Source: Granulicella sp. dw_53 | GTDB taxonomy: Bacteria; Acidobacteriota; Terriglobia; Terriglobales; Acidobacteriaceae | Assembly: GCF_018449545.1 (NCBI RefSeq) | Contig: NZ_JAAVUR010000003.1 | Coordinates: 434,001 to 498,000 of the forward strand | Direction: 5' to 3' | DNA length: 64,000 nucleotides | In this document: positions 1 through 64,000 of the stretch, piece after piece | Numbering within the stretch: the first letter of the stretch is position 1 | How the letters are laid out: each line of letters begins with the position of its first letter | Position numbers and translations under genes: made by a program | The notes under the pieces: generated by a model | The model's database searches: none | Seen by the model: the letters and a program-made list of their open reading frames with translations, nothing else | What the model was told of the DNA's origin: nothing

Positions 1-82
1 GCACCAGCCATTCTCAAGCTGACAATCACTCTTAAATACGAGGAGCGGAGTCCGGCAGTTCCTCTTCCCTGCAGATAAACCA

Positions 83-160
83 CGCAAAGGATGGAATAAC
101 TTGTAACCCGTTGTGTCCTCTTTATTACATGCAAGTCCCGACCAAGCGCGCAAAGGATGG
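83..160. repeat. 12-bp direct repeat upstream of VOC gene
   Basis: The 12-mer CGCAAAGGATGG occurs at 83-94 and again at 149-160, 66 bp apart, in the leader region before the VOC gene at 261. Two copies on the same strand could be a tandem regulator site. The rest of 1-260 shows no gene that I can support. Function unknown. Confidence 0.35.
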
Positions 161-260
161 TCTCAAACGAAGTGCATCGCAGCCCTTTAAATCAGGCATC
201 CCTGACTGCAGGGACGTCTGCATCTCTATTCGAACGAAGCAATAGGAAAGAGGTTATTTT

Positions 261-839
261 ATGCAACAAGTCGAACCGCTAACAGCTCCTCCGTCCCAGG
301 AAGTATCGGACGCATTTGAATCGAGCACGCTCCCCATCTCGTCCATTGCCAACGGTTACACCCATACGGGCATTCAGCACGTCGGCTTGCATGCAAAAGA
401 TCTCGCTGCGACTGCGGAGTTTTACCGGGACCTCTTTGGCATGCAGATCGTCGGAGGCAGCACATCGGAGAATGAGCCGTTGGGCGCTACCGTGTTTCTC
501 AGTAGCCGCCCCGGACAGGAGTCCCATGAGATCGCCCTCTTCGCGAAAGAGGAGTACAAGCACAGCGCCTTCAAGATGTCGTCCTTGGCAGATCTCCAGT
601 CGTTTCATCGCCGCTGCTCTGAATTAGAACTCCCCATCAGGGTAACCGCGAACCATGGAGTATCCTTCGCCTTGTATCTCGAAGACCCGAGTGGAAACCT
701 GATCGAGGTCTACTGGCCTACCGGAGTCGAGCTGAAACAACCTCTTATGATCCCAGTCGATCTGACCTTGACCGAAAAAGAGCTCATGGCAAAGCTCGAT
801 GAACTCTCCGCATCAGTGCCATCTGAATCCGCGTCGTAA
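261..839 (+). CDS. VOC (glyoxalase/dioxygenase-fold) family protein
   Basis: A 192-residue protein with one vicinal-oxygen-chelate domain at about residues 38-155. The N-terminal metal-ligand region reads GIQHVGLHAKDL (His), followed by the family-typical TAEFYRDLFGMQ. The C-terminal strand GNLIEVYW carries the usual metal-ligand Glu. An N-terminal extension of about 35 residues and a C-terminal tail of about 35 residues are not part of the fold. Family members are metal-dependent lyases, isomerases, dioxygenases or binding proteins, and the substrate cannot be read from this sequence. The start has AAAGAGG about 8 nt upstream. The gene is monocistronic; element A (928-1228) follows. Confidence 0.85.
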   Translation: MQQVEPLTAPPSQEVSDAFESSTLPISSIANGYTHTGIQHVGLHAKDLAATAEFYRDLFGMQIVGGSTSENEPLGATVFLSSRPGQESHEIALFAKEEYKHSAFKMSSLADLQSFHRRCSELELPIRVTANHGVSFALYLEDPSGNLIEVYWPTGVELKQPLMIPVDLTLTEKELMAKLDELSASVPSESAS

Positions 840-927
840 CCAAAACCTCGGTCCGAATTGGATACGACGCTAGCCCTGGAAACCCTGCAAATTGAGATAC
901 TCCTAGATAAAAGATGCGAATCTCCCA

Positions 928-1228
928 GCAAAACAGCATGTCAAGCTCCTTAAGCTGCTAAACCCAGAAGATCCAACCACTTCCATGTGGCACTTTAGTT
1001 TTCGACGCCTGACTATAATTGAAGTAGAAGAGAAAACCCAACGGCTGCACAGGCGGAAGCCTTGCAGCCGTTGCATTTAACCGAACTATCGAAAGGAGGC
1101 CCTAACCCACGCTGGCTGACGTATTTGGACATAAGCCATTTGCAATCAACGAGCTAGCGACACTCGCGTCCTCTAACTCGATAGAACTAAACCACTTACG
1201 CCCAAATACCCCCAAGGGGGGTGGGGGG
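928..1228 (+). repeat. Structured intergenic element, copy A (candidate ncRNA or repeat family)
   Basis: Homologous to copy B at 33079-33340 in the same relative orientation. Shared parts in order are GCAAAA..GC.TGTCAAGC (928), CATGTGGCAC-T-TTAGTTTT (984-1002), a -10 hexamer TATAAT at 1014-1019 (30 nt after the start of CATGTGGCAC, the same offset as in B), a GAGAAA-AC stretch, a hairpin, GCTGAC..TATTTGGAC (1115-1130), TTGCAAT, TTA.GCCCA and a C/G-run end (1207-1228). The copy A hairpin has perfect 11-bp arms CAACGGCTGCA (1039-1049) and TGCAGCCGTTG (1063-1073). In this copy the element fills the gap before ribD, so it could act as ribD promoter and leader. Nothing else is seen in 840-1268. 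Function unknown. Confidence 0.75.
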
Positions 1229-1268
1229 TGGTAGAGAATAAACTCGAGAGCGGAAGGGTTAATACCAA

Positions 1269-2420
1269 ATGGTCGACGCAGCACAAGACGAACGCTTCAT
1301 GCAGCGAGCCCTGACCCTGGCCCAAAAGAGCATCGGTCTAGCCTCCCCGAACCCGCAGGTAGGTTGTGTCCTCACCGCCGGCGGGACAATCATCGGCGAA
1401 GGCGCTCACATCTACGACAACCGCGACCACGCCGAGATCGCCGCCCTCAAGCAAGCCGCCAGCCGCGGCATCAGCGTAGTAGGCGCAACCGCCTACGTCA
1501 CCTTGGAACCGTGCTCCCACCAGGGCCGAACCGGCCCCTGCGCCGACGCCCTCATCGCCGCCCGCATCGGCCGCTGCGTCGTCGCTACCCGCGACCCCAA
1601 CCCTCTGGTCAGCGGCCGCGGCATCTCCAAGCTCCGCGACGCAGGCATCGAAGTCACCGTCGGAGTCCTCCAGCAGCAGGCTCGCGACCTCGACGATCCC
1701 TTCGCCCACTTCATCCAGCACCATCGCCCCTTCGTCACCCTCAAAGCTGCCCTCTCCGTCGACGGCTACCTCGCTCCACCGCCCACCAACCGCCTCCCCG
1801 ACCAGCCCCACTGGATCACCGGCTCCGCAGCCCGTCACGAGGTCCAACGCCTCCGCCACGCCTCCGACGCCATCCTCACCGGAATCGGCACCGTCCTAGC
1901 CGACGACCCAGCTCTCACCGACCGCTCCACACTCCCCCGCCGGCGCCCCCTCCTCCGCGTCATCCTCGACTCCCAACTCCGCACCCCACTCACCGCGAAG
2001 CTCCTCCACCCAGCCAGCCAGGACCTCCTCATCCTCCACGCCGCCTCAGCACCCACCCAAAAGATCGAAGCACTGCAATCCGCCGGAGCCGAACTCAGCG
2101 CAATCGAAACCGAAAACGGCCACCTCAGCCTCCCCGCCGTCCTCGCCGCCTTGGCCGAGCGCAACATCCTTAGCCTCCTCCTCGAAGCCGGATCTCACCT
2201 CAACGGAGCCTTCCTCACCCAGAACCTGGTCGACAAAGTCGTTCTCTTCTACGGCGAGACCGAACTAGGCGCAGGAGCAATCCCCTTCGCCCAAGGCATA
2301 GACTCACCCTTCCTCTTCCAGCAAACCCTCCACCGCCAAACCCAAACACCCTTCGGCCCAGACGCCCAGATCACCGGCTACATCCATGATCCCTGGCCAA
2401 ACGAGCCTGCCAAACCCTGA
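1269..2420 (+). CDS. ribD: Bifunctional riboflavin biosynthesis deaminase/reductase RibD
   Basis: A 383-residue cytosolic enzyme. It deaminates 2,5-diamino-6-ribosylamino-pyrimidinone 5'-phosphate and then reduces the ribosyl side chain with NADPH (steps 2 and 3 of riboflavin synthesis from GTP). The N-terminal deaminase domain (about 8-150) has the zinc motif HAEI and PCSHQGRTGPC. The C-terminal reductase domain (about 155-375) begins RPFVTLKAALSVDGYLA and has LTGIGTVLADDPALTDR. Length is normal for the bifunctional form. The start is ATG with GGAAGGG about 12 nt upstream. It converges with ribE, with only 8 bp between the stops. No FMN riboswitch signature was seen upstream; element A occupies that gap. 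Confidence 0.95.
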   Translation: MVDAAQDERFMQRALTLAQKSIGLASPNPQVGCVLTAGGTIIGEGAHIYDNRDHAEIAALKQAASRGISVVGATAYVTLEPCSHQGRTGPCADALIAARIGRCVVATRDPNPLVSGRGISKLRDAGIEVTVGVLQQQARDLDDPFAHFIQHHRPFVTLKAALSVDGYLAPPPTNRLPDQPHWITGSAARHEVQRLRHASDAILTGIGTVLADDPALTDRSTLPRRRPLLRVILDSQLRTPLTAKLLHPASQDLLILHAASAPTQKIEALQSAGAELSAIETENGHLSLPAVLAALAERNILSLLLEAGSHLNGAFLTQNLVDKVVLFYGETELGAGAIPFAQGIDSPFLFQQTLHRQTQTPFGPDAQITGYIHDPWPNEPAKP

Positions 2421-2428
2421 ATCCCGTC

Positions 2429-3091
2429 TCAGTACCCATTGGCGAGCAGATAATGCTCAGTCAAGGTAAACTCCGCGGACTTTTGCTGACGCTCTGCATA
2501 CCGAGCCAGAACATCGGTCTCTATATTCAGTAGAGCGCCCGGAGCAAGCGTGTGAAGAGACGTCGAAGCGTAGGTGTGGGGAATGATGGCGATCTCCACA
2601 ATGTTGCCGTGAAGAGACGCCACGGTGAGAGAGATGCCCTCCACAGTAATGGAACCTTGGGAGACGACGTACTGAGCGAGAGTATCGGGAAGCTGGAGCC
2701 GAAGCCGCCAGTCGGTGGTCTCAGGAGCCTCCGGAGTGATGGGTTCGAGAGCAAGTAGCGTCGCGGTACCGTCGACATGACCCTGAACAACGTGGCCGCC
2801 AAGAGGCGAGCCCGCCGGAGTCGGGAGCTCCAGGTTGACGGTAGTGTCCTTGCGGAGCTTGGCCAGAGTGGTGCGGGAGATGGTCTCAGCGGCGAGATCG
2901 GCGGAGAAGCGCGGCGGGAAGGCATGAGGCTCGATGGACAGAGCCGTGAGGCAGACTCCGTTGACCGCGATGCTATCGCCAGTCGAAAGGCGCGCAGTAA
3001 GGGTCGGCGCGGCGATGGTGATGCGGGTCGCGCCATTGGTCGGAGTGATGTCGATGATGCTGCCGGTGGTTTCGATGAGTCCGGTGAACAT
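2429..3091 (-). CDS. ribE: Riboflavin synthase alpha subunit
   Basis: A 220-residue protein made of two similar lumazine-binding barrels, starting with the hallmark MFTGLIETTGSI. Repeat 1 has GDSIAVNGVCLT; repeat 2 begins at about residue 100 with GGHVVQGHVDGTA and has SITVEGISLT. The enzyme dismutates two 6,7-dimethyl-8-ribityllumazine molecules to riboflavin and works as a trimer. It lies downstream of rho on the same strand, but the rho terminator ends about 20 nt before its ATG. No clear Shine-Dalgarno is visible, so translation may be leaderless or depend on readthrough. Its stop is 8 bp from that of ribD on the other strand. Confidence 0.95.
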   Translation of the reverse strand: MFTGLIETTGSIIDITPTNGATRITIAAPTLTARLSTGDSIAVNGVCLTALSIEPHAFPPRFSADLAAETISRTTLAKLRKDTTVNLELPTPAGSPLGGHVVQGHVDGTATLLALEPITPEAPETTDWRLRLQLPDTLAQYVVSQGSITVEGISLTVASLHGNIVEIAIIPHTYASTSLHTLAPGALLNIETDVLARYAERQQKSAEFTLTEHYLLANGY

Positions 3092-3111
3092 AGAAACAGG
3101 GTACTACGACA

Positions 3112-3142
3112 GAAAGGCGCAGCCTTGAGGGCTGCGCCTTTC
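3112..3142 (-). terminator. Intrinsic terminator after rho
   Basis: Perfect 13-bp stem GAAAGGCGCAGCC (3112-3124) / GGCTGCGCCTTTC (3130-3142) with a 5-nt loop, about 22 nt past the rho stop. On the minus strand it is followed by a short T-rich stretch. It leaves only about 20 nt before the ribE start. Confidence 0.75.
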
Positions 3143-3164
3143 AAAATTATCCTCACGCAATAAG

Positions 3165-4415
3165 CTAAATCGAGCTCATATTGTGTAGAAACTCCTGGTT
3201 GTTCCTGGTCTTTGCCAGCTTGTCCGTAAGCAGCTCCATCGCCTCAACTGGAGACAGTGGATTCAGTACCTTGCGCAGAATCCAGGTCCGTTGCAGGTCT
3301 TCCTTCGGAATCAGCAGCTCTTCCTTACGCGTACCGGAACGCTGGATATCGATCGCTGGGAACACACGCTTATCCACCAGCTTGCGATCCAGAATCACTT
3401 CCATGTTGCCAGTTCCCTTGAACTCCTCGAAGATGACTTCGTCCATCCGCGAACCTGTATCGACCAGCGCAGTCGCAATGATCGTGAGCGAACCGCCCTC
3501 CTCGATATTGCGCGCCGCACCGAAGAACCGCTTCGGACGCTGCAGCGCGTTCGAGTCCACACCGCCTGAGAGCACCTTGCCCGAAGGCGGAACGATCGTG
3601 TTGTAAGCCCGCGCCAGACGCGTGATCGAGTCCAGCAGAATCACCACATCGCGCTTGTGCTCCACCAACCGCTTGGCCTTTTCGATCACCATCTCGGCGA
3701 CCTGTACGTGGCGCGCAGCCGGCTCGTCGAAGGTCGAGGAGATCACCTCACCCTTGACCGAACGCTGCATATCCGTAACTTCTTCCGGACGTTCGTCGAT
3801 CAGCAGGACGATCAGCACCACCTCTGGATGATTCGCCGTGATGCTATTGGCAATCGACTGCAGCAGCATCGTCTTACCGGTCCGCGGCGGAGCCACGATC
3901 AACCCGCGCTGTCCCTTGCCCACTGGTGTCAGAAGATCCATCACACGGCCGGAGATGTGCTCACGAACCGTCTCCATCTTGACCCGCTCCTGAGCATACA
4001 GAGGAGTCAGATTGTCGAAGAGGATCTTGTTGCGCGTCTCTTCGGGCGACTCAAAGTTGATCGCCTCAATCTTCACCAGCGCAAAATACTTTTCACCCTC
4101 ATGCGGCGGCCGGACATTACCGCTGATCGTGTCGCCCGTCTTCAGGTCGAACTTGCGTATCTGCGACGGCGAGACGTAAATATCGTCCGGACCCGGCAGA
4201 TAGTTATAGTCCGGCGACCGCAGGAACCCGTAGCCGTCGGGCAGGATCTCCAGGACACCTTCCGCGAAGATGTGTCCTTCCTTCTCGCTCTGCGCTTGCA
4301 GAATCTTGAAGATGAGGTCCTGTTTTCGGAGACCGCTCGTCCCGGCGATGTCGAGACCGCGTGCGAGCTTGCTCAGCTCCGCAATGTTATGTTCTTTCAG
4401 CTCAGAAATAGTCAT
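3165..4415 (-). CDS. rho: Transcription termination factor Rho
   Basis: A 416-residue hexameric RNA-dependent ATPase/translocase that releases transcripts. Order of parts: a Rho_N helical domain (residues 1-45, [20 protein letters not shown]), a cold-shock-like primary RNA-binding domain (about 50-125, [20 protein letters not shown]) and a RecA-like motor. Walker A is PPRTGKTML and the Walker [13 protein letters not shown] region is intact. The Q/R-loop segments follow. Length is normal for a Rho without the long N-terminal inserts seen in some high-GC phyla. Start ATG at 4415. rpoZ lies upstream on the same strand but has its own terminator, so rho probably has its own promoter in the 4416-4557 gap. 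Confidence 0.97.
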
Positions 4416-4557
4416 GTTGTACCTAACGGTTGTCTTTGGGGGATAGGAAGCAAAGGCGGGATTCTGCGTGACGAGGGGGTCTTGCGGAAGGCCAGAATGT
4501 AGGGGGAAAGTGAAGTGCGGGGATATACCAGTTGCTACATATTACGTGTTTGACTCT

Positions 4558-4592
4558 AAAAAAGGAAACTGCCGCGCATTAAGCTGCGCGGC
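4558..4592 (-). terminator. Intrinsic terminator overlapping the rpoZ 3' end
   Basis: Stem GCCGCGC (4571-4577) / GCGCGGC (4586-4592), followed on the minus strand by AGTTTCC and a T6 run (4563-4558). The rpoZ stop codon lies in the loop, so the 3' stem arm and T-tract are just past the gene. Confidence 0.8.
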
Positions 4593-4800
4593 GTTCTGCC
4601 ACCTGAACTTTTTCGACCACGGCTTCGCCAGGCTCATCCATCGGAATGGTGTCCTTGAAGCGATCTAGAACCTCATTCGTCGTATCCTGCAAACGAGTGT
4701 TCGGCTTGTGCAACTTCCGAGTCGCCTTCGAGGCGAGTTGACACAGCTCATAACGGTTGTTCACGTGCGTAAGAGCTCCAAAAATAAGATCTGAGCGCAT
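4579..4800 (-). CDS. rpoZ: DNA-directed RNA polymerase omega subunit
   Basis: A 73-residue protein recognised as omega from MRSDLIFGALTHVNNRYELC and QLASKATRKLHKPN, which match the N-terminal helix and conserved A-R motif region of RpoZ. Omega clamps beta-prime and aids polymerase assembly. The C-terminus is acidic and then Arg/Ala rich, as often seen. The start is ATG with AAAGGAG 5-6 nt upstream. It is monocistronic: an intrinsic terminator overlaps the stop codon and an AT-rich 480-bp spacer lies upstream. Confidence 0.88.
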   Translation of the reverse strand: MRSDLIFGALTHVNNRYELCQLASKATRKLHKPNTRLQDTTNEVLDRFKDTIPMDEPGEAVVEKVQVAERRAA

Positions 4801-5283
4801 AAATCTCCTTTCAACTTTTTGATCGGGCCTGAAGCGCTATGCTCTTAGCCTTTAAATATTTAGGTAAACGAGTCGCTTTACCCATGTCCTTACGGTGTAG
4901 CTCTTCAGGTACGTGATGACATAGACATTAGACGTCTGAAAAGCATAGAACGACCCCACTAAAGTACAAAAAAATGGAATCATCCATTATTCAGATTGAT
5001 CGCGTCCGGCTGCGAACATACATGACCATTCGCTCTAACGCCGTCGCAGCTGGCGATATCCGCTAATAGAAATGAATATTCTTCCTGGAATGAATAAGAT
5101 AGAGAAACTCGAATTCAACCAGCTTCTATTGGTTTTAGCGTGTGCTTCAACATACTGATCTTCGGCACTCATGCAAAGTAAATGGTCCGAAGCCCAAAGG
5201 TCAATCCTTTTTATGGGAACTAGTAAAAATTATATCCCAGAAATGGAATTCTCGCCGGCAGATTCCCTCCTAGTTTTACCTCA
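4801..5283. other. AT-rich intergenic spacer, no gene supported
   Basis: About 480 bp between yifB and rpoZ (both minus strand), clearly more AT-rich than the flanks. It should hold the rpoZ promoter near 4820-4900. I see no credible ORF, tRNA, strong hairpin or repeat in the rest. Confidence 0.6.
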
Positions 5284-6876
5284 TCAGGACCAATAGCTGC
5301 GGTCGAGCGTTCGGTACTGAATCGCCTCCGCAATATGCTTCACTGAGATGTCTCGTTCTGCTCCAAGATCGGCAATCGTCCGTGCCACCTTTAATATCCG
5401 GTCATGGGCCCGGGCGCTCAAACCCTGCTGCTGCATCGCCCTCTCTAACAATCGATCCGCATCGCTGGACAACTCGCAATACATACGAATCTGCTGTGTG
5501 CTCATCTGTGAGTTCGAAAATATGGGCCGCGCCGCTGCCCTCGCCGTTCCCTTCGTCCTCTCTCCCTCTACCGTGAACCGCTCATACTGGCGCTCCCGGG
5601 CCCCCAGGACCCGCGCCCGAATCTCCGCCGATCCCTCGGCAGCCGTTCCGCCCCGTAACTCCTTGTACTGCACCGCCGGAACCTCGAGGTGAATGTCGAT
5701 CCGATCGAGCAGCGGCCCGCTCACCTTGCTCACATACCTTTGAATCATCGGCGGAGTGCACATACACTCCCGGCTCTTGTCATTGAAGTATCCGCACGGA
5801 CAGGGGTTCATCGCCGCCGCCAGCATAAATCGCGCCGGAAAGCTCAGGCTCATCGCCGCTCGGGCAATCGTCACCGTCCCGTCCTCCAGAGGCTGCCGCA
5901 GCACCTCCAGCACATTTCGCGGAAACTCCGGCAGCTCGTCCAAAAAGAGCAGGCCGTTATGAGCCAGACTTACCTCTCCCGGCCTCGGAATCATTCCTCC
6001 ACCGATCAATCCGGCGTCCGAGATCGTGTGATGAGGCGAACGAAAGGGACGATGCGTCACCAGCCCCAACTCCGCATCCAGCACCCCTGCGACAGAGTGG
6101 ATCTTCGTCGTCTCCAACGCCTCCTCAAATCGCAGCGGAGCAAGAATGGACGGCAGCCGCTTCGCCAGCATCGTCTTGCCGGAGCCCGGAGGCCCAATCA
6201 TAAGTACGTTGTGACCGCCAGCCGCTGCGACCTCCAAGGCACGCTTCGCCACATGTTGGCCGCGCACATCCTTGAAGTCATGCTGGAAGTGCTGCATCTC
6301 GTCCAGCAGATCGGTTGTATTCACCGCCAGCGGCTTTGCCGCCAGCGTCCCGAAAGAGGCCGAGTTCAGAAGCTCCCGCACCTCCAGGAGCGTCTGCACT
6401 GGATAGACATTGACTCCCTCCACCACCGCCGCCTCGCGAGCATTGCTCGCCGGGATGATGAGGTTCCGTATCCCCTTGGCTCGTGCTGCAACCGCAATCG
6501 GCAACATCCCCTGCAGCGCCCGCAGGCTCCCATCGAGCCCGAGCTCCCCCACCAACAGGTAATCGCTCAGATCCTTGGCATGCAGCGCCCCATACGCCCC
6601 TAAGATCCCGATTGCGATGGGAAGATCGAAGCCCGACCCTTCTTTCTTCAGGTCAGCCGGAGCAAGATTAATTGTGATCCGCGTGGTTGGTATATCGAAA
6701 CCGGAGTTCTTAATCGCAGATCGCACCCGGTCGCGACTCTCACGCACCGCCGCATCTGGAAGTCCCACCGTACTGAAGATCTCTTTTTCCAGCCGAACGC
6801 CGGAGTAGTCGATCTCAACATCAATAATGTGCGCGTCGATCCCGTAGACCGCCGCGCTTCGAGCCTTGAAAAGCAT
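5284..6876 (-). CDS. YifB/ComM family Mg-chelatase-like AAA+ ATPase
   Basis: A 530-residue protein. ComM is a hexameric helicase that aids branch migration of incoming DNA in natural transformation; YifB homologues are very widespread. The N-terminal lon-protease-like ChlI domain (about 15-170) has [16 protein letters not shown] and [19 protein letters not shown]. The AAA+ module has Walker [16 protein letters not shown] and [17 protein letters not shown], and a Cys cluster [15 protein letters not shown] is present. The C-terminal lid begins near the last 100 residues. I chose ATG at 6876 because the homologous N-terminus [14 protein letters not shown] starts there; a longer frame to 6981 adds 35 unrelated residues and would touch the divergent gene. 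Confidence 0.93.
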
Positions 6877-6980
6877 AGTGAGCCTGTTGCAACCTTGAGG
6901 CAGAAAGATTTCGGCGAGTATAGCATTCCATCCGCTATAACTCAGGAAGTACATCTCGCAGGCCCGGAGCACCTCTAGCA

Positions 6981-8024
6981 ATGTCTAAATACAGCACGCC
7001 GTTTCGCACGACCCGCATCAACTCCCTTCTTCCTGTCCTTGTCACTTGCCTGCTGCTTGCCCAGATCACGCTCCCAGCTTCGGCCCTCGCTCAAACTCCT
7101 GCTTCTACGCAGATCCCAAACCCTCCCGCCAAGGATCCCGACGGCCAGATCGTCACCTCAGGCTCCTCCGCCACTCCATCCGCTACAAGCGATGACGTCC
7201 CCGCTCCACCCCACAACCCCGATGCCACCCCCGCCCAGAAGGCCGACGAAGCCTGGTCGATCCTCAATAGCGCCGCCACCGACCCCAAGCATCCCGATCT
7301 GCGTATCCAGGCCCTCGCCGCCCTCGGCACGATGGGAACCGATCCTCGCAGCACTAAACGCATCTCAGCCGCCATGGACGACAAAGAGCTCGACGTCCGC
7401 ACCGCAGCCATCCTCGCAGCTGGCGAGACCAAGAACCGAAATCTCACCACCGATATACGCACCATGCTCGACGATAAGGAGCCTCAAGTCGCCTTCGCCG
7501 CCGCCGTCACCCTCTGGAAGATGAACGACCGCTCCGGCGAAGATATCCTCCTCGCGGTCGTCGAAGGCGACCGCAGCGCCAACCCTACTCTGGTCAACGG
7601 TGCGCGCCATAGCATGAGCCGCAGCCTCCGCCACCCCACCGATATCGCCCGCCTGGGAGCTCTCCAAGGGGCGTCCATGCTCCTGGGCCCCTTCGGCTTC
7701 GGCATCACCGCCTACGAGTACATGCGCAAGAACGGTGGCGACACCTCCCGCGTCACCGCCATCGAACAGGTCTCGCAGGAGAAGACCGGTCCCATCCGCC
7801 AGGAACTTATCGCCGCCCTCGGCGACAAGGACCTCGCCGTCCGCGCCGCTGCCGCTAAGGCTCTCGGCACCTACCACGACCGCACCGTCGGCGACGACCT
7901 CTTCAACCTCTTCATCGACCCGAAGCCCCCGGTCAGGTTTACCGCCGCCGCCGCTTACCTCAACTCCATGCAGGCCGGTCCTCCAAGCCGAAAGGCATCT
8001 CCAACCGCGACCAAACGTAATTAG
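6981..8024 (+). CDS. Exported HEAT-repeat protein
   Basis: A 347-residue protein. Residues about 12-38 form a Sec signal peptide ([23 protein letters not shown]). A Pro/Ser/Thr-rich linker follows to about residue 85. From about residue 90 there are tandem helical HEAT/PBS-lyase-like repeats, for example [35 protein letters not shown] and [15 protein letters not shown]. Such repeats make protein-binding solenoids; no catalytic motif is visible. It is divergent from yifB and convergent with the Spy-like gene at 8061. Probably a periplasmic scaffold or binding protein; partner unknown. Confidence 0.75.
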
Positions 8025-8060
8025 CCGAGATGGGTTCCCTCCGGCGAATCGGTTCCAAAC

Positions 8061-8651
8061 TTATTCGTCGGGGGGCTGCTCGCGAAACTTCTCCATACGT
8101 GCAATCTGATCGGCGTCCATCTCCTGCCGAACCTGCAGAAGCATATGAGCATTTGCCTTCTCCAGTGACGCCCGGGCCTGCGCCACCGCTTCGATACCAG
8201 CAAAGATCCGCGCCTCATCGGGCTTCGGCTGCTTGGTCAGCGTCTCCAGCCGCGATTCCTCCTTCTGGAGAGCCTTGTAGCTCTCCAGAATGGAGCCCTT
8301 GCTCATGTTGAATACAGCATCCATCTTCTTCTGCTGATCTTTACGCAACCCCAGGCTCTTGGCGAAGCTTTTGTTGTCCCACCATCTTCCAGGAGGCCCC
8401 AGTTGCAGACCACCCCGCATGGTGCTGTTCGTCCCATTTGCCCCTGAGTTGGGACCAGGCAGCCCGCCTCGCCCATTCTGCGACGGCTCACCCGGAAAGC
8501 CTAGGTGCGGTTGTCCCAGCGAAGGCCCACCTCCCATCGGATGCCCCATCCCACCCCCACCGCCGGGTCCCCTTCCTTGCGCAAGCGCAGCCACCCCTGT
8601 CAACGTCAGACAGGAGCAGAGCAGCATTGCGGGAAGTGGGCATGTCTTCAT
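8061..8651 (-). CDS. Periplasmic Spy/CpxP-like (LTXXQ-type) protein
   Basis: A 196-residue protein with a signal peptide (about 1-25, ending VAALAQ). A Gly/Pro/Asn-rich low-complexity segment covers about 26-88. A C-terminal all-helical charged region follows, with LGLRKDQQKKMDAVFNMSKG and ASLEKANAHMLLQVRQEMD. This resembles the helical hairpin of CpxP/Spy and heavy-metal-resistance periplasmic proteins. It is the third gene of a cassette: its ATG overlaps the anti-sigma stop (ATGA, 8648-8651). Inference: an envelope-stress chaperone or sensor tied to the sigma/anti-sigma pair. Confidence 0.6.
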   Translation of the reverse strand: MKTCPLPAMLLCSCLTLTGVAALAQGRGPGGGGGMGHPMGGGPSLGQPHLGFPGEPSQNGRGGLPGPNSGANGTNSTMRGGLQLGPPGRWWDNKSFAKSLGLRKDQQKKMDAVFNMSKGSILESYKALQKEESRLETLTKQPKPDEARIFAGIEAVAQARASLEKANAHMLLQVRQEMDADQIARMEKFREQPPDE

Positions 8652-9181
8652 GGATTCCTCGACTCCCCTTGTGGTCTGGATGGATCGGACGCATCCGACA
8701 CCAAGCCGTACTCCTCAACAGGAGAGCGGCCATAGTCCCGGATCGCGAGATCGACCTCCGTCAAAAGTTTATTGTCCTGCGCAATCTGCGCCTCGGAGTC
8801 CTCTTGCAAGGCAACCGCCGCTGTAAGAGTTGCCGCAGCATCACTGCGATCCCGGTGCGAGTAGAAAGCTAATCCGCATACCAGCATAAGACAGGCCGCC
8901 AACGCCCACGAGGCCACTGCAAACAGACGGCGATCGCTTCGAGCAGGCAGTCCACCGCTCCCCTCCACCAAGTTCATCCACGCGCGAGACTCCCCCCACG
9001 CCAGCGTTACGGCATTGAAGCTGCCGACCGCGGCCCCGAATCGCTCCAGCTCTTCCTTGCAGATCGAGCAGTGCGATAGATGAACAGAGACCTTTGCGCT
9101 GGATTGAGCGCCCATCAGGCACTCCGTCATCTGCTCCTCACTGAGATGGCTGCGAACGTCGATGGCTTGGACTGGATTCAT
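8648..9181 (-). CDS. Membrane zinc-binding anti-sigma factor
   Basis: A 177-residue protein. The cytoplasmic N-terminus carries the zinc anti-sigma (ZAS) signature HLSHCSIC (HxxxCxxC) at about residues 34-41, with an upstream His at about 12. One transmembrane helix lies at about 90-112 (LFAVASWALAACLMLVCGLAFYS), followed by a periplasmic tail of about 65 residues. It overlaps the sigma gene (ATGA at 9178-9181) and the downstream Spy-like gene (8648-8651), so the three should be translationally coupled. Role inferred: it sequesters the ECF sigma factor at the membrane until a signal arrives. Confidence 0.8.
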   Translation of the reverse strand: MNPVQAIDVRSHLSEEQMTECLMGAQSSAKVSVHLSHCSICKEELERFGAAVGSFNAVTLAWGESRAWMNLVEGSGGLPARSDRRLFAVASWALAACLMLVCGLAFYSHRDRSDAAATLTAAVALQEDSEAQIAQDNKLLTEVDLAIRDYGRSPVEEYGLVSDASDPSRPQGESRNP

Positions 9182-9774
9182 CGGATACCTCCTGATTGCG
9201 TTCCACCCAGTCGGGAGCGGATCGCGGTAATAGCCCTGCGCAGATGGGTCTTGACGGTATTAATGGGCATCCCCAAGCTCTGGGAGATCTCGTCCAGATC
9301 CATCTCCTCCGAGAACTTTAATAAAAATATCCGGCGCTGGTTGACGGAAAGATCCTCCAACGCCTTCTTCACCTGCTGCGTTCGCTCCTTCACCAGAAGC
9401 GTGTTCTCGGGAGAGGACGCCCCGCTGGGCAGAAAGGACGCAAGCTCGGTAATTTCGACGGTGCGTGTATGCGCCTTCCGCCAGAACTGGAACTTCTTCG
9501 TCCGCAGTTGATCTCGAATCAGGTTGTTCGCAATACTGAACAGCCAGGTGCTGACGGAGCAATCCCCACGAAACGAGGAGCGTCCCGCATACGCCTTCAT
9601 GAAACAGTCCTGCGTGATCGTCTCTGCCAGATCTTGATCTCCAAGGGAAAAGGCGACGTAGCGCAGGAGTCTCGGTTCGTAGAGACGGACCAGCGTGTCG
9701 ATATCTTCCAGTTCAGAGATGAAGTTCACCTGGCGTCTCAGGTGAATCATAGATGCGTCCAGAGCGGCTTGCAT
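9178..9774 (-). CDS. ECF-type RNA polymerase sigma factor
   Basis: A 198-residue sigma-70 family protein of extracytoplasmic-function type. Region 2 (about 27-95) includes LVRLYEPRLLRYVAFSLGD, TQDCFMKAYAGRSSFRG and TWLFSIANNLIRDQLR. Region 4 (about 135-190) has VNQRRIFLLKFSEEMDLDEI followed by the helix-turn-helix LGMPINTVKTHLRRAITAIR. No region 3 is present, as expected. It is the first gene of a three-gene cassette with an anti-sigma and a periplasmic helical protein, and is likely self-regulated. It is divergent from the FG-GAP protein, so the 9775-9930 gap should hold two promoters; I could not pick a convincing ECF promoter there. Confidence 0.93.
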   Translation of the reverse strand: MQAALDASMIHLRRQVNFISELEDIDTLVRLYEPRLLRYVAFSLGDQDLAETITQDCFMKAYAGRSSFRGDCSVSTWLFSIANNLIRDQLRTKKFQFWRKAHTRTVEITELASFLPSGASSPENTLLVKERTQQVKKALEDLSVNQRRIFLLKFSEEMDLDEISQSLGMPINTVKTHLRRAITAIRSRLGGTQSGGIR

Positions 9775-9930
9775 ACACCGTCAGAGACGCGATTTCTCTG
9801 CATTTTGGTTACGCATCCCACTCCAAGCCATAAATTACTGGGCCAAAAACGGGAAAGATCCGCGTCGGAGCCTGGCCAGCCCTCAGGAAGCGCCTCTTCC
9901 GCTAGACTTCCCCGGAGGAGATTCTGACCC

Positions 9931-11232
9931 ATGCGCTGGTGGCCAACGACTTCGTTCCTGACACGTACCGCTCTGGTCGCAGTCCCCTTGTTGACCGCCG
10001 CATATGCAGCCAGCCGTCCGGCGGATATCGCCTTCCGCGTGCAAATGATCGATCCTGGCTACAGCGAGACCGCCGCAGTCGCGGACCTGAACAACGACGG
10101 CAAGCCCGATATCATCTCCGGCGAGAGCTGGTACGAAGCCCCCAACTGGACCAAACATCCCCTTCGCTCGATCGACTACAGCCAGAACTACATCGACAAC
10201 TTCAGCGACCTGCCCATCGATGTCGACGGCGACGGTTGGGTAGACATCGTGCAATGCAGCTACTTCGCGCACAACATTGTTTGGCTGAAGAATCCCGGCC
10301 ATAGGAATTCAAAAGAGCCAGACGCTACCTGGAAGGTCACGGAGATCGACGCCAGCGGTCCCACCGAGTTCGCCTTCCTCGTCGACCTCAACAACGATGG
10401 CAAGGCCCAGGAGCTGCTCCCTGAATTCGACCGCCCCAACGTACCCCTCGCGTGGTTCGAGTTGCAAAAGAGCCAATGGATCAAGCACGTCATCGCACCC
10501 CACGGCTACGGACACGGAATCGGCGTCGGCGACGTAAACGGAGACGGCAGAAACGACATACTCACCCCCAAGGGCTGGTTCGAAGCTCCCCCCGACATCC
10601 GAGCCTCAGGCGATTGGGTCTTCCACGCCACCGACTGGGATCAGCACCCCATCCCGGCTGCTGGCACAGTACGCAACTCAGAATCTCCCGCCTCACCACC
10701 GGCACGCGGCGCACAGTTCGGCTACATGCATCTGCTCGACATCAACGGAGACGGCCGCAAAGATCTGCTCACCGGCATGGCCCACGACTACGGCCTCGCC
10801 TGGTACGAGCAGACCGCCGACGGAAGATGGATACAACACGTCATCGATAGCTCATGGTCCCAGGCGCACGCCTCTGTCCTGGTCGACCTCAACGGCGACG
10901 GTCAGCTCGATCTCGTCACCGGAAAGCGCTACTTCGCCCACAACGGCTCTGATCCCGGCGAGCGCGAGCCCATCGGCCTCTACTGGTACGAGTACCGGAA
11001 GACAGCCCCGACACCCGCGACTGCTCGCGGCCCCGGCAACGGAGGCGTCGAGTGGATCCGCCACATCGTCGACTACGGAGGGCGCATGGGAGGAGGAATG
11101 CAGATCGTTGCAACCGACATCGATGGTGACGGCGACATCGACATCGTCAGCGGGGGCAAGGCAGGCCTCTTCCTCGCCGAAAATCTAACCCACCCTTCGA
11201 AGTCTCAAGCCAACCCCAGAAATCGCCGCTGA
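9931..11232 (+). CDS. Exported FG-GAP/VCBS repeat protein
   Basis: A 433-residue protein. Residues 1-28 resemble a signal peptide (TSFLTRTALVAVPLLTAAYA). The body is a beta-propeller with repeated calcium-type loops DLNNDGKPDI, DVDGDGWVDI, DVNGDGRNDI, DINGDGRKDL, DLNGDGQLDL and DIDGDGDIDI, about seven blades. These loops bind Ca and mark integrin-like FG-GAP propellers. No enzyme domain is visible. Acidobacteria carry many such extracellular propellers; the ligand is unknown. Divergent from the ECF cassette and convergent with the response regulator (13 bp between stops). Confidence 0.8.
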   Translation: MRWWPTTSFLTRTALVAVPLLTAAYAASRPADIAFRVQMIDPGYSETAAVADLNNDGKPDIISGESWYEAPNWTKHPLRSIDYSQNYIDNFSDLPIDVDGDGWVDIVQCSYFAHNIVWLKNPGHRNSKEPDATWKVTEIDASGPTEFAFLVDLNNDGKAQELLPEFDRPNVPLAWFELQKSQWIKHVIAPHGYGHGIGVGDVNGDGRNDILTPKGWFEAPPDIRASGDWVFHATDWDQHPIPAAGTVRNSESPASPPARGAQFGYMHLLDINGDGRKDLLTGMAHDYGLAWYEQTADGRWIQHVIDSSWSQAHASVLVDLNGDGQLDLVTGKRYFAHNGSDPGEREPIGLYWYEYRKTAPTPATARGPGNGGVEWIRHIVDYGGRMGGGMQIVATDIDGDGDIDIVSGGKAGLFLAENLTHPSKSQANPRNRR

Positions 11233-11245
11233 GTAGCCCGTGAGC

Positions 11246-11902
11246 TTATTCCACGCTGGGAACGCCGACAGAGTCAGCAACCACCGGCACGGAGGTCTGT
11301 CGATACGCGAGCGGCAGACGCGGATCGATCGACTGCACGATCGCATAGTGGATGCGATTATGGCAGAAGACGCAATCGGTCTCGTGAACCACCAGCAACT
11401 TCGCGCTCAACGTCTGAGGGAAGGTTCGCAGACAGTCCGGACAACCGATCGTGACATACGCATCCCCAGAGACGGGATCGCTATTCTTCGGAATCCAGAT
11501 GGGAGCGTGAATCGTCGATCGCTTCGCAATCTCCGACTCGGTCAACGCCGCAGCCGCCATAATCCCAAACAGAGTCCGAAGCCCCGTCGCCTTCTCGTAG
11601 AAAGCATCGGCCACGATGCCCAGGGGTACAGACTCTCCGGAGAATGCCCCGCTGGTAGCGATCACATAGATTGCCGGCAGGCGGCGGCGGATCACAGACA
11701 ACAGTTCAAAACCGGACATCCCCGGCATGTTCAGGTCAGAGAGAATGATGTCAGGCGTAAACTCCCGGATCATCTCTAGCGCAGAGAACCCATCCTCCGC
11801 GCAGCGTACATTGTGGCCTAATTCCGTAAAGATCTGTGAGAGCAGCTTTCGGGTTGCCGGTTCATCGTCTACGATCAGAAGTTTTCGCGTTGGGCTGGAC
11901 AT
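11246..11902 (-). CDS. Response regulator with cysteine-rich C-terminal region
   Basis: A 218-residue protein. A complete REC domain (about 6-118) starts KLLIVDDEPATRK with the acidic pair; the phospho-acceptor Asp is in PDIILSDLNMPGMSG, followed by the conserved T/S (IATSG). The C-terminal 100 residues are not a known DNA-binding output. They contain two CxxC pairs (GCPDC and DCVFC) about 24 residues apart, followed by HNRIHY, consistent with a zinc ribbon. The start at 11902 is chosen for its GGAGAGA site 3-9 nt upstream, against a weaker ATG 7 codons earlier. No histidine kinase is adjacent, so it is an orphan. Confidence 0.85.
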   Translation of the reverse strand: MSSPTRKLLIVDDEPATRKLLSQIFTELGHNVRCAEDGFSALEMIREFTPDIILSDLNMPGMSGFELLSVIRRRLPAIYVIATSGAFSGESVPLGIVADAFYEKATGLRTLFGIMAAAALTESEIAKRSTIHAPIWIPKNSDPVSGDAYVTIGCPDCLRTFPQTLSAKLLVVHETDCVFCHNRIHYAIVQSIDPRLPLAYRQTSVPVVADSVGVPSVE

Positions 11903-12034
11903 CGTTCTCTCCCCCCAGTGCATCCCACTAAGTTACTGCTTTTAGTATCCTTTCTTCCAAAACCCTATTCTGCTCACTTTTGCACACTAACTGCTTTTTA
12001 TTGCACCATTTTGGGCAATATCGCGTACTTGCCT

Positions 12035-12742
12035 TTAGCTAGCCTTGCTCACAACGACCGGCGTCTGAGAGTTAGGCTCTGGCCACTGATCGTGCAGCAC
12101 CACATTTAATAGCGACTTGTGAACTCGGATTCGCCCGTTGTAATCAATAAAACCCAGCTTCCGGAAGCGGTTCATGAAGAAGCTCACGCGTGAGCGGGTC
12201 GTGCCGATCATCTCCGCAAGGGTCTCCTGAGTAATCTTGGGAATTAGCGTCTCCGGCTCCCCTGGCTTGCCGAACTCCGCCATCAATAAAAGAATGCGCG
12301 CCAGCCGCTTCTCGCTCGAATTGAAGAGCTGATCGACCAGATCCGCCTGCGTTCGCATACTGCGCGCTAGCAGAAACTTCAAAAACAGATCCGAGAAAGC
12401 ATGCTCCTCGTGCAAAACCCGGAGCATCTCTTCCCTTTCAATCTTGAGGGCCGTACAAGCGGTCATCGCCTTCGCGGAAGCCATCCGCAGACCCACCACT
12501 CCTGCAATCGACTCCTCACCGATGAAGTCGCCAACCGAGAGCAGCGTAATCGTCGCCTCTTTGCCGTTCGTCGACACCACCGTAAGCTTCGCCCGTCCGG
12601 ACTGAAGATAAAAGACACAGTCGGCAGGACTACCTTGCGTAAAGAAGGCATGCTTGGCCTTCAGGTGAACGATCCTCCGCCCCAATCCTGCATTGGCCAG
12701 GAACGTAGCTGGGTCGAATGCAATCCTCTTTTTTGTGGGCAT
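12035..12742 (-). CDS. Crp/Fnr family transcriptional regulator
   Basis: A 235-residue protein. An N-terminal cyclic-nucleotide-binding-like beta-roll (about 20-130) has HAKHAFFTQGSPADCVFYLQSGRAKLTV and VGDFIGEESI. A dimerisation helix follows, then a C-terminal HTH_Crp (about 165-220) with ITQETLAEMIGTTRSRVSFFM as the recognition region. The four-Cys Fe-S signature of Fnr is absent, so it is not a classical oxygen sensor. Start ATG at 12742 with GAGG about 8-10 nt upstream. It lies alone upstream of the response regulator with a 132-bp gap. Target unknown. Confidence 0.88.
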   Translation of the reverse strand: MPTKKRIAFDPATFLANAGLGRRIVHLKAKHAFFTQGSPADCVFYLQSGRAKLTVVSTNGKEATITLLSVGDFIGEESIAGVVGLRMASAKAMTACTALKIEREEMLRVLHEEHAFSDLFLKFLLARSMRTQADLVDQLFNSSEKRLARILLLMAEFGKPGEPETLIPKITQETLAEMIGTTRSRVSFFMNRFRKLGFIDYNGRIRVHKSLLNVVLHDQWPEPNSQTPVVVSKAS

Positions 12743-12972
12743 CCGAATCGCCTCTTCCTATCCATCCAGCAATACAGATATCTACTGCGTCAGTAGTCCT
12801 TCAAGGACCTATGTAACTTAGGTAACATGCGAAGGCTAAAGCATCGCACCGTTCCCAACTCAGAACTGTGCAAAATTGCTCATAATGCATGTTTAATGTG
12901 TCTCAAACGACATATTTCGGAACTAGCTTCATTCGAAGCGGCTCTCGACCAAAGTAGGTCGAAGCAGGAAGA

Positions 12973-14277
12973 CTAAGGAACGACTTGAGCAGCGGCTTTA
13001 ATAACCGCATTCGAGGTCGCCGCCTTCGTGAGACCTACATCCGTATAGCGATTATGCGGATTCCACAAGATCCACCCATCGGTCTTCGCATCATCGGCGC
13101 CACGGATCTGGTCGCTCACCTCGACAGGCCCGAAGATCTTTCCCCCAAAGGCATAGTCGCGAAACGCCTGCAGCCACGGCCGGAACTTCTTAGGGTTCGC
13201 CTGGGTCCGCTTGATGCTGTTCTCGAGCGTAAGGTGAATGGTCCTGTAAATATCGTCACTGGTAGCCATGGGATTCTTATGCCCTGGAATGCCAAGCTTG
13301 AATCCCGAGGGATACAGCATGGGACAGAGATAATCGACCACGTTGATAACACTTTCGAGCTGTTGGCCAATACCCGTATCGTTCGTGTTCCAACCCACAT
13401 ACCCGAAGATGTCGGCAGCTAAAAACACGTTATAAGGCACAAGCGCCGTCCGAGCCTGCATCAGGAAATTGGTGATGCCTTTGACACGCCCGGCCTCATC
13501 CGTCGGCCCGCTGAAGGCAAGCTTGGTGTTCGCATCCGGGAAACGAACGTAGTCGAACTGAACCTCGTCGAACCCAGCCTTCGCCGCCTCGATGGCGATC
13601 GCGATGTTGTAGGCACGGACCTCTGCCTGCCACGGATCGGTCCACGTAAGCCCCTCCCTATCGTGGAAGAGAGTTCCATCCGGAAGACGAACTGCAAGGT
13701 CCGGACGCGCAACTCCCAGGGCAGCATCCTTGAAGACCACGATGCGGGCGATCATATAAATACCCTGTCCATGCCCATTGTTCACAAGATCGGAGAGCGA
13801 GTGCGTCAGCGTAAGCTTCCGCGCGCCGATCGTCTTGGCCAAAGGAATATCAGAGGGATAAGTAAGCAAGCCCCTGTCGCTCTTGATATCGACCACCAGG
13901 GCATTGGCTCCGCCGTGCTGGATAATACCGAGCGCCGCCTCTCGAATCGGCTTTGATGCAACGCCGTAAACAGAGAGATAGAGCGCATGCGGAGTAAACG
14001 GCGTAAGGGCAAGCGGACTCTTCGCAACATCGCCCGCCGTAAAGCTACCCGCACGATACCCAGGAGCCCGGGCCAGAACTTTTAGCCCGGGATTCTCACC
14101 CCCGGCGATCTGGAACCGCCCCAAAGCATCCCCTTTGACAACCGTAGTCCCCACCGTAACCAAAGCATCGAGAACAGGCTTTCCCGTAGCAGTATCGACG
14201 ACGTGTCCATCCAAACCCGACGCAAACACAGTAGAACTCGCGCACAAAAGAGCGGCAGCAAGCAGAGACGTCTTCAT
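12973..14277 (-). CDS. Exported putative glycoside hydrolase (DUF4015 family)
   Basis: A 434-residue protein with a signal peptide (residues 1-20, TSLLAAALLCASSTVFASG). A small carboxypeptidase-regulatory-like beta domain (about 20-85, GLDGHVVDTATGKPVLDALV) comes next. A DUF4015/GH-like TIM barrel (about 100-420) has HALYLSVYGVASKPIREAA, ALVVDIKSDRGLLTYPSDIP and the strongly conserved FDEVQFDYVRFPD, whose acidic residues are likely catalytic or substrate-binding. It probably acts on an extracellular or cell-wall glycan; the substrate is not known. The ATG at 14277 is chosen because the signal peptide starts there; an upstream in-frame extension to 14352 lacks support. Confidence 0.8.
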   Translation of the reverse strand: MKTSLLAAALLCASSTVFASGLDGHVVDTATGKPVLDALVTVGTTVVKGDALGRFQIAGGENPGLKVLARAPGYRAGSFTAGDVAKSPLALTPFTPHALYLSVYGVASKPIREAALGIIQHGGANALVVDIKSDRGLLTYPSDIPLAKTIGARKLTLTHSLSDLVNNGHGQGIYMIARIVVFKDAALGVARPDLAVRLPDGTLFHDREGLTWTDPWQAEVRAYNIAIAIEAAKAGFDEVQFDYVRFPDANTKLAFSGPTDEAGRVKGITNFLMQARTALVPYNVFLAADIFGYVGWNTNDTGIGQQLESVINVVDYLCPMLYPSGFKLGIPGHKNPMATSDDIYRTIHLTLENSIKRTQANPKKFRPWLQAFRDYAFGGKIFGPVEVSDQIRGADDAKTDGWILWNPHNRYTDVGLTKAATSNAVIKAAAQVVP

Positions 14278-14488
14278 GGGGGAACTAGCACTTTCTACGG
14301 CGACATTCGGGGCCGATGAAACCTTCGTTGATGGAAGACCGCGCATCCGCAAGCAGCAACGATTGCGGTGGATCGAGGCGAAGCATGAACTCCAGGAGAA
14401 ATACCACCGTACTCCCCCGCTCCTGACACACGCAAGACTGTTCTGCTCACAAGGTAATTTGTATCTAACTTGGGTACCTTTAAAGTAA

Positions 14489-14512
14489 GAGCCCAGGCAA
14501 TCGCCCGGGCTC
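14489..14512 (-). terminator. Terminator after tsf
   Basis: GAGCCCAGGC (14489-14498) pairs with GCCCGGGCTC (14503-14512), with one wobble and a 4-nt loop. On the minus strand TTACTTTA follows. It lies 30 nt past the tsf stop and ends the ribosomal protein/EF-Ts block. Confidence 0.65.
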
Positions 14513-14542
14513 AGTGAGACAGACTTCAGTGAGTAAGGAGTG

Positions 14543-15208
14543 CTAAGCCTGCGGCTCTTCCGCTGCCAGCTTGGTCTGGGCTACGGTCCAGTCCGGTGCT
14601 CCGACCTTGAAGCGAGCGAAGCGGCGAACGCTGATGTTCTCGCCGAGCTTGCCAACCTTGGTCGCGATGATCTGGGCGATGGACTGGGTCTGCTCCTTGA
14701 TGAAGGGCTGCTCCAGAAGGCAGACCTCCTCGTAGAACTTGCTCAGCTTGCCTTCGAGCATCTTCTCGATGATGTTGGCAGGCTTGCCGGTCGCTGCTGC
14801 CTGCGCGCGATAGACGTCCTTCTCGCGGGCGAGGTCCTCTTCCGTGACGTCCTCCTTGCGGACGTAGCGGGGATCGGTGGCAGCGATGTGCATGGCGATA
14901 TCGCGGAGGAGCTCCTGGAACTCAGGCGTGCGGGCCACGAAGTCCGACTCGCAGTTGAGCTCGACGAGTACGCCGATCTTTCCGCCAGCGTGAATGTAAG
15001 TTCCAACCGCGCCCTCGTTGGTGGTGCGGGTAGCTTTCTTAGCGGCCGACGCCATGCCGCGCTTGCGCAGGACGACGAAAGCGCCTTCCATATCGCCCTT
15101 GGTCTCCTGCAGGGCCTTGAGGCAGTCGCCCATGGGCGCGCCGGATTTATCGCGGAGTTCCTTGACGAGCTTGGCGTCTACTTTGTGAGTCTCGGTAGCG
15201 GTGGTCAT
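14543..15208 (-). CDS. tsf: Translation elongation factor Ts
   Basis: A 221-residue GDP/GTP exchange factor for EF-Tu. The N-terminal UBA-like domain has VKELRDKSGAPMGDCLKAL, the family signature. The core has GKIGVLVELNCESDFVARTPEF. The C-terminal part is shorter than in E. coli (283 residues), a length also found in many non-proteobacteria. I place the start at 15208, where MTTATETHKVDAK has AAGGA 5-9 nt upstream; the longer frame to 15313 adds 35 residues without homology. It follows rpsB on the same strand with a 134-bp spacer. Confidence 0.95.
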   Translation of the reverse strand: MTTATETHKVDAKLVKELRDKSGAPMGDCLKALQETKGDMEGAFVVLRKRGMASAAKKATRTTNEGAVGTYIHAGGKIGVLVELNCESDFVARTPEFQELLRDIAMHIAATDPRYVRKEDVTEEDLAREKDVYRAQAAATGKPANIIEKMLEGKLSKFYEEVCLLEQPFIKEQTQSIAQIIATKVGKLGENISVRRFARFKVGAPDWTVAQTKLAAEEPQA

Positions 15209-15342
15209 GTTGGGTTCCTTATCCTGATCTTCTTCTAGATAATGCAGGCCTCGTGTGAATGAGGCGTTGACGCAGAAAGAGCGTGGTGCCGATTCGCTCT
15301 CGCGGGCAGCCACGCTCCTCTGGATGAGTGTTCGTGAGCTGC

Positions 15343-16290
<948 letters not shown>

Positions 16291-16484
16291 TGTAGCTCCT
16301 TGGTGAAGACAGCCGGGTAAAACCGCCGGTGCCTGGATTGATCCCGCGTACGGGAGATTTGACTCCTGACCTCATGCGATCCGGCCTGCATGAGGGTGAT
16401 GCGATGGGTACCGGCCCAATGCTCCGGCACCCATTCGTACTGCTTGCAGCCAAAAGAAGCGGGCAGCTCGCAGCGCTCCGGAGA

Positions 16485-16880
16485 TTACCTCTTGGAGAAC
16501 TGGAAGCGAGCGCGGGCGCCCTTCTGACCGTACTTCTTGCGCTCCTTACCACGCGAATCGCGGGTCACAAGTCCCTCGGACTTCAGGGCCTTGCGGAGCT
16601 CAGGGTTGAAGATCATCAGCGCGCGGGCGATACCGAGCTTGACGGCGTCGGCCTGACCCATGACACCGCCACCCTTAACCGTGGTGATGACGTCGAAGGT
16701 CTCTTCGATGCCGGCGATGCCGAGAGAGCGCTTCGCGGCGGCGCGCTGCTGGGCGGTGACGAAGTACACGTCAAACTCCTTCTTGTTGACCGTGAACTTG
16801 CCGCTGCCTGGACGCAGGAAGACGCGGGCGATAGAGGACTTGCGCCGGCCTGTTCCGTAGTATTGAACTAAATCTGCCAT
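16485..16880 (-). CDS. rpsI: 30S ribosomal protein S9
   Basis: A 131-residue protein. It begins with [21 protein letters not shown], the S9 hallmark, has [19 protein letters not shown], and ends [17 protein letters not shown], the basic tail that reaches the P-site tRNA. Length is normal. The start is ATG with AGGAG about 7 nt upstream. It follows rplM as usual, but with an unusual 139-bp spacer holding two hairpins (16905-16960). Confidence 0.96.
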
Positions 16881-16904
16881 GGTGCTCCTTGAACTTTTGT
16901 AAGG

Positions 16905-16960
16905 CTCCGGGGTTAAAACCCCAGAGTGCCCTTGCTATTTCAGCGGGCTAAAGCCCACTG
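16905..16960. repeat. Pair of similar palindromes in the rplM-rpsI spacer
   Basis: Palindrome 1 is CTC-c-GGGGTTAAAACCCC-a-GAG (16905-16926). Palindrome 2 is CAG-c-GGGCTAAAGCCC-a-CTG (16941-16960). Both share the plan 3-bp arm, C/A mismatch, then a G-run/C-run core around TTAAAA or TAA. They lie in a spacer that is normally very short between these genes. This looks like a REP-like intergenic repeat or a processing/attenuation site. Confidence 0.5.
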
Positions 16961-17019
16961 TTTCATCCCAGAAAACCTTCGACTCAGCGAACCAAAGTCC
17001 GCTACATCCTGAACTAGGC

Positions 17020-17484
17020 CTAGGCCTTGGCCTTGGGCGCGTTGCTCGCGTGGAACTCCAGCGGCTGTGGCTGCTGGGCGAGGTGCGGGTGCTGGCTGCC
17101 CTTGTAAACCTTGAGCTTGGTGGCCATCTGGCGCCCGAGCTTGGACTTGGGGAGCATCCCTTTGACGGCCTGCTCGACGATAGCCTCAGGACGGCGGGCC
17201 AGGAGCTTGACGAAGGACTCTTCGCGAAGACCACCAGGAAAGCCGGTGTAGCGGCGATAGAGCTTACTGTCAGCCTTGAGGCCGGTGAGGACGATCTTCT
17301 CGGCGTTGATGATGACGACGTGGTCGCCCATATCAATGTAAGGAGTGTAGAGGGGGTTGAGCTTGCCGGCGAGGACGGAGGCGGCGGTGGTAGCCAGGCG
17401 GCCGAGGGTCTTGCCGGAGGCGTCGACGACAAACCACTTGCGTTTGATGTCTTTGCCGCTCGGGATCGTGGTGCTGTTGTTCAT
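17020..17484 (-). CDS. rplM: 50S ribosomal protein L13
   Basis: A 154-residue protein. It has [17 protein letters not shown] near the N-terminus, [16 protein letters not shown] and the conserved [13 protein letters not shown]. The C-terminus ends in a short Ala/Lys tail. L13 is an early assembly protein of the 50S subunit and in other bacteria controls its own rplM-rpsI mRNA. Start ATG at 17484 with GGGAG about 7 nt upstream. First gene of the rplM-rpsI-rpsB-tsf block. Confidence 0.96.
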
Positions 17485-18039
17485 GAAGTACTCCCTGGTT
17501 CTGCCGTCTTCATTGTTCGGCGTAGTTCTGAAGAATATGGTCGAACGATTTTTAATGCCTGATTCTGCTGCTTCTTACGTAATGCAAACTACAAATTTCA
17601 ACGACTCGGGCAGACAACCGAACAGCAGGCCGTCTACCGGAACTCTAAGGATTGCCGGGCGGAATGCCTGAATCGGACAAGAGCAAGCTCTTGAACGTAA
17701 AGAGGCTGGACCGCTTGGATTTCGCACAAAGCCTGACCGAATGGCCTGAAGAGTGGGTGCTTGGGAGGCGGCTGATGTTGCAAGCTGCCCCGCTTGGGGT
17801 CCACACAATGTCCTGTCGGGCTGAGGCGTCTGAAGATGGTTCACCCAGACGCACAGATGCGGGACTGCGCGAGATTCAAGAATATCCGAAGGGTTGGGTG
17901 GAGTCAACGAAGGAGTTACGGCGGACAGAATTTATCCGGGCTTTCCCTGAACGAGACAGAGCTCCGCTTAAGACCGATTTCCACCGGTTATGTCCTTTGA
18001 AGATGGTTTGGTGCTTTGCCCCTCGAAAACTTCTTTGAT
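17485..18039. other. Intergenic region upstream of rplM, no gene supported
   Basis: About 550 bp. The first 150 bp should carry the rplM promoter and leader on the minus strand. A small palindrome CAAGAGC-aa-GCTCTTG lies at 17678-17693. Open frames here on either strand (for example 17652-18038 plus) show no recognisable domain and no convincing ribosome site, so I do not call them. Confidence 0.55.
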
Positions 18040-18246
18040 TCAGAGAAGGCGCGCCTGGCGCAGAGTCTCGTGACTGGATCTGCGACAGAGAAGCATGGCC
18101 GTCGATACAGCCTCAGGCGTCTTCGCGGCACGTTTGGAGCGCCGTAACCCTGCATAGGCAAAGCCCACAACCCCGGTGACGATATACAGAATGGAAGCGG
18201 GTTCGGCGGCAAGGACAAGCGGGAGGATCGAGCTCAACGGGGACAT
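18040..18246 (-). CDS. Small hypothetical protein with PEP-CTERM-like hydrophobic segment
   Basis: A 68-residue frame. Residues 14-40 read AEPASILYIVTGVVGFAYAG and then LRRSKRA: an E-P turn, one hydrophobic helix and a basic cluster, the plan of a PEP-CTERM sorting tail. About 28 residues follow, which is atypical. AGAGAG lies 5-10 nt before the ATG. It sits between a GT39-like glycosyltransferase and the rplM region. It could be a real single-span membrane micro-protein or a degraded C-terminus. No homology is claimed. Confidence 0.35.
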   Translation of the reverse strand: MSPLSSILPLVLAAEPASILYIVTGVVGFAYAGLRRSKRAAKTPEAVSTAMLLCRRSSHETLRQARLL

Positions 18247-18332
18247 GGTATCTCTCTTCGGCTTTAAACAGGGTATCCATGAGTTCCGTCGGGCGATGTA
18301 CCACGAAGGTGGTATTCCGGGCTTTGCGGCTG

Positions 18333-20045
18333 TTAGTGCACAAGCTGCGTAGTGCTAGGCTGCTGGCCGATCTTGGTCTGCAGCAGACGCGGAATCGGTT
18401 TACGTCGGCGTGGCTTGGGAGGCGTAGGCTCTGCAGCATCAAGGCGGTAAAGAATCAATAGATTGCGCTCCGGATCATCCATCACCGGAAAAGAGGCCAC
18501 CCGGTCCAGACGATAGAGAGGAGTCAGCGCATCCATCTTGTCGTCGTCCACCTGGTTCCACGTAACGAACCAGCCCGGCCGATAGGTCGCCACCCGGGTC
18601 GGTAGCTCCATGGTGCCAAAGTCATCGCAGATCGAAGGCAAGCCGGTCATCAGCGAAAGATTGGAGCCCGAGATGGAGAGAACCAGGGGATTATGCGAAG
18701 GGTCCTTGCGTCGGTCGGCGGCGATGATCTGCTGAATCTGTGCGGCGGCCCGGGCAAAGGTGTACTCGGGAGTCCTCACATAATGCAGCGTCTGCCGGGC
18801 ATCCATGACTACAGTAGCGGCCAGGGCAACAATCAGCGCAGCAGCCGCAAGAGGATGCGCCTGCGCTTGCGTCTGGGAATGAGCCAGGGCTGGAGCCCGC
18901 CACAGGCTCTCGAAGACGATCGGCACCAGCAGCGTAAGCGGAACCGCGATCACCAGGTAGTACCGGGGCTGAAGATTGTTGTGGTACGCCAGGAAGGCGG
19001 TATAGCCCGCCGCCCAGAACAGCAGCGCCGGAACGAGCGGGTTCCGCAGCGTCAGCCGCAGGTTGAGCGTGGCGATCAAAATAGCCAGAAGCGCCAGCGG
19101 AAACACCAGATGACCGATCCAAAAACCATCGGCGATAGTGCTGGCAAAGATCGAAACCGCAGTCGAAGCAGTAATACCGGTATAGGCGTTAGCGCTAAAA
19201 AGATACTGGTAGTCGAGCAGAAAGTGGGGATGGACGACAACGAAGTAATAAGCGAGCCACGTAACAACGGCCACCCCACCCGGCAACAAGCAAAGACGCA
19301 GAAAGGGGCGGAAGCGGAATCCCGCCCGAGCCCAAAGCAGCCACCCGATCGCCGGAAGCAGAAAGACCGCCGTGGTCTTGGTGAGCACCATGAGGGTCAC
19401 AAGAAGCCCTAACAGCGCCGGAAGTAGCAGGCGCTTAAGAAAAGAAGCACCTCCCTCCCCCAGAGGACAAACATAACTCGCCACAAGCAAAGCCAGCAGA
19501 GTCAATAAGATAAGTAGCGGCTCCAAAATCGCCAGCCGCGTGAAGACATAGCAGAAGGGGCTCACCGCAAGCAGAAGAACCCCAATCGCCGGAGCCAGAG
19601 AAGGAGATTCAGCCCGCCTCCCCGCAGCCGAAAGGCGGGCCCACCGGCGAATGAGCAGGTACGAAGCAACCAGAATCAAGCCAAAGACCACGACAGTAAG
19701 CGCCCGAGCAGCCGCAACATTCACCCCGGCAAAACGAAAGACCGCCGATTCAAGCAGCGGCCAGACTGGAAGCGCAGCCGCAGGGTTGAAGTCCCCCGGC
19801 ACATACCAGTGACCACGCTGGAAGTGACGAATCGCGGCATCCCCATACCAGCCCTCGTCCGTGTACTTCGACCAGTCCATCCACGGCGAATAATTGGGGA
19901 AATCAGCATTCAAATGAAGAGCGTGAAGCGCCAGAAAGATGCCAGAGACGACAAGCATCAGGGCATGCACAGCCCGTCGGACTGTACCGCCAACATTGCT
20001 CCCAACCGCCGCAGGAGTCTCCGGTAATAGAAGATTCGAGGTCAT
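18333..20045 (-). CDS. Polytopic membrane glycosyltransferase (GT39/ArnT-like)
   Basis: A 570-residue protein with roughly 11-12 hydrophobic segments from residue 25 to 400 and a soluble C-terminal part. The first extracytoplasmic loop holds YSPWMDWSKYTDEGWYGDAA; acidic residues here match the catalytic Asp/Glu of GT-C enzymes that use polyprenyl-phosphate sugars. Members move a sugar from a lipid carrier to protein or lipid in the periplasm. The C-terminal 40 residues are Lys/Arg/Pro-rich. Acceptor and donor are unknown. Monocistronic on the minus strand, downstream of the FtsX-like permease (104 bp gap). Confidence 0.8.
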   Translation of the reverse strand: MTSNLLLPETPAAVGSNVGGTVRRAVHALMLVVSGIFLALHALHLNADFPNYSPWMDWSKYTDEGWYGDAAIRHFQRGHWYVPGDFNPAAALPVWPLLESAVFRFAGVNVAAARALTVVVFGLILVASYLLIRRWARLSAAGRRAESPSLAPAIGVLLLAVSPFCYVFTRLAILEPLLILLTLLALLVASYVCPLGEGGASFLKRLLLPALLGLLVTLMVLTKTTAVFLLPAIGWLLWARAGFRFRPFLRLCLLPGGVAVVTWLAYYFVVVHPHFLLDYQYLFSANAYTGITASTAVSIFASTIADGFWIGHLVFPLALLAILIATLNLRLTLRNPLVPALLFWAAGYTAFLAYHNNLQPRYYLVIAVPLTLLVPIVFESLWRAPALAHSQTQAQAHPLAAAALIVALAATVVMDARQTLHYVRTPEYTFARAAAQIQQIIAADRRKDPSHNPLVLSISGSNLSLMTGLPSICDDFGTMELPTRVATYRPGWFVTWNQVDDDKMDALTPLYRLDRVASFPVMDDPERNLLILYRLDAAEPTPPKPRRRKPIPRLLQTKIGQQPSTTQLVH

Positions 20046-20149
20046 AGCTCAAGCACTGAGACGCAGTTTTTGGAGGGCTCGTACCCAGAAGTATGACAGA
20101 ACAGGAGTTACGAGCCCAAGCACGCAAAAAATAGTCGCCCGGTACCGGC

Positions 20150-21241
20150 CTACTCGTAAGAGAGAGCCTCGATAGGATCTTTAGCCGCTGCCTTGGCCGC
20201 CGGGTACAACGCACCCAGCATCGACCCGAAGAAGGCGATCAAGACAGCCTTCCAGACATAAGGAACATTGATGACGAAATCGAGCGTCGGGAAGCGGTTC
20301 TCCAGAATGCCACTAAGCACATAGCTGGAGGCCACCCCAACGACGATACCCGCGATGGCCAGAACCCCCGTCTCGCGGAGCACTACCCCCACGATGTAAA
20401 CCCGGCTGGCCCCCAGCGACTTCAGAATGCCAATCTCTCGCGTACGCTCCATAACCGCCGTGTACATGGACTGAAAGATCACCAGAAACCCAATCACCAC
20501 AGCAATCCCGATAACCACCTCAAGCCCAATATTGAAGCCCGGGAGACGGTCCGGCGAGATCGAAGAAAGATACTCCTCCGCCGTCGCAACACTGTAGGTA
20601 CTCATCCCGTCGGTGGCAAGAACGGCCTTCCGCACCTCCTCCTGGTACTTCGGAGGGTCTTCGGTCCGCAGATAAAACATAGTGGCCTTGCCCTCGGTAC
20701 CGGTCAGCGACCCCATCGTCTCAATCGGGACAAACTTCCGCCCCCCTTTGCCGTGGGCGACGATACCGCAGATGCGGAAGGTGTGATTCAGAATATTCAC
20801 CGTCTCCCCGACCTTCTTGCCCGGATAGGCAAGATCATCGATCAGCACGTCGTCCGGCCCCTGAAACGGCGTCCCAGCCAGGAACTTAAAGGGCAGAAGA
20901 CCGTCATAAGACTTGAAATCAATGCCATAGATATTGTCGAGAGTGCCTGTGATCTGGATATTGACGGGCGCGACGACCACGACGTGCGGAATCTTGGCCA
21001 GCACGGCGCCCACCTTGATGGACGCTCCGGCAGGACTCATTCCAATGAGGTTACTGGCAGTATTAGGGCGGACGAACATGTCCATGCCGATACCGTTCTG
21101 CCGGTCCTTGAAGCCATTCAGCTTGCCCATCAAAATGGCGGAGATGGACAGAATCATGATGACTTCGATGGCGATCGCAAAGACGCTGATCAGCGAGCGC
21201 AGAGGACGGTGGACGAGGTTGCCGGCTACAAGTTTGTTCAT
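20150..21241 (-). CDS. FtsX/MacB-type ABC transporter permease
   Basis: A 363-residue protein. One N-terminal transmembrane helix (about 15-40, LRSLISVFAIAIEVIMILSISA) is followed by a periplasmic MacB_PCD domain of about 200 residues. A C-terminal FtsX domain with three helices (about 235-355) has TREIGILKSLGASRVYIVGVVL, the coupling-helix motif for the ATPase, and ends PAAKAAAKDPIEALSYE. This topology is that of MacB/LolC/DevC permeases that work mechanically on envelope substrates. No ATP-binding subunit or membrane-fusion partner lies beside it. Confidence 0.88.
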   Translation of the reverse strand: MNKLVAGNLVHRPLRSLISVFAIAIEVIMILSISAILMGKLNGFKDRQNGIGMDMFVRPNTASNLIGMSPAGASIKVGAVLAKIPHVVVVAPVNIQITGTLDNIYGIDFKSYDGLLPFKFLAGTPFQGPDDVLIDDLAYPGKKVGETVNILNHTFRICGIVAHGKGGRKFVPIETMGSLTGTEGKATMFYLRTEDPPKYQEEVRKAVLATDGMSTYSVATAEEYLSSISPDRLPGFNIGLEVVIGIAVVIGFLVIFQSMYTAVMERTREIGILKSLGASRVYIVGVVLRETGVLAIAGIVVGVASSYVLSGILENRFPTLDFVINVPYVWKAVLIAFFGSMLGALYPAAKAAAKDPIEALSYE

Positions 21242-21338
21242 GCTGTTAACAGTGTATGGGACGCAACCGTCTCATTGAGAACTCAGTAACAGGGCAGGTT
21301 CCTCAGGCCATTAACCTCTGCCATCTCAGGCAACCCCT

Positions 21339-21367
21339 TTGACTTGCCCGTAAGTCAAGGATAATCT
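21339..21367 (+). promoter_or_regulatory. Promoter with palindromic operator before the RodZ-like gene
   Basis: A -35 TTGACT (21339-21344), 17-nt spacer and -10 TAATCT (21362-21367). An inverted repeat TTGACTT-gcccgt-AAGTCAA (21339-21358) overlaps the -35 and spacer, an ideal place for a repressor. It reads toward the gene at 21448. Seen directly; regulator unknown (autoregulation by the adjacent HTH protein is possible). Confidence 0.55.
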
Positions 21368-21447
21368 CTGACCAATCGGGTCTCCACCAGGCAGATCTCC
21401 GAGGAGAAGGCGCGCTCATTGCGCGCTGCCATAGCTGAGCAGGTTGA

Positions 21448-21957
21448 ATGGAACGATTCTGCGAAGATTTGCGATTGGAGCGGGAGCAGCGCAACGTCTC
21501 GATTGAGACCATCTGCGCTGTAACCAAGGTCTCGCCTCGCTATGTGGAGGCACTCGAATCGGGTGAGTTCGGCGAGTTACCTGGCGGAGTATTCCGCAAG
21601 GGAATCCTGCGCAGCTACCTCAAGGTACTAGGCCTGGACGAAGCCTTCTGGGTGCAGCGGTTCGAGGCCAGCCTCGCCGCCAGCGGCCACCCTACCGGAA
21701 GCTCCGGCGAATCTGCCGAGGATTGGGCAGAGTTCGCCGAAAATGTCCGTCGTACAAGGGTCAGAACCCGTCCCGCGACCGGAATGCGCTGGCTGGGCAT
21801 CGCCGGAATGTTCACCTTGCTGGCCCTCGCCGGATGGCTCGTCTGGACGCTGGCCCTGCACCATCGCCTGGAGATCGCACAGCCCACCCGAAACATCACC
21901 GGAGCGCACGGCCCCTCGGCGAGCACCGCAAGTCCAAACACCGCAGCGCCCCGCTAG
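21448..21957 (+). CDS. RodZ-like membrane protein with N-terminal HTH
   Basis: A 169-residue protein. Residues 1-75 form a RodZ-type (HTH_25/Xre-like) helix-turn-helix: LRLEREQRNVSIETICAVTK, VSPRYVEALESGEFGELPGG, then FRKGILRSYLKVLGL. A single transmembrane helix lies at about 115-135 (WLGIAGMFTLLALAGWLVWT). The short outer tail is Pro/Thr/Ser-rich and lacks the RodZ C-terminal beta domain. RodZ links MreB to the cell-wall machinery; this short form may be structural or a membrane-bound regulator. It has its own promoter with a palindrome at 21339-21367. Confidence 0.75.
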   Translation: MERFCEDLRLEREQRNVSIETICAVTKVSPRYVEALESGEFGELPGGVFRKGILRSYLKVLGLDEAFWVQRFEASLAASGHPTGSSGESAEDWAEFAENVRRTRVRTRPATGMRWLGIAGMFTLLALAGWLVWTLALHHRLEIAQPTRNITGAHGPSASTASPNTAAPR

Positions 21958-22224
21958 CCGGCCCATAGCCTTCAGGCTAACCCGCACTCCGCAGGGACTT
22001 AGCGACAATCCGCACGCTCCATTGACACGCCTGAGCCCCTTTCATTTACCTTTTATTCATATTTCCAAAGTCAGCGCTATCTGAAATGCCGCAGTTGAGC
22101 TTCAAGCCATTTCTGTATTTGCAGATCATGCACCGCTTCGCAGGGCGGGAAGCACACCATAGAAACGCCGTCTCGGATTCTCATGAGACAGCGCGGAGCA
22201 GCGGCACAAATTCAGGAGGCGGTA

Positions 22225-25200
22225 ATGAAAGTTTCTCGATCCATCGCACAGCGGAAGATCGTTTCGATCTGGTTGTTTCTCGGAGCGCTCCTCCTGGCAA
22301 CAGCTTCCATCCCCACCTCAGCGCAAGAAGTAACGGGCAGCGTCAGCGGAACCGTCACCGACATAAGCGGCGCGACCATCAAGGGCGCCGAAGTGACCCT
22401 GACCAACACTGACCGTGGACAAGTCGCTCGCACCCTCACCACCAACAGCGCGGGCTTCTACACCGCCACCTCTCTCCCGCTCGGAACCTACACCGTCAAG
22501 GTCACGTTGAGCGGATTCAAAACCGACTCGGTAACCGGCCTTGTGCTGCATGCAAACGACGCCTTAACCGTGAACCGGAAGCTCGAGGTAGGCGGCTCCG
22601 ATCAGCAGGTCACGGTAGTAGCCGACGCAATCCAGTTGAACCTCGAAAACGGCATGAGCCAGGGCCTGATCAACGGAACCCAGGTACGCGAACTCGTCCT
22701 CAACAATCGCAACTACGAGCAGCTCCTCCAGCTCCAACCCGGCGTAGCCTACGGCGGAGCCAACGATCAGCTCTACATCGGCGTCTCCCTTCCCTCAGGC
22801 ACCTCCAATCAGGTCGCCTTCTCCGTCAACGGTCAACGCGCAACGGCAAACAACTGGACCATCGACGGCGCAGACAACGTCGACCGCGGAGCGAACCTGA
22901 CCCTCCTGGCCTTCCCCAGCGTGGACGCCATCTCCGAGTTCAAAACCCTCCGTGGAACCTACACCGCGGAGTTTGGCCGCAGCGCCAGCAGCCAGGTCAA
23001 CGTCGTAACCCGCTCCGGCACCAACGACTTTCACGGCAGCGCATACGAGTTCTTCCGCAACGACGTCTTCAACGCCAACAACTATTTCAACAAACTGACC
23101 GCCGTCGTCGCACGGCCCAAGCTGCGCTACAACGACTTCGGCTATACCTTCGGCGGCCCGGTACGCATCCCTCACCTCTACGATGGCCGCAACAAAACCT
23201 TCTTCTTCTTCTCGCAGGAGTTTCGGCGGGTCGTGAACTACTCCACCTCCACCGTCCTGGTGCCGACCGCGGCAGAACGCGCAGGCGACTTCACCAACAG
23301 CTATCTCACCTCGTCGAACGGTACCTACACCGGCGCAACCGGCCCAGCCGCAGTATGCGGCACATTCTCGGCCACAGGCGCGTGCACCAGCTACACCACC
23401 AGGATCGCCAGGATCTCTCCTGTCGCCCAGCAGTACCTCAAGGACATCTACGCCAATACACCCTTGCCGCCCAGCGCCGCCGATCTCGCCGCCGGGCTCG
23501 ATCCGCATAGCTACATCTACAACCAACGCAACGTCTTCAACGACACGCAGGAGTTCGTTCGCGTCGACCAGGCAATCGGCTCGAAGATGAACATCTTCTA
23601 CCGTTATCTCCACGACAGTCTGCCCTCGGAAGAGGCCGGCGGCCTCTTCGTTGGAGGCGGACTTCCCGGCGTTCAAAACACCACCACCCGCGCTCCCGGA
23701 ACCCAGCACCTCGGCCACATCACCTACGTCTTCACGCCCACAATGCTCATGGACGCCGGATACGCCTACTCCTCTGGCGCCGTCATCAGCATTCCAACGG
23801 GTCTGGCGGCAAGCGCAAACTCCCCGGACGTCAAGCCGGCCCTGCCCTACGCCGGAACCCAGCTCGGTATCGTCCCCAACCTAACGATTACCAACGTAGC
23901 CGGCGTAACCAGCGCCGGAATCTATAACGACTTCAACCGGAATCACAACGTCTTCGGCAACATCACCAAGACCATCCACACCCACACCTTCAAGGCCGGC
24001 ATCACCTACAACCACTACCAGAAGACCGAGAACGTAACCGGAAATGCCTCTCCCTTTCCGCAAGGCAGCTTCGGCATCACAGTCGCCGCCACCCCCACCG
24101 CAGCCCAACAGGCCACGGCAGGCGGCGTAGCGCCTAGCCCCTTCGACTCAGCCTTCAGCAACTTCCTCATCGGCAACGCCAACAACGGCTTCACCCAGGG
24201 ATCGATCGCCGCAACCCCCAACATCATGGAAAACCTCTACGAGGCTTACCTCCAGGACGATTGGAAGGCAACGCCCCGCCTGACACTCAATCTTGGCGTC
24301 CGCTATAGCTACTTCGGTCAGCCCTATGACGCCAACAACCAGCTCAGCAACTTCGACCCTGCCACCTACGTAGCCGCCAACGCCCCCACCGTAGACAGCA
24401 ACGGCGCAGTCTGCCGCACCGCGCCCTGCGTCAATGCGAACGGTCTCAACTCCGGCACCCCGAACCCCAACGCCGATCTCCTGAACGGCCTCATCCTTGG
24501 CACGCCCGGCACCTTCGGACACGCCTCTCCCTTCGGATCTCAGATCGCGAGCACCGACAACAAGAACTTCGCTCCAAGGTTCGGCTTCGCCTTCGACGTC
24601 TTCGGAGACGGCAAGACCTCCTTCCGCGGCGGATACGGAATCGCCTACGACGAATCCTCCGTCAACCCGTACGAGAGCAACATCTTCAACAACATTCCCT
24701 ACGTCAACATCGCGACCTTCTCGACCGCGACCCTCGACAACCCCTCCACCGGAGCGGCTGCCTTCCAGGCCGCACCGACCCTCGTCTCCTCCCCCGTCAA
24801 CTACCACACCCCCTACGCTCAGCAGTACTCCCTCGACATCCAGCAGCAGATCACCTCCAGCCTCCTACTGGACGTCGGATACTTCGGCGACCGTGGAACT
24901 CACCTCCTCGGCAAAGTGGACCTGAATCAGCTTCGTCCCGGCGCCTTCCTCACCAGCGGAATAGCCGTCCCTGCCGGTGGCTTCACCAACCAGACGACCG
25001 AACGGCCCTTGAGCCAGATCCGTCCGTTCCGTGGCTATACCTCGATCAACGCAACCCAGAACATCTTCAACTCGAACTACAACAGCCTGCAGGTATCCGT
25101 ACAGAAGAAGTTCAGCGGCAAGAGCTACATCGACGCAAATTACACCTGGAGCCGCGCTCTGACCAACGCCCAGACGGATGGCACTGCACCTCAGGACCAC

Positions 25201-25860
25201 TTCAACATCGCCCAAGAGTATGGCCGCAGCCAGTACGACCGCACCAATATCATCACCATCAACGGCGTCTGGGACCTCCCTTGGTACCGCGATCAAAACG
25301 GCCTAGTTGGCCGTCTCGTCGGTGGCTGGGAGGTATCGGGAATCTATGCCATCAACTCCGGCTTGCCCCTCACTGCCACCATGTCCAGCGGCGGAACGGT
25401 CTTCTACGGCAGTCAAGCCAGCGCCTCCAGTGGAGCAAACGGTGGCGTCGCGACCGACGCTGCTGGTCTAGGCATCCTCGGGCCTAGCACACAGGGCCTG
25501 CGACCTGACATGGTCGGAAACCCGAACTCCGGCAACGGCCTGTTTCAGGTGCACAACCGTCTCAACTGGTTCAACCGCACCGCATTCGCGGCTTCCGGAC
25601 CGAACAGCGGCAGGGTAGGAAATGAGAGGCGCGGCGTCATCGAGGGTCCCGGCTTCAATCGTCTGGACGTCGGCCTCTTCCGCAACTTCAAACTCTACGA
25701 GCGCCTGGTATTCCAACTGAGAGGAGAAGCTTACAACGTGGCCAATCACACCAACTGGCAGACCGTCGGCGTCACTGCGACGACGGCTTCCACCTTCGGG
25801 CAGGTGACAGCCACCCGCGATCCACGAATCCTTCAGGTTGCGGGCAAGCTTACCTTCTAA
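22225..25860 (+). CDS. TonB-dependent receptor with carboxypeptidase-regulatory-like domain (Oar-type)
   Basis: A 1211-residue outer-membrane protein. Signal peptide at 1-34 (VSIWLFLGALLLATASIPTS, then AQ). A CarboxypepD_reg-like beta-sandwich follows (about 36-120, GSVSGTVTDISGATIKGAEV and LPLGTYTVKVTLSGFKT). A plug domain (about 130-250) has EFKTLRGTYTAEFGRSASSQ. The rest is a large barrel ending in the outer-membrane C-terminal Phe (KLTF). This is the typical acidobacterial Oar/SusC-distant type thought to import glycan fragments or other large nutrients. The start at 22225 has AGGAGG 5-10 nt upstream. An intrinsic terminator follows at 25878. No SusD partner. Confidence 0.92.
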   Translation: MKVSRSIAQRKIVSIWLFLGALLLATASIPTSAQEVTGSVSGTVTDISGATIKGAEVTLTNTDRGQVARTLTTNSAGFYTATSLPLGTYTVKVTLSGFKTDSVTGLVLHANDALTVNRKLEVGGSDQQVTVVADAIQLNLENGMSQGLINGTQVRELVLNNRNYEQLLQLQPGVAYGGANDQLYIGVSLPSGTSNQVAFSVNGQRATANNWTIDGADNVDRGANLTLLAFPSVDAISEFKTLRGTYTAEFGRSASSQVNVVTRSGTNDFHGSAYEFFRNDVFNANNYFNKLTAVVARPKLRYNDFGYTFGGPVRIPHLYDGRNKTFFFFSQEFRRVVNYSTSTVLVPTAAERAGDFTNSYLTSSNGTYTGATGPAAVCGTFSATGACTSYTTRIARISPVAQQYLKDIYANTPLPPSAADLAAGLDPHSYIYNQRNVFNDTQEFVRVDQAIGSKMNIFYRYLHDSLPSEEAGGLFVGGGLPGVQNTTTRAPGTQHLGHITYVFTPTMLMDAGYAYSSGAVISIPTGLAASANSPDVKPALPYAGTQLGIVPNLTITNVAGVTSAGIYNDFNRNHNVFGNITKTIHTHTFKAGITYNHYQKTENVTGNASPFPQGSFGITVAATPTAAQQATAGGVAPSPFDSAFSNFLIGNANNGFTQGSIAATPNIMENLYEAYLQDDWKATPRLTLNLGVRYSYFGQPYDANNQLSNFDPATYVAANAPTVDSNGAVCRTAPCVNANGLNSGTPNPNADLLNGLILGTPGTFGHASPFGSQIASTDNKNFAPRFGFAFDVFGDGKTSFRGGYGIAYDESSVNPYESNIFNNIPYVNIATFSTATLDNPSTGAAAFQAAPTLVSSPVNYHTPYAQQYSLDIQQQITSSLLLDVGYFGDRGTHLLGKVDLNQLRPGAFLTSGIAVPAGGFTNQTTERPLSQIRPFRGYTSINATQNIFNSNYNSLQVSVQKKFSGKSYIDANYTWSRALTNAQTDGTAPQDHFNIAQEYGRSQYDRTNIITINGVWDLPWYRDQNGLVGRLVGGWEVSGIYAINSGLPLTATMSSGGTVFYGSQASASSGANGGVATDAAGLGILGPSTQGLRPDMVGNPNSGNGLFQVHNRLNWFNRTAFAASGPNSGRVGNERRGVIEGPGFNRLDVGLFRNFKLYERLVFQLRGEAYNVANHTNWQTVGVTATTASTFGQVTATRDPRILQVAGKLTF

Positions 25861-25877
25861 CGTTCACAACGAGATAG

Positions 25878-25909
25878 GGCCGGCGCTCGGACTCCGGCGC
25901 CGGCCTTTT
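25878..25909 (+). terminator. Terminator after TonB receptor
   Basis: Perfect arms GGCCGGCGC (25878-25886) and GCGCCGGCC (25897-25905), then TTTT. It separates the receptor gene from metK. Confidence 0.85.
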
Positions 25910-25922
25910 CCCGTTAAAGGCT

Positions 25923-25952
25923 TTGCCGTGAGCCTTGAACGGCAGGTAGAAT
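25923..25952 (+). promoter_or_regulatory. Possible metK promoter
   Basis: TTGCCG (25923-25928), 18-nt spacer, TAGAAT (25947-25952), giving a leader of about 65 nt. The spacer includes a small TGCCG/CGGCA hairpin. No SAM or SAH riboswitch core was recognised in this leader. Confidence 0.35.
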
Positions 25953-26021
25953 GGTTAGGTTGCAGACTGGCTTGGCTAAGTGTCAGGTTGAATGTCTCGA
26001 TGAGTGACCAAAGGAGAAATT

Positions 26022-27194
26022 TTGGCGAAACGCGACCGTTTTCTATTTACGAGTGAATCTGTTACCGAAGGCCATCCCGACAAGATTGCCGACCAAATCT
26101 CCGACGCGATCCTCGATGCGTGCCTGGAGCAGGACCCCTACAGCCGTGTAGCGTGTGAGACCTTGACCTGCACCGGTCTCGTCGTCATCGCCGGCGAGAT
26201 CACCACCAAAGCTTATGTGGACTTCCAGAGCCTCGTGCGCGGAACAGTCGCTGCCATCGGCTACGACAACGCCCTCTACGGATTCGACTCCAACACCTGC
26301 GCGGTGATCTCCACGATCAACAAGCAGTCCGGCGACATCGCCATGGGTGTGGACACCGGCGGCGCGGGCGATCAGGGCATGATGTTCGGCTACGCCACCA
26401 ACGAGACCCCGGAGTTGATGCCAACCCCCATCTCGCTGGCTCACCGTCTGGCTCAGAAGCTGAGCGAAGTTCGCAAGAGCGGCCTCATGGCGTACCTCCG
26501 TCCCGACGGCAAGAGCCAGGTAACGGTCGAGTACGACCAGAACAACAAGCCCACTCGCGTTGACGCAGTCGTCATCTCCACCCAGCACGCCGAGACCGTC
26601 GGCAACGAAGAGCTTCGCGCTGACATTCTCAAGAACGTCATCCAGGCCGTCATTCCCGCCGCGCTCCTCGACGCGGACACCAAGTACCACATCAATCCGA
26701 CCGGACGCTTCGTCGTCGGCGGACCGATGGGCGACACCGGCCTCACCGGACGCAAGATCATCGTCGACACCTACGGCGGCATGGGCCGTCACGGCGGTGG
26801 AGCCTTCAGCGGCAAGGACGCGACCAAGGTCGACCGTTCCGCTGCCTACATGGCCCGCTACGTAGCCAAGAACATCGTCGCTGCTGGCCTCGCAGACCGC
26901 TGCGAAGTGCAGCTCGCCTATGCAATCGGCGTAGCCGAACCCGTCAGCGTGCTGGTCGAGACCTTCGGAACCGGCAAGGTAGACGAGAGCAAGCTCGAAG
27001 ATCTCGTCCGCAAGAACTTCTCCCTGACCCCCAAAGGCATCATCGAGAGCCTCAACCTCCGCCGGCCGATCTTCAAGGCCACCGCAGCCTACGGCCACTT
27101 CGGCCGCGAAGGCGCGGGCTTTACCTGGGAGGCGACCGACAAGGCCGCAGCCCTGGCAGAGCAGGCAGGCGTCAAAACCCTCGCTGCAAAGTAA
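26022..27194 (+). CDS. metK: S-adenosylmethionine synthetase
   Basis: A 390-residue enzyme that makes SAM from methionine and ATP (Mg and K dependent; tetramer). Motifs: [20 protein letters not shown] near the N-terminus, [15 protein letters not shown], and the P-loop-like [15 protein letters not shown]. Length is normal. I choose the TTG at 26022 because AAGGAG (26011-26016) sits 5 nt upstream and the protein then starts [13 protein letters not shown] like homologues; a GTG at 26004 has the Shine-Dalgarno inside the frame. It is flanked by terminators on both sides, so monocistronic. ahcY, the enzyme that removes the SAH product, lies 4 kb downstream. Confidence 0.96.
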
Positions 27195-27217
27195 ATTCGC
27201 CGTAAGCACTTGTAGGG

Positions 27218-27248
27218 AAAGGGCAGGCCGCCGAGCCTGCCCTTTCTC
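27218..27248 (+). terminator. Terminator after metK
   Basis: AAAGGGCAGGC (27218-27228) pairs with GCCTGCCCTTT (27234-27244), 5-nt loop, then CTCTTT. Confidence 0.8.
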
Positions 27249-27417
27249 TTTGCCAGCAGCGTTCCGCGGGGTACACTCTCGGATCAGGAACTTTTCCTCT
27301 GCCAGTTTGCATCCTAAGAAGAGCCGTAGAAGACCAATTGCATCCAGAAAAGAGCCTTACAAGGGCCAATCGCTTCACCGGTGCTTCCAGCTTTACCAAA
27401 GTGAGCCGAGGATTTTT

Positions 27418-28317
27418 ATGCTGATACGTTCCGAATTCGATATTCAATTCCATCTTCCTCAAACCCTGCCCATCGTAGCCATGCTGCGCCTGCACCCCTC
27501 TCTGGACCCCCTCGTCCGCGCGCCCGAAGAACTCAAGATCGAGCACATCGACCGCGACTCCGCCACCGTCATCGAGACCGAGGAGTATCTCGACAGCTTC
27601 GGCAACCGCTGCTCCCGCTTCGTCGCTCCCCAGGGAGCCATCCGCGTCAGCGGACGCAGCCTCGTCGAGAACGACGAGCAGCCCGACCTCATCTGCACCG
27701 AAGCCCTCCAGCACCCCGTCGAAGAGCTACCCTCCGAAGTCCTCCAATTCCTCCTCAGCAGCCGCTACTGCCAGGTCGACCAGATGTCACAGGTCGCCGG
27801 CGACATGTTCGGCCACACCTCGCCCGGCTGGGCCCGCGCCGTATGGATTCGGGACTGGGTCCACAACCACGTTCGCTTCGACTACAAGACCGCACGCCCC
27901 ACCAAGACCGCCCTCGACGTCTTCACCGAGCGGGTCGGCGTATGCCGCGACTATCAGCACCTCGCCATCACCATGACCCGCGCCATGAACATCCCCGCCC
28001 GCTACGTCACCGGCTACCTCGGCGACATCCGCATCCCCTACAGCGGAGCCGGAGACTTCAGCGCCTGGTACGAGGTCTTCCTCGACGGCCGCTGGTGGAC
28101 CATGGACGCCCGCCACAACGATCCCCGCATCGGCCGGGTCCTCATGGCCACTGGCCGCGACGCCACCGACGTAGCCATCACCACAAGCTTTGGCGTCGCC
28201 GACGTCACTAACTTCTACGTCGAAAGCTACGAGGTCGACGAGAAGGGCGAGACCGTCCCCCTCGTCGGCGGCGGAGTCCGCAACACCCGCTGGGTGCCCA
28301 CCACCGAAAGCCGCTAA
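27418..28317 (+). CDS. Transglutaminase-like domain protein
   Basis: A 299-residue protein. The N-terminal half is a beta-rich Bact_transglu_N-like region. The transglutaminase core follows at about 150-225: VCRDYQHLAITMTRAMNIPA holds the catalytic Cys, the His lies in FSAWYEVFLDGRWWTMDARH, and the Asp is in the same segment. So the Cys-His-Asp triad is complete. Homologues are cysteine peptidases or transglutaminases, often cytosolic and of unknown substrate. The start at 27418 has GAGGA about 5 nt upstream; the frame upstream to 27250 is not supported. Confidence 0.85.
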   Translation: MLIRSEFDIQFHLPQTLPIVAMLRLHPSLDPLVRAPEELKIEHIDRDSATVIETEEYLDSFGNRCSRFVAPQGAIRVSGRSLVENDEQPDLICTEALQHPVEELPSEVLQFLLSSRYCQVDQMSQVAGDMFGHTSPGWARAVWIRDWVHNHVRFDYKTARPTKTALDVFTERVGVCRDYQHLAITMTRAMNIPARYVTGYLGDIRIPYSGAGDFSAWYEVFLDGRWWTMDARHNDPRIGRVLMATGRDATDVAITTSFGVADVTNFYVESYEVDEKGETVPLVGGGVRNTRWVPTTESR

Positions 28318-28386
28318 AAAGCACCCTCAAGTTTGCCCGCACGAAGCGGAGTGTGGCACACAACGGGTGGGAGGAAGATACTGGGT

Positions 28387-29592
28387 ATGGACACCCAGAC
28401 GCTAACACTCCCAGCCTCCTTCCCCATGACGATGACCAGCAACTCCAAGACGGCAGTTCCCTCCTACTTCCCCGGCCGCCAGTGGCAGCAGGTCCTCGAG
28501 CGCGATCCCAGCGCCGACGGCCAGTTCTTCTACGCGGTCAAATCCACCAAGATCTACTGCAAACCGAGCTGCGCCAGCCGCAAACCAGCCCGCAAGCAGG
28601 TAAGCTTCTTCCCCACCGCCGCCGCAGCCGAGGCCGCGGGCTTCCGCGCCTGCAAGCGCTGCGAGCCCGACCGCGTCGCCCCCAAGGCCGATCCGCAGGC
28701 CCAGGCCATCACCGCCGTCACCGACTACCTCACTACCCACGCCGACGAGCGCACCCGCCTCGCCGACGTCGCCAAAGCCACCGGCGTAGGCCGCCTCACT
28801 ATCCTGCGCGGCTTCAAGCGGGTCCTCGGCGTCAGCCCCGGCGAGTTCGCCAAGGCACAGCGCCTGGAGAAGTTCAAAGACAAGGTCCGCGTTCCCCGCA
28901 CCAACGTCCCCAACGCTCCCCTCGCAAAGTCCGAAGCCACCAAGTCGACCGCCAAACCCACCCCAAAGCCCGTAAAGATCACCGACGCCATCTACGAGTC
29001 CGGCTTCGGCTCCAGCAGCCGTCTCTACGAAAAGAGCAACGCCTCCCTCGGCATGACGCCTCGCGTCATGCGCGCCGGAGGAGCCGGCCTGCTCATCCGC
29101 TACACCATCGCCCCCAGCCCCCTCGGACGAATGCTCGTAGCCACCACCGACGTCGGCATCTGCTCCATCGCCTTCGGCAAGGACGACGCCGAGCTCGTCG
29201 CCAACCTCCGCGAGCTCTTCAACAAGGCGCAGCTCGTCCCCGCCAAGGGCAACACCGGCTGGCTCGCCGAGGCAGTCGCCTACGTCGTCAGCAACCTCAG
29301 CGAGCACCCCATCGCCGCCAAGTTCCCGCTCGACGTCCGGGCTACCGCCTTCCAGCAGCGCGTATGGAAGGCCCTCCAACAGATCCCCCGCGGCGAGACC
29401 CGAAGCTACGGCGACCTCGCCTTGGAACTGGGAGTTCCCAAGGCAGCCCGGGCCGTAGGCGCGGCAATAGGCGCGAACCCCGTGGCAGTCATCGTTCCCT
29501 GCCATCGCGTCATCGGCAAGGACGGGACACTGACAGGCTATCGTTGGGGCGTTGACCGCAAGCGCAAGCTGCTCGACGCAGAGAGGCGATAG
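28387..29592 (+). CDS. ada: Ada: methylphosphotriester/O6-methylguanine repair protein and regulator
   Basis: A 401-residue three-part protein. The N-terminal Ada zinc domain has four Cys at about 58, 62, 89 and 92, the same spacing as E. coli Ada Cys38/42/69/72; the first should accept methyl from phosphotriesters. The AraC-like part is split: the first HTH (VAKATGVGRLTILRGFKRVL) is separated from the second (IYESGFGSSSRLYEKSNASL) by an inserted Lys/Pro/Thr-rich stretch of about 30 residues. The C-terminal methyltransferase domain has the active-site PCHRVIG. The start at 28387 has GGAGGAAG upstream. The role is adaptive response to alkylation. Followed after 2 bp by a small membrane gene. 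Confidence 0.93.
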   Translation: MDTQTLTLPASFPMTMTSNSKTAVPSYFPGRQWQQVLERDPSADGQFFYAVKSTKIYCKPSCASRKPARKQVSFFPTAAAAEAAGFRACKRCEPDRVAPKADPQAQAITAVTDYLTTHADERTRLADVAKATGVGRLTILRGFKRVLGVSPGEFAKAQRLEKFKDKVRVPRTNVPNAPLAKSEATKSTAKPTPKPVKITDAIYESGFGSSSRLYEKSNASLGMTPRVMRAGGAGLLIRYTIAPSPLGRMLVATTDVGICSIAFGKDDAELVANLRELFNKAQLVPAKGNTGWLAEAVAYVVSNLSEHPIAAKFPLDVRATAFQQRVWKALQQIPRGETRSYGDLALELGVPKAARAVGAAIGANPVAVIVPCHRVIGKDGTLTGYRWGVDRKRKLLDAERR

Positions 29593-29594
29593 AC

Positions 29595-29909
29595 GTGGCC
29601 AACGAAGAAAGCCCAGCGTTGAAGGCCCTGCCCATCAAACCCTCCAACAAGATCCTCTCCGACGGGTTGAAGTGGTGCCTCATCGCCAGCGTCATCATCC
29701 TGCTTGGCTCGCTCGCCATGTTCGTCACAAACGTCGTCGCCGGCTTCGCTTACTTCAACGAGCGGACCGCTCCGCTGTGGGTCACCGTCCTGGGCGTCGT
29801 CTCGATCATCGGAATCGCATTGGGATTTGGTGGTCTGTTTCTGGTATTCCTTCTTGCGGCGGCAAAATCGCGCCGCGACGGCAGCGCAAAGGCAGTAGCC
29901 GCCGAATAA
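29595..29909 (+). CDS. Small two-span membrane protein
   Basis: A 104-residue protein starting with GTG 2 bp after the ada stop (GAGAGG about 7 nt upstream, inside ada). Two hydrophobic helices lie at about 29-50 (WCLIASVIILLGSLAMFVTN) and 65-92 (VLGVVSIIGIALGFGGLFLV). The C-terminus is basic, then Ala-rich. No recognised domain. The tight spacing suggests co-transcription with ada and possibly with the MFS gene 25 bp downstream. Confidence 0.6.
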   Translation: MANEESPALKALPIKPSNKILSDGLKWCLIASVIILLGSLAMFVTNVVAGFAYFNERTAPLWVTVLGVVSIIGIALGFGGLFLVFLLAAAKSRRDGSAKAVAAE

Positions 29910-29934
29910 GAGAAGCCGGAAGGAAACAGACAGG

Positions 29935-31245
29935 ATGATCGAGGCTGGAGCGTTACCCACCGAAGCCGTGGACGCCAGGGCGCTGTACCGCCGCATCACC
30001 CGGCGGCTCATCCCCTACCTGTTTCTGCTCTACATCGTCGCCTATCTGGACCGCGTGAACGTCGGCTTCGCCGCCATGGACATGAAGCGCCAGCTTCACT
30101 TCAGCGACACCGTCTACGGAACCGGCGCAGGCATGTTCTTCCTCGGCTACGCCCTCTTCGACCTCCCCAGCAGCCTGATGCTCCGCGTCGTCGGCACACG
30201 CCTCTGGATCGCCCGCATCATGATCACCTGGGGCATCATCGCCGCCTGCATGATGTTCGTCGGCTCTCCCCTCTCGTTCTACGTCATGCGATTTCTCCTC
30301 GGTGTAGCCGAGGCCGGATTCGTCCCCGGAATGCTCCTCTACCTCACCTTCTGGTTCCCGTCGCACGAGCGCGCCCGCGCCGTCGCCAAGTTCATGACTG
30401 CAACCTCCCTCGCCGGAGCAGTCGGAGGCCCGCTCTCCAGCGCTCTGCTCAAGCTCGACGGTCTGGGTGGACTGGCCGGATGGCAATGGCTCTTCGTAGC
30501 CGAGGGCATTCCTACCGTCCTCATCGGCATCTCCGTCCTCTTCATCCTCAACGACGGCCCGGACAAGGCCAAATGGCTCGCACCCAGCGAAAAGCTCTGG
30601 CTCAAAGATGAGTTGGAGCAGGACCGCAAACGGTACGGGGCGGCCGAACACCACTCCCTTATCGACGCCTTCAAGCTCCCCGCGGTCTGGCTCCTCGCCG
30701 GCGTCTACATCGTCATCCAGATCGGCGTCTACGTCGTCAATCTCTGGATGCCGCTCATGCTGGGCAGCTTCGCCAGCGGCGGAAGCGGCGACGCCAGCCT
30801 CATCGCGCGTTACTCCACCGTGCCCTACCTCCTGGCCGCTGTCTTTACCGTCCTCGTCGGTTGGAGCTCCGATAGGTGGAACGAGCGCCAGGGCCATCTC
30901 GCCGCCTGCATGGCCTTAGCAGCGGCAGGATTCTGCTGGGCGGCTCTGGCCCATAGCGTCGTCGTAGCCTTGTTTGCCTTTTGCCTTGCGGCGATGGGCC
31001 TGTGGAGCACCATGGGACCCTTCTGGGCCTTGACCACACGCAAGCTCGAAGGTGCCGCGGCAGCCGGAGGAGTCGCCATGATCACCATGATCGGAGGCTT
31101 TGGCGGCTTCCTCGGACCTTATCTTACGGGCAGGTTGAAGGATGCGACCCACAGCTACGCCGGAGGCCTCTACGGAGTCGCCGCTTTGGCCTTAGCCGCC
31201 GCGATCCTGGCGATCTCCATGCGTACGGAGCAACTTAGGAGCTAA
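29935..31245 (+). CDS. MFS transporter, anion:cation symporter (ACS) type
   Basis: A 436-residue protein with 12 predicted helices. LYIVAYLDRVNVGFAA in helix 1 and the following loop is typical of the ACS family (tartrate, hexuronate and galactonate permeases). RFLLGVAEAGFVPGMLLYLT and WFPSHERARAVAKFM fit the A-like motif of that family. It likely imports an organic acid or sugar acid with H+ or Na+; the substrate cannot be read. AAGGA sits 10-14 nt before the ATG. It follows the small membrane gene by 25 bp and precedes ahcY by 107 bp. Confidence 0.88.
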   Translation: MIEAGALPTEAVDARALYRRITRRLIPYLFLLYIVAYLDRVNVGFAAMDMKRQLHFSDTVYGTGAGMFFLGYALFDLPSSLMLRVVGTRLWIARIMITWGIIAACMMFVGSPLSFYVMRFLLGVAEAGFVPGMLLYLTFWFPSHERARAVAKFMTATSLAGAVGGPLSSALLKLDGLGGLAGWQWLFVAEGIPTVLIGISVLFILNDGPDKAKWLAPSEKLWLKDELEQDRKRYGAAEHHSLIDAFKLPAVWLLAGVYIVIQIGVYVVNLWMPLMLGSFASGGSGDASLIARYSTVPYLLAAVFTVLVGWSSDRWNERQGHLAACMALAAAGFCWAALAHSVVVALFAFCLAAMGLWSTMGPFWALTTRKLEGAAAAGGVAMITMIGGFGGFLGPYLTGRLKDATHSYAGGLYGVAALALAAAILAISMRTEQLRS

Positions 31246-31352
31246 AGTCTCGATGTCTTCAACAAAAGGCGGTTTCCAGCGAGAAAACGCCCTGGGACTG
31301 ATATTCTCTAAGGGAACAGCTTGAACTAGAAAATCTGAATTGAGGTGTAGAG

Positions 31353-32816
31353 ATGGCGACAGCAACGATCGATAAGGCAGCATTGGATGGAGTAGCGAAA
31401 GAGTACAAGGTTGCGGATATCAGCCTGGCTGAGTTTGGCCGCCGCGAGATCGACATCGCCGAGCAGGAGATGCCGGGCCTGATGTCCATCCGCAACAAGT
31501 ACGCCGCGGGCAAGCCGCTGGCCGGTGTGCGCGTCACAGGCTCGCTCCACATGACCATCCAGACCGCCGTGTTGATCGAGACCATGGTCGCCCTGGGCGC
31601 CGACGTCCGCTGGGCAAGCTGCAACATCTTCTCCACCCAGGATCACGCCGCAGCGGCCATCGCCGCAGCCGGCGTCCCCGTCTTCGCCTGGAAGGGCGAG
31701 ACCCTCGAAGAGTTCTGGTGGTGCACCAACCAGTCGCTGAACTTCCCTGATGGCAAGGGCGGCCTGCTCGGACCCCAGCTCGTCATCGACGACGGTGGCG
31801 ACGTCACCCTCCTCATTCACAAGGGCGTCGAGATGGAGAAGGGCGACAACTGGGTCAACTCTCCCTCCAGCTCCACCGAAGAGGACGTCATCAAGTCCCT
31901 CCTCAAGAAGGTTCACGCCGACTTCCCCACCCGCTGGCAGGATGTCGCCAAGGGCTGGCGCGGCGTCTCCGAGGAGACCACCACCGGCGTCCATCGCCTC
32001 TACAAGATGCTGGAGAAGGGCACCCTGCTCGTCCCCGCCATCAACGTCAACGACTCCGTCACCAAGTCCAAGTTCGATAACCTCTACGGCTGCCGCGAGT
32101 CGCTCGTCGACGGCATCAAGCGCGCCACCGATGTCATGATCGCCGGCAAGGTCGCCGTCGTATGCGGCTACGGCGATGTAGGCAAGGGCTCTGCGGCTTC
32201 GCTCCGCGGCCTCGGCGCTCGCGTCATCGTCACCGAGATCGATCCCATCAACGCCCTGCAGGCCTCGATGGAAGGCTACGAAGTCACGACCCTCGAAGAG
32301 ACTCTGGGCCGCGGCGATATCTACGTCACCTGCACCGGCAACGTGGACATCATCACCGTCGAGCACATGAAGCTGATGAAGGATCAGGCCATCGTCTGCA
32401 ACATCGGTCACTTCGACAACGAGATCCAGATGGAGCCGTTGAACGCCCTGGTCGGCAAGGACGTCACCAAGCTCAACATCAAGCCCCAGGTCGACAAGTA
32501 CACCTTCAAGACCGGCAACAGCATCTTCGTCCTGGCGGAAGGACGCCTGGTCAACCTCGGCTGCGCGACCGGCCACCCCAGCTTCGTGATGTCGAACAGC
32601 TTCTCCAACCAGACGCTGGCGCAGCTCGACCTCTGGGCCAACAAGGACAAGTACGAGATCGGCATCTACATCCTGCCCAAGAAACTGGATGAAGAGGTCG
32701 CCCGCCTGCACCTCGAGAAGATCGGCGTAAAGCTGACCACCCTCTCCACCAAGCAGGCCAACTACCTGAGCGTCCCGGTCGAAGGCCCCTACAAGGCCGA
32801 GCACTACCGCTACTAA
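31353..32816 (+). CDS. ahcY: Adenosylhomocysteinase (SAH hydrolase)
   Basis: A 487-residue NAD-dependent enzyme that splits S-adenosylhomocysteine to adenosine and homocysteine, keeping SAM-dependent methylation running. Motifs: [20 protein letters not shown], the catalytic Lys/Asp/Asn region [13 protein letters not shown], the NAD-binding [20 protein letters not shown], and the conserved C-terminus YKAEHYRY. The insert near residue 155-195 makes it the long, bacterial/plant-like form. AATTGAGG precedes the ATG. A strong terminator follows at 32835. Confidence 0.96.
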
Positions 32817-32834
32817 GACCTCATCCAAATACAG

Positions 32835-32870
32835 AAAAGGGCCGCCGGGACACTCCCAGCGGCCCTTTTT
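32835..32870 (+). terminator. Terminator after ahcY
   Basis: AAAAGGGCCGC-c-GGGA pairs with TCCC-a-GCGGCCCTTTT (one mismatch, 3-nt loop), followed by T's. Confidence 0.85.
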
Positions 32871-33078
32871 CTTTCCCTCCAACCAAACACTCCCAACCAG
32901 CCACCGCTCCCCTCCCAATACTCGAACCCGCCACAAAAGCGGGTGCCCCATCCTTTTTGCAGTCTCATCGCAATAGGGCGGGGTATCGGGCGAAGCCCGA
33001 CCGCTCTCCTCCTCCAGCCTCTCAACCAGCCAATCCCACGCTCTACCCGGCCCTAACTTTTTCTTCGCAAAAACCTCA

Positions 33079-33340
33079 GCAAAATCGCGTGTCAAGCCCC
33101 CAAACCACCTAACTCCTTGATAAGGATAGATATACATGTGGCACGTTAGTTTTGGTCAATCCCTTAAAATAGAAACTAGAGAGAAAGACAACAGGTCAGT
33201 CTTACCATGTGTCAGCTAAGTCCATAGCTGACACATATTTGGACGCAACTCCAATAGTTGCAATATTTTGGCAATGGAGCCCGTGGCTATTCGACTGAAA
33301 AAACTACGGTTATGCCCAGGCAAGGGGGCACCCCCCCAAC
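33079..33340 (+). repeat. Structured intergenic element, copy B (candidate ncRNA or repeat family)
   Basis: Homologous to copy A (928-1228). Shared blocks: GCAAAA..GC.TGTCAAGC (33079), CATGTGGCAC-G-TTAGTTTT (33135-33153), a -10 TAAAAT at 33165-33170 (offset 30 from the box, as in A), GAGAAA-GAC, GCTGAC..TATTTGGAC (33227-33244), TTGCAAT, TTATGCCCA and a G5/C7 end (33324-33338). The hairpin has perfect 12-bp arms at 33207-33218 and 33225-33236 with a 6-nt loop. The copy lies between ahcY (+) and a DUF4397 gene (-), so no plus-strand gene follows for about 870 nt. That argues for an independent RNA or mobile repeat. The rest of the 32817-33380 gap is the ahcY terminator and unremarkable GC-rich sequence. 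Confidence 0.75.
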
Positions 33341-33380
33341 AGGGATGCAGGGGAGCTAAGTGAACGGAGGAGCCGAAGTG

Positions 33381-34157
33381 CTAGCTGGTCGCGGTAGGAG
33401 AGTCGTAGTCCGCCGCAGTGATCACCTGCAGGCCCGGCGTGTTCACCAGCTGCTGGTCGATCAGCACGATCGTACGGGCGCAGCCAGCCGAGTAGGTAAC
33501 CTGAGCCCCGGTATACGTCGCGACGGTCGTAGAGTTGGGAACGGTTCCAGTAGGCACCAGAACCAGGGTGTAAGCGCCGGTAGGAACATTCAGGTAGCCG
33601 GTATTGCCGGAGAAGTTGAAGTTGGTAATCAGCGGCGTCACCGCCGTAATCTTCTGCCCCGCAGGCACAAGATAGATATCGAGCCCGCCGACCCGTGTCG
33701 CCTCGCCGATAAACCGCAACGCGACCTGGCCGGAGGGCGCTGCCTGGCTCTGATCCTTGAGAATCGTCTCCGTGAGGCTGGCCGAGACATTGCCCACCAG
33801 AACGGTGTACTGGGCCGAAGAGACGAAGGTTCCCTTGGCGCTGCTCATCACCTGGGCGGTTCCAGCCGACTTGGCGAAGACCGTATAGATCCCTGCGTCG
33901 AGCGGGACATACGAGGTGATGGTGCCGAAGCCGAGGTTGTATACCAGCGGAGCCGCATTCAGATACATGTCTAATCCCGGCGCGTCCGGTGAGGTGACGA
34001 TAACTCGAGCCTGCGACATCACAGGACTGCTCACGATGCCCTGGCAACCCAACATGGCCCCGAGAGACACGGTCGCCGACGCGACCCGCAGCATCCGATG
34101 GACGAGAGGACGCGTGCTAACCGGATCGAAGGGCCAGCGCGTCTTAGAAAGAGGCAT
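33381..34157 (-). CDS. DUF4397 domain lipoprotein
   Basis: About 258 residues. A hydrophobic stretch ending LGAMLGC resembles a lipobox with Cys about 37 residues from the start. Two DUF4397 repeats (immunoglobulin-like) follow: the first from ARVIVTSPDAPGLDMYLNAA, the second from VALRFIGEATRVGGLDIYLV. The family is secreted and often surface-attached; function unknown. Start uncertain: ATG 34157 or GTG 34178, neither with a strong Shine-Dalgarno. Divergent from the LssY_C protein at 34206 (about 30-50 bp), so their promoters overlap. Confidence 0.75.
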   Translation of the reverse strand: MPLSKTRWPFDPVSTRPLVHRMLRVASATVSLGAMLGCQGIVSSPVMSQARVIVTSPDAPGLDMYLNAAPLVYNLGFGTITSYVPLDAGIYTVFAKSAGTAQVMSSAKGTFVSSAQYTVLVGNVSASLTETILKDQSQAAPSGQVALRFIGEATRVGGLDIYLVPAGQKITAVTPLITNFNFSGNTGYLNVPTGAYTLVLVPTGTVPNSTTVATYTGAQVTYSAGCARTIVLIDQQLVNTPGLQVITAADYDSPTATS

Positions 34158-34205
34158 CCATTGGGATGTGGGTTCCACTAAGAGCTACTCTACCCGATCC
34201 AAGGC

Positions 34206-35417
34206 ATGAGGCGAACAACGAATATGTCACCAATTTGTTGCAGATTGATGGGAGTAATCCTGCTTGCAACTGCTGTAAGTGCCCCAATAAGCGGCCAGAC
34301 AAGCTCAGGCTCCCAGCAATCTCAGGCTCCCATCGCGCATCCGCCCGTAGAACCGATCGTCAGCATGCGCGACCGAAACACGACAGCTTCCACCCAGCCG
34401 CAGCGCAAACGAAGCTATAGTTTGAGCCTCACCGGCACCGACTGGACCGACACCGGAGTCACAGTCGTCGCCGGCGAAACCGCCGACTTCACCTCCACCG
34501 GAAGCTACGCCCTCGGAGATGGAAGGTCCTCAAGCCCGGATGGCCTGGATCGCGGATGGAGGGACATGCTGCGCGTCTTTCCTTTGAACTCCGCGAAGGT
34601 CGGCGAGGTCGTAGGCCGCGTAAGCGACGTCGGAGCCTCGGTTCCCTTCTCCGTTGGAGCGAAGAATCAGGTCACCTTTCCGACCAGCGGAAGACTCTTT
34701 CTGCGAGTCAACCTCAGCAGCGACCTCTCCGGAAACGGAACCTACAAGGTGCAGGTGAAGTTCGCCGCAGCCAGCAAGACGCCGCAGACGACTCCCCAGG
34801 CTGCATCCGCGCCAGTCAGCGGAGTCGTCTCACCCGAGACCTTCGCCGACATCCCTCGCCGCGTCGTCGACCAGACCCACCACGAAGGCGACATGGTGAA
34901 CTACGCCCTGCTCGGCTCCGAGGAGCAGGTTCGTGCCGCCTTCAAGGCTGCAGGTTGGGTCGCAGTGGACAAGACCGTGGAAGACGCGGTCCTGCACGGT
35001 CTGCTCTCGACCCTGAACCACGAGGCCTACACCGAGATGCCCATGAGCACGTTGTACCTCTTCGGGCGCCCTCAGGACCTCTCCTTCGCCCGCGGCGATC
35101 CGCTGATGGTCGCGGCGGAGCGGCATCACCTCCGCGTCTGGCAGACCGATAAGAGCGTCGGTGGTCTCCCGTTGTGGGTAGGTTCCGCGACCCACGACAT
35201 AGGCTTCGAGAAGGACCAACGCAACGGCAACGTCACCCACAAGATCGACCCGAAGATCGACGACGAGCGCGACTACCTGCTGCAAAGCTTCGACGCCACC
35301 GGAGGATTCTCCAGCGCAGCCTACGTCACTCCAGCCGATCCGCTGACCACGGCAAGAACAGCGACCGGCGGATCTTTCTACTCCGACGGACGGATTCTGG
35401 TGATGGAGCTGAAGTGA
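34206..35417 (+). CDS. Exported PA-IL-like and LssY_C two-domain protein
   Basis: A 403-residue protein. Signal sequence near the N-terminus (RLMGVILLATAVSAPISGQ). A beta-sandwich resembling the PA-IL/LecA-type lectin fold covers about 70-200 (DWTDTGVTVVAGETADFTST, DGLDRGWRDML and a closing GNGTYKVQVKF). A LssY C-terminal domain covers about 220-360 with NYALLGSEEQVRAAFKAAGW, STLYLFGRPQDLSFAR and LPLWVGSATHDIG. LssY_C is usually linked to membrane PAP2-type or lipid proteins; here it is soluble and joined to a possible glycan-binding module. Domain calls are from pattern memory. Convergent with the fucosidase gene. Confidence 0.65.
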   Translation: MRRTTNMSPICCRLMGVILLATAVSAPISGQTSSGSQQSQAPIAHPPVEPIVSMRDRNTTASTQPQRKRSYSLSLTGTDWTDTGVTVVAGETADFTSTGSYALGDGRSSSPDGLDRGWRDMLRVFPLNSAKVGEVVGRVSDVGASVPFSVGAKNQVTFPTSGRLFLRVNLSSDLSGNGTYKVQVKFAAASKTPQTTPQAASAPVSGVVSPETFADIPRRVVDQTHHEGDMVNYALLGSEEQVRAAFKAAGWVAVDKTVEDAVLHGLLSTLNHEAYTEMPMSTLYLFGRPQDLSFARGDPLMVAAERHHLRVWQTDKSVGGLPLWVGSATHDIGFEKDQRNGNVTHKIDPKIDDERDYLLQSFDATGGFSSAAYVTPADPLTTARTATGGSFYSDGRILVMELK

Positions 35418-35436
35418 GGTTTGCGAGTGGTTAGCG

Positions 35437-37020
35437 CTACACGGCTCCAAGCGGATGCGAGCCTTCGATCCGCAGGCCGTACGGAGCATCCGAGGGATTG
35501 GAGTTGGCAGGGAGCGAGACCTGGAGCGCGCCTGCAGACTGCGTAAACCTTAGTTGTCTTGGCTGGGGGCCGAGCAACGTGACACGCTCGACCTTCGCTG
35601 CCGTACTGCCAAGCGACCGAATGCTCGCCTGACCGGCAGGATATTTGTAACCGAAGGCGTACAGCATGTTGTTCGCCGTGGTGAAGCGAAAGTCCGCCTC
35701 GGTCATAGGGCCAGAGGACTTGCGCTTGAGCGGCGGACCAGGACGATCGGTCGAGCCACCCTTCCAGTCTCCCGGAGCCGCTGAAGGCACACCTGGGCCT
35801 TCCCCGGGATGCGTCCAGGGCCGACTGCCGTAGATACCCTCACCGTTGCTCCGCAGCCAGTCGCCGACGCCGAGCAGGGCCGACTGCTGCGCCTCGGGGA
35901 TGCTGCCATCGCCCATGGGAGAGATGTTGAGCAGCAGGTTGCCGCCAAGGCTGGCGAGCTCGACCAACTCGGTTACGATCGACGCCGAAGACCGGTAGGT
36001 CATGCCTTCGGTGTAGCCCCAGGTGCTGCCGAGCGAGTCGTCACACTGCCATCCACCTGAATAGATCCATTTGGGGGCGCGTTGCTGCTTCTCGAAGTCC
36101 TGTACGGAGCCGAAGAGGTATGCGATGTCCTTGGTAGCCAAAGTCACCTGCTCGCCCCACTTGGCGGCACGGTTGTAGTAGTAGGCGGCGGCGCGGAGCT
36201 TGACGTCATCGTACTCGCGGGGATTGACGCCGTTGTCGAAGTAGATCATCTGGGGCTCGTACTTATCGACGAGCTCCTGCACGCGAGCGAGCCAGTCCTC
36301 CTGGAAGGCGGCGGAGGCGTTGTGGTTGTTGAACTCTCCCTGAATCGGCGAACCATAGAAGCCTGCATACTTCGGATCGAACTCATCATTGGGCACACCT
36401 GCCGCTGGATAGGCGAAGGCGTCGTGCTCCATGCGATGGCTGGAGAGGCCAAAGATCAGGTTCTGCTTGCGTACGGCCTTGGCGAGCTCGCCGATGAGGT
36501 CGCGTTTGGGGCCCATCTTGCCGGCGCACCAGGGGGTGAGGTCGGAGTCGTACATAGCAAAGCCGTCGTGGTGCTCGGCTACAGGAACCACGTACTTTGC
36601 GCCGGACTTCTGAAAGAGCTGGGCCCAGTCATCAGGGCGGTAGTTGGGAGTCTTGAAGAGGGGGATGAAGTCCTTGTAGCCGAACTTGTCGGGCGAACCG
36701 TAGTGCTCGGTGTGCCACTTTGAGTCGCTGGTGTACATATGCCGCTCGTACCACTCGTTGAGCCGCGCGGGCACGGAGTAGAGTCCCCAATGGATGAAGA
36801 TGCCGAACTTAGCCTGATTGAACCAGGTGGGCAGGGTGTAGTTGTCGCGGATGGACTCCCAGGTGGGCTCGAAGGGTCCGGCGGCCAGGGGCTTGGCCTT
36901 GGCGTAGGCGTCGGGAGCGCCGGCTGGGGCTCCGGTCTGGGCGAAGAGGGATGTTTTGGGGAGAAGCGACGCGGCGGCGGCGAGGGAGGACTGCGCGAGG
37001 AAGGAACGGCGAGAGGGCAT
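35437..37020 (-). CDS. Alpha-L-fucosidase, GH29
   Basis: A 527-residue enzyme. A Tat-type signal peptide (MPSRRSFLAQSSLAAAASLL) implies export of a folded protein. The GH29 barrel follows: FNQAKFGIFIHWGLYSVPA, KYVVPVAEHHDGFAMYDS and YEPQMIYFDNGVN, where the Asp is the expected nucleophile. LLLNISPMGDGSIPEAQ marks the barrel end. A C-terminal beta domain covers about 440-527. It removes terminal alpha-L-fucose from glycans. Stands alone; its stop faces the LssY_C gene stop, 19 bp apart. With the TonB receptor and propeller proteins it suggests polysaccharide use. Confidence 0.92.
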   Translation of the reverse strand: MPSRRSFLAQSSLAAAASLLPKTSLFAQTGAPAGAPDAYAKAKPLAAGPFEPTWESIRDNYTLPTWFNQAKFGIFIHWGLYSVPARLNEWYERHMYTSDSKWHTEHYGSPDKFGYKDFIPLFKTPNYRPDDWAQLFQKSGAKYVVPVAEHHDGFAMYDSDLTPWCAGKMGPKRDLIGELAKAVRKQNLIFGLSSHRMEHDAFAYPAAGVPNDEFDPKYAGFYGSPIQGEFNNHNASAAFQEDWLARVQELVDKYEPQMIYFDNGVNPREYDDVKLRAAAYYYNRAAKWGEQVTLATKDIAYLFGSVQDFEKQQRAPKWIYSGGWQCDDSLGSTWGYTEGMTYRSSASIVTELVELASLGGNLLLNISPMGDGSIPEAQQSALLGVGDWLRSNGEGIYGSRPWTHPGEGPGVPSAAPGDWKGGSTDRPGPPLKRKSSGPMTEADFRFTTANNMLYAFGYKYPAGQASIRSLGSTAAKVERVTLLGPQPRQLRFTQSAGALQVSLPANSNPSDAPYGLRIEGSHPLGAV

Positions 37021-37093
37021 GGTGGGAAGGCTACGCTATTGCTAGAAACTATTTCAAGGAGGAAATAGGTATGCTGCGGTCTCGTCGCGGCTC

Positions 37094-37414
37094 TTATTTT
37101 TCTTTCTTCGGTCTCGTCGCGATGATCTGGTCTTTGATCTGTTCGTATGTACCTGCAGGGATGACGCCCCGGGAGACGAGTTGGCCCTTGTTGGCGTAGG
37201 GCCTTCCCTCGATGATGCGTTTGGCGTACTCCGCTCCCATGCTGGGGAAGGTCTGCAGCTGGTTGGCGGTGGCGGTATTGATATCGACTTTGTCGGCCAC
37301 GATCTTCGCCACCGCCGGCTTGGAAGTAGAGATTCCCTGAGCACAGGAGACGACGGGAGAGGCGAGGAGAAGGAACGCCATTGCATGAAAGACGCGAGAG
37401 GGTTTTTTGAACAT
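37094..37414 (-). CDS. Exported helix-hairpin-helix (ComEA-like) protein
   Basis: A 106-residue protein. A signal sequence (about 1-25, AMAFLLLASPVVSCAQG) is followed by a helix-hairpin-helix domain (about 42-95) with DINTATANQLQTFPSMGAEY and AKRIIEGRPYANKGQLVSRG. ComEA binds incoming DNA in the periplasm during transformation. The Cys in VSCAQ could also be a lipidation site. Together with a YifB/ComM ATPase in this window it is consistent with DNA uptake, but such small HhH proteins also have other roles. Divergent from the his leader. Confidence 0.75.
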   Translation of the reverse strand: MFKKPSRVFHAMAFLLLASPVVSCAQGISTSKPAVAKIVADKVDINTATANQLQTFPSMGAEYAKRIIEGRPYANKGQLVSRGVIPAGTYEQIKDQIIATRPKKEK

Positions 37415-37462
37415 AGTGGCAGTCTCCGAGTAAGAATAAACTGCCGAGCGCAGAGCGGCGAA

Positions 37463-37491
37463 TTGACAAGCGATGGCTCCCCAGCTACTTT
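37463..37491 (+). promoter_or_regulatory. his operon promoter
   Basis: Perfect -35 TTGACA (37463-37468), 17-nt spacer, -10 TACTTT (37486-37491). The transcript should start near 37498-37500, at or just before the leader ATG at 37500. An alternative -10 TTTAAT at 37489 would need a 20-nt spacer. Confidence 0.7.
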
Positions 37492-37499
37492 TAATAGGA

Positions 37500-37583
37500 A
37501 TGAGCGTCTGCCAGCACCATCACGGCCTGCACCATCATCATGCGACGAGCGTGTTGGCGGCTGTGTCCGGTGTGGCGAAGTAA
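37500..37583 (+). CDS. hisL: his operon leader peptide (attenuator)
   Basis: A 27-codon ORF that starts with ATG and ends with TAA. Codons 6-8 are CAC CAT CAC and codons 11-14 are CAC CAT CAT CAT, so 7 of 27 residues are His, in two blocks split by Gly-Leu. It starts within a few bases of the predicted transcription start and ends 23 nt before a strong intrinsic terminator (37607-37645), which is followed by hisI. This is the arrangement of the classical histidine attenuator: when charged His-tRNA is scarce, the ribosome stalls on the His run and the terminator does not form. AGGA directly abuts the ATG, so translation may be leaderless. Confidence 0.85.
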   Translation: MSVCQHHHGLHHHHATSVLAAVSGVAK

Positions 37584-37606
37584 AGAACGCTACCTCAAGG
37601 ATTCAA

Positions 37607-37645
37607 AAAAGGCCCGCTAACGCGCTTACCGCGAGCGGGCCTTTT
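37607..37645 (+). terminator. Attenuator terminator in the his leader
   Basis: AAAAGGCCCGCT (37607-37618) pairs perfectly with AGCGGGCCTTTT (37634-37645); an inner CGCG/CGCG (37621-37624, 37630-37633) extends the stem. It ends in TTTT and lies between hisL and hisI. Confidence 0.85.
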
Positions 37646-37699
37646 GCTGCGCGGCATACGACGAAAGCGAGCCTGAAACAGAGCGATTGGAGAAGAGAG

Positions 37700-38053
37700 A
37701 TGGACGCACCAAAGATTGATTTTGCGAAGATGGAAGGTCTGGTTCCGGGCATCGTGCAGGACGCCAAGACCGGTGAGATGCTGATGCTCGGTTTCCTCAA
37801 CGAGGTCAGCTACGCCAAGACCCTGGAGACCGGGTTCGTAACCTTCTGGAGCCGCACGCGCCAGAAGCTGTGGATGAAGGGCGAGACCAGCGGCAATCGG
37901 TTGCGCGTCATCGAGGCCGCTACGGACTGCGACAACGATGCTCTGCTGTTCAAGGTAGAGGTCGAAGGAGACGGCCTGGTCTGCCACGAGGGCACTGTAA
38001 GCTGCTTCACGAAGAGTATTGAGACCAGCAAGATCGAAATGGAGAGAGCGTAA
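37700..38053 (+). CDS. hisI: Phosphoribosyl-AMP cyclohydrolase
   Basis: A 117-residue enzyme that opens the purine ring of phosphoribosyl-AMP (step 3 of histidine synthesis), Zn and Mg dependent. Motifs: [35 protein letters not shown] and the metal-binding DCDNDALLF. It ends without a fused HisE (PRA-PH) domain. GGAGAAGAG lies just before ATG 37700. The first structural gene of the operon; its stop overlaps the hisG start (TAATG). Confidence 0.94.
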
Positions 38054-38934
38054 TGTCGGGAACGAAGAAGTTGAAGCTGGGAATCCCCAAGGGCAGCCTG
38101 CAGGATGCCACGATTGCACTGTTCGAGCGCGCTGGATGGCGGATCTTCGCCAATGGACGAAGCTACTTCCCCTCCATCGATGACACTGAGATCGAGTGCA
38201 TGTTGGTTCGGGCACAGGAGATGGCACGCTACGTCGAGCACGGAGCGCTCGATGCCGGCCTCACCGGCAACGACTGGGTGTTGGAGAACCAGACCGACGT
38301 CGAGTACGTCACCAGCCTTACCTACAGCAAACAGAGCCGCCAGAAGGTGAAGTGGGTGCTCGCCGTTCCCGAGGACTCGCCGTTTCAAAAGCCAGAGGAT
38401 CTCGCTGGAAAGATCATCGCCACCGAGCTGGTTGAGTTCACCAAGCGCTACTTCGCCGGCAAGAACATTCCCGTTACGGTGGAGTTTAGCTGGGGCGCTA
38501 CCGAGGTAAAGCCGCCTACACTCGCAGATGCCATCGTCGAGGTCACGGAGACCGGCTCCTCTCTGCGCGCGAACCGTCTGCGCATCATCGAGACCTTGAT
38601 GGAGAGTGAGACTCAGCTCATCGCCAACAAGACCGCCTATGCCGACGACTGGAAGCGGGAGAAGATCAACAACATCTCCCTGATGCTGAACGCCGCCATC
38701 GCAGCGCAGGGACGAGTCGGTCTGATGCTTAACGCTCGCAAGGTGGATCTCGATGCTGTGATCGGAGTTCTGCCCGCGTTGAACTCGCCGACGGTGTCGC
38801 AGCTTAGCGATACTACCTGGGTCGCGCTGAACACGATCCTCGATGAGCGCGAGGTGCGCGAAGTTATCCCGAAGCTCAAGGCCGTCGGAGCTACGGGAAT
38901 CGTCGAGTATCCCCTTAGCAAGGTTGTCCTCTAA
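38053..38934 (+). CDS. hisG: ATP phosphoribosyltransferase, long form
   Basis: A 293-residue enzyme for the first committed step (ATP + PRPP to phosphoribosyl-ATP), the usual target of feedback inhibition by histidine. [20 protein letters not shown] opens the catalytic lobes and [15 protein letters not shown] follows. [20 protein letters not shown] is the PRPP-site signature. The C-terminal 75 residues form the ACT-like regulatory domain of the HisG_L type, so no HisZ partner is needed. Start overlaps the hisI stop by one base. Confidence 0.96.
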
Positions 38935-38955
38935 CAGGCCGTCTGGAGCAGATTG

Positions 38956-40224
38956 ATGAAGTTGGTGCGTACATTTGGCCGCGGGGCGAAGGCTGCAGAG
39001 GCGTTGATCACCACACTCGAGCAACGCGGCGCACTGAACATGGGCCGGGTCGAACCGGTGGTGCGCGAGATCCTCTCCGACGTGCGTCTGCGCGGAGAGG
39101 AAGCTCTTCGCGAATACGCGGCGAAGTTCGATTCTCTTGGAGCGAACGATGCACTGCTCGTCTCCCGCGAAGAGATGAAGGCGGCGTGGGAGGCGACCTC
39201 GCCGCACCTGCAGGAGGCGATGCAGGTGGCTCAGGCCAACATACGAGCCTTCGCCGAGGCCCAGAAGCCACAGGAGTGGATGATCGCTCCGGCAGACGGT
39301 GTCGAGACGGGTCAGATCGTTCGTCCGCTGGGAAGCGTCGGATGCTATGTTCCGGGTGGACGGTATCCGCTGCCCTCCACCTTGCTGATGACGGCTACGC
39401 CGGCACAGGTGGCGGGCGTCGAGCGCATCGTCGTCTGCTCTCCCAAACCTGCTCGCGAGACCCTGGCGGCTGCGTGGCTGGCGGGGATTACGGAGTTCTA
39501 CAGGGTGGGGGGAGCACAGGCGATTGCGGCTCTCGCCTATGGCACGGCTGCGATTGCACGAGTGGATAAGATCGTTGGTCCAGGCAATCTATTTGTAACT
39601 GCGGCGAAGGCATTTGTCTCTGGCGAGTGTGGGATCGACATGCCGGCGGGTCCGACTGAGATCGGAGTGACCAGCGAGACGGGCGATCCGGCTGGAATCG
39701 CCGCGGACCTGGTGGCGCAGGCTGAGCATGATCCTGAGGCGTTGGCCGTGCTGATCACCAGCAACGCGGAGTTGGCCGAACAGGTTGAAGCGGAGGTCAA
39801 GCAGCAGGCGAAGAGTAATACCCTTGCCAAGCAGTCGCTGGCTAAGCAAGGTTGTATCTTTGTAACCAGTACCGTTACAGAGGCGCAGGAGTTGACCAAC
39901 CGGCTGGCGCTGGAGCATCTTACGGTCGACTCGGCCGCAGATGTAAAGTGGGTCAAGAATGCTGGTAGTGTGTTTGTCGGCGCTTACTCGCCGCAGTCCA
40001 TGGGAGACTACGTCTCCGGCCCGAACCATGTGTTACCCACCGGGCGCAATGGGCGTGTGAGAGGTGGCTTGAGCGTAATGGACTTCGTCAAGGTAATTAC
40101 GGTGCAGCAGTACACAATGAAAGGTCTCAGCCAGCTTGGCCCACACGCCATCGCACTGGCCGAGGCCGAGGGCCTCGTAGGTCATGCGGAGAGCGTGCGT
40201 GTGAAGATGAGAGGACCAAAATGA
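38956..40224 (+). CDS. hisD: Histidinol dehydrogenase
   Basis: A 422-residue Zn/NAD enzyme performing the last two oxidations (histidinol to histidine). Motifs: GSVGCYVPGGRYPLPSTLLM, VGGAQAIAALAYGT, KIVGPGNLFVTAAKAFVSG and MPAGPTEIGV. YVSGPNHVLPTG holds residues of the active site. Length is normal. Start ATG at 38956 with TGGAG about 8 nt upstream. 21-bp gap after hisG; ATGA overlap with hisC. Confidence 0.96.
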   Translation: MKLVRTFGRGAKAAEALITTLEQRGALNMGRVEPVVREILSDVRLRGEEALREYAAKFDSLGANDALLVSREEMKAAWEATSPHLQEAMQVAQANIRAFAEAQKPQEWMIAPADGVETGQIVRPLGSVGCYVPGGRYPLPSTLLMTATPAQVAGVERIVVCSPKPARETLAAAWLAGITEFYRVGGAQAIAALAYGTAAIARVDKIVGPGNLFVTAAKAFVSGECGIDMPAGPTEIGVTSETGDPAGIAADLVAQAEHDPEALAVLITSNAELAEQVEAEVKQQAKSNTLAKQSLAKQGCIFVTSTVTEAQELTNRLALEHLTVDSAADVKWVKNAGSVFVGAYSPQSMGDYVSGPNHVLPTGRNGRVRGGLSVMDFVKVITVQQYTMKGLSQLGPHAIALAEAEGLVGHAESVRVKMRGPK

Positions 40225-41321
40225 CCCTTGCTACCGAGTTGGTTACAGAACGAAAGACCGTACGGCCGCGTCAGGCGGTCCTCGACATGCCGGAGTATCA
40301 CCCGCCCCTCGCCGGACGCGAGGCGCTACGGCTGGACTTCAACGAAAACACTTTCGCCCCCAGCCCGCGCGTCATGAAGCGCCTGCAGGCGGTGACGGCA
40401 GAGCAACTGACGAAGTATCCCGAACGCCAGACGGTGGAGCGGATTGCCGCTTCGCACTTCGGTCTCGCGCCGGAGCAGGTGCTGCTTACCAACGGAGTCG
40501 ACGAGGCGATCCACCTGCTGTGCGCGGCGTTTCTGGAGCCCGAGGACGAGGCGCTGATTGCAACGCCAACCTTCTTCATGTACGACGTGAGTGTTCGAAT
40601 GATGACGCCACATCTGGTCAAGGTGCAGGCGGACGAGTCGCTCGAGTTTCCTTTCGAGCGCTTTATGGCCGCGATCACCGAACGCACCAAGTTGATCATG
40701 GTAGCCTCGCCAAATAATCCGACCGGCGCTGTCGTGAGCCGCGAGCATCTGCTGGCAATCGCCGCCGCTGCTCCGCAAGCTGTACTGATGGTCGACGAGG
40801 CTTACTTCCACTTCGACGGCGATACGACACTGGGCGACATCTCCACGGTACCTAACCTGATGATCGCCCGCACCTTCTCGAAGGCGTATGGCCTCGCCAG
40901 TTTGAGGATCGGGATGCTCGCCGGAGATGCCAAGTTGTTGAACTACGTCCGCAAGGTCAGTTCGCCTTACAACGTCAACGGCATCGCGTTGGAATGCCTG
41001 CCTGCGGCACTCGCCGACGAGGCGTATCTGACTTGGTATGTTACGCAGGTCCACGCAGGCCGTGAGCGGGTGATCGCCGGCCTGGCGGAGCTGGGTGTTC
41101 CCTTCTTCCCAAGTCATGCGAATTTTGTGCTGATGAGGATCGGTCCGAAGCACGGCGAGCTGGTGAAGGCCATGCGAGCGCGTGGTGTGCTGTTGCGCGA
41201 CCGCTCCGCCGATCCGGGTTGCGACGGATTTGTTCGGATCACCATCGGCGTTGAAGATCACGTTACCCAAGGATTAGCAGCATTGAAGGCATCTCTCGAA
41301 GAGATTGGATGGAGCAAGTAA
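40221..41321 (+). CDS. hisC: Histidinol-phosphate aminotransferase
   Basis: A 366-residue fold-type I PLP enzyme converting imidazole-acetol phosphate and glutamate to histidinol phosphate. [20 protein letters not shown] is the N-terminal substrate segment, [13 protein letters not shown] follows, and [17 protein letters not shown] holds the PLP Lys. The Asp of VDEAYFHF contacts the pyridine nitrogen. Overlaps hisD by ATGA and hisB by TAATG, so translational coupling is likely. Confidence 0.95.
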
Positions 41322-41923
41322 TGGCAAGCAGCAAGATACGAACAGGTTCAGTAAAACGCGACACTACCGAGACGCAGATTGCGTTGAAGCTGGTGATTGA
41401 TGGGCAGGGCGTCTACAAGGTCTCGACGGGCATACGCTTCTTCGACCACATGCTGGAGCTCTTCACGCGGCATGGCGGCTTCGATTTGACGTTGAGCTGC
41501 AAGGGTGATCTGGACGTGGACCAGCATCATACCGTCGAGGATGTTGGCATCGCATTGGGAGAGGCCTTCAACAAGGCCTTGGGCGACAAGAAGGGCATCA
41601 TGCGCGCCGGATATTTCGTGATGGCGATGGATGAGACGCTCGCTGTAGCCGCTGTGGATCTTAGCGGACGTGTCGCCTATATCGTCGACGACAAGGTAAA
41701 GGTCCGGCTGGTCGGCGACTTCCAGAGTGAGCTTCTTGCAGACTTCTTCGATGGTTTCGCGCGTGGCGCGAAGGCGAACGTTCACGTCAAGACGATGTAT
41801 GGGCGCAGCAACCACCACAAGATCGAGGCGATCTTCAAGGCCTTTGCCCGCGCGCTGCGTGGCGCCTGCAGCCGCGATGAGCGCATGCGCGAGATGTTAC
41901 CCAGCACGAAAGGTCTGCTGTAA
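41321..41923 (+). CDS. hisB: Imidazoleglycerol-phosphate dehydratase
   Basis: A 200-residue Mn enzyme (step 6). Motifs: [38 protein letters not shown], and [19 protein letters not shown]; these His-rich segments are the metal sites. No N-terminal histidinol-phosphatase domain, unlike the E. coli bifunctional HisB. Start chosen at 41321, where TAATG overlaps hisC as in hisI-hisG; an in-frame ATG at 41309 is 4 codons earlier. Confidence 0.95.
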
Positions 41924-41947
41924 CCAGCAACAGACGAGGCGAATTGC

Positions 41948-42556
41948 ATGATTGCGGTGATCGATTATAAGGCCGGAAACCTGACCAGCGTCGTGAAGGC
42001 ACTGAGGTATCTCGGGGCCGAGACCCAGGTCACGCAGGATCCTGAGATCGTACGCCAGGCTGCAAAGGTCGTACTGCCTGGCGTGGGGCACTTTCAATCC
42101 ACCCAACTCCTGACCGATCTCGGCATCACGGAGGCGGTTCGCGAAGGGGTAGCGAAGGGCGTATGGTTCCTGGGCGTCTGCGTGGGGTTGCAATGGTTGT
42201 TCGAAGGCTCTACCGAGGCTCCTGGCACTGCGGGCCTTGGACACTTCGCTGGTGTATGTGAGCGGTTCCCAGCCGAATATGAGTCCGCGGAGTTAAAGTC
42301 GCCTCATGTTGGCTGGAACTCTTTGGAGCAGATTCGTTCCGACTCCAAACTGTTGCAGGGTGTAGAACCGGGCGGCTTTGTCTACTACACCCACTCCTGG
42401 CGAGCTCCTCTGGTGTCGGCAACTGCTTCGGTTACGAATTATGGCGGTGCGTTTACGGGCGTGGTGGAACGAGAGAACGTGATGGGTGTCCAGTTCCATC
42501 CCGAAAAATCGAGCGCTGTTGGACTGCGTGTCTTAAAGAACTTTGTGGAGCTGTAA
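41948..42556 (+). CDS. hisH: Imidazole glycerol phosphate synthase, glutamine amidotransferase subunit
   Basis: A 202-residue class-I glutaminase that feeds ammonia to His[21 protein letters not shown] opens the protein, [11 protein letters not shown] gives the oxyanion region, and [14 protein letters not shown] contains the nucleophile Cys. [15 protein letters not shown] holds the His-x-Glu pair. The triad is complete. Start ATG 41948 with GAGG about 9-12 nt upstream. hisF follows after 1 bp; hisA, which often sits here, is missing. Confidence 0.96.
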
Positions 42557-42557
42557 C

Positions 42558-43337
42558 GTGCTGACGAAGAGAATTATCGCGTGTCTGGATGTGCGGGACG
42601 GCCGTGTTGTGAAGGGTATCCAGTTTGTGGACATCATCGACGCCGGCGATCCGGCTGAACTCGCTCATCGCCACGCTGCGGCGGGCGCGGACGAGATCGT
42701 CCTGCTTGACATCACCGCCACTCACGAAGGCCGTGGAACTCTGATCGACACGGTGAAACGCACGGCCTCCGAGCTGTTTGTGCCCTTTACGGTCGGGGGG
42801 GGAATTCGTTCCGCTAAGGATGCGGCGCTGGTCTTCGACGCCGGAGCGGATAAAGTCAGCATCAACTCCAGTGCCATTGCACGGCCTGAGCTGATTGGCG
42901 AGATCGGCGGCAGCTTTGGAGCCCAGGCCGTCATAGTCGCCATCGATGCCCGTCGCGCGGCAGGCGCAGCCGATCCTGTCGGCGAGGCTGAGGTCTTCGT
43001 CAGCGGAGGCCGCAAAGCCACCGGTCTGCGCGTCATAGAGTGGGCTCGTGAGGCTGAGCAGCGCGGCGCCGGTGAGATTCTGCTGACCAGCATGGATACG
43101 GATGGGATGCGCAACGGCTTCGACTGTGAACTCACCGCCCGAGTCAGCGCCGCGGTGCAGATTCCCGTCATCGCCTCCGGTGGAGCGGGAAGCGCAGCGC
43201 ACTTTGCCGAGGTCTTCGGACGAGGCCGAGCCGATGCAGCTCTCGCGGCCAGCATCTTCCACTTTGGAGTGACGGACTCGCGCGAGCTTAAGGCGGAGCT
43301 TCAACGGGCAGGCATTCCGGTGCGCCTGCCCTGTTAG
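42558..43337 (+). CDS. hisF: Imidazole glycerol phosphate synthase, cyclase subunit
   Basis: A 259-residue TIM barrel. [20 protein letters not shown] carries the catalytic Asp of strand 1, [20 protein letters not shown] the phosphate-binding loop, and [12 protein letters not shown] the second catalytic Asp. [16 protein letters not shown] and [14 protein letters not shown] complete the signature. This is HisF rather than HisA by the [12 protein letters not shown] and TDGMRNGFD features. GTG start 1 bp after hisH, with GTGGAG upstream. Last gene of the operon; it converges with the HtrA gene (12 bp). Confidence 0.95.
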
Positions 43338-43349
43338 GAAGCGATTTTT

Positions 43350-44567
43350 CTAGGTCAGTTGGCCGGGTGTCTGCTGGTCCTTCGCGTCGCCCAGTTTTAC
43401 CTTGAAGTCCATCTTTTTGCGGCCACGGAATACCGTCACTGTCACCTCATCACCAGCGCGATGCGAGTTCATCGCCGCCGAGAGATCTTGTGGACTCCCA
43501 ACTTCCTGACCATCCATCGCGATGATCAGGTCGCCGCCCAGCATCACAGGTGTATTTCCCTGGTACGCCCGCTGCGTGCCGCCCTTTAGCCCAGCCTTCT
43601 CGGCAGCGCCACCTGGCAACACACGCTCGATCAGGATGCCGTAGTCCGCTGGCAGGCCGATCTGCTCCGCGATATCCGGTCCGATCGGCAGCGTCACGAT
43701 ATCCAGCGTCGGCCTCCGCACACGGCCGTATTTGGCAAAGTCGTCCAACACGGCCTTCGCCGTATTCACAGGGATTGCAAAGCCGATACCGGAGCTCTGA
43801 TCTGCGCCGTTGTTGGCGATCAAGGTGGTAATCCCAATGACCTCGCCCTTTGAGTTGAGCAGCGGACCGCCCGAGTTGCCGGGGTTTACTGCCGCATCGG
43901 TCTGGATGGCGTCCTCGATCGGATTGCCCTGTGGGCCGCGAATCGAGCGTATCGCAGAGATGATTCCGCGCGTCATCGTTCCTTGCAGGCCGAAGGGATT
44001 TCCGATCGCGTAGACACGCTGTCCTACCACCAGCCCTTGCGACTCAGCCAATGTTGCCGGAATCAGATTCGGGGCGCTGATCTTCAGCAGAGCGAGGTCA
44101 TGATTCGGATCCACACCTATAACCTGCGCCTTATAGGTGTGCTTATCGGATAGCTTCACCTCGATCTTCTGGCCGTCGCTGATTACGTGGTTATTCGTCA
44201 GGATGAGCCCATCCTTATCCAGGATGAAGCCTGAGCCCTGTCCCTGCTGGGGCACTGGACCGTAGAAGAAGTCGAACCGCACCTGCGTCGAGGTGATGTT
44301 GACCACGCTCGGCAGAGCTTTCTTGTACACCGCTATGTTCTGTAGCTCCTCGTTGTCGTACGCCGGAGCCGCCGCGGCTTCGGTGAGGTCGAAGCTGCCT
44401 AACGCACCCCCACCCTTCTTTACGTGGGCGGCGGGCTCAGTGGCTGGAACCAGTGCGCGATGTAGCCAGGGAGCGAGCGCTCCCGTTGACGCCACATGCG
44501 TCGTTACATAATAAAAACCCGAAAGCAAAAGAATGACCAGCAGAACAGGACGCAGCTTCATCTTCAT
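43350..44567 (-). CDS. HtrA/DegP-type serine protease with PDZ domain
   Basis: A 405-residue protein. An N-terminal membrane anchor or signal (VLLVILLLSGFYYVTTHVAS) is followed by a trypsin-like domain (about 85-270). The triad is visible: His in ILTNNHVISDG, Asp in VDPNHDLALLKIS and Ser in NPGNSGGPLLN. One PDZ domain follows (about 290-390, with ERVLPGGAAEKAGLKGG and GDLIIAMDGQEVGSPQDL). Single-PDZ, anchored layout resembles DegS/HhoB types. It acts in the periplasm on misfolded or signal proteins. Same strand as folD-coaE, 102 bp downstream of coaE. Confidence 0.93.
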   Translation of the reverse strand: MKMKLRPVLLVILLLSGFYYVTTHVASTGALAPWLHRALVPATEPAAHVKKGGGALGSFDLTEAAAAPAYDNEELQNIAVYKKALPSVVNITSTQVRFDFFYGPVPQQGQGSGFILDKDGLILTNNHVISDGQKIEVKLSDKHTYKAQVIGVDPNHDLALLKISAPNLIPATLAESQGLVVGQRVYAIGNPFGLQGTMTRGIISAIRSIRGPQGNPIEDAIQTDAAVNPGNSGGPLLNSKGEVIGITTLIANNGADQSSGIGFAIPVNTAKAVLDDFAKYGRVRRPTLDIVTLPIGPDIAEQIGLPADYGILIERVLPGGAAEKAGLKGGTQRAYQGNTPVMLGGDLIIAMDGQEVGSPQDLSAAMNSHRAGDEVTVTVFRGRKKMDFKVKLGDAKDQQTPGQLT

Positions 44568-44669
44568 TGAGGACCTTCTCTATCAGTAGACGGTGGCCTT
44601 CACCGCCGCATCTCATTGTAGCGAGAGTACTCGGATTCGGTCTCGCCGATGGCTACAATCGCTTTGCTT

Positions 44670-45329
44670 TCATGCGGTTCTGGCTTGAGCCTTCAGGATC
44701 GGCCAAAGCTGATCCACCTGCCACTCCAATTCCATCGCGGACCCGTCGTTCGTGAGGACGTAGTCGCTCAGAGAGGCCTTTTTCTCGTCCGAGATCTGCT
44801 GCGCGAGCCGGCGGTGAGCCTCCAACTCCAGGGCCTCCCGCTCAACCTCGCTCAAGGCTGCTCCCTTCGTTGCCCGCTGCACAAACCGCGCTACCTTCAC
44901 GGCCTCGGGCGCGGTCACCAGGACCACCTTGTCGAAGCGGCTCGACCACCCAGACTCGCCCGCATACCTGGTCTCGAAGACCAATGCCGACTCCACGATC
45001 ACAACCGCATTCGGATCTTCAGCGGCAATCGTGCTCACGATCTCCGCCTGCCGCTCAATCACGGCGGGATGCACGATGCTGTTCAGCTCCTCGACCCGAC
45101 CTTCGGCGAAGGCTATCTTCCCCAGGGCTGCGCGGTCCAGATTTCCATCGGCCTGGACCACTTCGGGGCCGAAGAACTCTGCAATCGCCCGATAGACAGC
45201 CTGTCCCGGCTGCATCATCTCGCGTCCCATCTCGTCGGACGAGAGTACATGTGCGCCCAGCGCCTTGAACATGCGGCCTGCAGTGGACTTCCCTGCACCC
45301 AGTCCACCGGTCAGCGCAACTCTCAACAT
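44670..45329 (-). CDS. coaE: Dephospho-CoA kinase
   Basis: A 219-residue kinase for the last step of coenzyme A synthesis. P-loop ALTGGLGAGKSTAGRMFKAL at the N-terminus; SSDEMGREMMQPGQAVYRAI and FVQRATKGAALSEVEREALE (lid) follow. The usual phrase VVLVTAPEAVKVARF is present. Length is normal. Starts 2 bp after the folD stop, so the two form an operon. HtrA follows. Confidence 0.95.
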   Translation of the reverse strand: MLRVALTGGLGAGKSTAGRMFKALGAHVLSSDEMGREMMQPGQAVYRAIAEFFGPEVVQADGNLDRAALGKIAFAEGRVEELNSIVHPAVIERQAEIVSTIAAEDPNAVVIVESALVFETRYAGESGWSSRFDKVVLVTAPEAVKVARFVQRATKGAALSEVEREALELEAHRRLAQQISDEKKASLSDYVLTNDGSAMELEWQVDQLWPILKAQARTA

Positions 45330-45331
45330 CT

Positions 45332-46282
45332 CTACGCCCCAGCCGCTGTCGTGCCGCGTCGCGCCTTCGCTGCCGTCACTGTGTTCTGCATCAGCATCGC
45401 AATCGTGAGTGCTCCCACACCTCCCGGAACAGGGGTATATGCACCCGAGACCGCGAAGGCTGCCGGTTCTATATCTCCGACTACCGTTGAGCCTCGCTTC
45501 GCAAATCCCGCGGCTCGACTGGCATCTCCGGGAAAGAATCGTTCGACTTCTGCCGCGTCAGTGACACGATTGATTCCAACGTCGATTAAAGTTGCTCCGG
45601 GCCTGACCATCTCTGCCGTAATGAAACCCGGCCGGCCAATCGCCGCGACCAGAATCTCCGCCTCACGCGTGAACTTCGACAGATCCACCGTCCGGCTGTG
45701 GCATACGGTCACTGTAGCCGAGGCATTCAACAGCATCATCGCCGCAGGCTTGCCAACGATGTCGGATCGCCCCACAACAACTGCATTCTTGCCAGCGATC
45801 GCGATGCCACTCCGCTTTAATATTTCGATGATGCCAGCCGGAGTACATGGCGCCAATGCCGGCTGTCCGCTCTGCAGCCGTCCTGCATTTACGGGATGGA
45901 ATCCATCCACATCCTTCGCCGGAGAGACTGCTTCCAGCAACCGCTTCGTATCTACGTGGGCCGGCAGGGGTAGTTGGATTAGGATTCCGTCGATTGTGTC
46001 GCGTGCGTTCAGCTCTGCTACCAGATCCAGCATCTCATCCGTGGTGATGGTCTCTGGCGGCGTCAGCATCTCGCTGTAGATCCCGAGCTCGGCGCAGGTT
46101 TTCACCTTGCTGCGCACATAAATCTGCGAGGCCGGAACCTCACCCACCAGGATCACGGCCAGCCCCGGCGTAATGCCTTGTTCCTTCAGCCGCGCAACCT
46201 CTAAACCAACCTCTGCCTTAATCTCTGCTGCGATGGCGATGCCATCCAGCACACGGGGAAGCGATGTCTCATTCGTTTTCAT
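45332..46282 (-). CDS. folD: Methylenetetrahydrofolate dehydrogenase/cyclohydrolase
   Basis: About 316 residues. The bifunctional NADP enzyme interconverts 5,10-methylene-THF and 10-formyl-THF. Motifs: GLAVILVGEVPASQIYVRSK (with the catalytic YxxxK), DGILIQLPLPAHVD, PCTPAGIIEILKRSGI, and the Rossmann NAVVVGRSDIVGKPAAMML. PGGVGALTIAMLMQNT closes it. Start uncertain: ATG at 46282 or 46288; a frame to 46315 adds residues without support. Operon with coaE. Confidence 0.95.
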   Translation of the reverse strand: MKTNETSLPRVLDGIAIAAEIKAEVGLEVARLKEQGITPGLAVILVGEVPASQIYVRSKVKTCAELGIYSEMLTPPETITTDEMLDLVAELNARDTIDGILIQLPLPAHVDTKRLLEAVSPAKDVDGFHPVNAGRLQSGQPALAPCTPAGIIEILKRSGIAIAGKNAVVVGRSDIVGKPAAMMLLNASATVTVCHSRTVDLSKFTREAEILVAAIGRPGFITAEMVRPGATLIDVGINRVTDAAEVERFFPGDASRAAGFAKRGSTVVGDIEPAAFAVSGAYTPVPGGVGALTIAMLMQNTVTAAKARRGTTAAGA

Positions 46283-46344
46283 ATGCATTTCGATGGTATC
46301 GCGCCGAGCACCCATCGTGCAGGCCGGAACCGATAGAATGCATC

Positions 46345-46527
46345 ATGCAGCCAAATCCGGGCCTTCCAGTGCGACGACTTACCCAGCAAGATCTTCTGCA
46401 TCTCGCCTGCCCGGTGTGTCATGCGTCGCTCCAGCTAGAAGGAAGTGCGATCCTCTGCACCGGCTGCTCTCGCCGTTATCCTGTCGTCGACGGTCTGCCC
46501 GTGTTGCTCTCGGGGAGTGCCCACTAG
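46345..46527 (+). CDS. Trm112-family small zinc-binding protein
   Basis: A 60-residue protein. ACPVCHASLQLEGSAILCTG then CSRRYPVVDGLPVLL is the Trm112/UPF0434 pattern: CPxC and CxxC pairs and the closing YPV-DG-P motif. Trm112 activates methyltransferases in eukaryotes; bacterial homologues are poorly known. No Shine-Dalgarno is visible, but TAGAAT ends 5 nt before the ATG and could be a -10, which suggests a leaderless mRNA. Divergent from folD. Confidence 0.8.
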   Translation: MQPNPGLPVRRLTQQDLLHLACPVCHASLQLEGSAILCTGCSRRYPVVDGLPVLLSGSAH

Positions 46528-46748
46528 GGTCTGCGCAAACCCGATCTCATCGAGTCTCCAGAAAGCCCAAGGGTGGGAAAAACTTTTGTTGGCACAAATA
46601 CATCTGAGGAACATGTCGCTCAATTCCTACCGATCGCCAGTTTGATCAGAATAGCTCACATAAAAACAATCTCGAACTTCATGCACGAAATTTGCGTCTA
46701 AAGAGATAGGCCAAAACAAAAAAGTGACACGAGAGCGGGGAATGTGCC

Positions 46749-46991
46749 ATGACAGATGCAATCAAGTACGAAAAATTTCCCCTTGCGGATCTATCCGGCC
46801 TCCGCGAAGAACTCATGCAATCGGGCTTAGATTCTTGGCAGGCTGCTGACCTCATCAGCGTCTTTCTGTCCGGCCGCGGCTATGGCGTCTCCAATCAGGA
46901 CGCGCGCGGCGCCGCTTCGCGCATCGAGTCGGTTGGCTGTTCCATCAAATGCATGCAGGAAGAGTTCGAAAAGCTTGCCCTGGTGATGTAG
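46749..46991 (+). CDS. Small hypothetical protein
   Basis: An 80-residue acidic helical protein with no domain I recognise. It contains two Cys (GCSIKCMQEE) and a DLISVFLSGRGYGVSNQDA segment. Codon use is normal for the region and GCGGGGAATGTGCC precedes the ATG, with no strong Shine-Dalgarno. Flanked by 220 bp of plain intergenic sequence and the patatin gene. Confidence 0.55.
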   Translation: MTDAIKYEKFPLADLSGLREELMQSGLDSWQAADLISVFLSGRGYGVSNQDARGAASRIESVGCSIKCMQEEFEKLALVM

Positions 46992-47082
46992 TCGGCGGCT
47001 GTTGAGTAGGGTTCCTCAGATGCAACACCTTATCAATGGATGCAACTGGCACAAAGTCAGCTCTCTGGGTACCCTTGTTTGT

Positions 47083-49578
47083 ATGCACATCTTTCTGGGC
47101 AAGCGACTCCGCGACGCCTCGGTTTTCTTGTTTTTCCTTGCCTCATCCCTCTTCTTCTCCGCTTCCGCTCAACAGCCGCCCGCTACCTCCGATAGCGCGG
47201 CACAATCGGCTGCGCAGGCTGCGGCTCAGGCTACACAGACCGGTAAAGGGTCCAAAGACTCCAACAAGAACAGTTCCAAAGCTGGACCAGACTCACAGAA
47301 GGCGGCAGGTTCTTCTGTCAACTCTGATTCACAGGCAGACAACACCACCGCCAGCGGGACTCCACTTGACATTCCCTCCACCGCGCCGGCACCGCCTCCA
47401 CCTGGACCAACGGACCGCCCCCGCATCGGCCTCGCCCTGGGAGGAGGAGGCGCTCTGGCTCTTAGCGAGATCGGAGCACTTCAGTGGTTCGAGGAGCACC
47501 ACATTCCTGTAGACGTGATCGCTGGTACCAGCATGGGGTGCATGGTGAGCGCGCTTTACTCTACGGGGAAGACCGTGGACCAACTCAAGATTGTTATGAA
47601 TGACTCGGTCTTCAACCAGGTCTTCAGCTTCAACTCCTCTTACGTCAGCCGGAGCTTTCGCCGCCGTGAAGATAGTCGAGCCTTACCCAATGGATTCACC
47701 ATTGGGCTCAAACATGGCGTGTCTTTCCGTAACTCCGTTCTCACCGACCAAGGATTGAACTCCTTCCTTGACCGCCAGTTTTTGCGATATGACGATCGCA
47801 CTGAATTTAATGACCTTCCCATTCCGCTGCGTTGTCTCTCCACGGATCTCAACGCTGCCCAAACCGTCACTTTCACACGCGGCTCCATTCCTAATGCGGT
47901 CCGGGCGTCTGTCTCCATCCCGGGGGCTTATCGTCCCTTTGAACTCAACGGACATCAGTTCGTCGACGGAGCTGTTCTCGCGAACCTCCCTACGAAGACG
48001 GTTCGTGACATGAAGGCCGATGTAGTCCTGGCGTTCAGCCTTCCAATCGCACCGGTTGGCAAGGGCGACCTCAACTCCCTCCTCGGAGTTCTGCAACGCA
48101 GCTTCGGTGTCGCAATCGAGGGCAATGAGCGCCTCTCACGGCAGCTTGCGGATGTTGTCATGATCCCCGATCTGGATGGCTTTACCCAGACCGACTACCT
48201 CAAGGGACCTGATCTGGCTAAAAGAGGCTACGACGTAGCCGAAAGACATAAGGAAGAGTTGCTGAAGTACGCTATCTCCGATAGTCAGTGGCAGACTTAC
48301 CTCGCCCAGCGCGCCTCTCGCCGCCGCGGCCCTGCAGGGAACCTCCTTCGTGTCCGTATCAAGGCTCCAAACGACAGCATCACCCGGGCCGTTCAACGTA
48401 AGTTTGCAGATTTCGTCGACAAGCCCGTCAATACCGGAGCCATTGAATCTGTCCTGGGGGAGATTCGCAGTGACGGCCGTTACGACGCCGACTACACCGT
48501 CGGCTACGACGACCCAACCACCGGTGGCGATACCAGCAGCAGTGCTACACCCAACCCTGACACAGACCGGCCCACCATTCTTGTCACCGTCTCGGACAAG
48601 AGTACGGGTCCGCCCTTCCTTCTCGTCGGCGCGAACGTCGAGGCCCAGACCGCCGGGGTAACGCGCGCTACGCTTGAATCTATCTTTCTCTGGCAAGACT
48701 TCGGGGGTTATGGCTCTGAGATCCGCGGCAACATCAAGATCGGCTTTCTGACCCAACTCGACGCCGAGTATTACCGACGCCTTTACTCCACTGGCAAACA
48801 CGGCGGCTTCTTCGTAGCTCCGCATGGCGGCCTGCTTCGCAATCCGTTCTATATCTATGAAGATCAGAGGCGTATCTCCGAGCGCCTGTTGCAGCGCTCC
48901 GGTGGCGGCGCCGACATCGGCTGGTCCGATTCCCGCACCCAGGAGCTTCGTGTCGGCTGGGAGGCAAACGCCATCCGCTGGCAGACTCAGGTCGGCTCCG
49001 ATACCACCGCGCAGGAAGACCTCAGTGGCTCCATGCAGCGGGCCCGCATCCGCTATGTTTACGACACCCAGGACCGCGCCCTCATCTCTCAATACGGGCT
49101 CCGGGCCACAACGGAGTTCTCTTACCTCTACAACGCTGTCTCGAGTCCTAACGCACCCCAATTCACCAGTCAGATCACCTACGCCCATCAGATCAGTAAA
49201 AATCTCTTCATCTTCGCCACGGAAGGCGGCACTACGTTCAACCGCAACGTAGCACAGCCTTTTCGCTTCACCTTGGGCGGTCCTCTGCGGCTTACCGCCA
49301 GCTCGATTGATGAATTCCGCGGCACAGACTACTTCCTGGTCGAACCTGCCTTCCTTCGCCGCATCGCCAAGCTTCCCAATCCACTCGGTCAAAGCATCTA
49401 TATTGGAGCGGCCTACGAGGCTGGCCAGATGCGCGCGCCCGATGCACGCACCATCACTCGCCAGGACGTCTACTTCGGCATCGTTGCTGAGACTCCCCTC
49501 GGTGTCATTACCTTAGCCCCCGCCATCGGTGATGATGGACATCGCAAGTTCGTCTTCACTCTCGGCAAACTTTTCTGA
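47083..49578 (+). CDS. Patatin-like phospholipase with outer-membrane barrel (PlpD-type)
   Basis: About 831 residues. Signal peptide 1-30 ([20 protein letters not shown]). A low-complexity Ala/Gln/Ser/Lys linker covers about 31-105. The patatin domain (about 108-320) has the oxyanion loop [15 protein letters not shown], nucleophile Ser in [10 protein letters not shown] and the catalytic Asp in [17 protein letters not shown]-like region (about 430-530) and a C-terminal BamA/Omp85-like 16-strand barrel ending GKLF follow. Homologues place a lipase at the surface through a barrel (type V-D secretion). Start uncertain: ATG 47083 is chosen because the signal peptide begins there. Confidence 0.88.
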
Positions 49579-49607
49579 TCGTCTATCCTTCTTCCAGGAG
49601 AGAGCAT

Positions 49608-50090
49608 ATGACAGCTACCACCCAAACACCCCAGCCTCTAGTCCCACCCTTCAACCGCGAGACTGCAATTCTCAAGGTACGCGCCGCCGAGGACGGTTGG
49701 AATACACGCGACCCGCAACGCGTCTCGCTCGCCTATACCATCGATAGCAAATGGCGTAACCGCTCCGAGTTCGTTACCGGGCGGGAGAAGATCGTAGAGT
49801 TCCTTACTCGCAAATGGGCACGCGAGCTCGACTATCGCCTCATCAAAGAACTCTGGGCCTTCACAGGCGATCGCATTGCGGTGCGCTTCGCATACGAGTG
49901 CCACGACGCGAACGGACAGTGGTATCGGTCTTACGGCAATGAAAATTGGGAGTTCAATGAGCAGGGAGTGATGAAACACCGCCACGCCAGCATCAACGAT
50001 CTTCCTATCGAAGAGTCCCAGCGCTTATTTCATTGGCCCATCGGCCGACGGCCGGATGAGCATCCAGGCCTCAGTGATTTAGGTCTGTAG
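49608..50090 (+). CDS. DUF1348 / NTF2-like protein
   Basis: A 160-residue protein. [40 protein letters not shown] and [17 protein letters not shown] are the conserved DUF1348 (SnoaL/NTF2 fold) segments. Function of the family is unknown; the fold often houses a small-molecule pocket. AGGAGAG lies 6-12 nt before the ATG. Monocistronic, ended by a very strong hairpin at 50118. Confidence 0.85.
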
Positions 50091-50117
50091 TGATCTAGAC
50101 CTATCGCGCAGCAAATT

Positions 50118-50164
50118 CGACGCTGGCAATGGACCAAAGAAATCCCGGTCCATTGCCAGCGTCG
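50118..50164. terminator. Long perfect hairpin between convergent genes (probable bidirectional terminator)
   Basis: CGACGCTGGCAATGGACC (50118-50135) pairs perfectly with its complement at 50147-50164: 18 bp, 11-nt loop, extendable to about 23 bp with one wobble. It lies 28 nt past the DUF1348 stop and before the 3' end of the minus-strand gene at 50286. The poly-T is weak (AGTTTAC). Confidence 0.65.
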
Positions 50165-50285
50165 AGTTTACAAAATATTTATGAGAGTTCGCGGCGAGTA
50201 CGTGTGCCAATATTGCGGAACAATCAGGCTGAGTTGTAGACCAGAGGCAACCGCCCACATCGAAGTGCGAGCGGTCGCGGGCGGG

Positions 50286-50624
50286 CTACTTGATATGTAC
50301 GATCGCGCCACTCAAAACATTTGAAGTTACAACAATCACGTCGCCTACCTGGTGATACTGATTCGCAGTCTTCGAAACGACTGGCGTGCCGATAGGAAGG
50401 CTTACAGGAATCGACTTGCCGGCCTCTAGCTTGATTAGGTCGTCTCCGGAACTAAGTTCCATCGGCATGTCGGAGTCATTTTTAATTGTGAATTTAATAA
50501 GCTTCGTCTTGGCATACATTGCGTTAACAGGAACGTTCACACTCCCGAATACGTGTGGTAGCACAGGCGATGCAAAACTTGAAAGAAGGACAAACGCGGT
50601 GGCGACAATTTTATTCGGTTTCAT
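50286..50624 (-). CDS. Small exported hypothetical protein
   Basis: A 112-residue protein with a signal peptide (about 1-27, KIVATAFVLLSSFASPVLPH). The rest is a short beta-rich domain with KLIKFTIKNDSDMPMELSSG and IVVTSNVLSGAIVHIK, resembling a secreted beta-sandwich. No enzyme motif. ATG 50624 has GGAG about 7 nt upstream. GC content is lower than that of neighbours, as is that of the next gene; perhaps a recent acquisition. Convergent with DUF1348. Confidence 0.6.
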   Translation of the reverse strand: MKPNKIVATAFVLLSSFASPVLPHVFGSVNVPVNAMYAKTKLIKFTIKNDSDMPMELSSGDDLIKLEAGKSIPVSLPIGTPVVSKTANQYHQVGDVIVVTSNVLSGAIVHIK

Positions 50625-50739
50625 GAGATTCTCCATTTAAGCCTGAGGCGAGATCGCAGAGATTCATTGAAGAAAACCTCTAGATTCGATCCGAACTCCC
50701 CTTAGGACTTCGACAGTAAGAAACACGCTTACTGGAGAT

Positions 50740-51015
50740 TCATTCCCGAATGCGCCTGGTAGCGGCTAAAGAAGAGATATTAATCTTCGCCATCGAATCG
50801 AGAGCGAGAATAAACGGCTCAGTGTGCGCACCATTCGCCTTATTTAGCTGCATGTTAGGAGATTCTTTAAAAGGTGAGCCTGTTACTTGAAAAAATGTGT
50901 ATTTGAAATAACAGTTCCTACTTAACTGGAGTGGAATATCTAGCGTCATTTTGTGTAGTGCGTCGTCAAATATTAGCTGCAAATTATTGCTACTTTGATC
51001 GACCTCTATCGACAC
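50740..51015 (-). CDS. Small hypothetical protein, low GC
   Basis: A 91-residue frame starting with GTG after AAGGAG (spacing 3). No domain recognised. The sequence is neither membranous nor clearly structured (QSSNNLQLIFDDALHKMTLD). GC is low against its surroundings. It may be a remnant or a fast-evolving gene and may be co-transcribed with the exported protein downstream (about 115 bp gap). Confidence 0.4.
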   Translation of the reverse strand: MSIEVDQSSNNLQLIFDDALHKMTLDIPLQLSRNCYFKYTFFQVTGSPFKESPNMQLNKANGAHTEPFILALDSMAKINISSLAATRRIRE

Positions 51016-51299
51016 AATCTCCTTGCTACCGCCTCTTCAAGCGTCCTTCACTAACGTAACCCTCCGAACATTTCGGACAGGCATAGATGAAGATCGAAAG
51101 TTAGTGAACCGAGTTACGATCCTTCGTTTGGGATTTTCCATGGCTTGCCTTTCACGACTCCATCCGGCGCTCATAGCGCCACGCTGCTGATTCCAATTCC
51201 GCCTCTCAAAGGAAGACAAGAACGCAACCTTCTCGCCCCGGCAACGACGAAGGCCATCCGCTCAAGCAGCCATTCCCCATCACAAGGCATAATCTATCT

Positions 51300-54182
51300 A
51301 TGCCTTCCCTTTGGTCTCCCACCAATTGGTCCGATCGTCTCGCTGAGCTCCAGGCGAGCACCCCAGACCTCAAAGAAGCACCTCTCCGCCGCGACGTCCG
51401 CTCTCTTGGCATCCTGCTGGGCAACGTTCTGCGCGAGCAGGCTGGCGAACCCCTATTCGAGGCGGTTGAGGCGCTTCGCCGCACCGCCATTGCGCGCCGC
51501 GAGGCCGATGGCAGCACCTCCGCGCCAGATGCCGCCCACCTGCAGCAAGCTATCGCCCGCGTGACCGCCTTCGACTTAACGACCGCATACCGACTGGCGC
51601 GCGCCTTTGGCTTCTACTTCGAGCTCATCAATCTCGCCGAGACGAACCACCGCAAACGACGCCGCCTCTCCACGGCTCTCGATACGCCTGCCGTCCCAAA
51701 CCAGACGGCTCCGGACAAGATCCAACGCGGTAGCCTTCGAGGGACGCTGCGCCGTCTCCGTGAAGCCGGCGTCACCGCCCCCCAGGCGCAGGCGCTACTC
51801 CGTGAGGTCTGCATTACCCCTGTCTTTACTGCGCATCCTACCGAGGTCGCACGGCGCAGCGTCATGTTCAAACGCCGCCGCATCTCCGATCTTCTCGAGC
51901 AACTCGACCGTATCCCTGTCCCCAATCCTGAGCTCGATACCCTGGAACGCGACCTCACGGGGGAGATCACCGCGCTGTGGCAGACCGACGACACACGCAC
52001 CGCCCGCCCCACCGTCCGCGATGAGATCCGCATGGCGCTCGACTACTACGAATCAAGCCTCTTCGACACCCTCCCTGTTCTCTACGCAGAAGTCGCCAGC
52101 GCGCTCGCAGCCGAATTTCCTGCTGCCTCTCCCGGCTGTCTTGCCGACCTTCCGCAGTTGATCAGCTTTGGTTCCTGGATCGGCGGGGATCGCGACGGCA
52201 ACCCCTTTGTCACCCCTGACGCCACCCGCGAAGCCCTTTCCATGGCGCACTCCCTCCTGTTGATTCATTACCGCCGCCGTCTACAGAACATCTTCGACCA
52301 ACTGGGGAGCTCCACCCAGCAGGTGCCCGTCTCAAAAGAGGTCGCCGAGCTCATCGAGCAGTACACGGCGAAGCTCCGCTCCGCTGGCCAAAATGCACTC
52401 GCCGAACGCTTCCCCCAGGAGAGCGTCCGCCTTCTGATCGCCTGCGTCATGATGCGGCTCGGGGCCACCCCGCAATCCTCCGTCCCACTGCCATCCCGTC
52501 CCGCACTTGCGCCGTATACCCGTGCCGCCGATCTCCTCTCCGACCTGACCACCCTGCGTGACTCCCTCGTTCAGAACCAGGGCCACCGCTTGTCGCAGAT
52601 GCTGATCGACCCGCTCCTGCTGGAGGTCCGCACCTACGGTCTTCATCTTCAAACCCTCGACATCCGCCAGCATGCCAAGGTACACGCTGCCGCCATCGCT
52701 GAGCTTTCGGCTGCGACGGAACCTGGCTCTCTCCACTTCCCCCCTGCCTTGACACCACAGACCGCCGAGGTCCTCGACACCTTCCGTACCATCGCTGAAC
52801 TCAAACAGACGTACGCCCCCGAAGCGATCCGTCAATACGTCATCAGCGGAGCCACTTCGGCTGAGGACATCCTCCATGTACTCCGTCTTGCCCGCCTGGG
52901 AGGAGTCAAAGTCGAGGCATCGGACGATCCCAATAACTCCGACCCCGGCCTGCAGCCCGTCCCTCTCTTCGAGAGCATCGAAGACCTCCAGAATGCACCG
53001 GCTATCATGAGCGAGCTTTGGACCAGCGAAGCCTACCAGCCGCTGCTCCAGTCGTGGAAGCACCGTCAGGAGGTCATGCTCGGCTACTCCGACTCCAACA
53101 AAGATGGCGGCATGATCACCAGCACATGGGAGATCTACAAGGCCCACCGCGCCCTGCACCAGGTCGCCCGAGACTGCGGCGTCAACCTCCGCCTCTTCCA
53201 CGGCCGTGGAGGCACTGTAGGGCGCGGCGGCGGCCCCACCCACCGCGCTATCTTCGCGCAACCAGAGAACTCGTTCACCGGCGAGCTACGTCTGACCGAG
53301 CAGGGCGAGGTGCTCAACTGGAAGTACTCTGACGTCATCCTCGCCGAGCGCAATCTCGAACTGATGATCGCCGCCTCGCTCGACGCCCTCGCCCGCCCCG
53401 ACGCTATTCTGCAGGCAGGAGCCACCGTACCTCACCTTACCGGAGAGATCCTTCCCGCCTGGGAGGCCGCTCTCGATCAGCTCTCGACTCTCTCCTTCGC
53501 TTTCTATAAGAAGCACATCGTCGACAATCCCGACACCTTCACCTACTTCGAACAGGCCACCCCGGTGGCCGAACTCGAGCATGCTCGCCTCGGATCCCGT
53601 CCTGCCAAACGTTCCGGCAAGAAGTCCATGGCCGATCTGCGCGCCATTCCCTGGGTCTTTGGCTGGATGCAGTCTCGCCAACTGGTGCCCGCCTTCTTTG
53701 GAGTCGGCCATGCTCTTCACCAGTTCATCGAGACCCACCCCAACGGAGCCTCCGCGGGGCTTGCCCAGCTGCAGACCATGGTTCGGGACTTCCCACTCTT
53801 CCTCGATATCATCCGCAACGTCGAAATGGCTCTCGCCAAAGCCGACTTTGGCATCGCTCGGCTCTACGCCTCGCTTGTAGAAGATGAGGCCCTCCGTACT
53901 CGCGTCTTCACCACTCTCGAGGTCGAGTTCAATCTCACCCGCGAGATGGTGCTCGCCATTACGCAGCAGAGTGCGCTCCTTGAGACCAATCCCGTCCTCG
54001 AGCGCTCCATCCGCCTCCGCAATCCATATGTCGACCCTATGAGCCTCATCCAGGTGGAACTTATTCGCCGCAAACGCGCCCTGCCTGCCGAGGCGCAGGA
54101 CTCTGCCGAGGCCGCCGAACTCAACCGCGCCATCTCCGCGACCATCAATGGAATCAGCGCCGGGCTCCGCAATACCGGCTGA
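51300..54182 (+). CDS. ppc: Phosphoenolpyruvate carboxylase
   Basis: A 960-residue enzyme that fixes bicarbonate onto PEP to give oxaloacetate (anaplerotic). Active-site segments: [15 protein letters not shown] (catalytic His), [20 protein letters not shown], and [18 protein letters not shown]. The C-terminal signature [13 protein letters not shown] is present and the protein ends LRNTG, close to the normal QNTG. Length is typical. TAAT-like -10 (CATAAT) ends 7 nt before the ATG and no Shine-Dalgarno is seen, so the transcript may be leaderless. A carbonic anhydrase and SulP pair follows at 55 kb. Confidence 0.95.
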
Positions 54183-54266
54183 TCTTGCCTGTCGTATTTC
54201 TGTAACACTCGTCGGATCCTTGGCCTTCTTGCCAACTCGTTCCGGAAATGATGTATCGTATATCTC

Positions 54267-54722
54267 ATGGACAGGCATCATCATCCAGTAGCGAAGCACC
54301 GTCTCCAAGTGAGCACGATACTTCTGTTTCTATTGGGTCTCTGCTCCATCGCGTCTCCGCACGATCTCAAAAAGGCGACGGTCCATCATCGAGCGCCGGT
54401 GCATTCTTCACGCACTTCGCGCGACCTGAGCCGTTCCCGCACCAGCAGCAGTCGCACCTCGGCTGAAGCTGAGGTCGAGCCCGAGATTCCGTTCGACCGC
54501 CCCACCATTGCACTTAACTCCTCCTACACGTTTGAGTCGGCACCAGTCGACACAGTAGTCAACCATCACACTCTCACGTTGGTGGCGCTGCTCCCACAGC
54601 CGCCTCCTGCACTCGATGCACCCCGGATGGTCTGCATCTCCTGCTCCTCGCAGGACGATCCTTCCATCGTCTCGACCCTGTCCTTCCGTCCGGACCTTGG
54701 CCGCGCTCCTCCGCTGGCCTAA
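54267..54722 (+). CDS. Hypothetical protein with N-terminal hydrophobic segment
   Basis: A 151-residue frame. Residues 14-32 are hydrophobic (LQVSTILLFLLGLCSIASPH), likely a signal or anchor. A His/Arg/Ser-rich stretch (RTSRDLSRSRTSSSRTSAEA) and a Pro-rich end follow, with a CISC pair. No domain recognised. Codon use supports coding; ribosome site unclear. Lies between ppc and the carbonic anhydrase on the same strand. Could be a lineage-specific envelope protein. Confidence 0.45.
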   Translation: MDRHHHPVAKHRLQVSTILLFLLGLCSIASPHDLKKATVHHRAPVHSSRTSRDLSRSRTSSSRTSAEAEVEPEIPFDRPTIALNSSYTFESAPVDTVVNHHTLTLVALLPQPPPALDAPRMVCISCSSQDDPSIVSTLSFRPDLGRAPPLA

Positions 54723-54919
54723 CCCCACCCCAGTACATCCCGGTAAAACTTTGACCTTCCCGAAATTAAGGGGAGAGCACTATACGCATTGAGCTGAGCC
54801 TGTCTCTCGCGGTTTGCCTTGTCTAAACACATGGCCAATCTTGAGGCATATTCCAGCCATATGTTGCCGGGACTGACCAGGAACGCACCACCAGTTACCA
54901 AAGATCCGAGGATCATCCT

Positions 54920-55597
54920 ATGCAACAGCTCCTTGATGGATACCAGCGCTTTCGCGCCGACGTCTTCCCCAAACGCGCCAACCTCTTCGAAAAGCTGGCA
55001 GAGCACCAGAAACCCTCCACTCTTTTCATCACCTGCGCCGACTCTCGCGTCGTGCCAGACATGATCCTCCAGACCAACCCTGGCGATCTGTTTATCTGCC
55101 GCAATGCAGGGAATATCGTCCCTCCCTACGGCGAGACCCATGGCGGCGTCTCGGCAACTATCGAGTACGCCGTAATGGCCGTCAACGTCCAGAACATCAT
55201 CCTCTGCGGGCACTCCGACTGCGGTGCGATGAAGGCTGTCCTGAGCGAGAAGAAGCACGACAGCATGCCCACGGTCGACTCTTGGCTACAACACTCTCAC
55301 TCTGCTTTACAGCTCCTCAAGAGCGAGGCTTCTCAACATCAGAAATGGACCAATAAAGAGATGCTGCGCGCCCTTACCCGCGCCAATGTGGTCAGCCAGA
55401 TCCAAAACCTTCGCACACATCCCTCGGTTGCCGCCGGCCTTACCAAGGGCACGCTCAATATCTATGGCTGGGTCTACGAGATTCATTCGGGCGAGATCCA
55501 GAACTTCAACAGCCAGCAAGGCCGCTTCCTTTCTATCGACGGCAACACCACTCCGGTCCCCGTCGTCCAACCGCGCCTTCAACTGATGGCCTCCTAA
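54920..55597 (+). CDS. Beta-class carbonic anhydrase
   Basis: A 225-residue zinc enzyme converting CO2 to bicarbonate. Zinc ligands: Cys39 in the CADSR motif with Asp41/Arg43 dyad, and HSDC (His and Cys at about 98-101) in LCGHSDCGAM. GDLFICRNAGNIVPPYG is the other conserved segment. GAGG lies about 8 nt before the ATG. Followed after 12 bp by a SulP transporter; the pair likely interconverts and moves CO2/bicarbonate and may feed ppc. Confidence 0.95.
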   Translation: MQQLLDGYQRFRADVFPKRANLFEKLAEHQKPSTLFITCADSRVVPDMILQTNPGDLFICRNAGNIVPPYGETHGGVSATIEYAVMAVNVQNIILCGHSDCGAMKAVLSEKKHDSMPTVDSWLQHSHSALQLLKSEASQHQKWTNKEMLRALTRANVVSQIQNLRTHPSVAAGLTKGTLNIYGWVYEIHSGEIQNFNSQQGRFLSIDGNTTPVPVVQPRLQLMAS

Positions 55598-55609
55598 GGA
55601 ACAGCACCC

Positions 55610-57139
55610 ATGAAGCTCAGCCCTAATTACGTCAAAGACATCTCCGCATCGCTCGTCGTGTTCCTCGTTGCACTTCCGCTGTGCATGGGGATCGCTCTCG
55701 CCTCTGGCGCGTCACCTGCCAAAGGCATTCTTACCGGCATTATTGGTGGAATCGTCGTGGGCTGCTTCTCCGGCTCTCCCCTCCAGGTCAGCGGTCCTGC
55801 CGCTGGCCTGGCGGTCATCGTCTTCGAGATCATCCGAGACCACGGCATCACCGCCCTGGGCCCCATCCTCATACTCGCCGGCATCGTCCAGATCGTCGCT
55901 GGAGTCCTGAAGGCGGGTCGCTGGTTTCGTGCCATCTCCCCTGCCGTCATTCACGGCATGCTCGCTGGGATTGGCCTGCTTATCGTGCTCCAGCAGTTCC
56001 ACGTCATGCTGGATCACAAGCCCAAGGGGACCGGCCTGGCCAATCTCAAGGCCATGGGACCGGCTATCTTCCAGGATCTCTTCCCCATCGACGGCAGCGC
56101 TGAAGAACGCGCCATCCTACTCGCCCTGTTGGTCATCGCTATCATGACGCTGTGGCAGCGCTTTCGCCCGGAGAAGCTCAAACTTATCCCCGGCGCTCTG
56201 CTCGGCATCGTCGCGGCGAGTACCGTCGCTCAGCTCATGCACTTGCAGTTGAACTACGTGCAGGTGCCGGGCAACCTCCTCGACGTCATCTCGCTCCCCA
56301 CTCTGACTAGCCTGACCCACCTTGACCGCGGAATCATCGGCTCAGCGTTGGCCATCGCCTTCATCGCCAGCGCGGAGACCCTCCTCTCCGCTGCTGCCGT
56401 CGATAAGATGCAGGCGAGCTTCGCCTCTCCGATCAAGACCAACTACGATCGTGAGCTCATCGCCCAAGGCATCGGCAACACTCTCTGCGGATTCGTCGGC
56501 TCTATCCCTATGACCGGCGTGATCGTTCGCAGCTCAGCCAATGTTCAGGCAGGAGCGACCAGCCGTCTCTCGGCGATTCTGCATGGCGTCTGGATTCTCG
56601 CCATCGTCGCCCTCTTCCCTGGACTGCTGCGTCTGGTCCCGATCTGCAGTCTCGCCGGGGTGCTCGTCTTCACCGGCTTCAACCTGATCAAGGTGAAAGA
56701 CATTCGTCACCTGGCCCGGTTCGGCAAGATCCCAGTACTTATCTACCTGGCGACGCTCGTCACCATTGTTACAACCGACCTGCTCACTGGAGTCCTTGTC
56801 GGAGTCACCCTCTCCGTGCTGAAGCTCCTCTATAAGGCCACCCACCTCAAGATCTACACCGAGCCTTACGCGGTTGAGGGTCACCTCAACCTGCATCTGC
56901 AGGGTTCGGCCACCTTTGTCCGTATCCCACTCATCACCGCCGTACTCGACAGCATCCCTGCCGGGTCAACCGTCCATCTCCGCACCGAGCAGCTCAACTA
57001 CATCGATCACTCTTGCCTCGATCTTATGCAGGAGTGGATCTCGAACAGCCAGAACCAAAACATGCAGATTGTGATGGAGCAACACGCTCTCGAACATAAG
57101 TACTGGTCTCCAGCTTCTGTACCCAAGCAAGCTGCCTGA
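55610..57139 (+). CDS. SulP/SLC26-family anion transporter
   Basis: A 509-residue protein. Membrane domain about 10-420 with paired 7-helix repeats: VALPLCMGIALASGASPAKG, SGPAAGLAVIVFEI and IGNTLCGFVGSIPMTGVIVR (family signature). A C-terminal STAS-like region (about 430-500) is present, here short. SulP members move sulfate, bicarbonate or other anions; the tight pairing with a carbonic anhydrase argues for bicarbonate. AAGGA lies 10 nt before the ATG. Terminator at 57162. Confidence 0.9.
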   Translation: MKLSPNYVKDISASLVVFLVALPLCMGIALASGASPAKGILTGIIGGIVVGCFSGSPLQVSGPAAGLAVIVFEIIRDHGITALGPILILAGIVQIVAGVLKAGRWFRAISPAVIHGMLAGIGLLIVLQQFHVMLDHKPKGTGLANLKAMGPAIFQDLFPIDGSAEERAILLALLVIAIMTLWQRFRPEKLKLIPGALLGIVAASTVAQLMHLQLNYVQVPGNLLDVISLPTLTSLTHLDRGIIGSALAIAFIASAETLLSAAAVDKMQASFASPIKTNYDRELIAQGIGNTLCGFVGSIPMTGVIVRSSANVQAGATSRLSAILHGVWILAIVALFPGLLRLVPICSLAGVLVFTGFNLIKVKDIRHLARFGKIPVLIYLATLVTIVTTDLLTGVLVGVTLSVLKLLYKATHLKIYTEPYAVEGHLNLHLQGSATFVRIPLITAVLDSIPAGSTVHLRTEQLNYIDHSCLDLMQEWISNSQNQNMQIVMEQHALEHKYWSPASVPKQAA

Positions 57140-57161
57140 TCAGCACTCCCCAGATACGAAG

Positions 57162-57197
57162 GCCCGGAATGGACATCATTTGTCCACTCCGGGCTTT
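57162..57197 (+). terminator. Terminator after SulP gene
   Basis: GCCCGGA-a-TGGACA (57162-57175) pairs with TGTCCA-c-TCCGGGC (57181-57194), then TTT. Confidence 0.75.
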
Positions 57198-57263
57198 CCT
57201 AACTTTCCACCAAAATGTTAACTCTAGCCCCACCATGTTGGCTAAAAAATAGATGGTTGTAGG

Positions 57264-57461
57264 TCAATTGGGCCTTACAGGCTTCAAACTCGCTCTTCGG
57301 GACAAAAGAGAAGATCCGCAGACGTGCTTTTTGTCGGCCTCAGTAAGGTCGGACTCGTGTTTCGCAGTTGCAATCGTCGCGAAACAGGTAAGGCAAACGG
57401 ATTCGAACATCCCATCGGGTTTGCGTCGATGCGGATAAGAGGGTGCAGGTTCGAGAGCCAT
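57264..57461 (-). CDS. Small CxxC...H...C protein
   Basis: A 65-residue protein. The middle reads GMFESVCLTCFATIATAKHE followed by SDLTEADKKHVCGSS: a CxxC, then His and a later H-x-C, which could bind one zinc. The ribosome site AAGGAGG, 8 nt before the ATG, is the strongest in this region and supports a real gene. Similar short acidobacterial proteins exist in my recollection, but no function is known. It is divergent from the Crp/Fnr regulator (57611). Confidence 0.65.
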   Translation of the reverse strand: MALEPAPSYPHRRKPDGMFESVCLTCFATIATAKHESDLTEADKKHVCGSSLLSRRASLKPVRPN

Positions 57462-57610
57462 AGAGAGGACCTCCTTCGACCGTAAACCCTAAAGTTAGAA
57501 GATTCGGGCCATCGGTGTCTGTAGTTTGGCCGACATGAACGCGTCATTCTACGTCGCCTAACGTACACAAAGGGTCAGAACCTGCTACAGTCCTCGCTAA
57601 GGGGGACGAC

Positions 57611-58315
57611 ATGAACCCGCCCATCTTCAAGAACAAGATTCTCTGCTCTCTCGAGCCTGAAATTATTGAACGTCTTCAACTCAGGTCCCTCCAGCTACCC
57701 TCCGGGCGCGAGGTCGAGAACCCCGGCGAGCCCATTGATAACCTTATCTTTATCGAAGAGGGCATTGGCTCGATGACCACCACCTTCGGCGACGGTTTTC
57801 AGGTTGAGGTTGGCCTCTTCGGGTACGAATCTGTGATGGGCGCCTCCGCTCTCATCGGAACCCGCCGCAGCCTCAACAAGGTCTACATGCAGATGGCAGG
57901 CTACGGCTTCGCCTGCCGTATGGATTACGGTATCGCGGAGTTCGGGCGTTTCGAGCGCTTTCACGATCTTGTGCTCCGCTACGTTCAGGCGCTGCTCATT
58001 CAAGCCTGTCAGTCCGCAGGATGCAATACGCATCACAACATCTCGCAACGTCTCGCCCGCTGGCTGTTGCTCTGCGGCGACCGCTCCGAGTCCCACATTC
58101 TTCCTCTCACCCATGAATATCTGGCCGACATGCTGGGGAGCAATCGCTCTACCGTCAGCGTCGCCGCAGAACATCTCCAGAACGCAGGTCTGATCCAATA
58201 CAGTCGCGGAAAGGTCATTATTCTGGATCGGCTCGGTCTCGAAAAGCGCGCTTGCGAGTGCTATCGCGTGGTCAAAGACCACCTCGACAACTACCTCGAA
58301 GTCGACCAGGACTAA
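57611..58315 (+). CDS. Crp/Fnr family transcriptional regulator (second copy in window)
   Basis: A 234-residue protein. The N-terminal sensor (about 20-120) is a degenerate cNMP fold (LIFIEEGIGSMTTTFGDGFQ, EVGLFGYESVMGASALIG) and lacks the cAMP-binding Arg/Glu pattern. The C-terminal HTH (about 165-215) has LTHEYLADMLGSNRSTVSVA. Distinct from the regulator at 12035. Start with AAGGGGG 5 nt upstream. Downstream of the bicarbonate genes; a link to them is only positional. Confidence 0.85.
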   Translation: MNPPIFKNKILCSLEPEIIERLQLRSLQLPSGREVENPGEPIDNLIFIEEGIGSMTTTFGDGFQVEVGLFGYESVMGASALIGTRRSLNKVYMQMAGYGFACRMDYGIAEFGRFERFHDLVLRYVQALLIQACQSAGCNTHHNISQRLARWLLLCGDRSESHILPLTHEYLADMLGSNRSTVSVAAEHLQNAGLIQYSRGKVIILDRLGLEKRACECYRVVKDHLDNYLEVDQD

Positions 58316-58350
58316 ACTGTTCTCGCCACAGGTAGCCTAAAGATAGGCTA

Positions 58351-59091
58351 TCAATAGCCTTGATCCTCCCGCACCGCGGTCGCCTTGTTCTTCACAAACG
58401 TGACCGCCATCGGTTTGCCCAAATTCGCGAACACCACCATGCGGTTCCCATATTCTTTGCTATTGCTCTTGCTGACCTGCCCCAGCGAGAGCTGTACTTG
58501 CCGCTCGTTCATCCCCAGGATCACGCGATGTTCATCCACCGCCTTCCAGATCTCCGGGCCCCAATGCTTGTACAGCTCATGAGGATCGTCGTAAAAGAAG
58601 ATCTCGTCCGTATAAAACGTGTACTGTCCATCCTGTCGATACCCTACCGGAGCCGCATACTCCTTCGTGGCATCGGCAGCGGCGGGAAGTGTGAACAGGA
58701 GGAGTACCTGCTTATCTCCTCCTGGAATTCGGAACGTAGCCGTCTTTGGAGCTACCTGTTCCACCGCTCCTTTGATCTTCATCTCTTGCGCTCCCAGCAG
58801 CGTCCCGGCGCTCTTCGCATACTGAACCACCTTCCCAGCCACCGGATAGTACTCCAGTTGCCCACCCGCCGAGATCCATACGGTGGCCCCGAACAGATCC
58901 TTCATATCCGCCATCGATGCCGGCCGCTTCTGTTTCAGAAACACCAGATCGTCATCCGCGATTCGCTCCCTCACCGGAGCTTTGACGACGGCAGGCGCAT
59001 TCCTCTCCCGGTAGATCAGCCCCACACGGATCCCTACCGCGAGCACCAACACCACGCTGGCCCCGATTGCTGCCTTCTTCCCGCTCTCCAT
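58351..59091 (-). CDS. Membrane-anchored protein with SmpA/OmlA-like C-terminus
   Basis: A 246-residue protein. One N-terminal membrane helix (about 8-26, IGASVVLVLAVGIRVGLIY). The middle domain (about 45-180) is unrecognised. The last 50 residues (GMNERQVQLSLGQVSKSNSK, MAVTFVKNKATAVRE) resemble the SmpA/OmlA fold of BamE-type proteins. GAGGAGG lies 6-7 nt before the ATG. It could serve envelope assembly; this is a weak inference from a short motif. Confidence 0.6.
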   Translation of the reverse strand: MESGKKAAIGASVVLVLAVGIRVGLIYRERNAPAVVKAPVRERIADDDLVFLKQKRPASMADMKDLFGATVWISAGGQLEYYPVAGKVVQYAKSAGTLLGAQEMKIKGAVEQVAPKTATFRIPGGDKQVLLLFTLPAAADATKEYAAPVGYRQDGQYTFYTDEIFFYDDPHELYKHWGPEIWKAVDEHRVILGMNERQVQLSLGQVSKSNSKEYGNRMVVFANLGKPMAVTFVKNKATAVREDQGY

Positions 59092-59132
59092 AACAGCCTC
59101 CTCGACCTAATTTTGCCTGATAACCGTGAACT

Positions 59133-60482
59133 CTAGTTCACCGGCTCCGAACCGCTCAACTCCCGCTCCGAGGCCATCAGCTCATCGGCCGTCAGCTCAT
59201 CGGCCTTCCTCAGTTGCGGAAATACCCCCGCCGCGCTGGCCGTAACGACCATCGAAGCGATACCACCGATCACCACGGCCCGGACCGCTCCCCACCACTG
59301 CGCCGTCAAGCCGCTCTCGAACTCCCCAAACTCGTTCGAGGCGCCAATAAACAGCCAGTTCACCGCGCTGACTCTCCCGCGCATCTCCGGCGGAGTCGCC
59401 AGTTGCAGAATGCTGGAACGCACAACCACGCTCACCATATCGCTCGCTCCCACCACTACCAGCGCCGCCCCGCTGAGCCAAATGCTCTTCGAGAGCCCGA
59501 ATACGACCGTCGCCGCCCCAAAGATGCCCACGCATGTCATCATCGTGACGCCCGCGCGGCGCTTGATCGGCCGCACCAGCATCGTCAGACTCACCCCCAA
59601 CGCTCCCAGGCTCGGCATGGCCCTGAGCAGCCCCAAGCCCTGTGGACCTGCGTGCAGGATATCCGTCGCAAAGATCGGTAGCAGCGCCACCGCGCCTCCA
59701 AGCAGCACCGCAAACAGATCCAGCGAGATCGACCCCAACAGGAGCTTGGTCTTCCAGACATACTCCAGACCCGCCAGCACCGTCCGTATGCTGAAAGCCT
59801 TCTGCTCTTTGCTCACCAACGGCGTCCGAATCATCCCCACCAGCACGATGAAGGCAAGCAGCGTAAACAGCGTAAAGGCATAGACCACCGGAGCCCCACG
59901 CCAGTCCACCAGAACCCCTGCCAGCGGCACCGTAAAGAGCAGCCCACCCACAGCCGGCCCTGCCATATTTGCAATCTGATATACCGTGGCGCCCCATGTC
60001 ACGGCATTTACGAAGTGTTCCTTCTTTACCAGGCTGGGGAGCATCGCACTCGACGCTGGCCCGCTGAACGCCCTGCCCAACCCAATCCCGATGAGTACCG
60101 CGTAGATAGGCCACACCCGTCCTGCCGCTAGCATTGCCGGGCTTAGCGACAGCCACAGGAGTAGCAGCGTACATATCGCCTGCAATCCGTAACATCCCAG
60201 GATGATGCGGCGCCGGTCATATCGGTCCGCGGCATGCCCCGCAGGTAATACACAGAAGATGCCAGGCAAAAACAACGCCAACCCCGTATATCCGAGGTCC
60301 AACGCTGAATGCGTCATCGCATACACCTGCCACGCCACCGCTACCGATTGCGCTTCGGCCCCCAGAATCACCATCAGCCGCGCCGCCTGATACAGACGAA
60401 AATCCCTGGAACTGAACGCGGCCCTGAATGAAGTACCCGTCGTCAGCGGAGTGGTACGACGAACCGCTTTGAGATCGCCCAT
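59133..60482 (-). CDS. MFS exporter (EntS/MFS_3 type)
   Basis: A 449-residue, 12-helix protein. RAAFSSRDFRLYQAARLMVI at the start and AGHAADRYDRRRIILGCYGL (motif A-like) match the MFS_3/enterobactin-exporter family. RAFSGPASSAMLPSLVKKEH fits the loop of that family. Probably exports a small molecule or drug. Start ATG 60482 chosen because the conserved N-terminus begins just after it; an earlier frame start at 60560 is unsupported. Divergent promoter region not defined. Its stop lies 41 bp before the start of the gene at 59091. Confidence 0.85.
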   Translation of the reverse strand: MGDLKAVRRTTPLTTGTSFRAAFSSRDFRLYQAARLMVILGAEAQSVAVAWQVYAMTHSALDLGYTGLALFLPGIFCVLPAGHAADRYDRRRIILGCYGLQAICTLLLLWLSLSPAMLAAGRVWPIYAVLIGIGLGRAFSGPASSAMLPSLVKKEHFVNAVTWGATVYQIANMAGPAVGGLLFTVPLAGVLVDWRGAPVVYAFTLFTLLAFIVLVGMIRTPLVSKEQKAFSIRTVLAGLEYVWKTKLLLGSISLDLFAVLLGGAVALLPIFATDILHAGPQGLGLLRAMPSLGALGVSLTMLVRPIKRRAGVTMMTCVGIFGAATVVFGLSKSIWLSGAALVVVGASDMVSVVVRSSILQLATPPEMRGRVSAVNWLFIGASNEFGEFESGLTAQWWGAVRAVVIGGIASMVVTASAAGVFPQLRKADELTADELMASERELSGSEPVN

Positions 60483-60652
60483 GGATTGAAATTTGTTACA
60501 AGATCTCCGTTCGAAAGACCTGTTTTTTCTCCCCGATTTTGCATTCCCAATAATACACACGCATTCTTAGGAATCCTTCGCGCGGTGCCTGTACCAAGTG
60601 CAAGTTACTTTGAACTGCGATTAAAAAAATGCTTTCGTTGCTTGGACGAATC

Positions 60653-61780
60653 TTAATGCCTCTTCGTATCGACCGCCCGCTGATAGGCCTTCTCATAGCC
60701 CTGAATCATCTGGTCGACACTGAACTCAAGTACATTGGCGAGGCCTCTCTGTCTGATCGAATCCTTATCCTGCAAGGCGGTGGCGATGATCTCTGCGGCG
60801 CGCGCCGTGTCGCTCGGATCGAAATAGACCGCTCCTGCTCCTCCGACCTCGTTCATAGGTGGCTTATCCGTCGTAAAGACGGGGCATCCACAAGCCTGGG
60901 CCTCGAGTACAGGCCACCCAAAGCCCTCCTGCAGGGACGGAAATATCAGGCCCTCTGCCAGCGAATACGCCGCCCTCAGATCCTCGTTCGAGAGATTCGA
61001 CAGCTTCACAATAGAACTCTGCAAATCATTTTCGGTAATGAACTCTTCGATTGGTGCTGGAAGCGCTTTACCCACCAAGAGCAGACGAGATTTATCGGGC
61101 GCTAACAACTGCGTCAAATGACGAAAGATTTGAAGAACGCCAAGCTTGTTTTTATACCAGGACGACTGTCCAACATGAATGAAGAACGGTGCTCGACCGT
61201 CGAAACCAAGCTTGTCGAGTCTTGCCAGAGCTTCGCCTCGCTCCATCGGAAGGTACGGGTAGTTCAGACTGAGATAGACCGTCGATGCCGAACTCGGATC
61301 GCGTTGAGTCACCCTCAAGAGATCCAGACGCGTACACTCCGAATCGCATACGAAAAGTTGCGCGATCTTCAATCCCGCCAGGATCAGCGCTTGAAATTTT
61401 CGTCCTGTCGCAGAGACAACGTTCTGCGGAACCTCGCCCAAAGCGCTCTTGATCGCGAGCACGTCATGACAGGTCACGATGTGCGGAACATCCAGAATAT
61501 GCTTTGTATACATCGCGTTGGAGTGGTCGAGGATATGAACCACATCGAAGTTCTTCTTTATAGCTTTCAGCTTGCGCGGGAAGATCAGAAATTTGTCGAC
61601 ATACCCTAACCACTTCGCCGCACCGCTTCCCAAACTCTGGATTCTTCCCAGATAGGACTCTGGGGGCAGCAGTCTTACAGTATGGCCGCGAGAGACTAAC
61701 TCTTTCTCCATAAGAACAGCAAAACGTAGCATGCTTTCTTGCTTATCGAGGGCATAATTCCCGATTAGTAAAATTTGCAA
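60653..61780 (-). CDS. Glycosyltransferase family 4
   Basis: A 375-residue GT-B enzyme. The acceptor lobe comes first (MQILLIGNYALDKQESMLRF), then the donor lobe with FFIHVGQSSWYKNKLGVLQI and the nucleotide-sugar E-x7-E motif in PSLQEGFGWPVLEAQACGCP. It transfers a sugar from a nucleotide donor to a growing exopolysaccharide or lipid glycan. Same strand as the GDP-mannose dehydratase-like gene, 79 bp downstream of it, so the two may act in one pathway. Confidence 0.9.
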   Translation of the reverse strand: MQILLIGNYALDKQESMLRFAVLMEKELVSRGHTVRLLPPESYLGRIQSLGSGAAKWLGYVDKFLIFPRKLKAIKKNFDVVHILDHSNAMYTKHILDVPHIVTCHDVLAIKSALGEVPQNVVSATGRKFQALILAGLKIAQLFVCDSECTRLDLLRVTQRDPSSASTVYLSLNYPYLPMERGEALARLDKLGFDGRAPFFIHVGQSSWYKNKLGVLQIFRHLTQLLAPDKSRLLLVGKALPAPIEEFITENDLQSSIVKLSNLSNEDLRAAYSLAEGLIFPSLQEGFGWPVLEAQACGCPVFTTDKPPMNEVGGAGAVYFDPSDTARAAEIIATALQDKDSIRQRGLANVLEFSVDQMIQGYEKAYQRAVDTKRH

Positions 61781-61859
61781 GGTGCTTATTCCTTGGGAGG
61801 GAGGATTAGAGAGCGGAACGATGGCACTTCGACCTTATCGATGGATCCAGCACCTACGT

Positions 61860-62816
61860 CTAATTCGACTCATCTTCGGCGGCAAGCATGAGTTCTACAA
61901 CATCCGCCATCTTGTTCTTAGCGGTCCAGCCTAGCAAGCGCGCAGCTTTGGAGACGTCGGCATAACTGCACATAATCTCGGACGGCCGAATCATCTGCGC
62001 ATCCTCTTCCAGATACAACGAGATATCCTTACCCACCGATTTAAACGCGGCTTCTACAAAGTCGTGGAGTGTGTGGCTCTCGCCTGTTGCAATGACAAAA
62101 TCTTCCGGAGTGGGATGTTGCAGCATGCGCCACATCGCTTGTACATACTCGGGAGCCCATCCCCAATCCCGCAAAATATTGGTATTTCCAAGCCGTAGCT
62201 TTTCGCTGCTTCCATTCTTGATTGCAGAGACTGCCGCGATTACCTTCCGCGTAACAAATCGTGCAGGCCGCAACGGGGATTCGTGATTGAAGAGAATTCC
62301 ATTGCACGCGAAGATTCCATAAGACTCACGGTAGTTCACGACCTGCCAATGAGCGGCCGCCTTCGCTACTCCGTATGGGCTCTTCGGACGAAACGGCGTC
62401 TCCTCGTTAGCGACCGAGCGTCCCACATCACCGAAGCATTCGCTTGAACTCGCGTTATAGAACTTACTGTTTGCTCCGCGATATCGAATGCATTCAAGTA
62501 AGTTGAGTGTGCCGAAGGAGACGCTATGCATCGTCTCGACTGGCTCTTCAAAAGAGAGGGAGACCGAGCTCTGTCCCGCTAAGTTGTAGATCTCGTCTGG
62601 CGCTGCGGTATCCAGCGACGTCAAGACACTCCTAAAGTCGGTTAGCGTAGTAGATAGAAGTTTTACGTCACCCAAGATTCCCAGGCGCCGAAGATTTTCT
62701 CTCTTCCCCTGGTGAGCGTCTCGAGAAGCTCCCCATACCTCGTAACCTTGTTCTAGAAGAAATTGAGCTAGATAAGCTCCGTCCTGTCCCGAAATTCCGT
62801 AGATAAGAGCTCTCAT
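61860..62816 (-). CDS. GDP-mannose 4,6-dehydratase-like SDR
   Basis: A 318-residue extended SDR. The NAD(P) loop is GISGQDGAYLAQFLLEQGYE (GxxGxxG) and YNLAGQSSVSLSFEEP follows. The catalytic Tyr and Lys are in SPYGVAKAAAHW, and FYNASSSECFGD holds the Ser region. FNHESPLRPARFVTRKV and LGNTNILRDWGWAPEYVQAM are strongly GMD-like. It would make GDP-4-keto-6-deoxymannose, precursor of fucose or rhamnose sugars. Slightly shorter than E. coli Gmd (373). No GDP-fucose synthase is next to it in the window. Confidence 0.88.
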   Translation of the reverse strand: MRALIYGISGQDGAYLAQFLLEQGYEVWGASRDAHQGKRENLRRLGILGDVKLLSTTLTDFRSVLTSLDTAAPDEIYNLAGQSSVSLSFEEPVETMHSVSFGTLNLLECIRYRGANSKFYNASSSECFGDVGRSVANEETPFRPKSPYGVAKAAAHWQVVNYRESYGIFACNGILFNHESPLRPARFVTRKVIAAVSAIKNGSSEKLRLGNTNILRDWGWAPEYVQAMWRMLQHPTPEDFVIATGESHTLHDFVEAAFKSVGKDISLYLEEDAQMIRPSEIMCSYADVSKAARLLGWTAKNKMADVVELMLAAEDESN

Positions 62817-62974
62817 ATACCGTAAATCGAAGGTACGCGATTAAGAAGGGAATCACAAGTTCCCTATAAAGCAAGATATTGTAATAGTTTATCGTTCTAC
62901 GCTAAGCCGCGAACTACAAATGGAAAGCACTTACTATGTGATGCAAACCACCGATCTTCCTTTGGCGCGCAATC

Positions 62975-64000
62975 CTATCGCCCTAGATAAACCTTGTACT
63001 GCGTCTCGACCACACCGGTATTCCGCGCTAGTTGCAACTTCGCCTGATTGTATTGATAGAGCGTCTGCACCAGCCGGCTCTGTGCATCCGCCAGCGTCGC
63101 TTGTGCCTGTACCACAGGGAGATTATCGTCCACCCCTGCCGCGAAACGGTCGGTCGCATCCTGCAAAGCTTCGGTCGCTAGGTCTACGTTACTCCGCGCC
63201 ACCTTCACTAACTCGTTCGAAGACTGAACATCCAGCATCGCAGCCCGAATTTGCTGCTCGATCGTCACCTTGAGGCTTGCCACCTGCTGCCGCAGCGCCA
63301 TCAACTGCGCCACCGCAACCTCGCTCTCGCCCCGGATCTGCCCCTCTTGAAAGATCGGCACCTTCAGCGTTCCCTGCGCTACAAACGATCCGTGGTACAT
63401 CCCATGCGTCTCACCCACGACGCCGTAGTACCCACCAAACGACAGTACCGGATAACGCTCCGCTTTAACAGCCTTCCGAGTCTGATCTGCAATATCGATC
63501 TGAGACTGTAAATTCAGTAGGTCCTTCCGCCGCTCATACGCTAGCGTCAATGCATCTGCCAGCGGCAGCGTCGCGTACTCCGCATACGGAGCCGTATCCG
63601 TCAGTTGAATCTCCTGGTCTGCTGGAAGTCCAATCAGCCGGTTCAGCGCAATCTTGTCCTTCGCCCATGTGTTCTCGGCGTTGATCAGGGCCTGCTGTTG
63701 CGTTTGCAGTTGAACCCTCGCTCGCAGCACATCGAGATTTGTCCCCACTCCCGCGTCGTGCGATTCTGTGGCTTGGTGGAGCACCACCTCATCGGCCTTC
63801 TCCAGGGCCCGCGCATTCTCAATCTGGGAGGCATCCGCCAGCGCCCGCAGGTAATACGTCCCCACCCCTAGAACCAACTGGCCCCGTGCATTCAAGGTGG
63901 TCAGTTCTGCGCCACGCTCTGCTTTCTGGGCCGCACGAAAGAGATAGTAGGCCTGCGCGTTGAAGAGTGCCTGGTCCATCGTCAATTCGATTGTGGTCGT
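62975..64000 (-). CDS. TolC-family outer-membrane efflux protein (partial, 5' end outside window)
   Basis: At least 341 residues, C-terminal part of an OEP family protein. Two long coiled-coil repeats with Ala-rich helices: TATESHDAGVGTNLDVLRAR-like segments in repeat 1 and DRFAAGVDDNLPVVQAQATL in repeat 2. It forms trimeric barrels joining inner-membrane pumps to the outside. The frame stays open to the last base, so the start lies beyond 64000. Likely part of an efflux or polysaccharide export operon continuing to the right. Confidence 0.9.
   Translation of the reverse strand, partial: TTTIELTMDQALFNAQAYYLFRAAQKAERGAELTTLNARGQLVLGVGTYYLRALADASQIENARALEKADEVVLHQATESHDAGVGTNLDVLRARVQLQTQQQALINAENTWAKDKIALNRLIGLPADQEIQLTDTAPYAEYATLPLADALTLAYERRKDLLNLQSQIDIADQTRKAVKAERYPVLSFGGYYGVVGETHGMYHGSFVAQGTLKVPIFQEGQIRGESEVAVAQLMALRQQVASLKVTIEQQIRAAMLDVQSSNELVKVARSNVDLATEALQDATDRFAAGVDDNLPVVQAQATLADAQSRLVQTLYQYNQAKLQLARNTGVVETQYKVYLGR

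Follow-up and report, generated by a model that had tools for sequence, protein, structure and literature searches.

Two similar intergenic stretches lie within the 64,000 nucleotides of Granulicella sp. dw_53 analyzed here (the window), one (copy A) directly ahead of ribD and the other (copy B) facing a convergent gene at its stop codon, and they raise the question of what such a pair is and where it comes from. An earlier reading of the letters alone (the sequence-only reading) took them for two homologous intergenic elements, too orderly to be chance and therefore either a transcribed RNA or a defined repeat family. The homology was confirmed and had been understated: A and B are 2 of at least 145 copies in the genome, and many more occur in relatives, as expected of a defined repeat family. 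Comparison among these copies showed the unit to be the predicted promoter-plus-leader of genes for one small zinc-knuckle protein, for which we coined the label CRHI, with A and B two of the at least 145 dispersed copies. That the unit is a transcribed RNA is plausible from its -10-like hexamer, enriched hairpin, and covarying tail.

Table 1. Positions of the two element copies, their parts, and the adjacent genes in the window.
Feature	Position	Strand	Basis
Copy A of element	about 919..1228	+	Head-model match at C23:434924-435042; CRHI-A-type tail
Copy B of element	about 33075..33337	+	Head-model match at C23:467076-467191; CRHI-A-type tail
TGTCAAGC box, copy A	939..946	+	Sequence; core of best-conserved block in 129 copies
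TGTCAAGC box, copy B	33090..33097	+	Sequence
CATGTGGCACTTTAGTTTT box (19-mer CATGTGGCAC(T/G)TTAGTTTT), copy A	984..1002	+	Genome-wide 19-mer search
CATGTGGCACGTTAGTTTT box (19-mer CATGTGGCAC(T/G)TTAGTTTT), copy B	33135..33153	+	Genome-wide 19-mer search
-10-like TATAAT, copy A	1014..1019	+	Sequence; consensus in family, TAAAAT
-10-like TAAAAT, copy B	33165..33170	+	Sequence
Hairpin 1, copy A (11-bp perfect arms, 1039-1049/1063-1073)	1039..1073	+	Script, fold, repeat search
Hairpin, copy B (12-bp perfect arms, 33207-33218/33225-33236)	33207..33236	+	Script, fold (z -3.89), repeat search
Degenerate long palindrome, copy A	1121..1209	+	Repeat-search arms; family-level covariation
Degenerate long palindrome, copy B	33236..33323	+	70% of long-stem positions pair (alignment row L002)
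C/G-run 3' end, copy A	1209..1228	+	Conservation drops sharply past G run, 125 copies
G/C-run 3' end, copy B	33324..33337	+	Sequence; same family-wide conservation drop
ribD, immediately 3' of copy A	1269..2420	+	Pfam RibD_C 1.2e-37, deaminase domain 4.9e-21
S-adenosylhomocysteine hydrolase gene, upstream of copy B	31353..32816	+	Pfam AdoHcyase 4.7e-148
DUF4397 gene, convergent to copy B	33381..34178	-	Pfam DUF4397 7.2e-31

The ordered blocks that the sequence-only reading had listed were all found in both copies where it had placed them. The -10-like hexamer begins 26 nt past the T of TGGCAC in A and B, bearing out the claim of an identical offset, and the perfect hairpin arms were recovered independently by a script and a repeat search. 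Of the distances given from the TATTTGGAC motif to the G/C run, 86 and 88 nt, the one for copy B holds (88 nt to the first G run, from a block start at 33236), while in copy A, where the block starts at 1122, we count 87 nt, close to the stated 86, to the C run beginning at 1209 and 94 nt to the first G run. Because the two hairpins occupy different positions, starting 14 nt (copy A) versus 31 nt (copy B) into a common 75-nt search region, they are not one hairpin, and the compensatory change read between them is unsupported for this pair; compensatory change appears instead in a long tail palindrome absent from that reading. The right arm of the copy B hairpin extends onto the first base of the TATTTGGAC block. 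At the base of the copy A palindrome, two 15-nt arms (1121-1135 and 1195-1209) are 87% complementary; the repeat search gave no such arms in copy B, and the long stem did not form when either copy was folded alone (z -0.13 for copy B).

Candidate noncoding RNAs from Acidobacteria, Acido-1 and Acido-Lenti-1 (PMC2864571), had been suggested for comparison, but neither they nor any other Rfam family reached the gathering score across the window, and neither of the two appeared near the copies at E ≤ 10. A consensus sigma-70 promoter (TTGACA, 16-18 nt, TATAAT) was absent from copies A and B, which have the -10-like hexamer only; neither copy has more terminator-like sites than its shuffles, a search of both for terminal inverted repeats of at least 9 nt found none, and no CRHI gene adjoins either one in the window. 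A sigma-54 promoter, whose motif is TGGCAC, 5 nt, and TTGC with GC at -12, was considered and rejected: the -12 GC is missing, and in copies A and B and the 91 genome sites of the 19-mer, TTGC does not stand at that spacing after TGGCAC, the sequence there usually being TTTT, TTAT, TTTC, or TTTG.

The size of the family is a first argument for a leader. A sequence-only head model (R1, the first ~120 bp, built on 25 copies) found 145 copies in this genome at E ≤ 0.01, a lower bound given that 150 of 791 first-look candidates were scored. The 19-mer, allowing up to three mismatches, has 91 sites in the genome against 4 for the pattern read backwards, which upholds the claim that the order is not chance; 30 of these sites were fetched, one of which (L020), having none of the other blocks, was excluded. 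A profile of the alignment behind R1 marked 130 heads in 929 kb of this genome. Together the copies define a unit of about 300 bp consisting of an upstream box, the -10-like hexamer, often a hairpin, a degenerate palindrome, and a sharp G/C-run end. Conservation begins about 20 nt ahead of TGTCAAGC, is best in the head, and stops abruptly past the G run; the tail, from TATTTGG to the G run, is exactly 88 nt long in 51 of the 91 copies having both. Just after TGTCAAG (window positions 946-966 and their equivalents), 129 copies average 45% C and 5% G over 20 nt, and this C-rich, G-poor stretch resembles a Rho-binding site for the upstream gene.

Two features of the head region also favor a leader. 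Hairpin 1, scored at 9 or higher, occurs in 57/129 copies and in 2/129 shuffled ones, with a sequence that varies from copy to copy. The box consensus is typical of the lineage, with four forms in five genomes (those of G014 and G057 are nearly alike), and each form is common to most copies of its genome (10 copies in G015, 15 in G057). Such a shared lineage form speaks for a trans-acting reader or for homogenization. The tail was initially read as tandem units of about 29 nt, a reading dropped as the main one; upstream of ribD in one relative (G059, locus L163, about 1300-1480), three similar units of about 30 nt with AAGACTTTRC precede the G run, as if that tail were a tandem array.

The link to a gene comes from two copies in the analyzed DNA that directly precede genes of the same small protein, CRHI, marked by a C-R-H...C...C-x2-H knuckle and with LLYGLQ(L/I)AS conserved at its end. 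At both CRHI genes found here the unit lies upstream, 133 and 179 nt away as measured to the head end, and runs up to a G/C run just ahead of the gene start; the other dispersed copies analyzed in this genome have no CRHI gene behind them. A single-sequence search gave two or three CRHI matches per genome in five genomes, two of them in this genome, and a profile found the gene in 52/60 genomes of the genus, with up to 13 matches in one. A head model built from this genome alone placed the head upstream of 23 of 30 genus CRHI loci at E ≤ 1e-3, a count that includes this genome's own leader, on which the model was partly built, and one borderline match; a wider model, trained on some of the same genomes, raised it to 26/30. 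Among CRHI loci of named records, partly from the same genomes, 39/59 had the head (59 of 62 had enough upstream DNA), and several of those without a head match still end in a G run. In other genera of the family the head was found at 6/9 CRHI loci; its absence at those of G150, G280, and G301 counts against a leader role, and the G320 match was weak (1.9e-5) and lacked the usual tail.

At some loci an alternative short promoter-like form was seen, consisting of CTTGACA, 7 nt, and then TATAAT, TATACT, or TAGGAT; it lies upstream of CRHI at L408 (G042) and L407 (G150) and upstream of ribD at L187, and a similar form occurs in L396 (G009). Its first part, CTTGACA, is the reverse complement of TGTCAAG, and its spacing falls short of what a normal sigma-70 promoter requires.

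For CRHI itself, no Pfam family scored above cutoff (DUF5763 and a primase zinc finger were weak), NCBIfam and PHROGs gave no family match, and the best PDB sequences, two MCM10 chains, were not significant (E 0.56 and 0.63). A first AlphaFold model was poor (pLDDT 54); one made from 45 sequences was fairly confident (pLDDT 86, pTM 0.69), and no PDB fold matched it at E ≤ 0.001. That CRHI binds nucleic acids is guessed from its zinc knuckle.

If the dispersed copies derive from CRHI leaders, their tails should look like leader tails from elsewhere, and they do. Models of 13 CRHI-A and 16 CRHI-B leaders, all from other genomes, matched 111/129 tails with scores of at least 8 bits (77 favoring the A model, 34 the B model), or 109/127 once this genome's two CRHI leaders are set aside, and matched 0/129 shuffled and 0/129 reversed control tails even at 5 bits. 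Both copies in the window fall clearly on the A side: the leader-A and leader-B models gave 35.6 and 6.1 bits for the tail of copy A and 34.6 and 4.8 bits for that of copy B. The split is blurred in the family, 23 of the 34 B-assigned tails also bearing an A-type end motif, perhaps an effect of hairpin 1 being part of the B model. On this evidence from sequence models, the dispersed copies are to be regarded as orphan CRHI leaders.

The same tails carry the long palindrome, which emerged on comparing whole anti-diagonals, one of which stood out per alignment. In 25 CRHI leaders, 70.2% of long-stem cells pair, against 30-40% when the stem is slid, with covariation of 0.242 against at most 0.105 for controls; in 49 dispersed copies (alignment A2), 62.0% pair against 31-41%, with covariation of 0.171 against at most 0.097. 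Both pairing fractions favor a leader, and both are to be read knowing that the stem was chosen on the alignments in which it was counted, so that the slid controls lean in its favor, and that the A2 rows are 49 of 60 correctly spaced tails selected for length and fit. None of 500 shuffles reached the CRHI leaders on any of five measures. For A2, three of the five exceeded all shuffles, but pairs-with-change and pair-types were reached by 154 and 112 of 500, which tells against a leader, as does the finding that RNAalifold gave no consensus structure for either alignment. A mutual-information scan did not exceed its null (best value 22.6, against null maxima that averaged 19.2 and went up to 25.3). 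Folded singly, 13/25 CRHI leaders and 11/49 dispersed copies formed at least half of the long stem (mean z -3.78 versus -1.27). In the family as a whole the tail palindrome is genuine, and many dispersed copies, A and B among them, carry it in decayed form. Compensatory base changes are present in it, in a structure picked on the same alignments, and a DNA palindrome would give the same signal as a structured RNA.

Elements and CRHI also travel together across genomes. The head model R1 had matches in 23/41 genomes, this one included, all within the genus. In a genus sample with up to 59 candidates scored per genome, which caps the counts, elements were found in 53/60 genomes, so that the refuting case of no further copies in related genomes did not arise; 49 genomes had both elements and CRHI, 4 elements only, 3 CRHI only, and 4 neither (p 0.004, ignoring shared ancestry). 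In a class sample, with up to 11 candidates scored per genome and stricter filters under which weak matches are lost, elements occurred in at least 33/299 genomes, in 4/106 genera, all of one family (f1). CRHI was present in 62 class genomes, the class samples scanned for elements and for CRHI comprising the same genomes wherever listed, and in 32 of the 33 element-bearing ones, an association in favor of a leader (Fisher p 1e-24, again ignoring shared ancestry). Evidence of the opposite kind came from 30 of the 62 CRHI genomes without element matches, from one genome (G269) with element matches in which no CRHI was found, and from 4 of the 53 element-bearing genomes of the genus that lack CRHI. 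Copy number within the genus runs from 0 to at least 145. CRHI itself is expanded in G009 (13 matches) and G011 (11), where element matches number only 24 and 7.

Where the copies sit limits what they can do. With genes called by our own simple gene finder, 0/130 heads lay inside a called gene, and a few copies overlapped a gene end. The next downstream gene is on the opposite strand for 80/129 copies, the context of copy B (its DUF4397 neighbor stops, with TAG, about 43 nt past the copy) and the commonest one. Only 49/129 copies are directed toward a gene on their own strand, which rules out a leader role as the general one. The median distance from the end of the G run to an opposing stop codon is 23.5 nt (n = 78), a closeness that fits the leader account, and to a same-strand start it is 92 nt (n = 47). 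For two relatives, 27/44 and 10/18 copies are followed by an opposed gene, and opposing genes end within 17 nt in 12/27 (G014) and 7/10 (G021), three copies without a G run excluded. The abutting convergent genes of this genome end in TAG in 55/78 cases versus 226/634 for other genes, an excess not clearly repeated in G014 (13/27 versus 69/190) or G021 (4/10 versus 34/94). For ribD, the neighbor of copy A, the head stands just upstream in 9 of 29 other loci, the top 29 among 56 other genomes in which ribD was matched, which speaks for a leader there; eight of the nine heads were found at E ≤ 1.1e-5 and one at 0.038, with ribD identity of 73-79%. A tail-like remnant was seen, by eye only, at two ribD loci (L163 and L187).

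From these observations we infer how the copies spread and what they do, and we give a probability of about 0.55 to the following account. RNA would start just past the -10-like hexamer and would meet, in turn, the terminator-like hairpin, the long stem-loop, and the G/C run; as a leader, it would attenuate CRHI and other genes behind it, such as ribD, while stand-alone copies would act as promoter-terminator modules at the 3' ends of convergent genes. Less firmly, the copies may have come from CRHI leaders that were duplicated, either slowly or in past bursts, and a trans-acting factor, either CRHI itself or another factor that reads the box, may keep them recognizable, an upkeep we propose because the copies of a lineage share its typical box form. 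In autoregulatory attenuator leaders a promoter, an early hairpin, a second structure, and a ribosome site precede the gene. The CRHI leader follows that order with its promoter-like head, early hairpin, second structure, and then ribosome site and gene, and it differs from such leaders in having more than 100 orphan copies in one genome.

A more ambitious and distinctly less probable version would make the protein and the repeats one separately invented two-part system, in which a zinc-knuckle protein without a fold relative sustains copies of its own promoter-leader much as RAYTs are paired with REPINs. The two copy types would then follow two paralogous genes, with a box form for each lineage, and copies would settle at gene 3' ends, some of them being co-opted as housekeeping leaders, as for ribD. 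As described in PMC3116915 and PMC3733652, REPINs likewise are many intergenic palindrome-bearing copies, mostly beside gene 3' ends, of several types that each occur near a specific gene, and they differ in being 20-40 bp palindromes or doublets, where the present unit is about 300 bp long with a promoter-like head. Our copies do cluster downstream of genes, in convergent or codirectional gaps. Yet the gene here encodes an unrelated small zinc-knuckle protein whose own leader is the unit. The unit has one long degenerate palindrome, unlike paired REP doublets; no GTAG-tagged inverted doublet of REP palindromes was seen by eye in conserved columns, and a rough search of the loci analyzed found no motif like that of a RAYT (Y1 HUH transposase). 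RAYTs can occur without REPINs.

A plain mobile element, REPIN- or MITE-like, nonautonomous, and moved in trans by CRHI or an unseen transposase, with any regulation incidental, is an unlikely competitor. The range of copy number within the genus, the absence of heads from genes, the sharp 3' end, the near restriction of elements to genomes with CRHI, and the resemblance of the tails to leaders of two CRHI types would all suit it, as would the wealth of copies in convergent gaps: gaps with one of the 125 copies having a G run were 50 convergent, 18 divergent, and 57 codirectional, whereas gaps of at least 150 nt without a copy, taken as background from the same neighborhoods, were 20, 68, and 117. 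Against it stand the lack of terminal inverted repeats in copies A and B, the lack of any transposase family match for CRHI in the databases searched, and a target-site duplication no more frequent than chance for k = 6 to 9 in 125 copies. Correia repeat enclosed elements of Neisseria are likewise short intergenic repeats with promoter- or terminator-like signals, and they have terminal inverted repeats and a TA target duplication, neither of which was found here.

Close pairs of genomes also weigh against recent mobility, since neither of the two pairs compared showed an empty site or a fresh insertion. In one pair (G057 and G164, with about 99% identity across 12 loci), 46 of 49 copies paired by script and 48 after correction by hand. 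For the unpaired copy of G164 a weak partner exists in G057; for the unpaired copy of G057, the tail is present in both genomes, the head only in G057. This one-sided head (L491 versus L492) precedes a gene that we take from its sequence to be pyrE-like. In the other pair (G014 and G234), 15/15 copies whose region was located are common to both; for the other fetched G014 copies no region aligned. For this genome, the best full-length ribD match in a relative is 78% identical, too distant for an empty-site search.

It is more doubtful still that the head is the promoter or operator of a single transcription or sigma factor, with copies retained by selection on their neighbors. The head is the best-conserved part and the copies of a lineage share their changes in the box, as a regulon would predict, and among 35 same-strand genes within 160 nt downstream, ten familiar-looking ones picked by eye are gltX, ilvC, purA, guaB, ddl, rpsU, lepB, gmd, a nicotinamidase gene, and one for an agmatine deiminase-like protein. 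Compared with 65 copies of G014 and G021, the copies here share 13 orthologous nearest downstream genes, two of them encoding CRHI and all 13 with the orientation preserved, against 2 upstream-upstream and 7 crossed nearest pairs. But nine further genes (for a dehydrogenase, a glycosyltransferase, a deacetylase, DUF2461, an HSP70-like protein, a uracil-DNA glycosylase-like protein, DUF1015, a transporter, and an XdhC-like protein) have no pathway in common with the ten; most copies are oriented toward the 3' end of a convergent neighbor, numbers swing from none to at least 145 among relatives, and a promoter alone does not account for tails that match CRHI leaders. Least probable is that each copy encodes its own trans-acting small RNA ending at hairpin 1, for although many copies have the -10-like hexamer and then a hairpin, and the 55 stems of at least 7 bp are preceded by 59% A and followed by 37% T, the hairpin sequences differ between copies and terminator-like sites do not exceed shuffles in copy A or B.

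A literature search, judged by titles and abstract openings and with subscription journals mostly outside it, gave no description of this leader-repeat family; REP counts for Granulicella aggregans are tabulated in PMC12306157. DNA that controls a gene appears to have turned into a repeat family spread across the genome. To our knowledge, gene-linked bacterial repeat families are known mainly from RAYT/REPIN, and if our account is true, Acidobacteriota would hold a second one, made of unrelated parts, in which the spreading unit itself carries the promoter-like head and leader structure. Software that searches these genomes for promoter motifs may detect a repeat family, and the system offers a testable partner protein, CRHI, together with more than 100 natural copies in one genome for the study of leaders.
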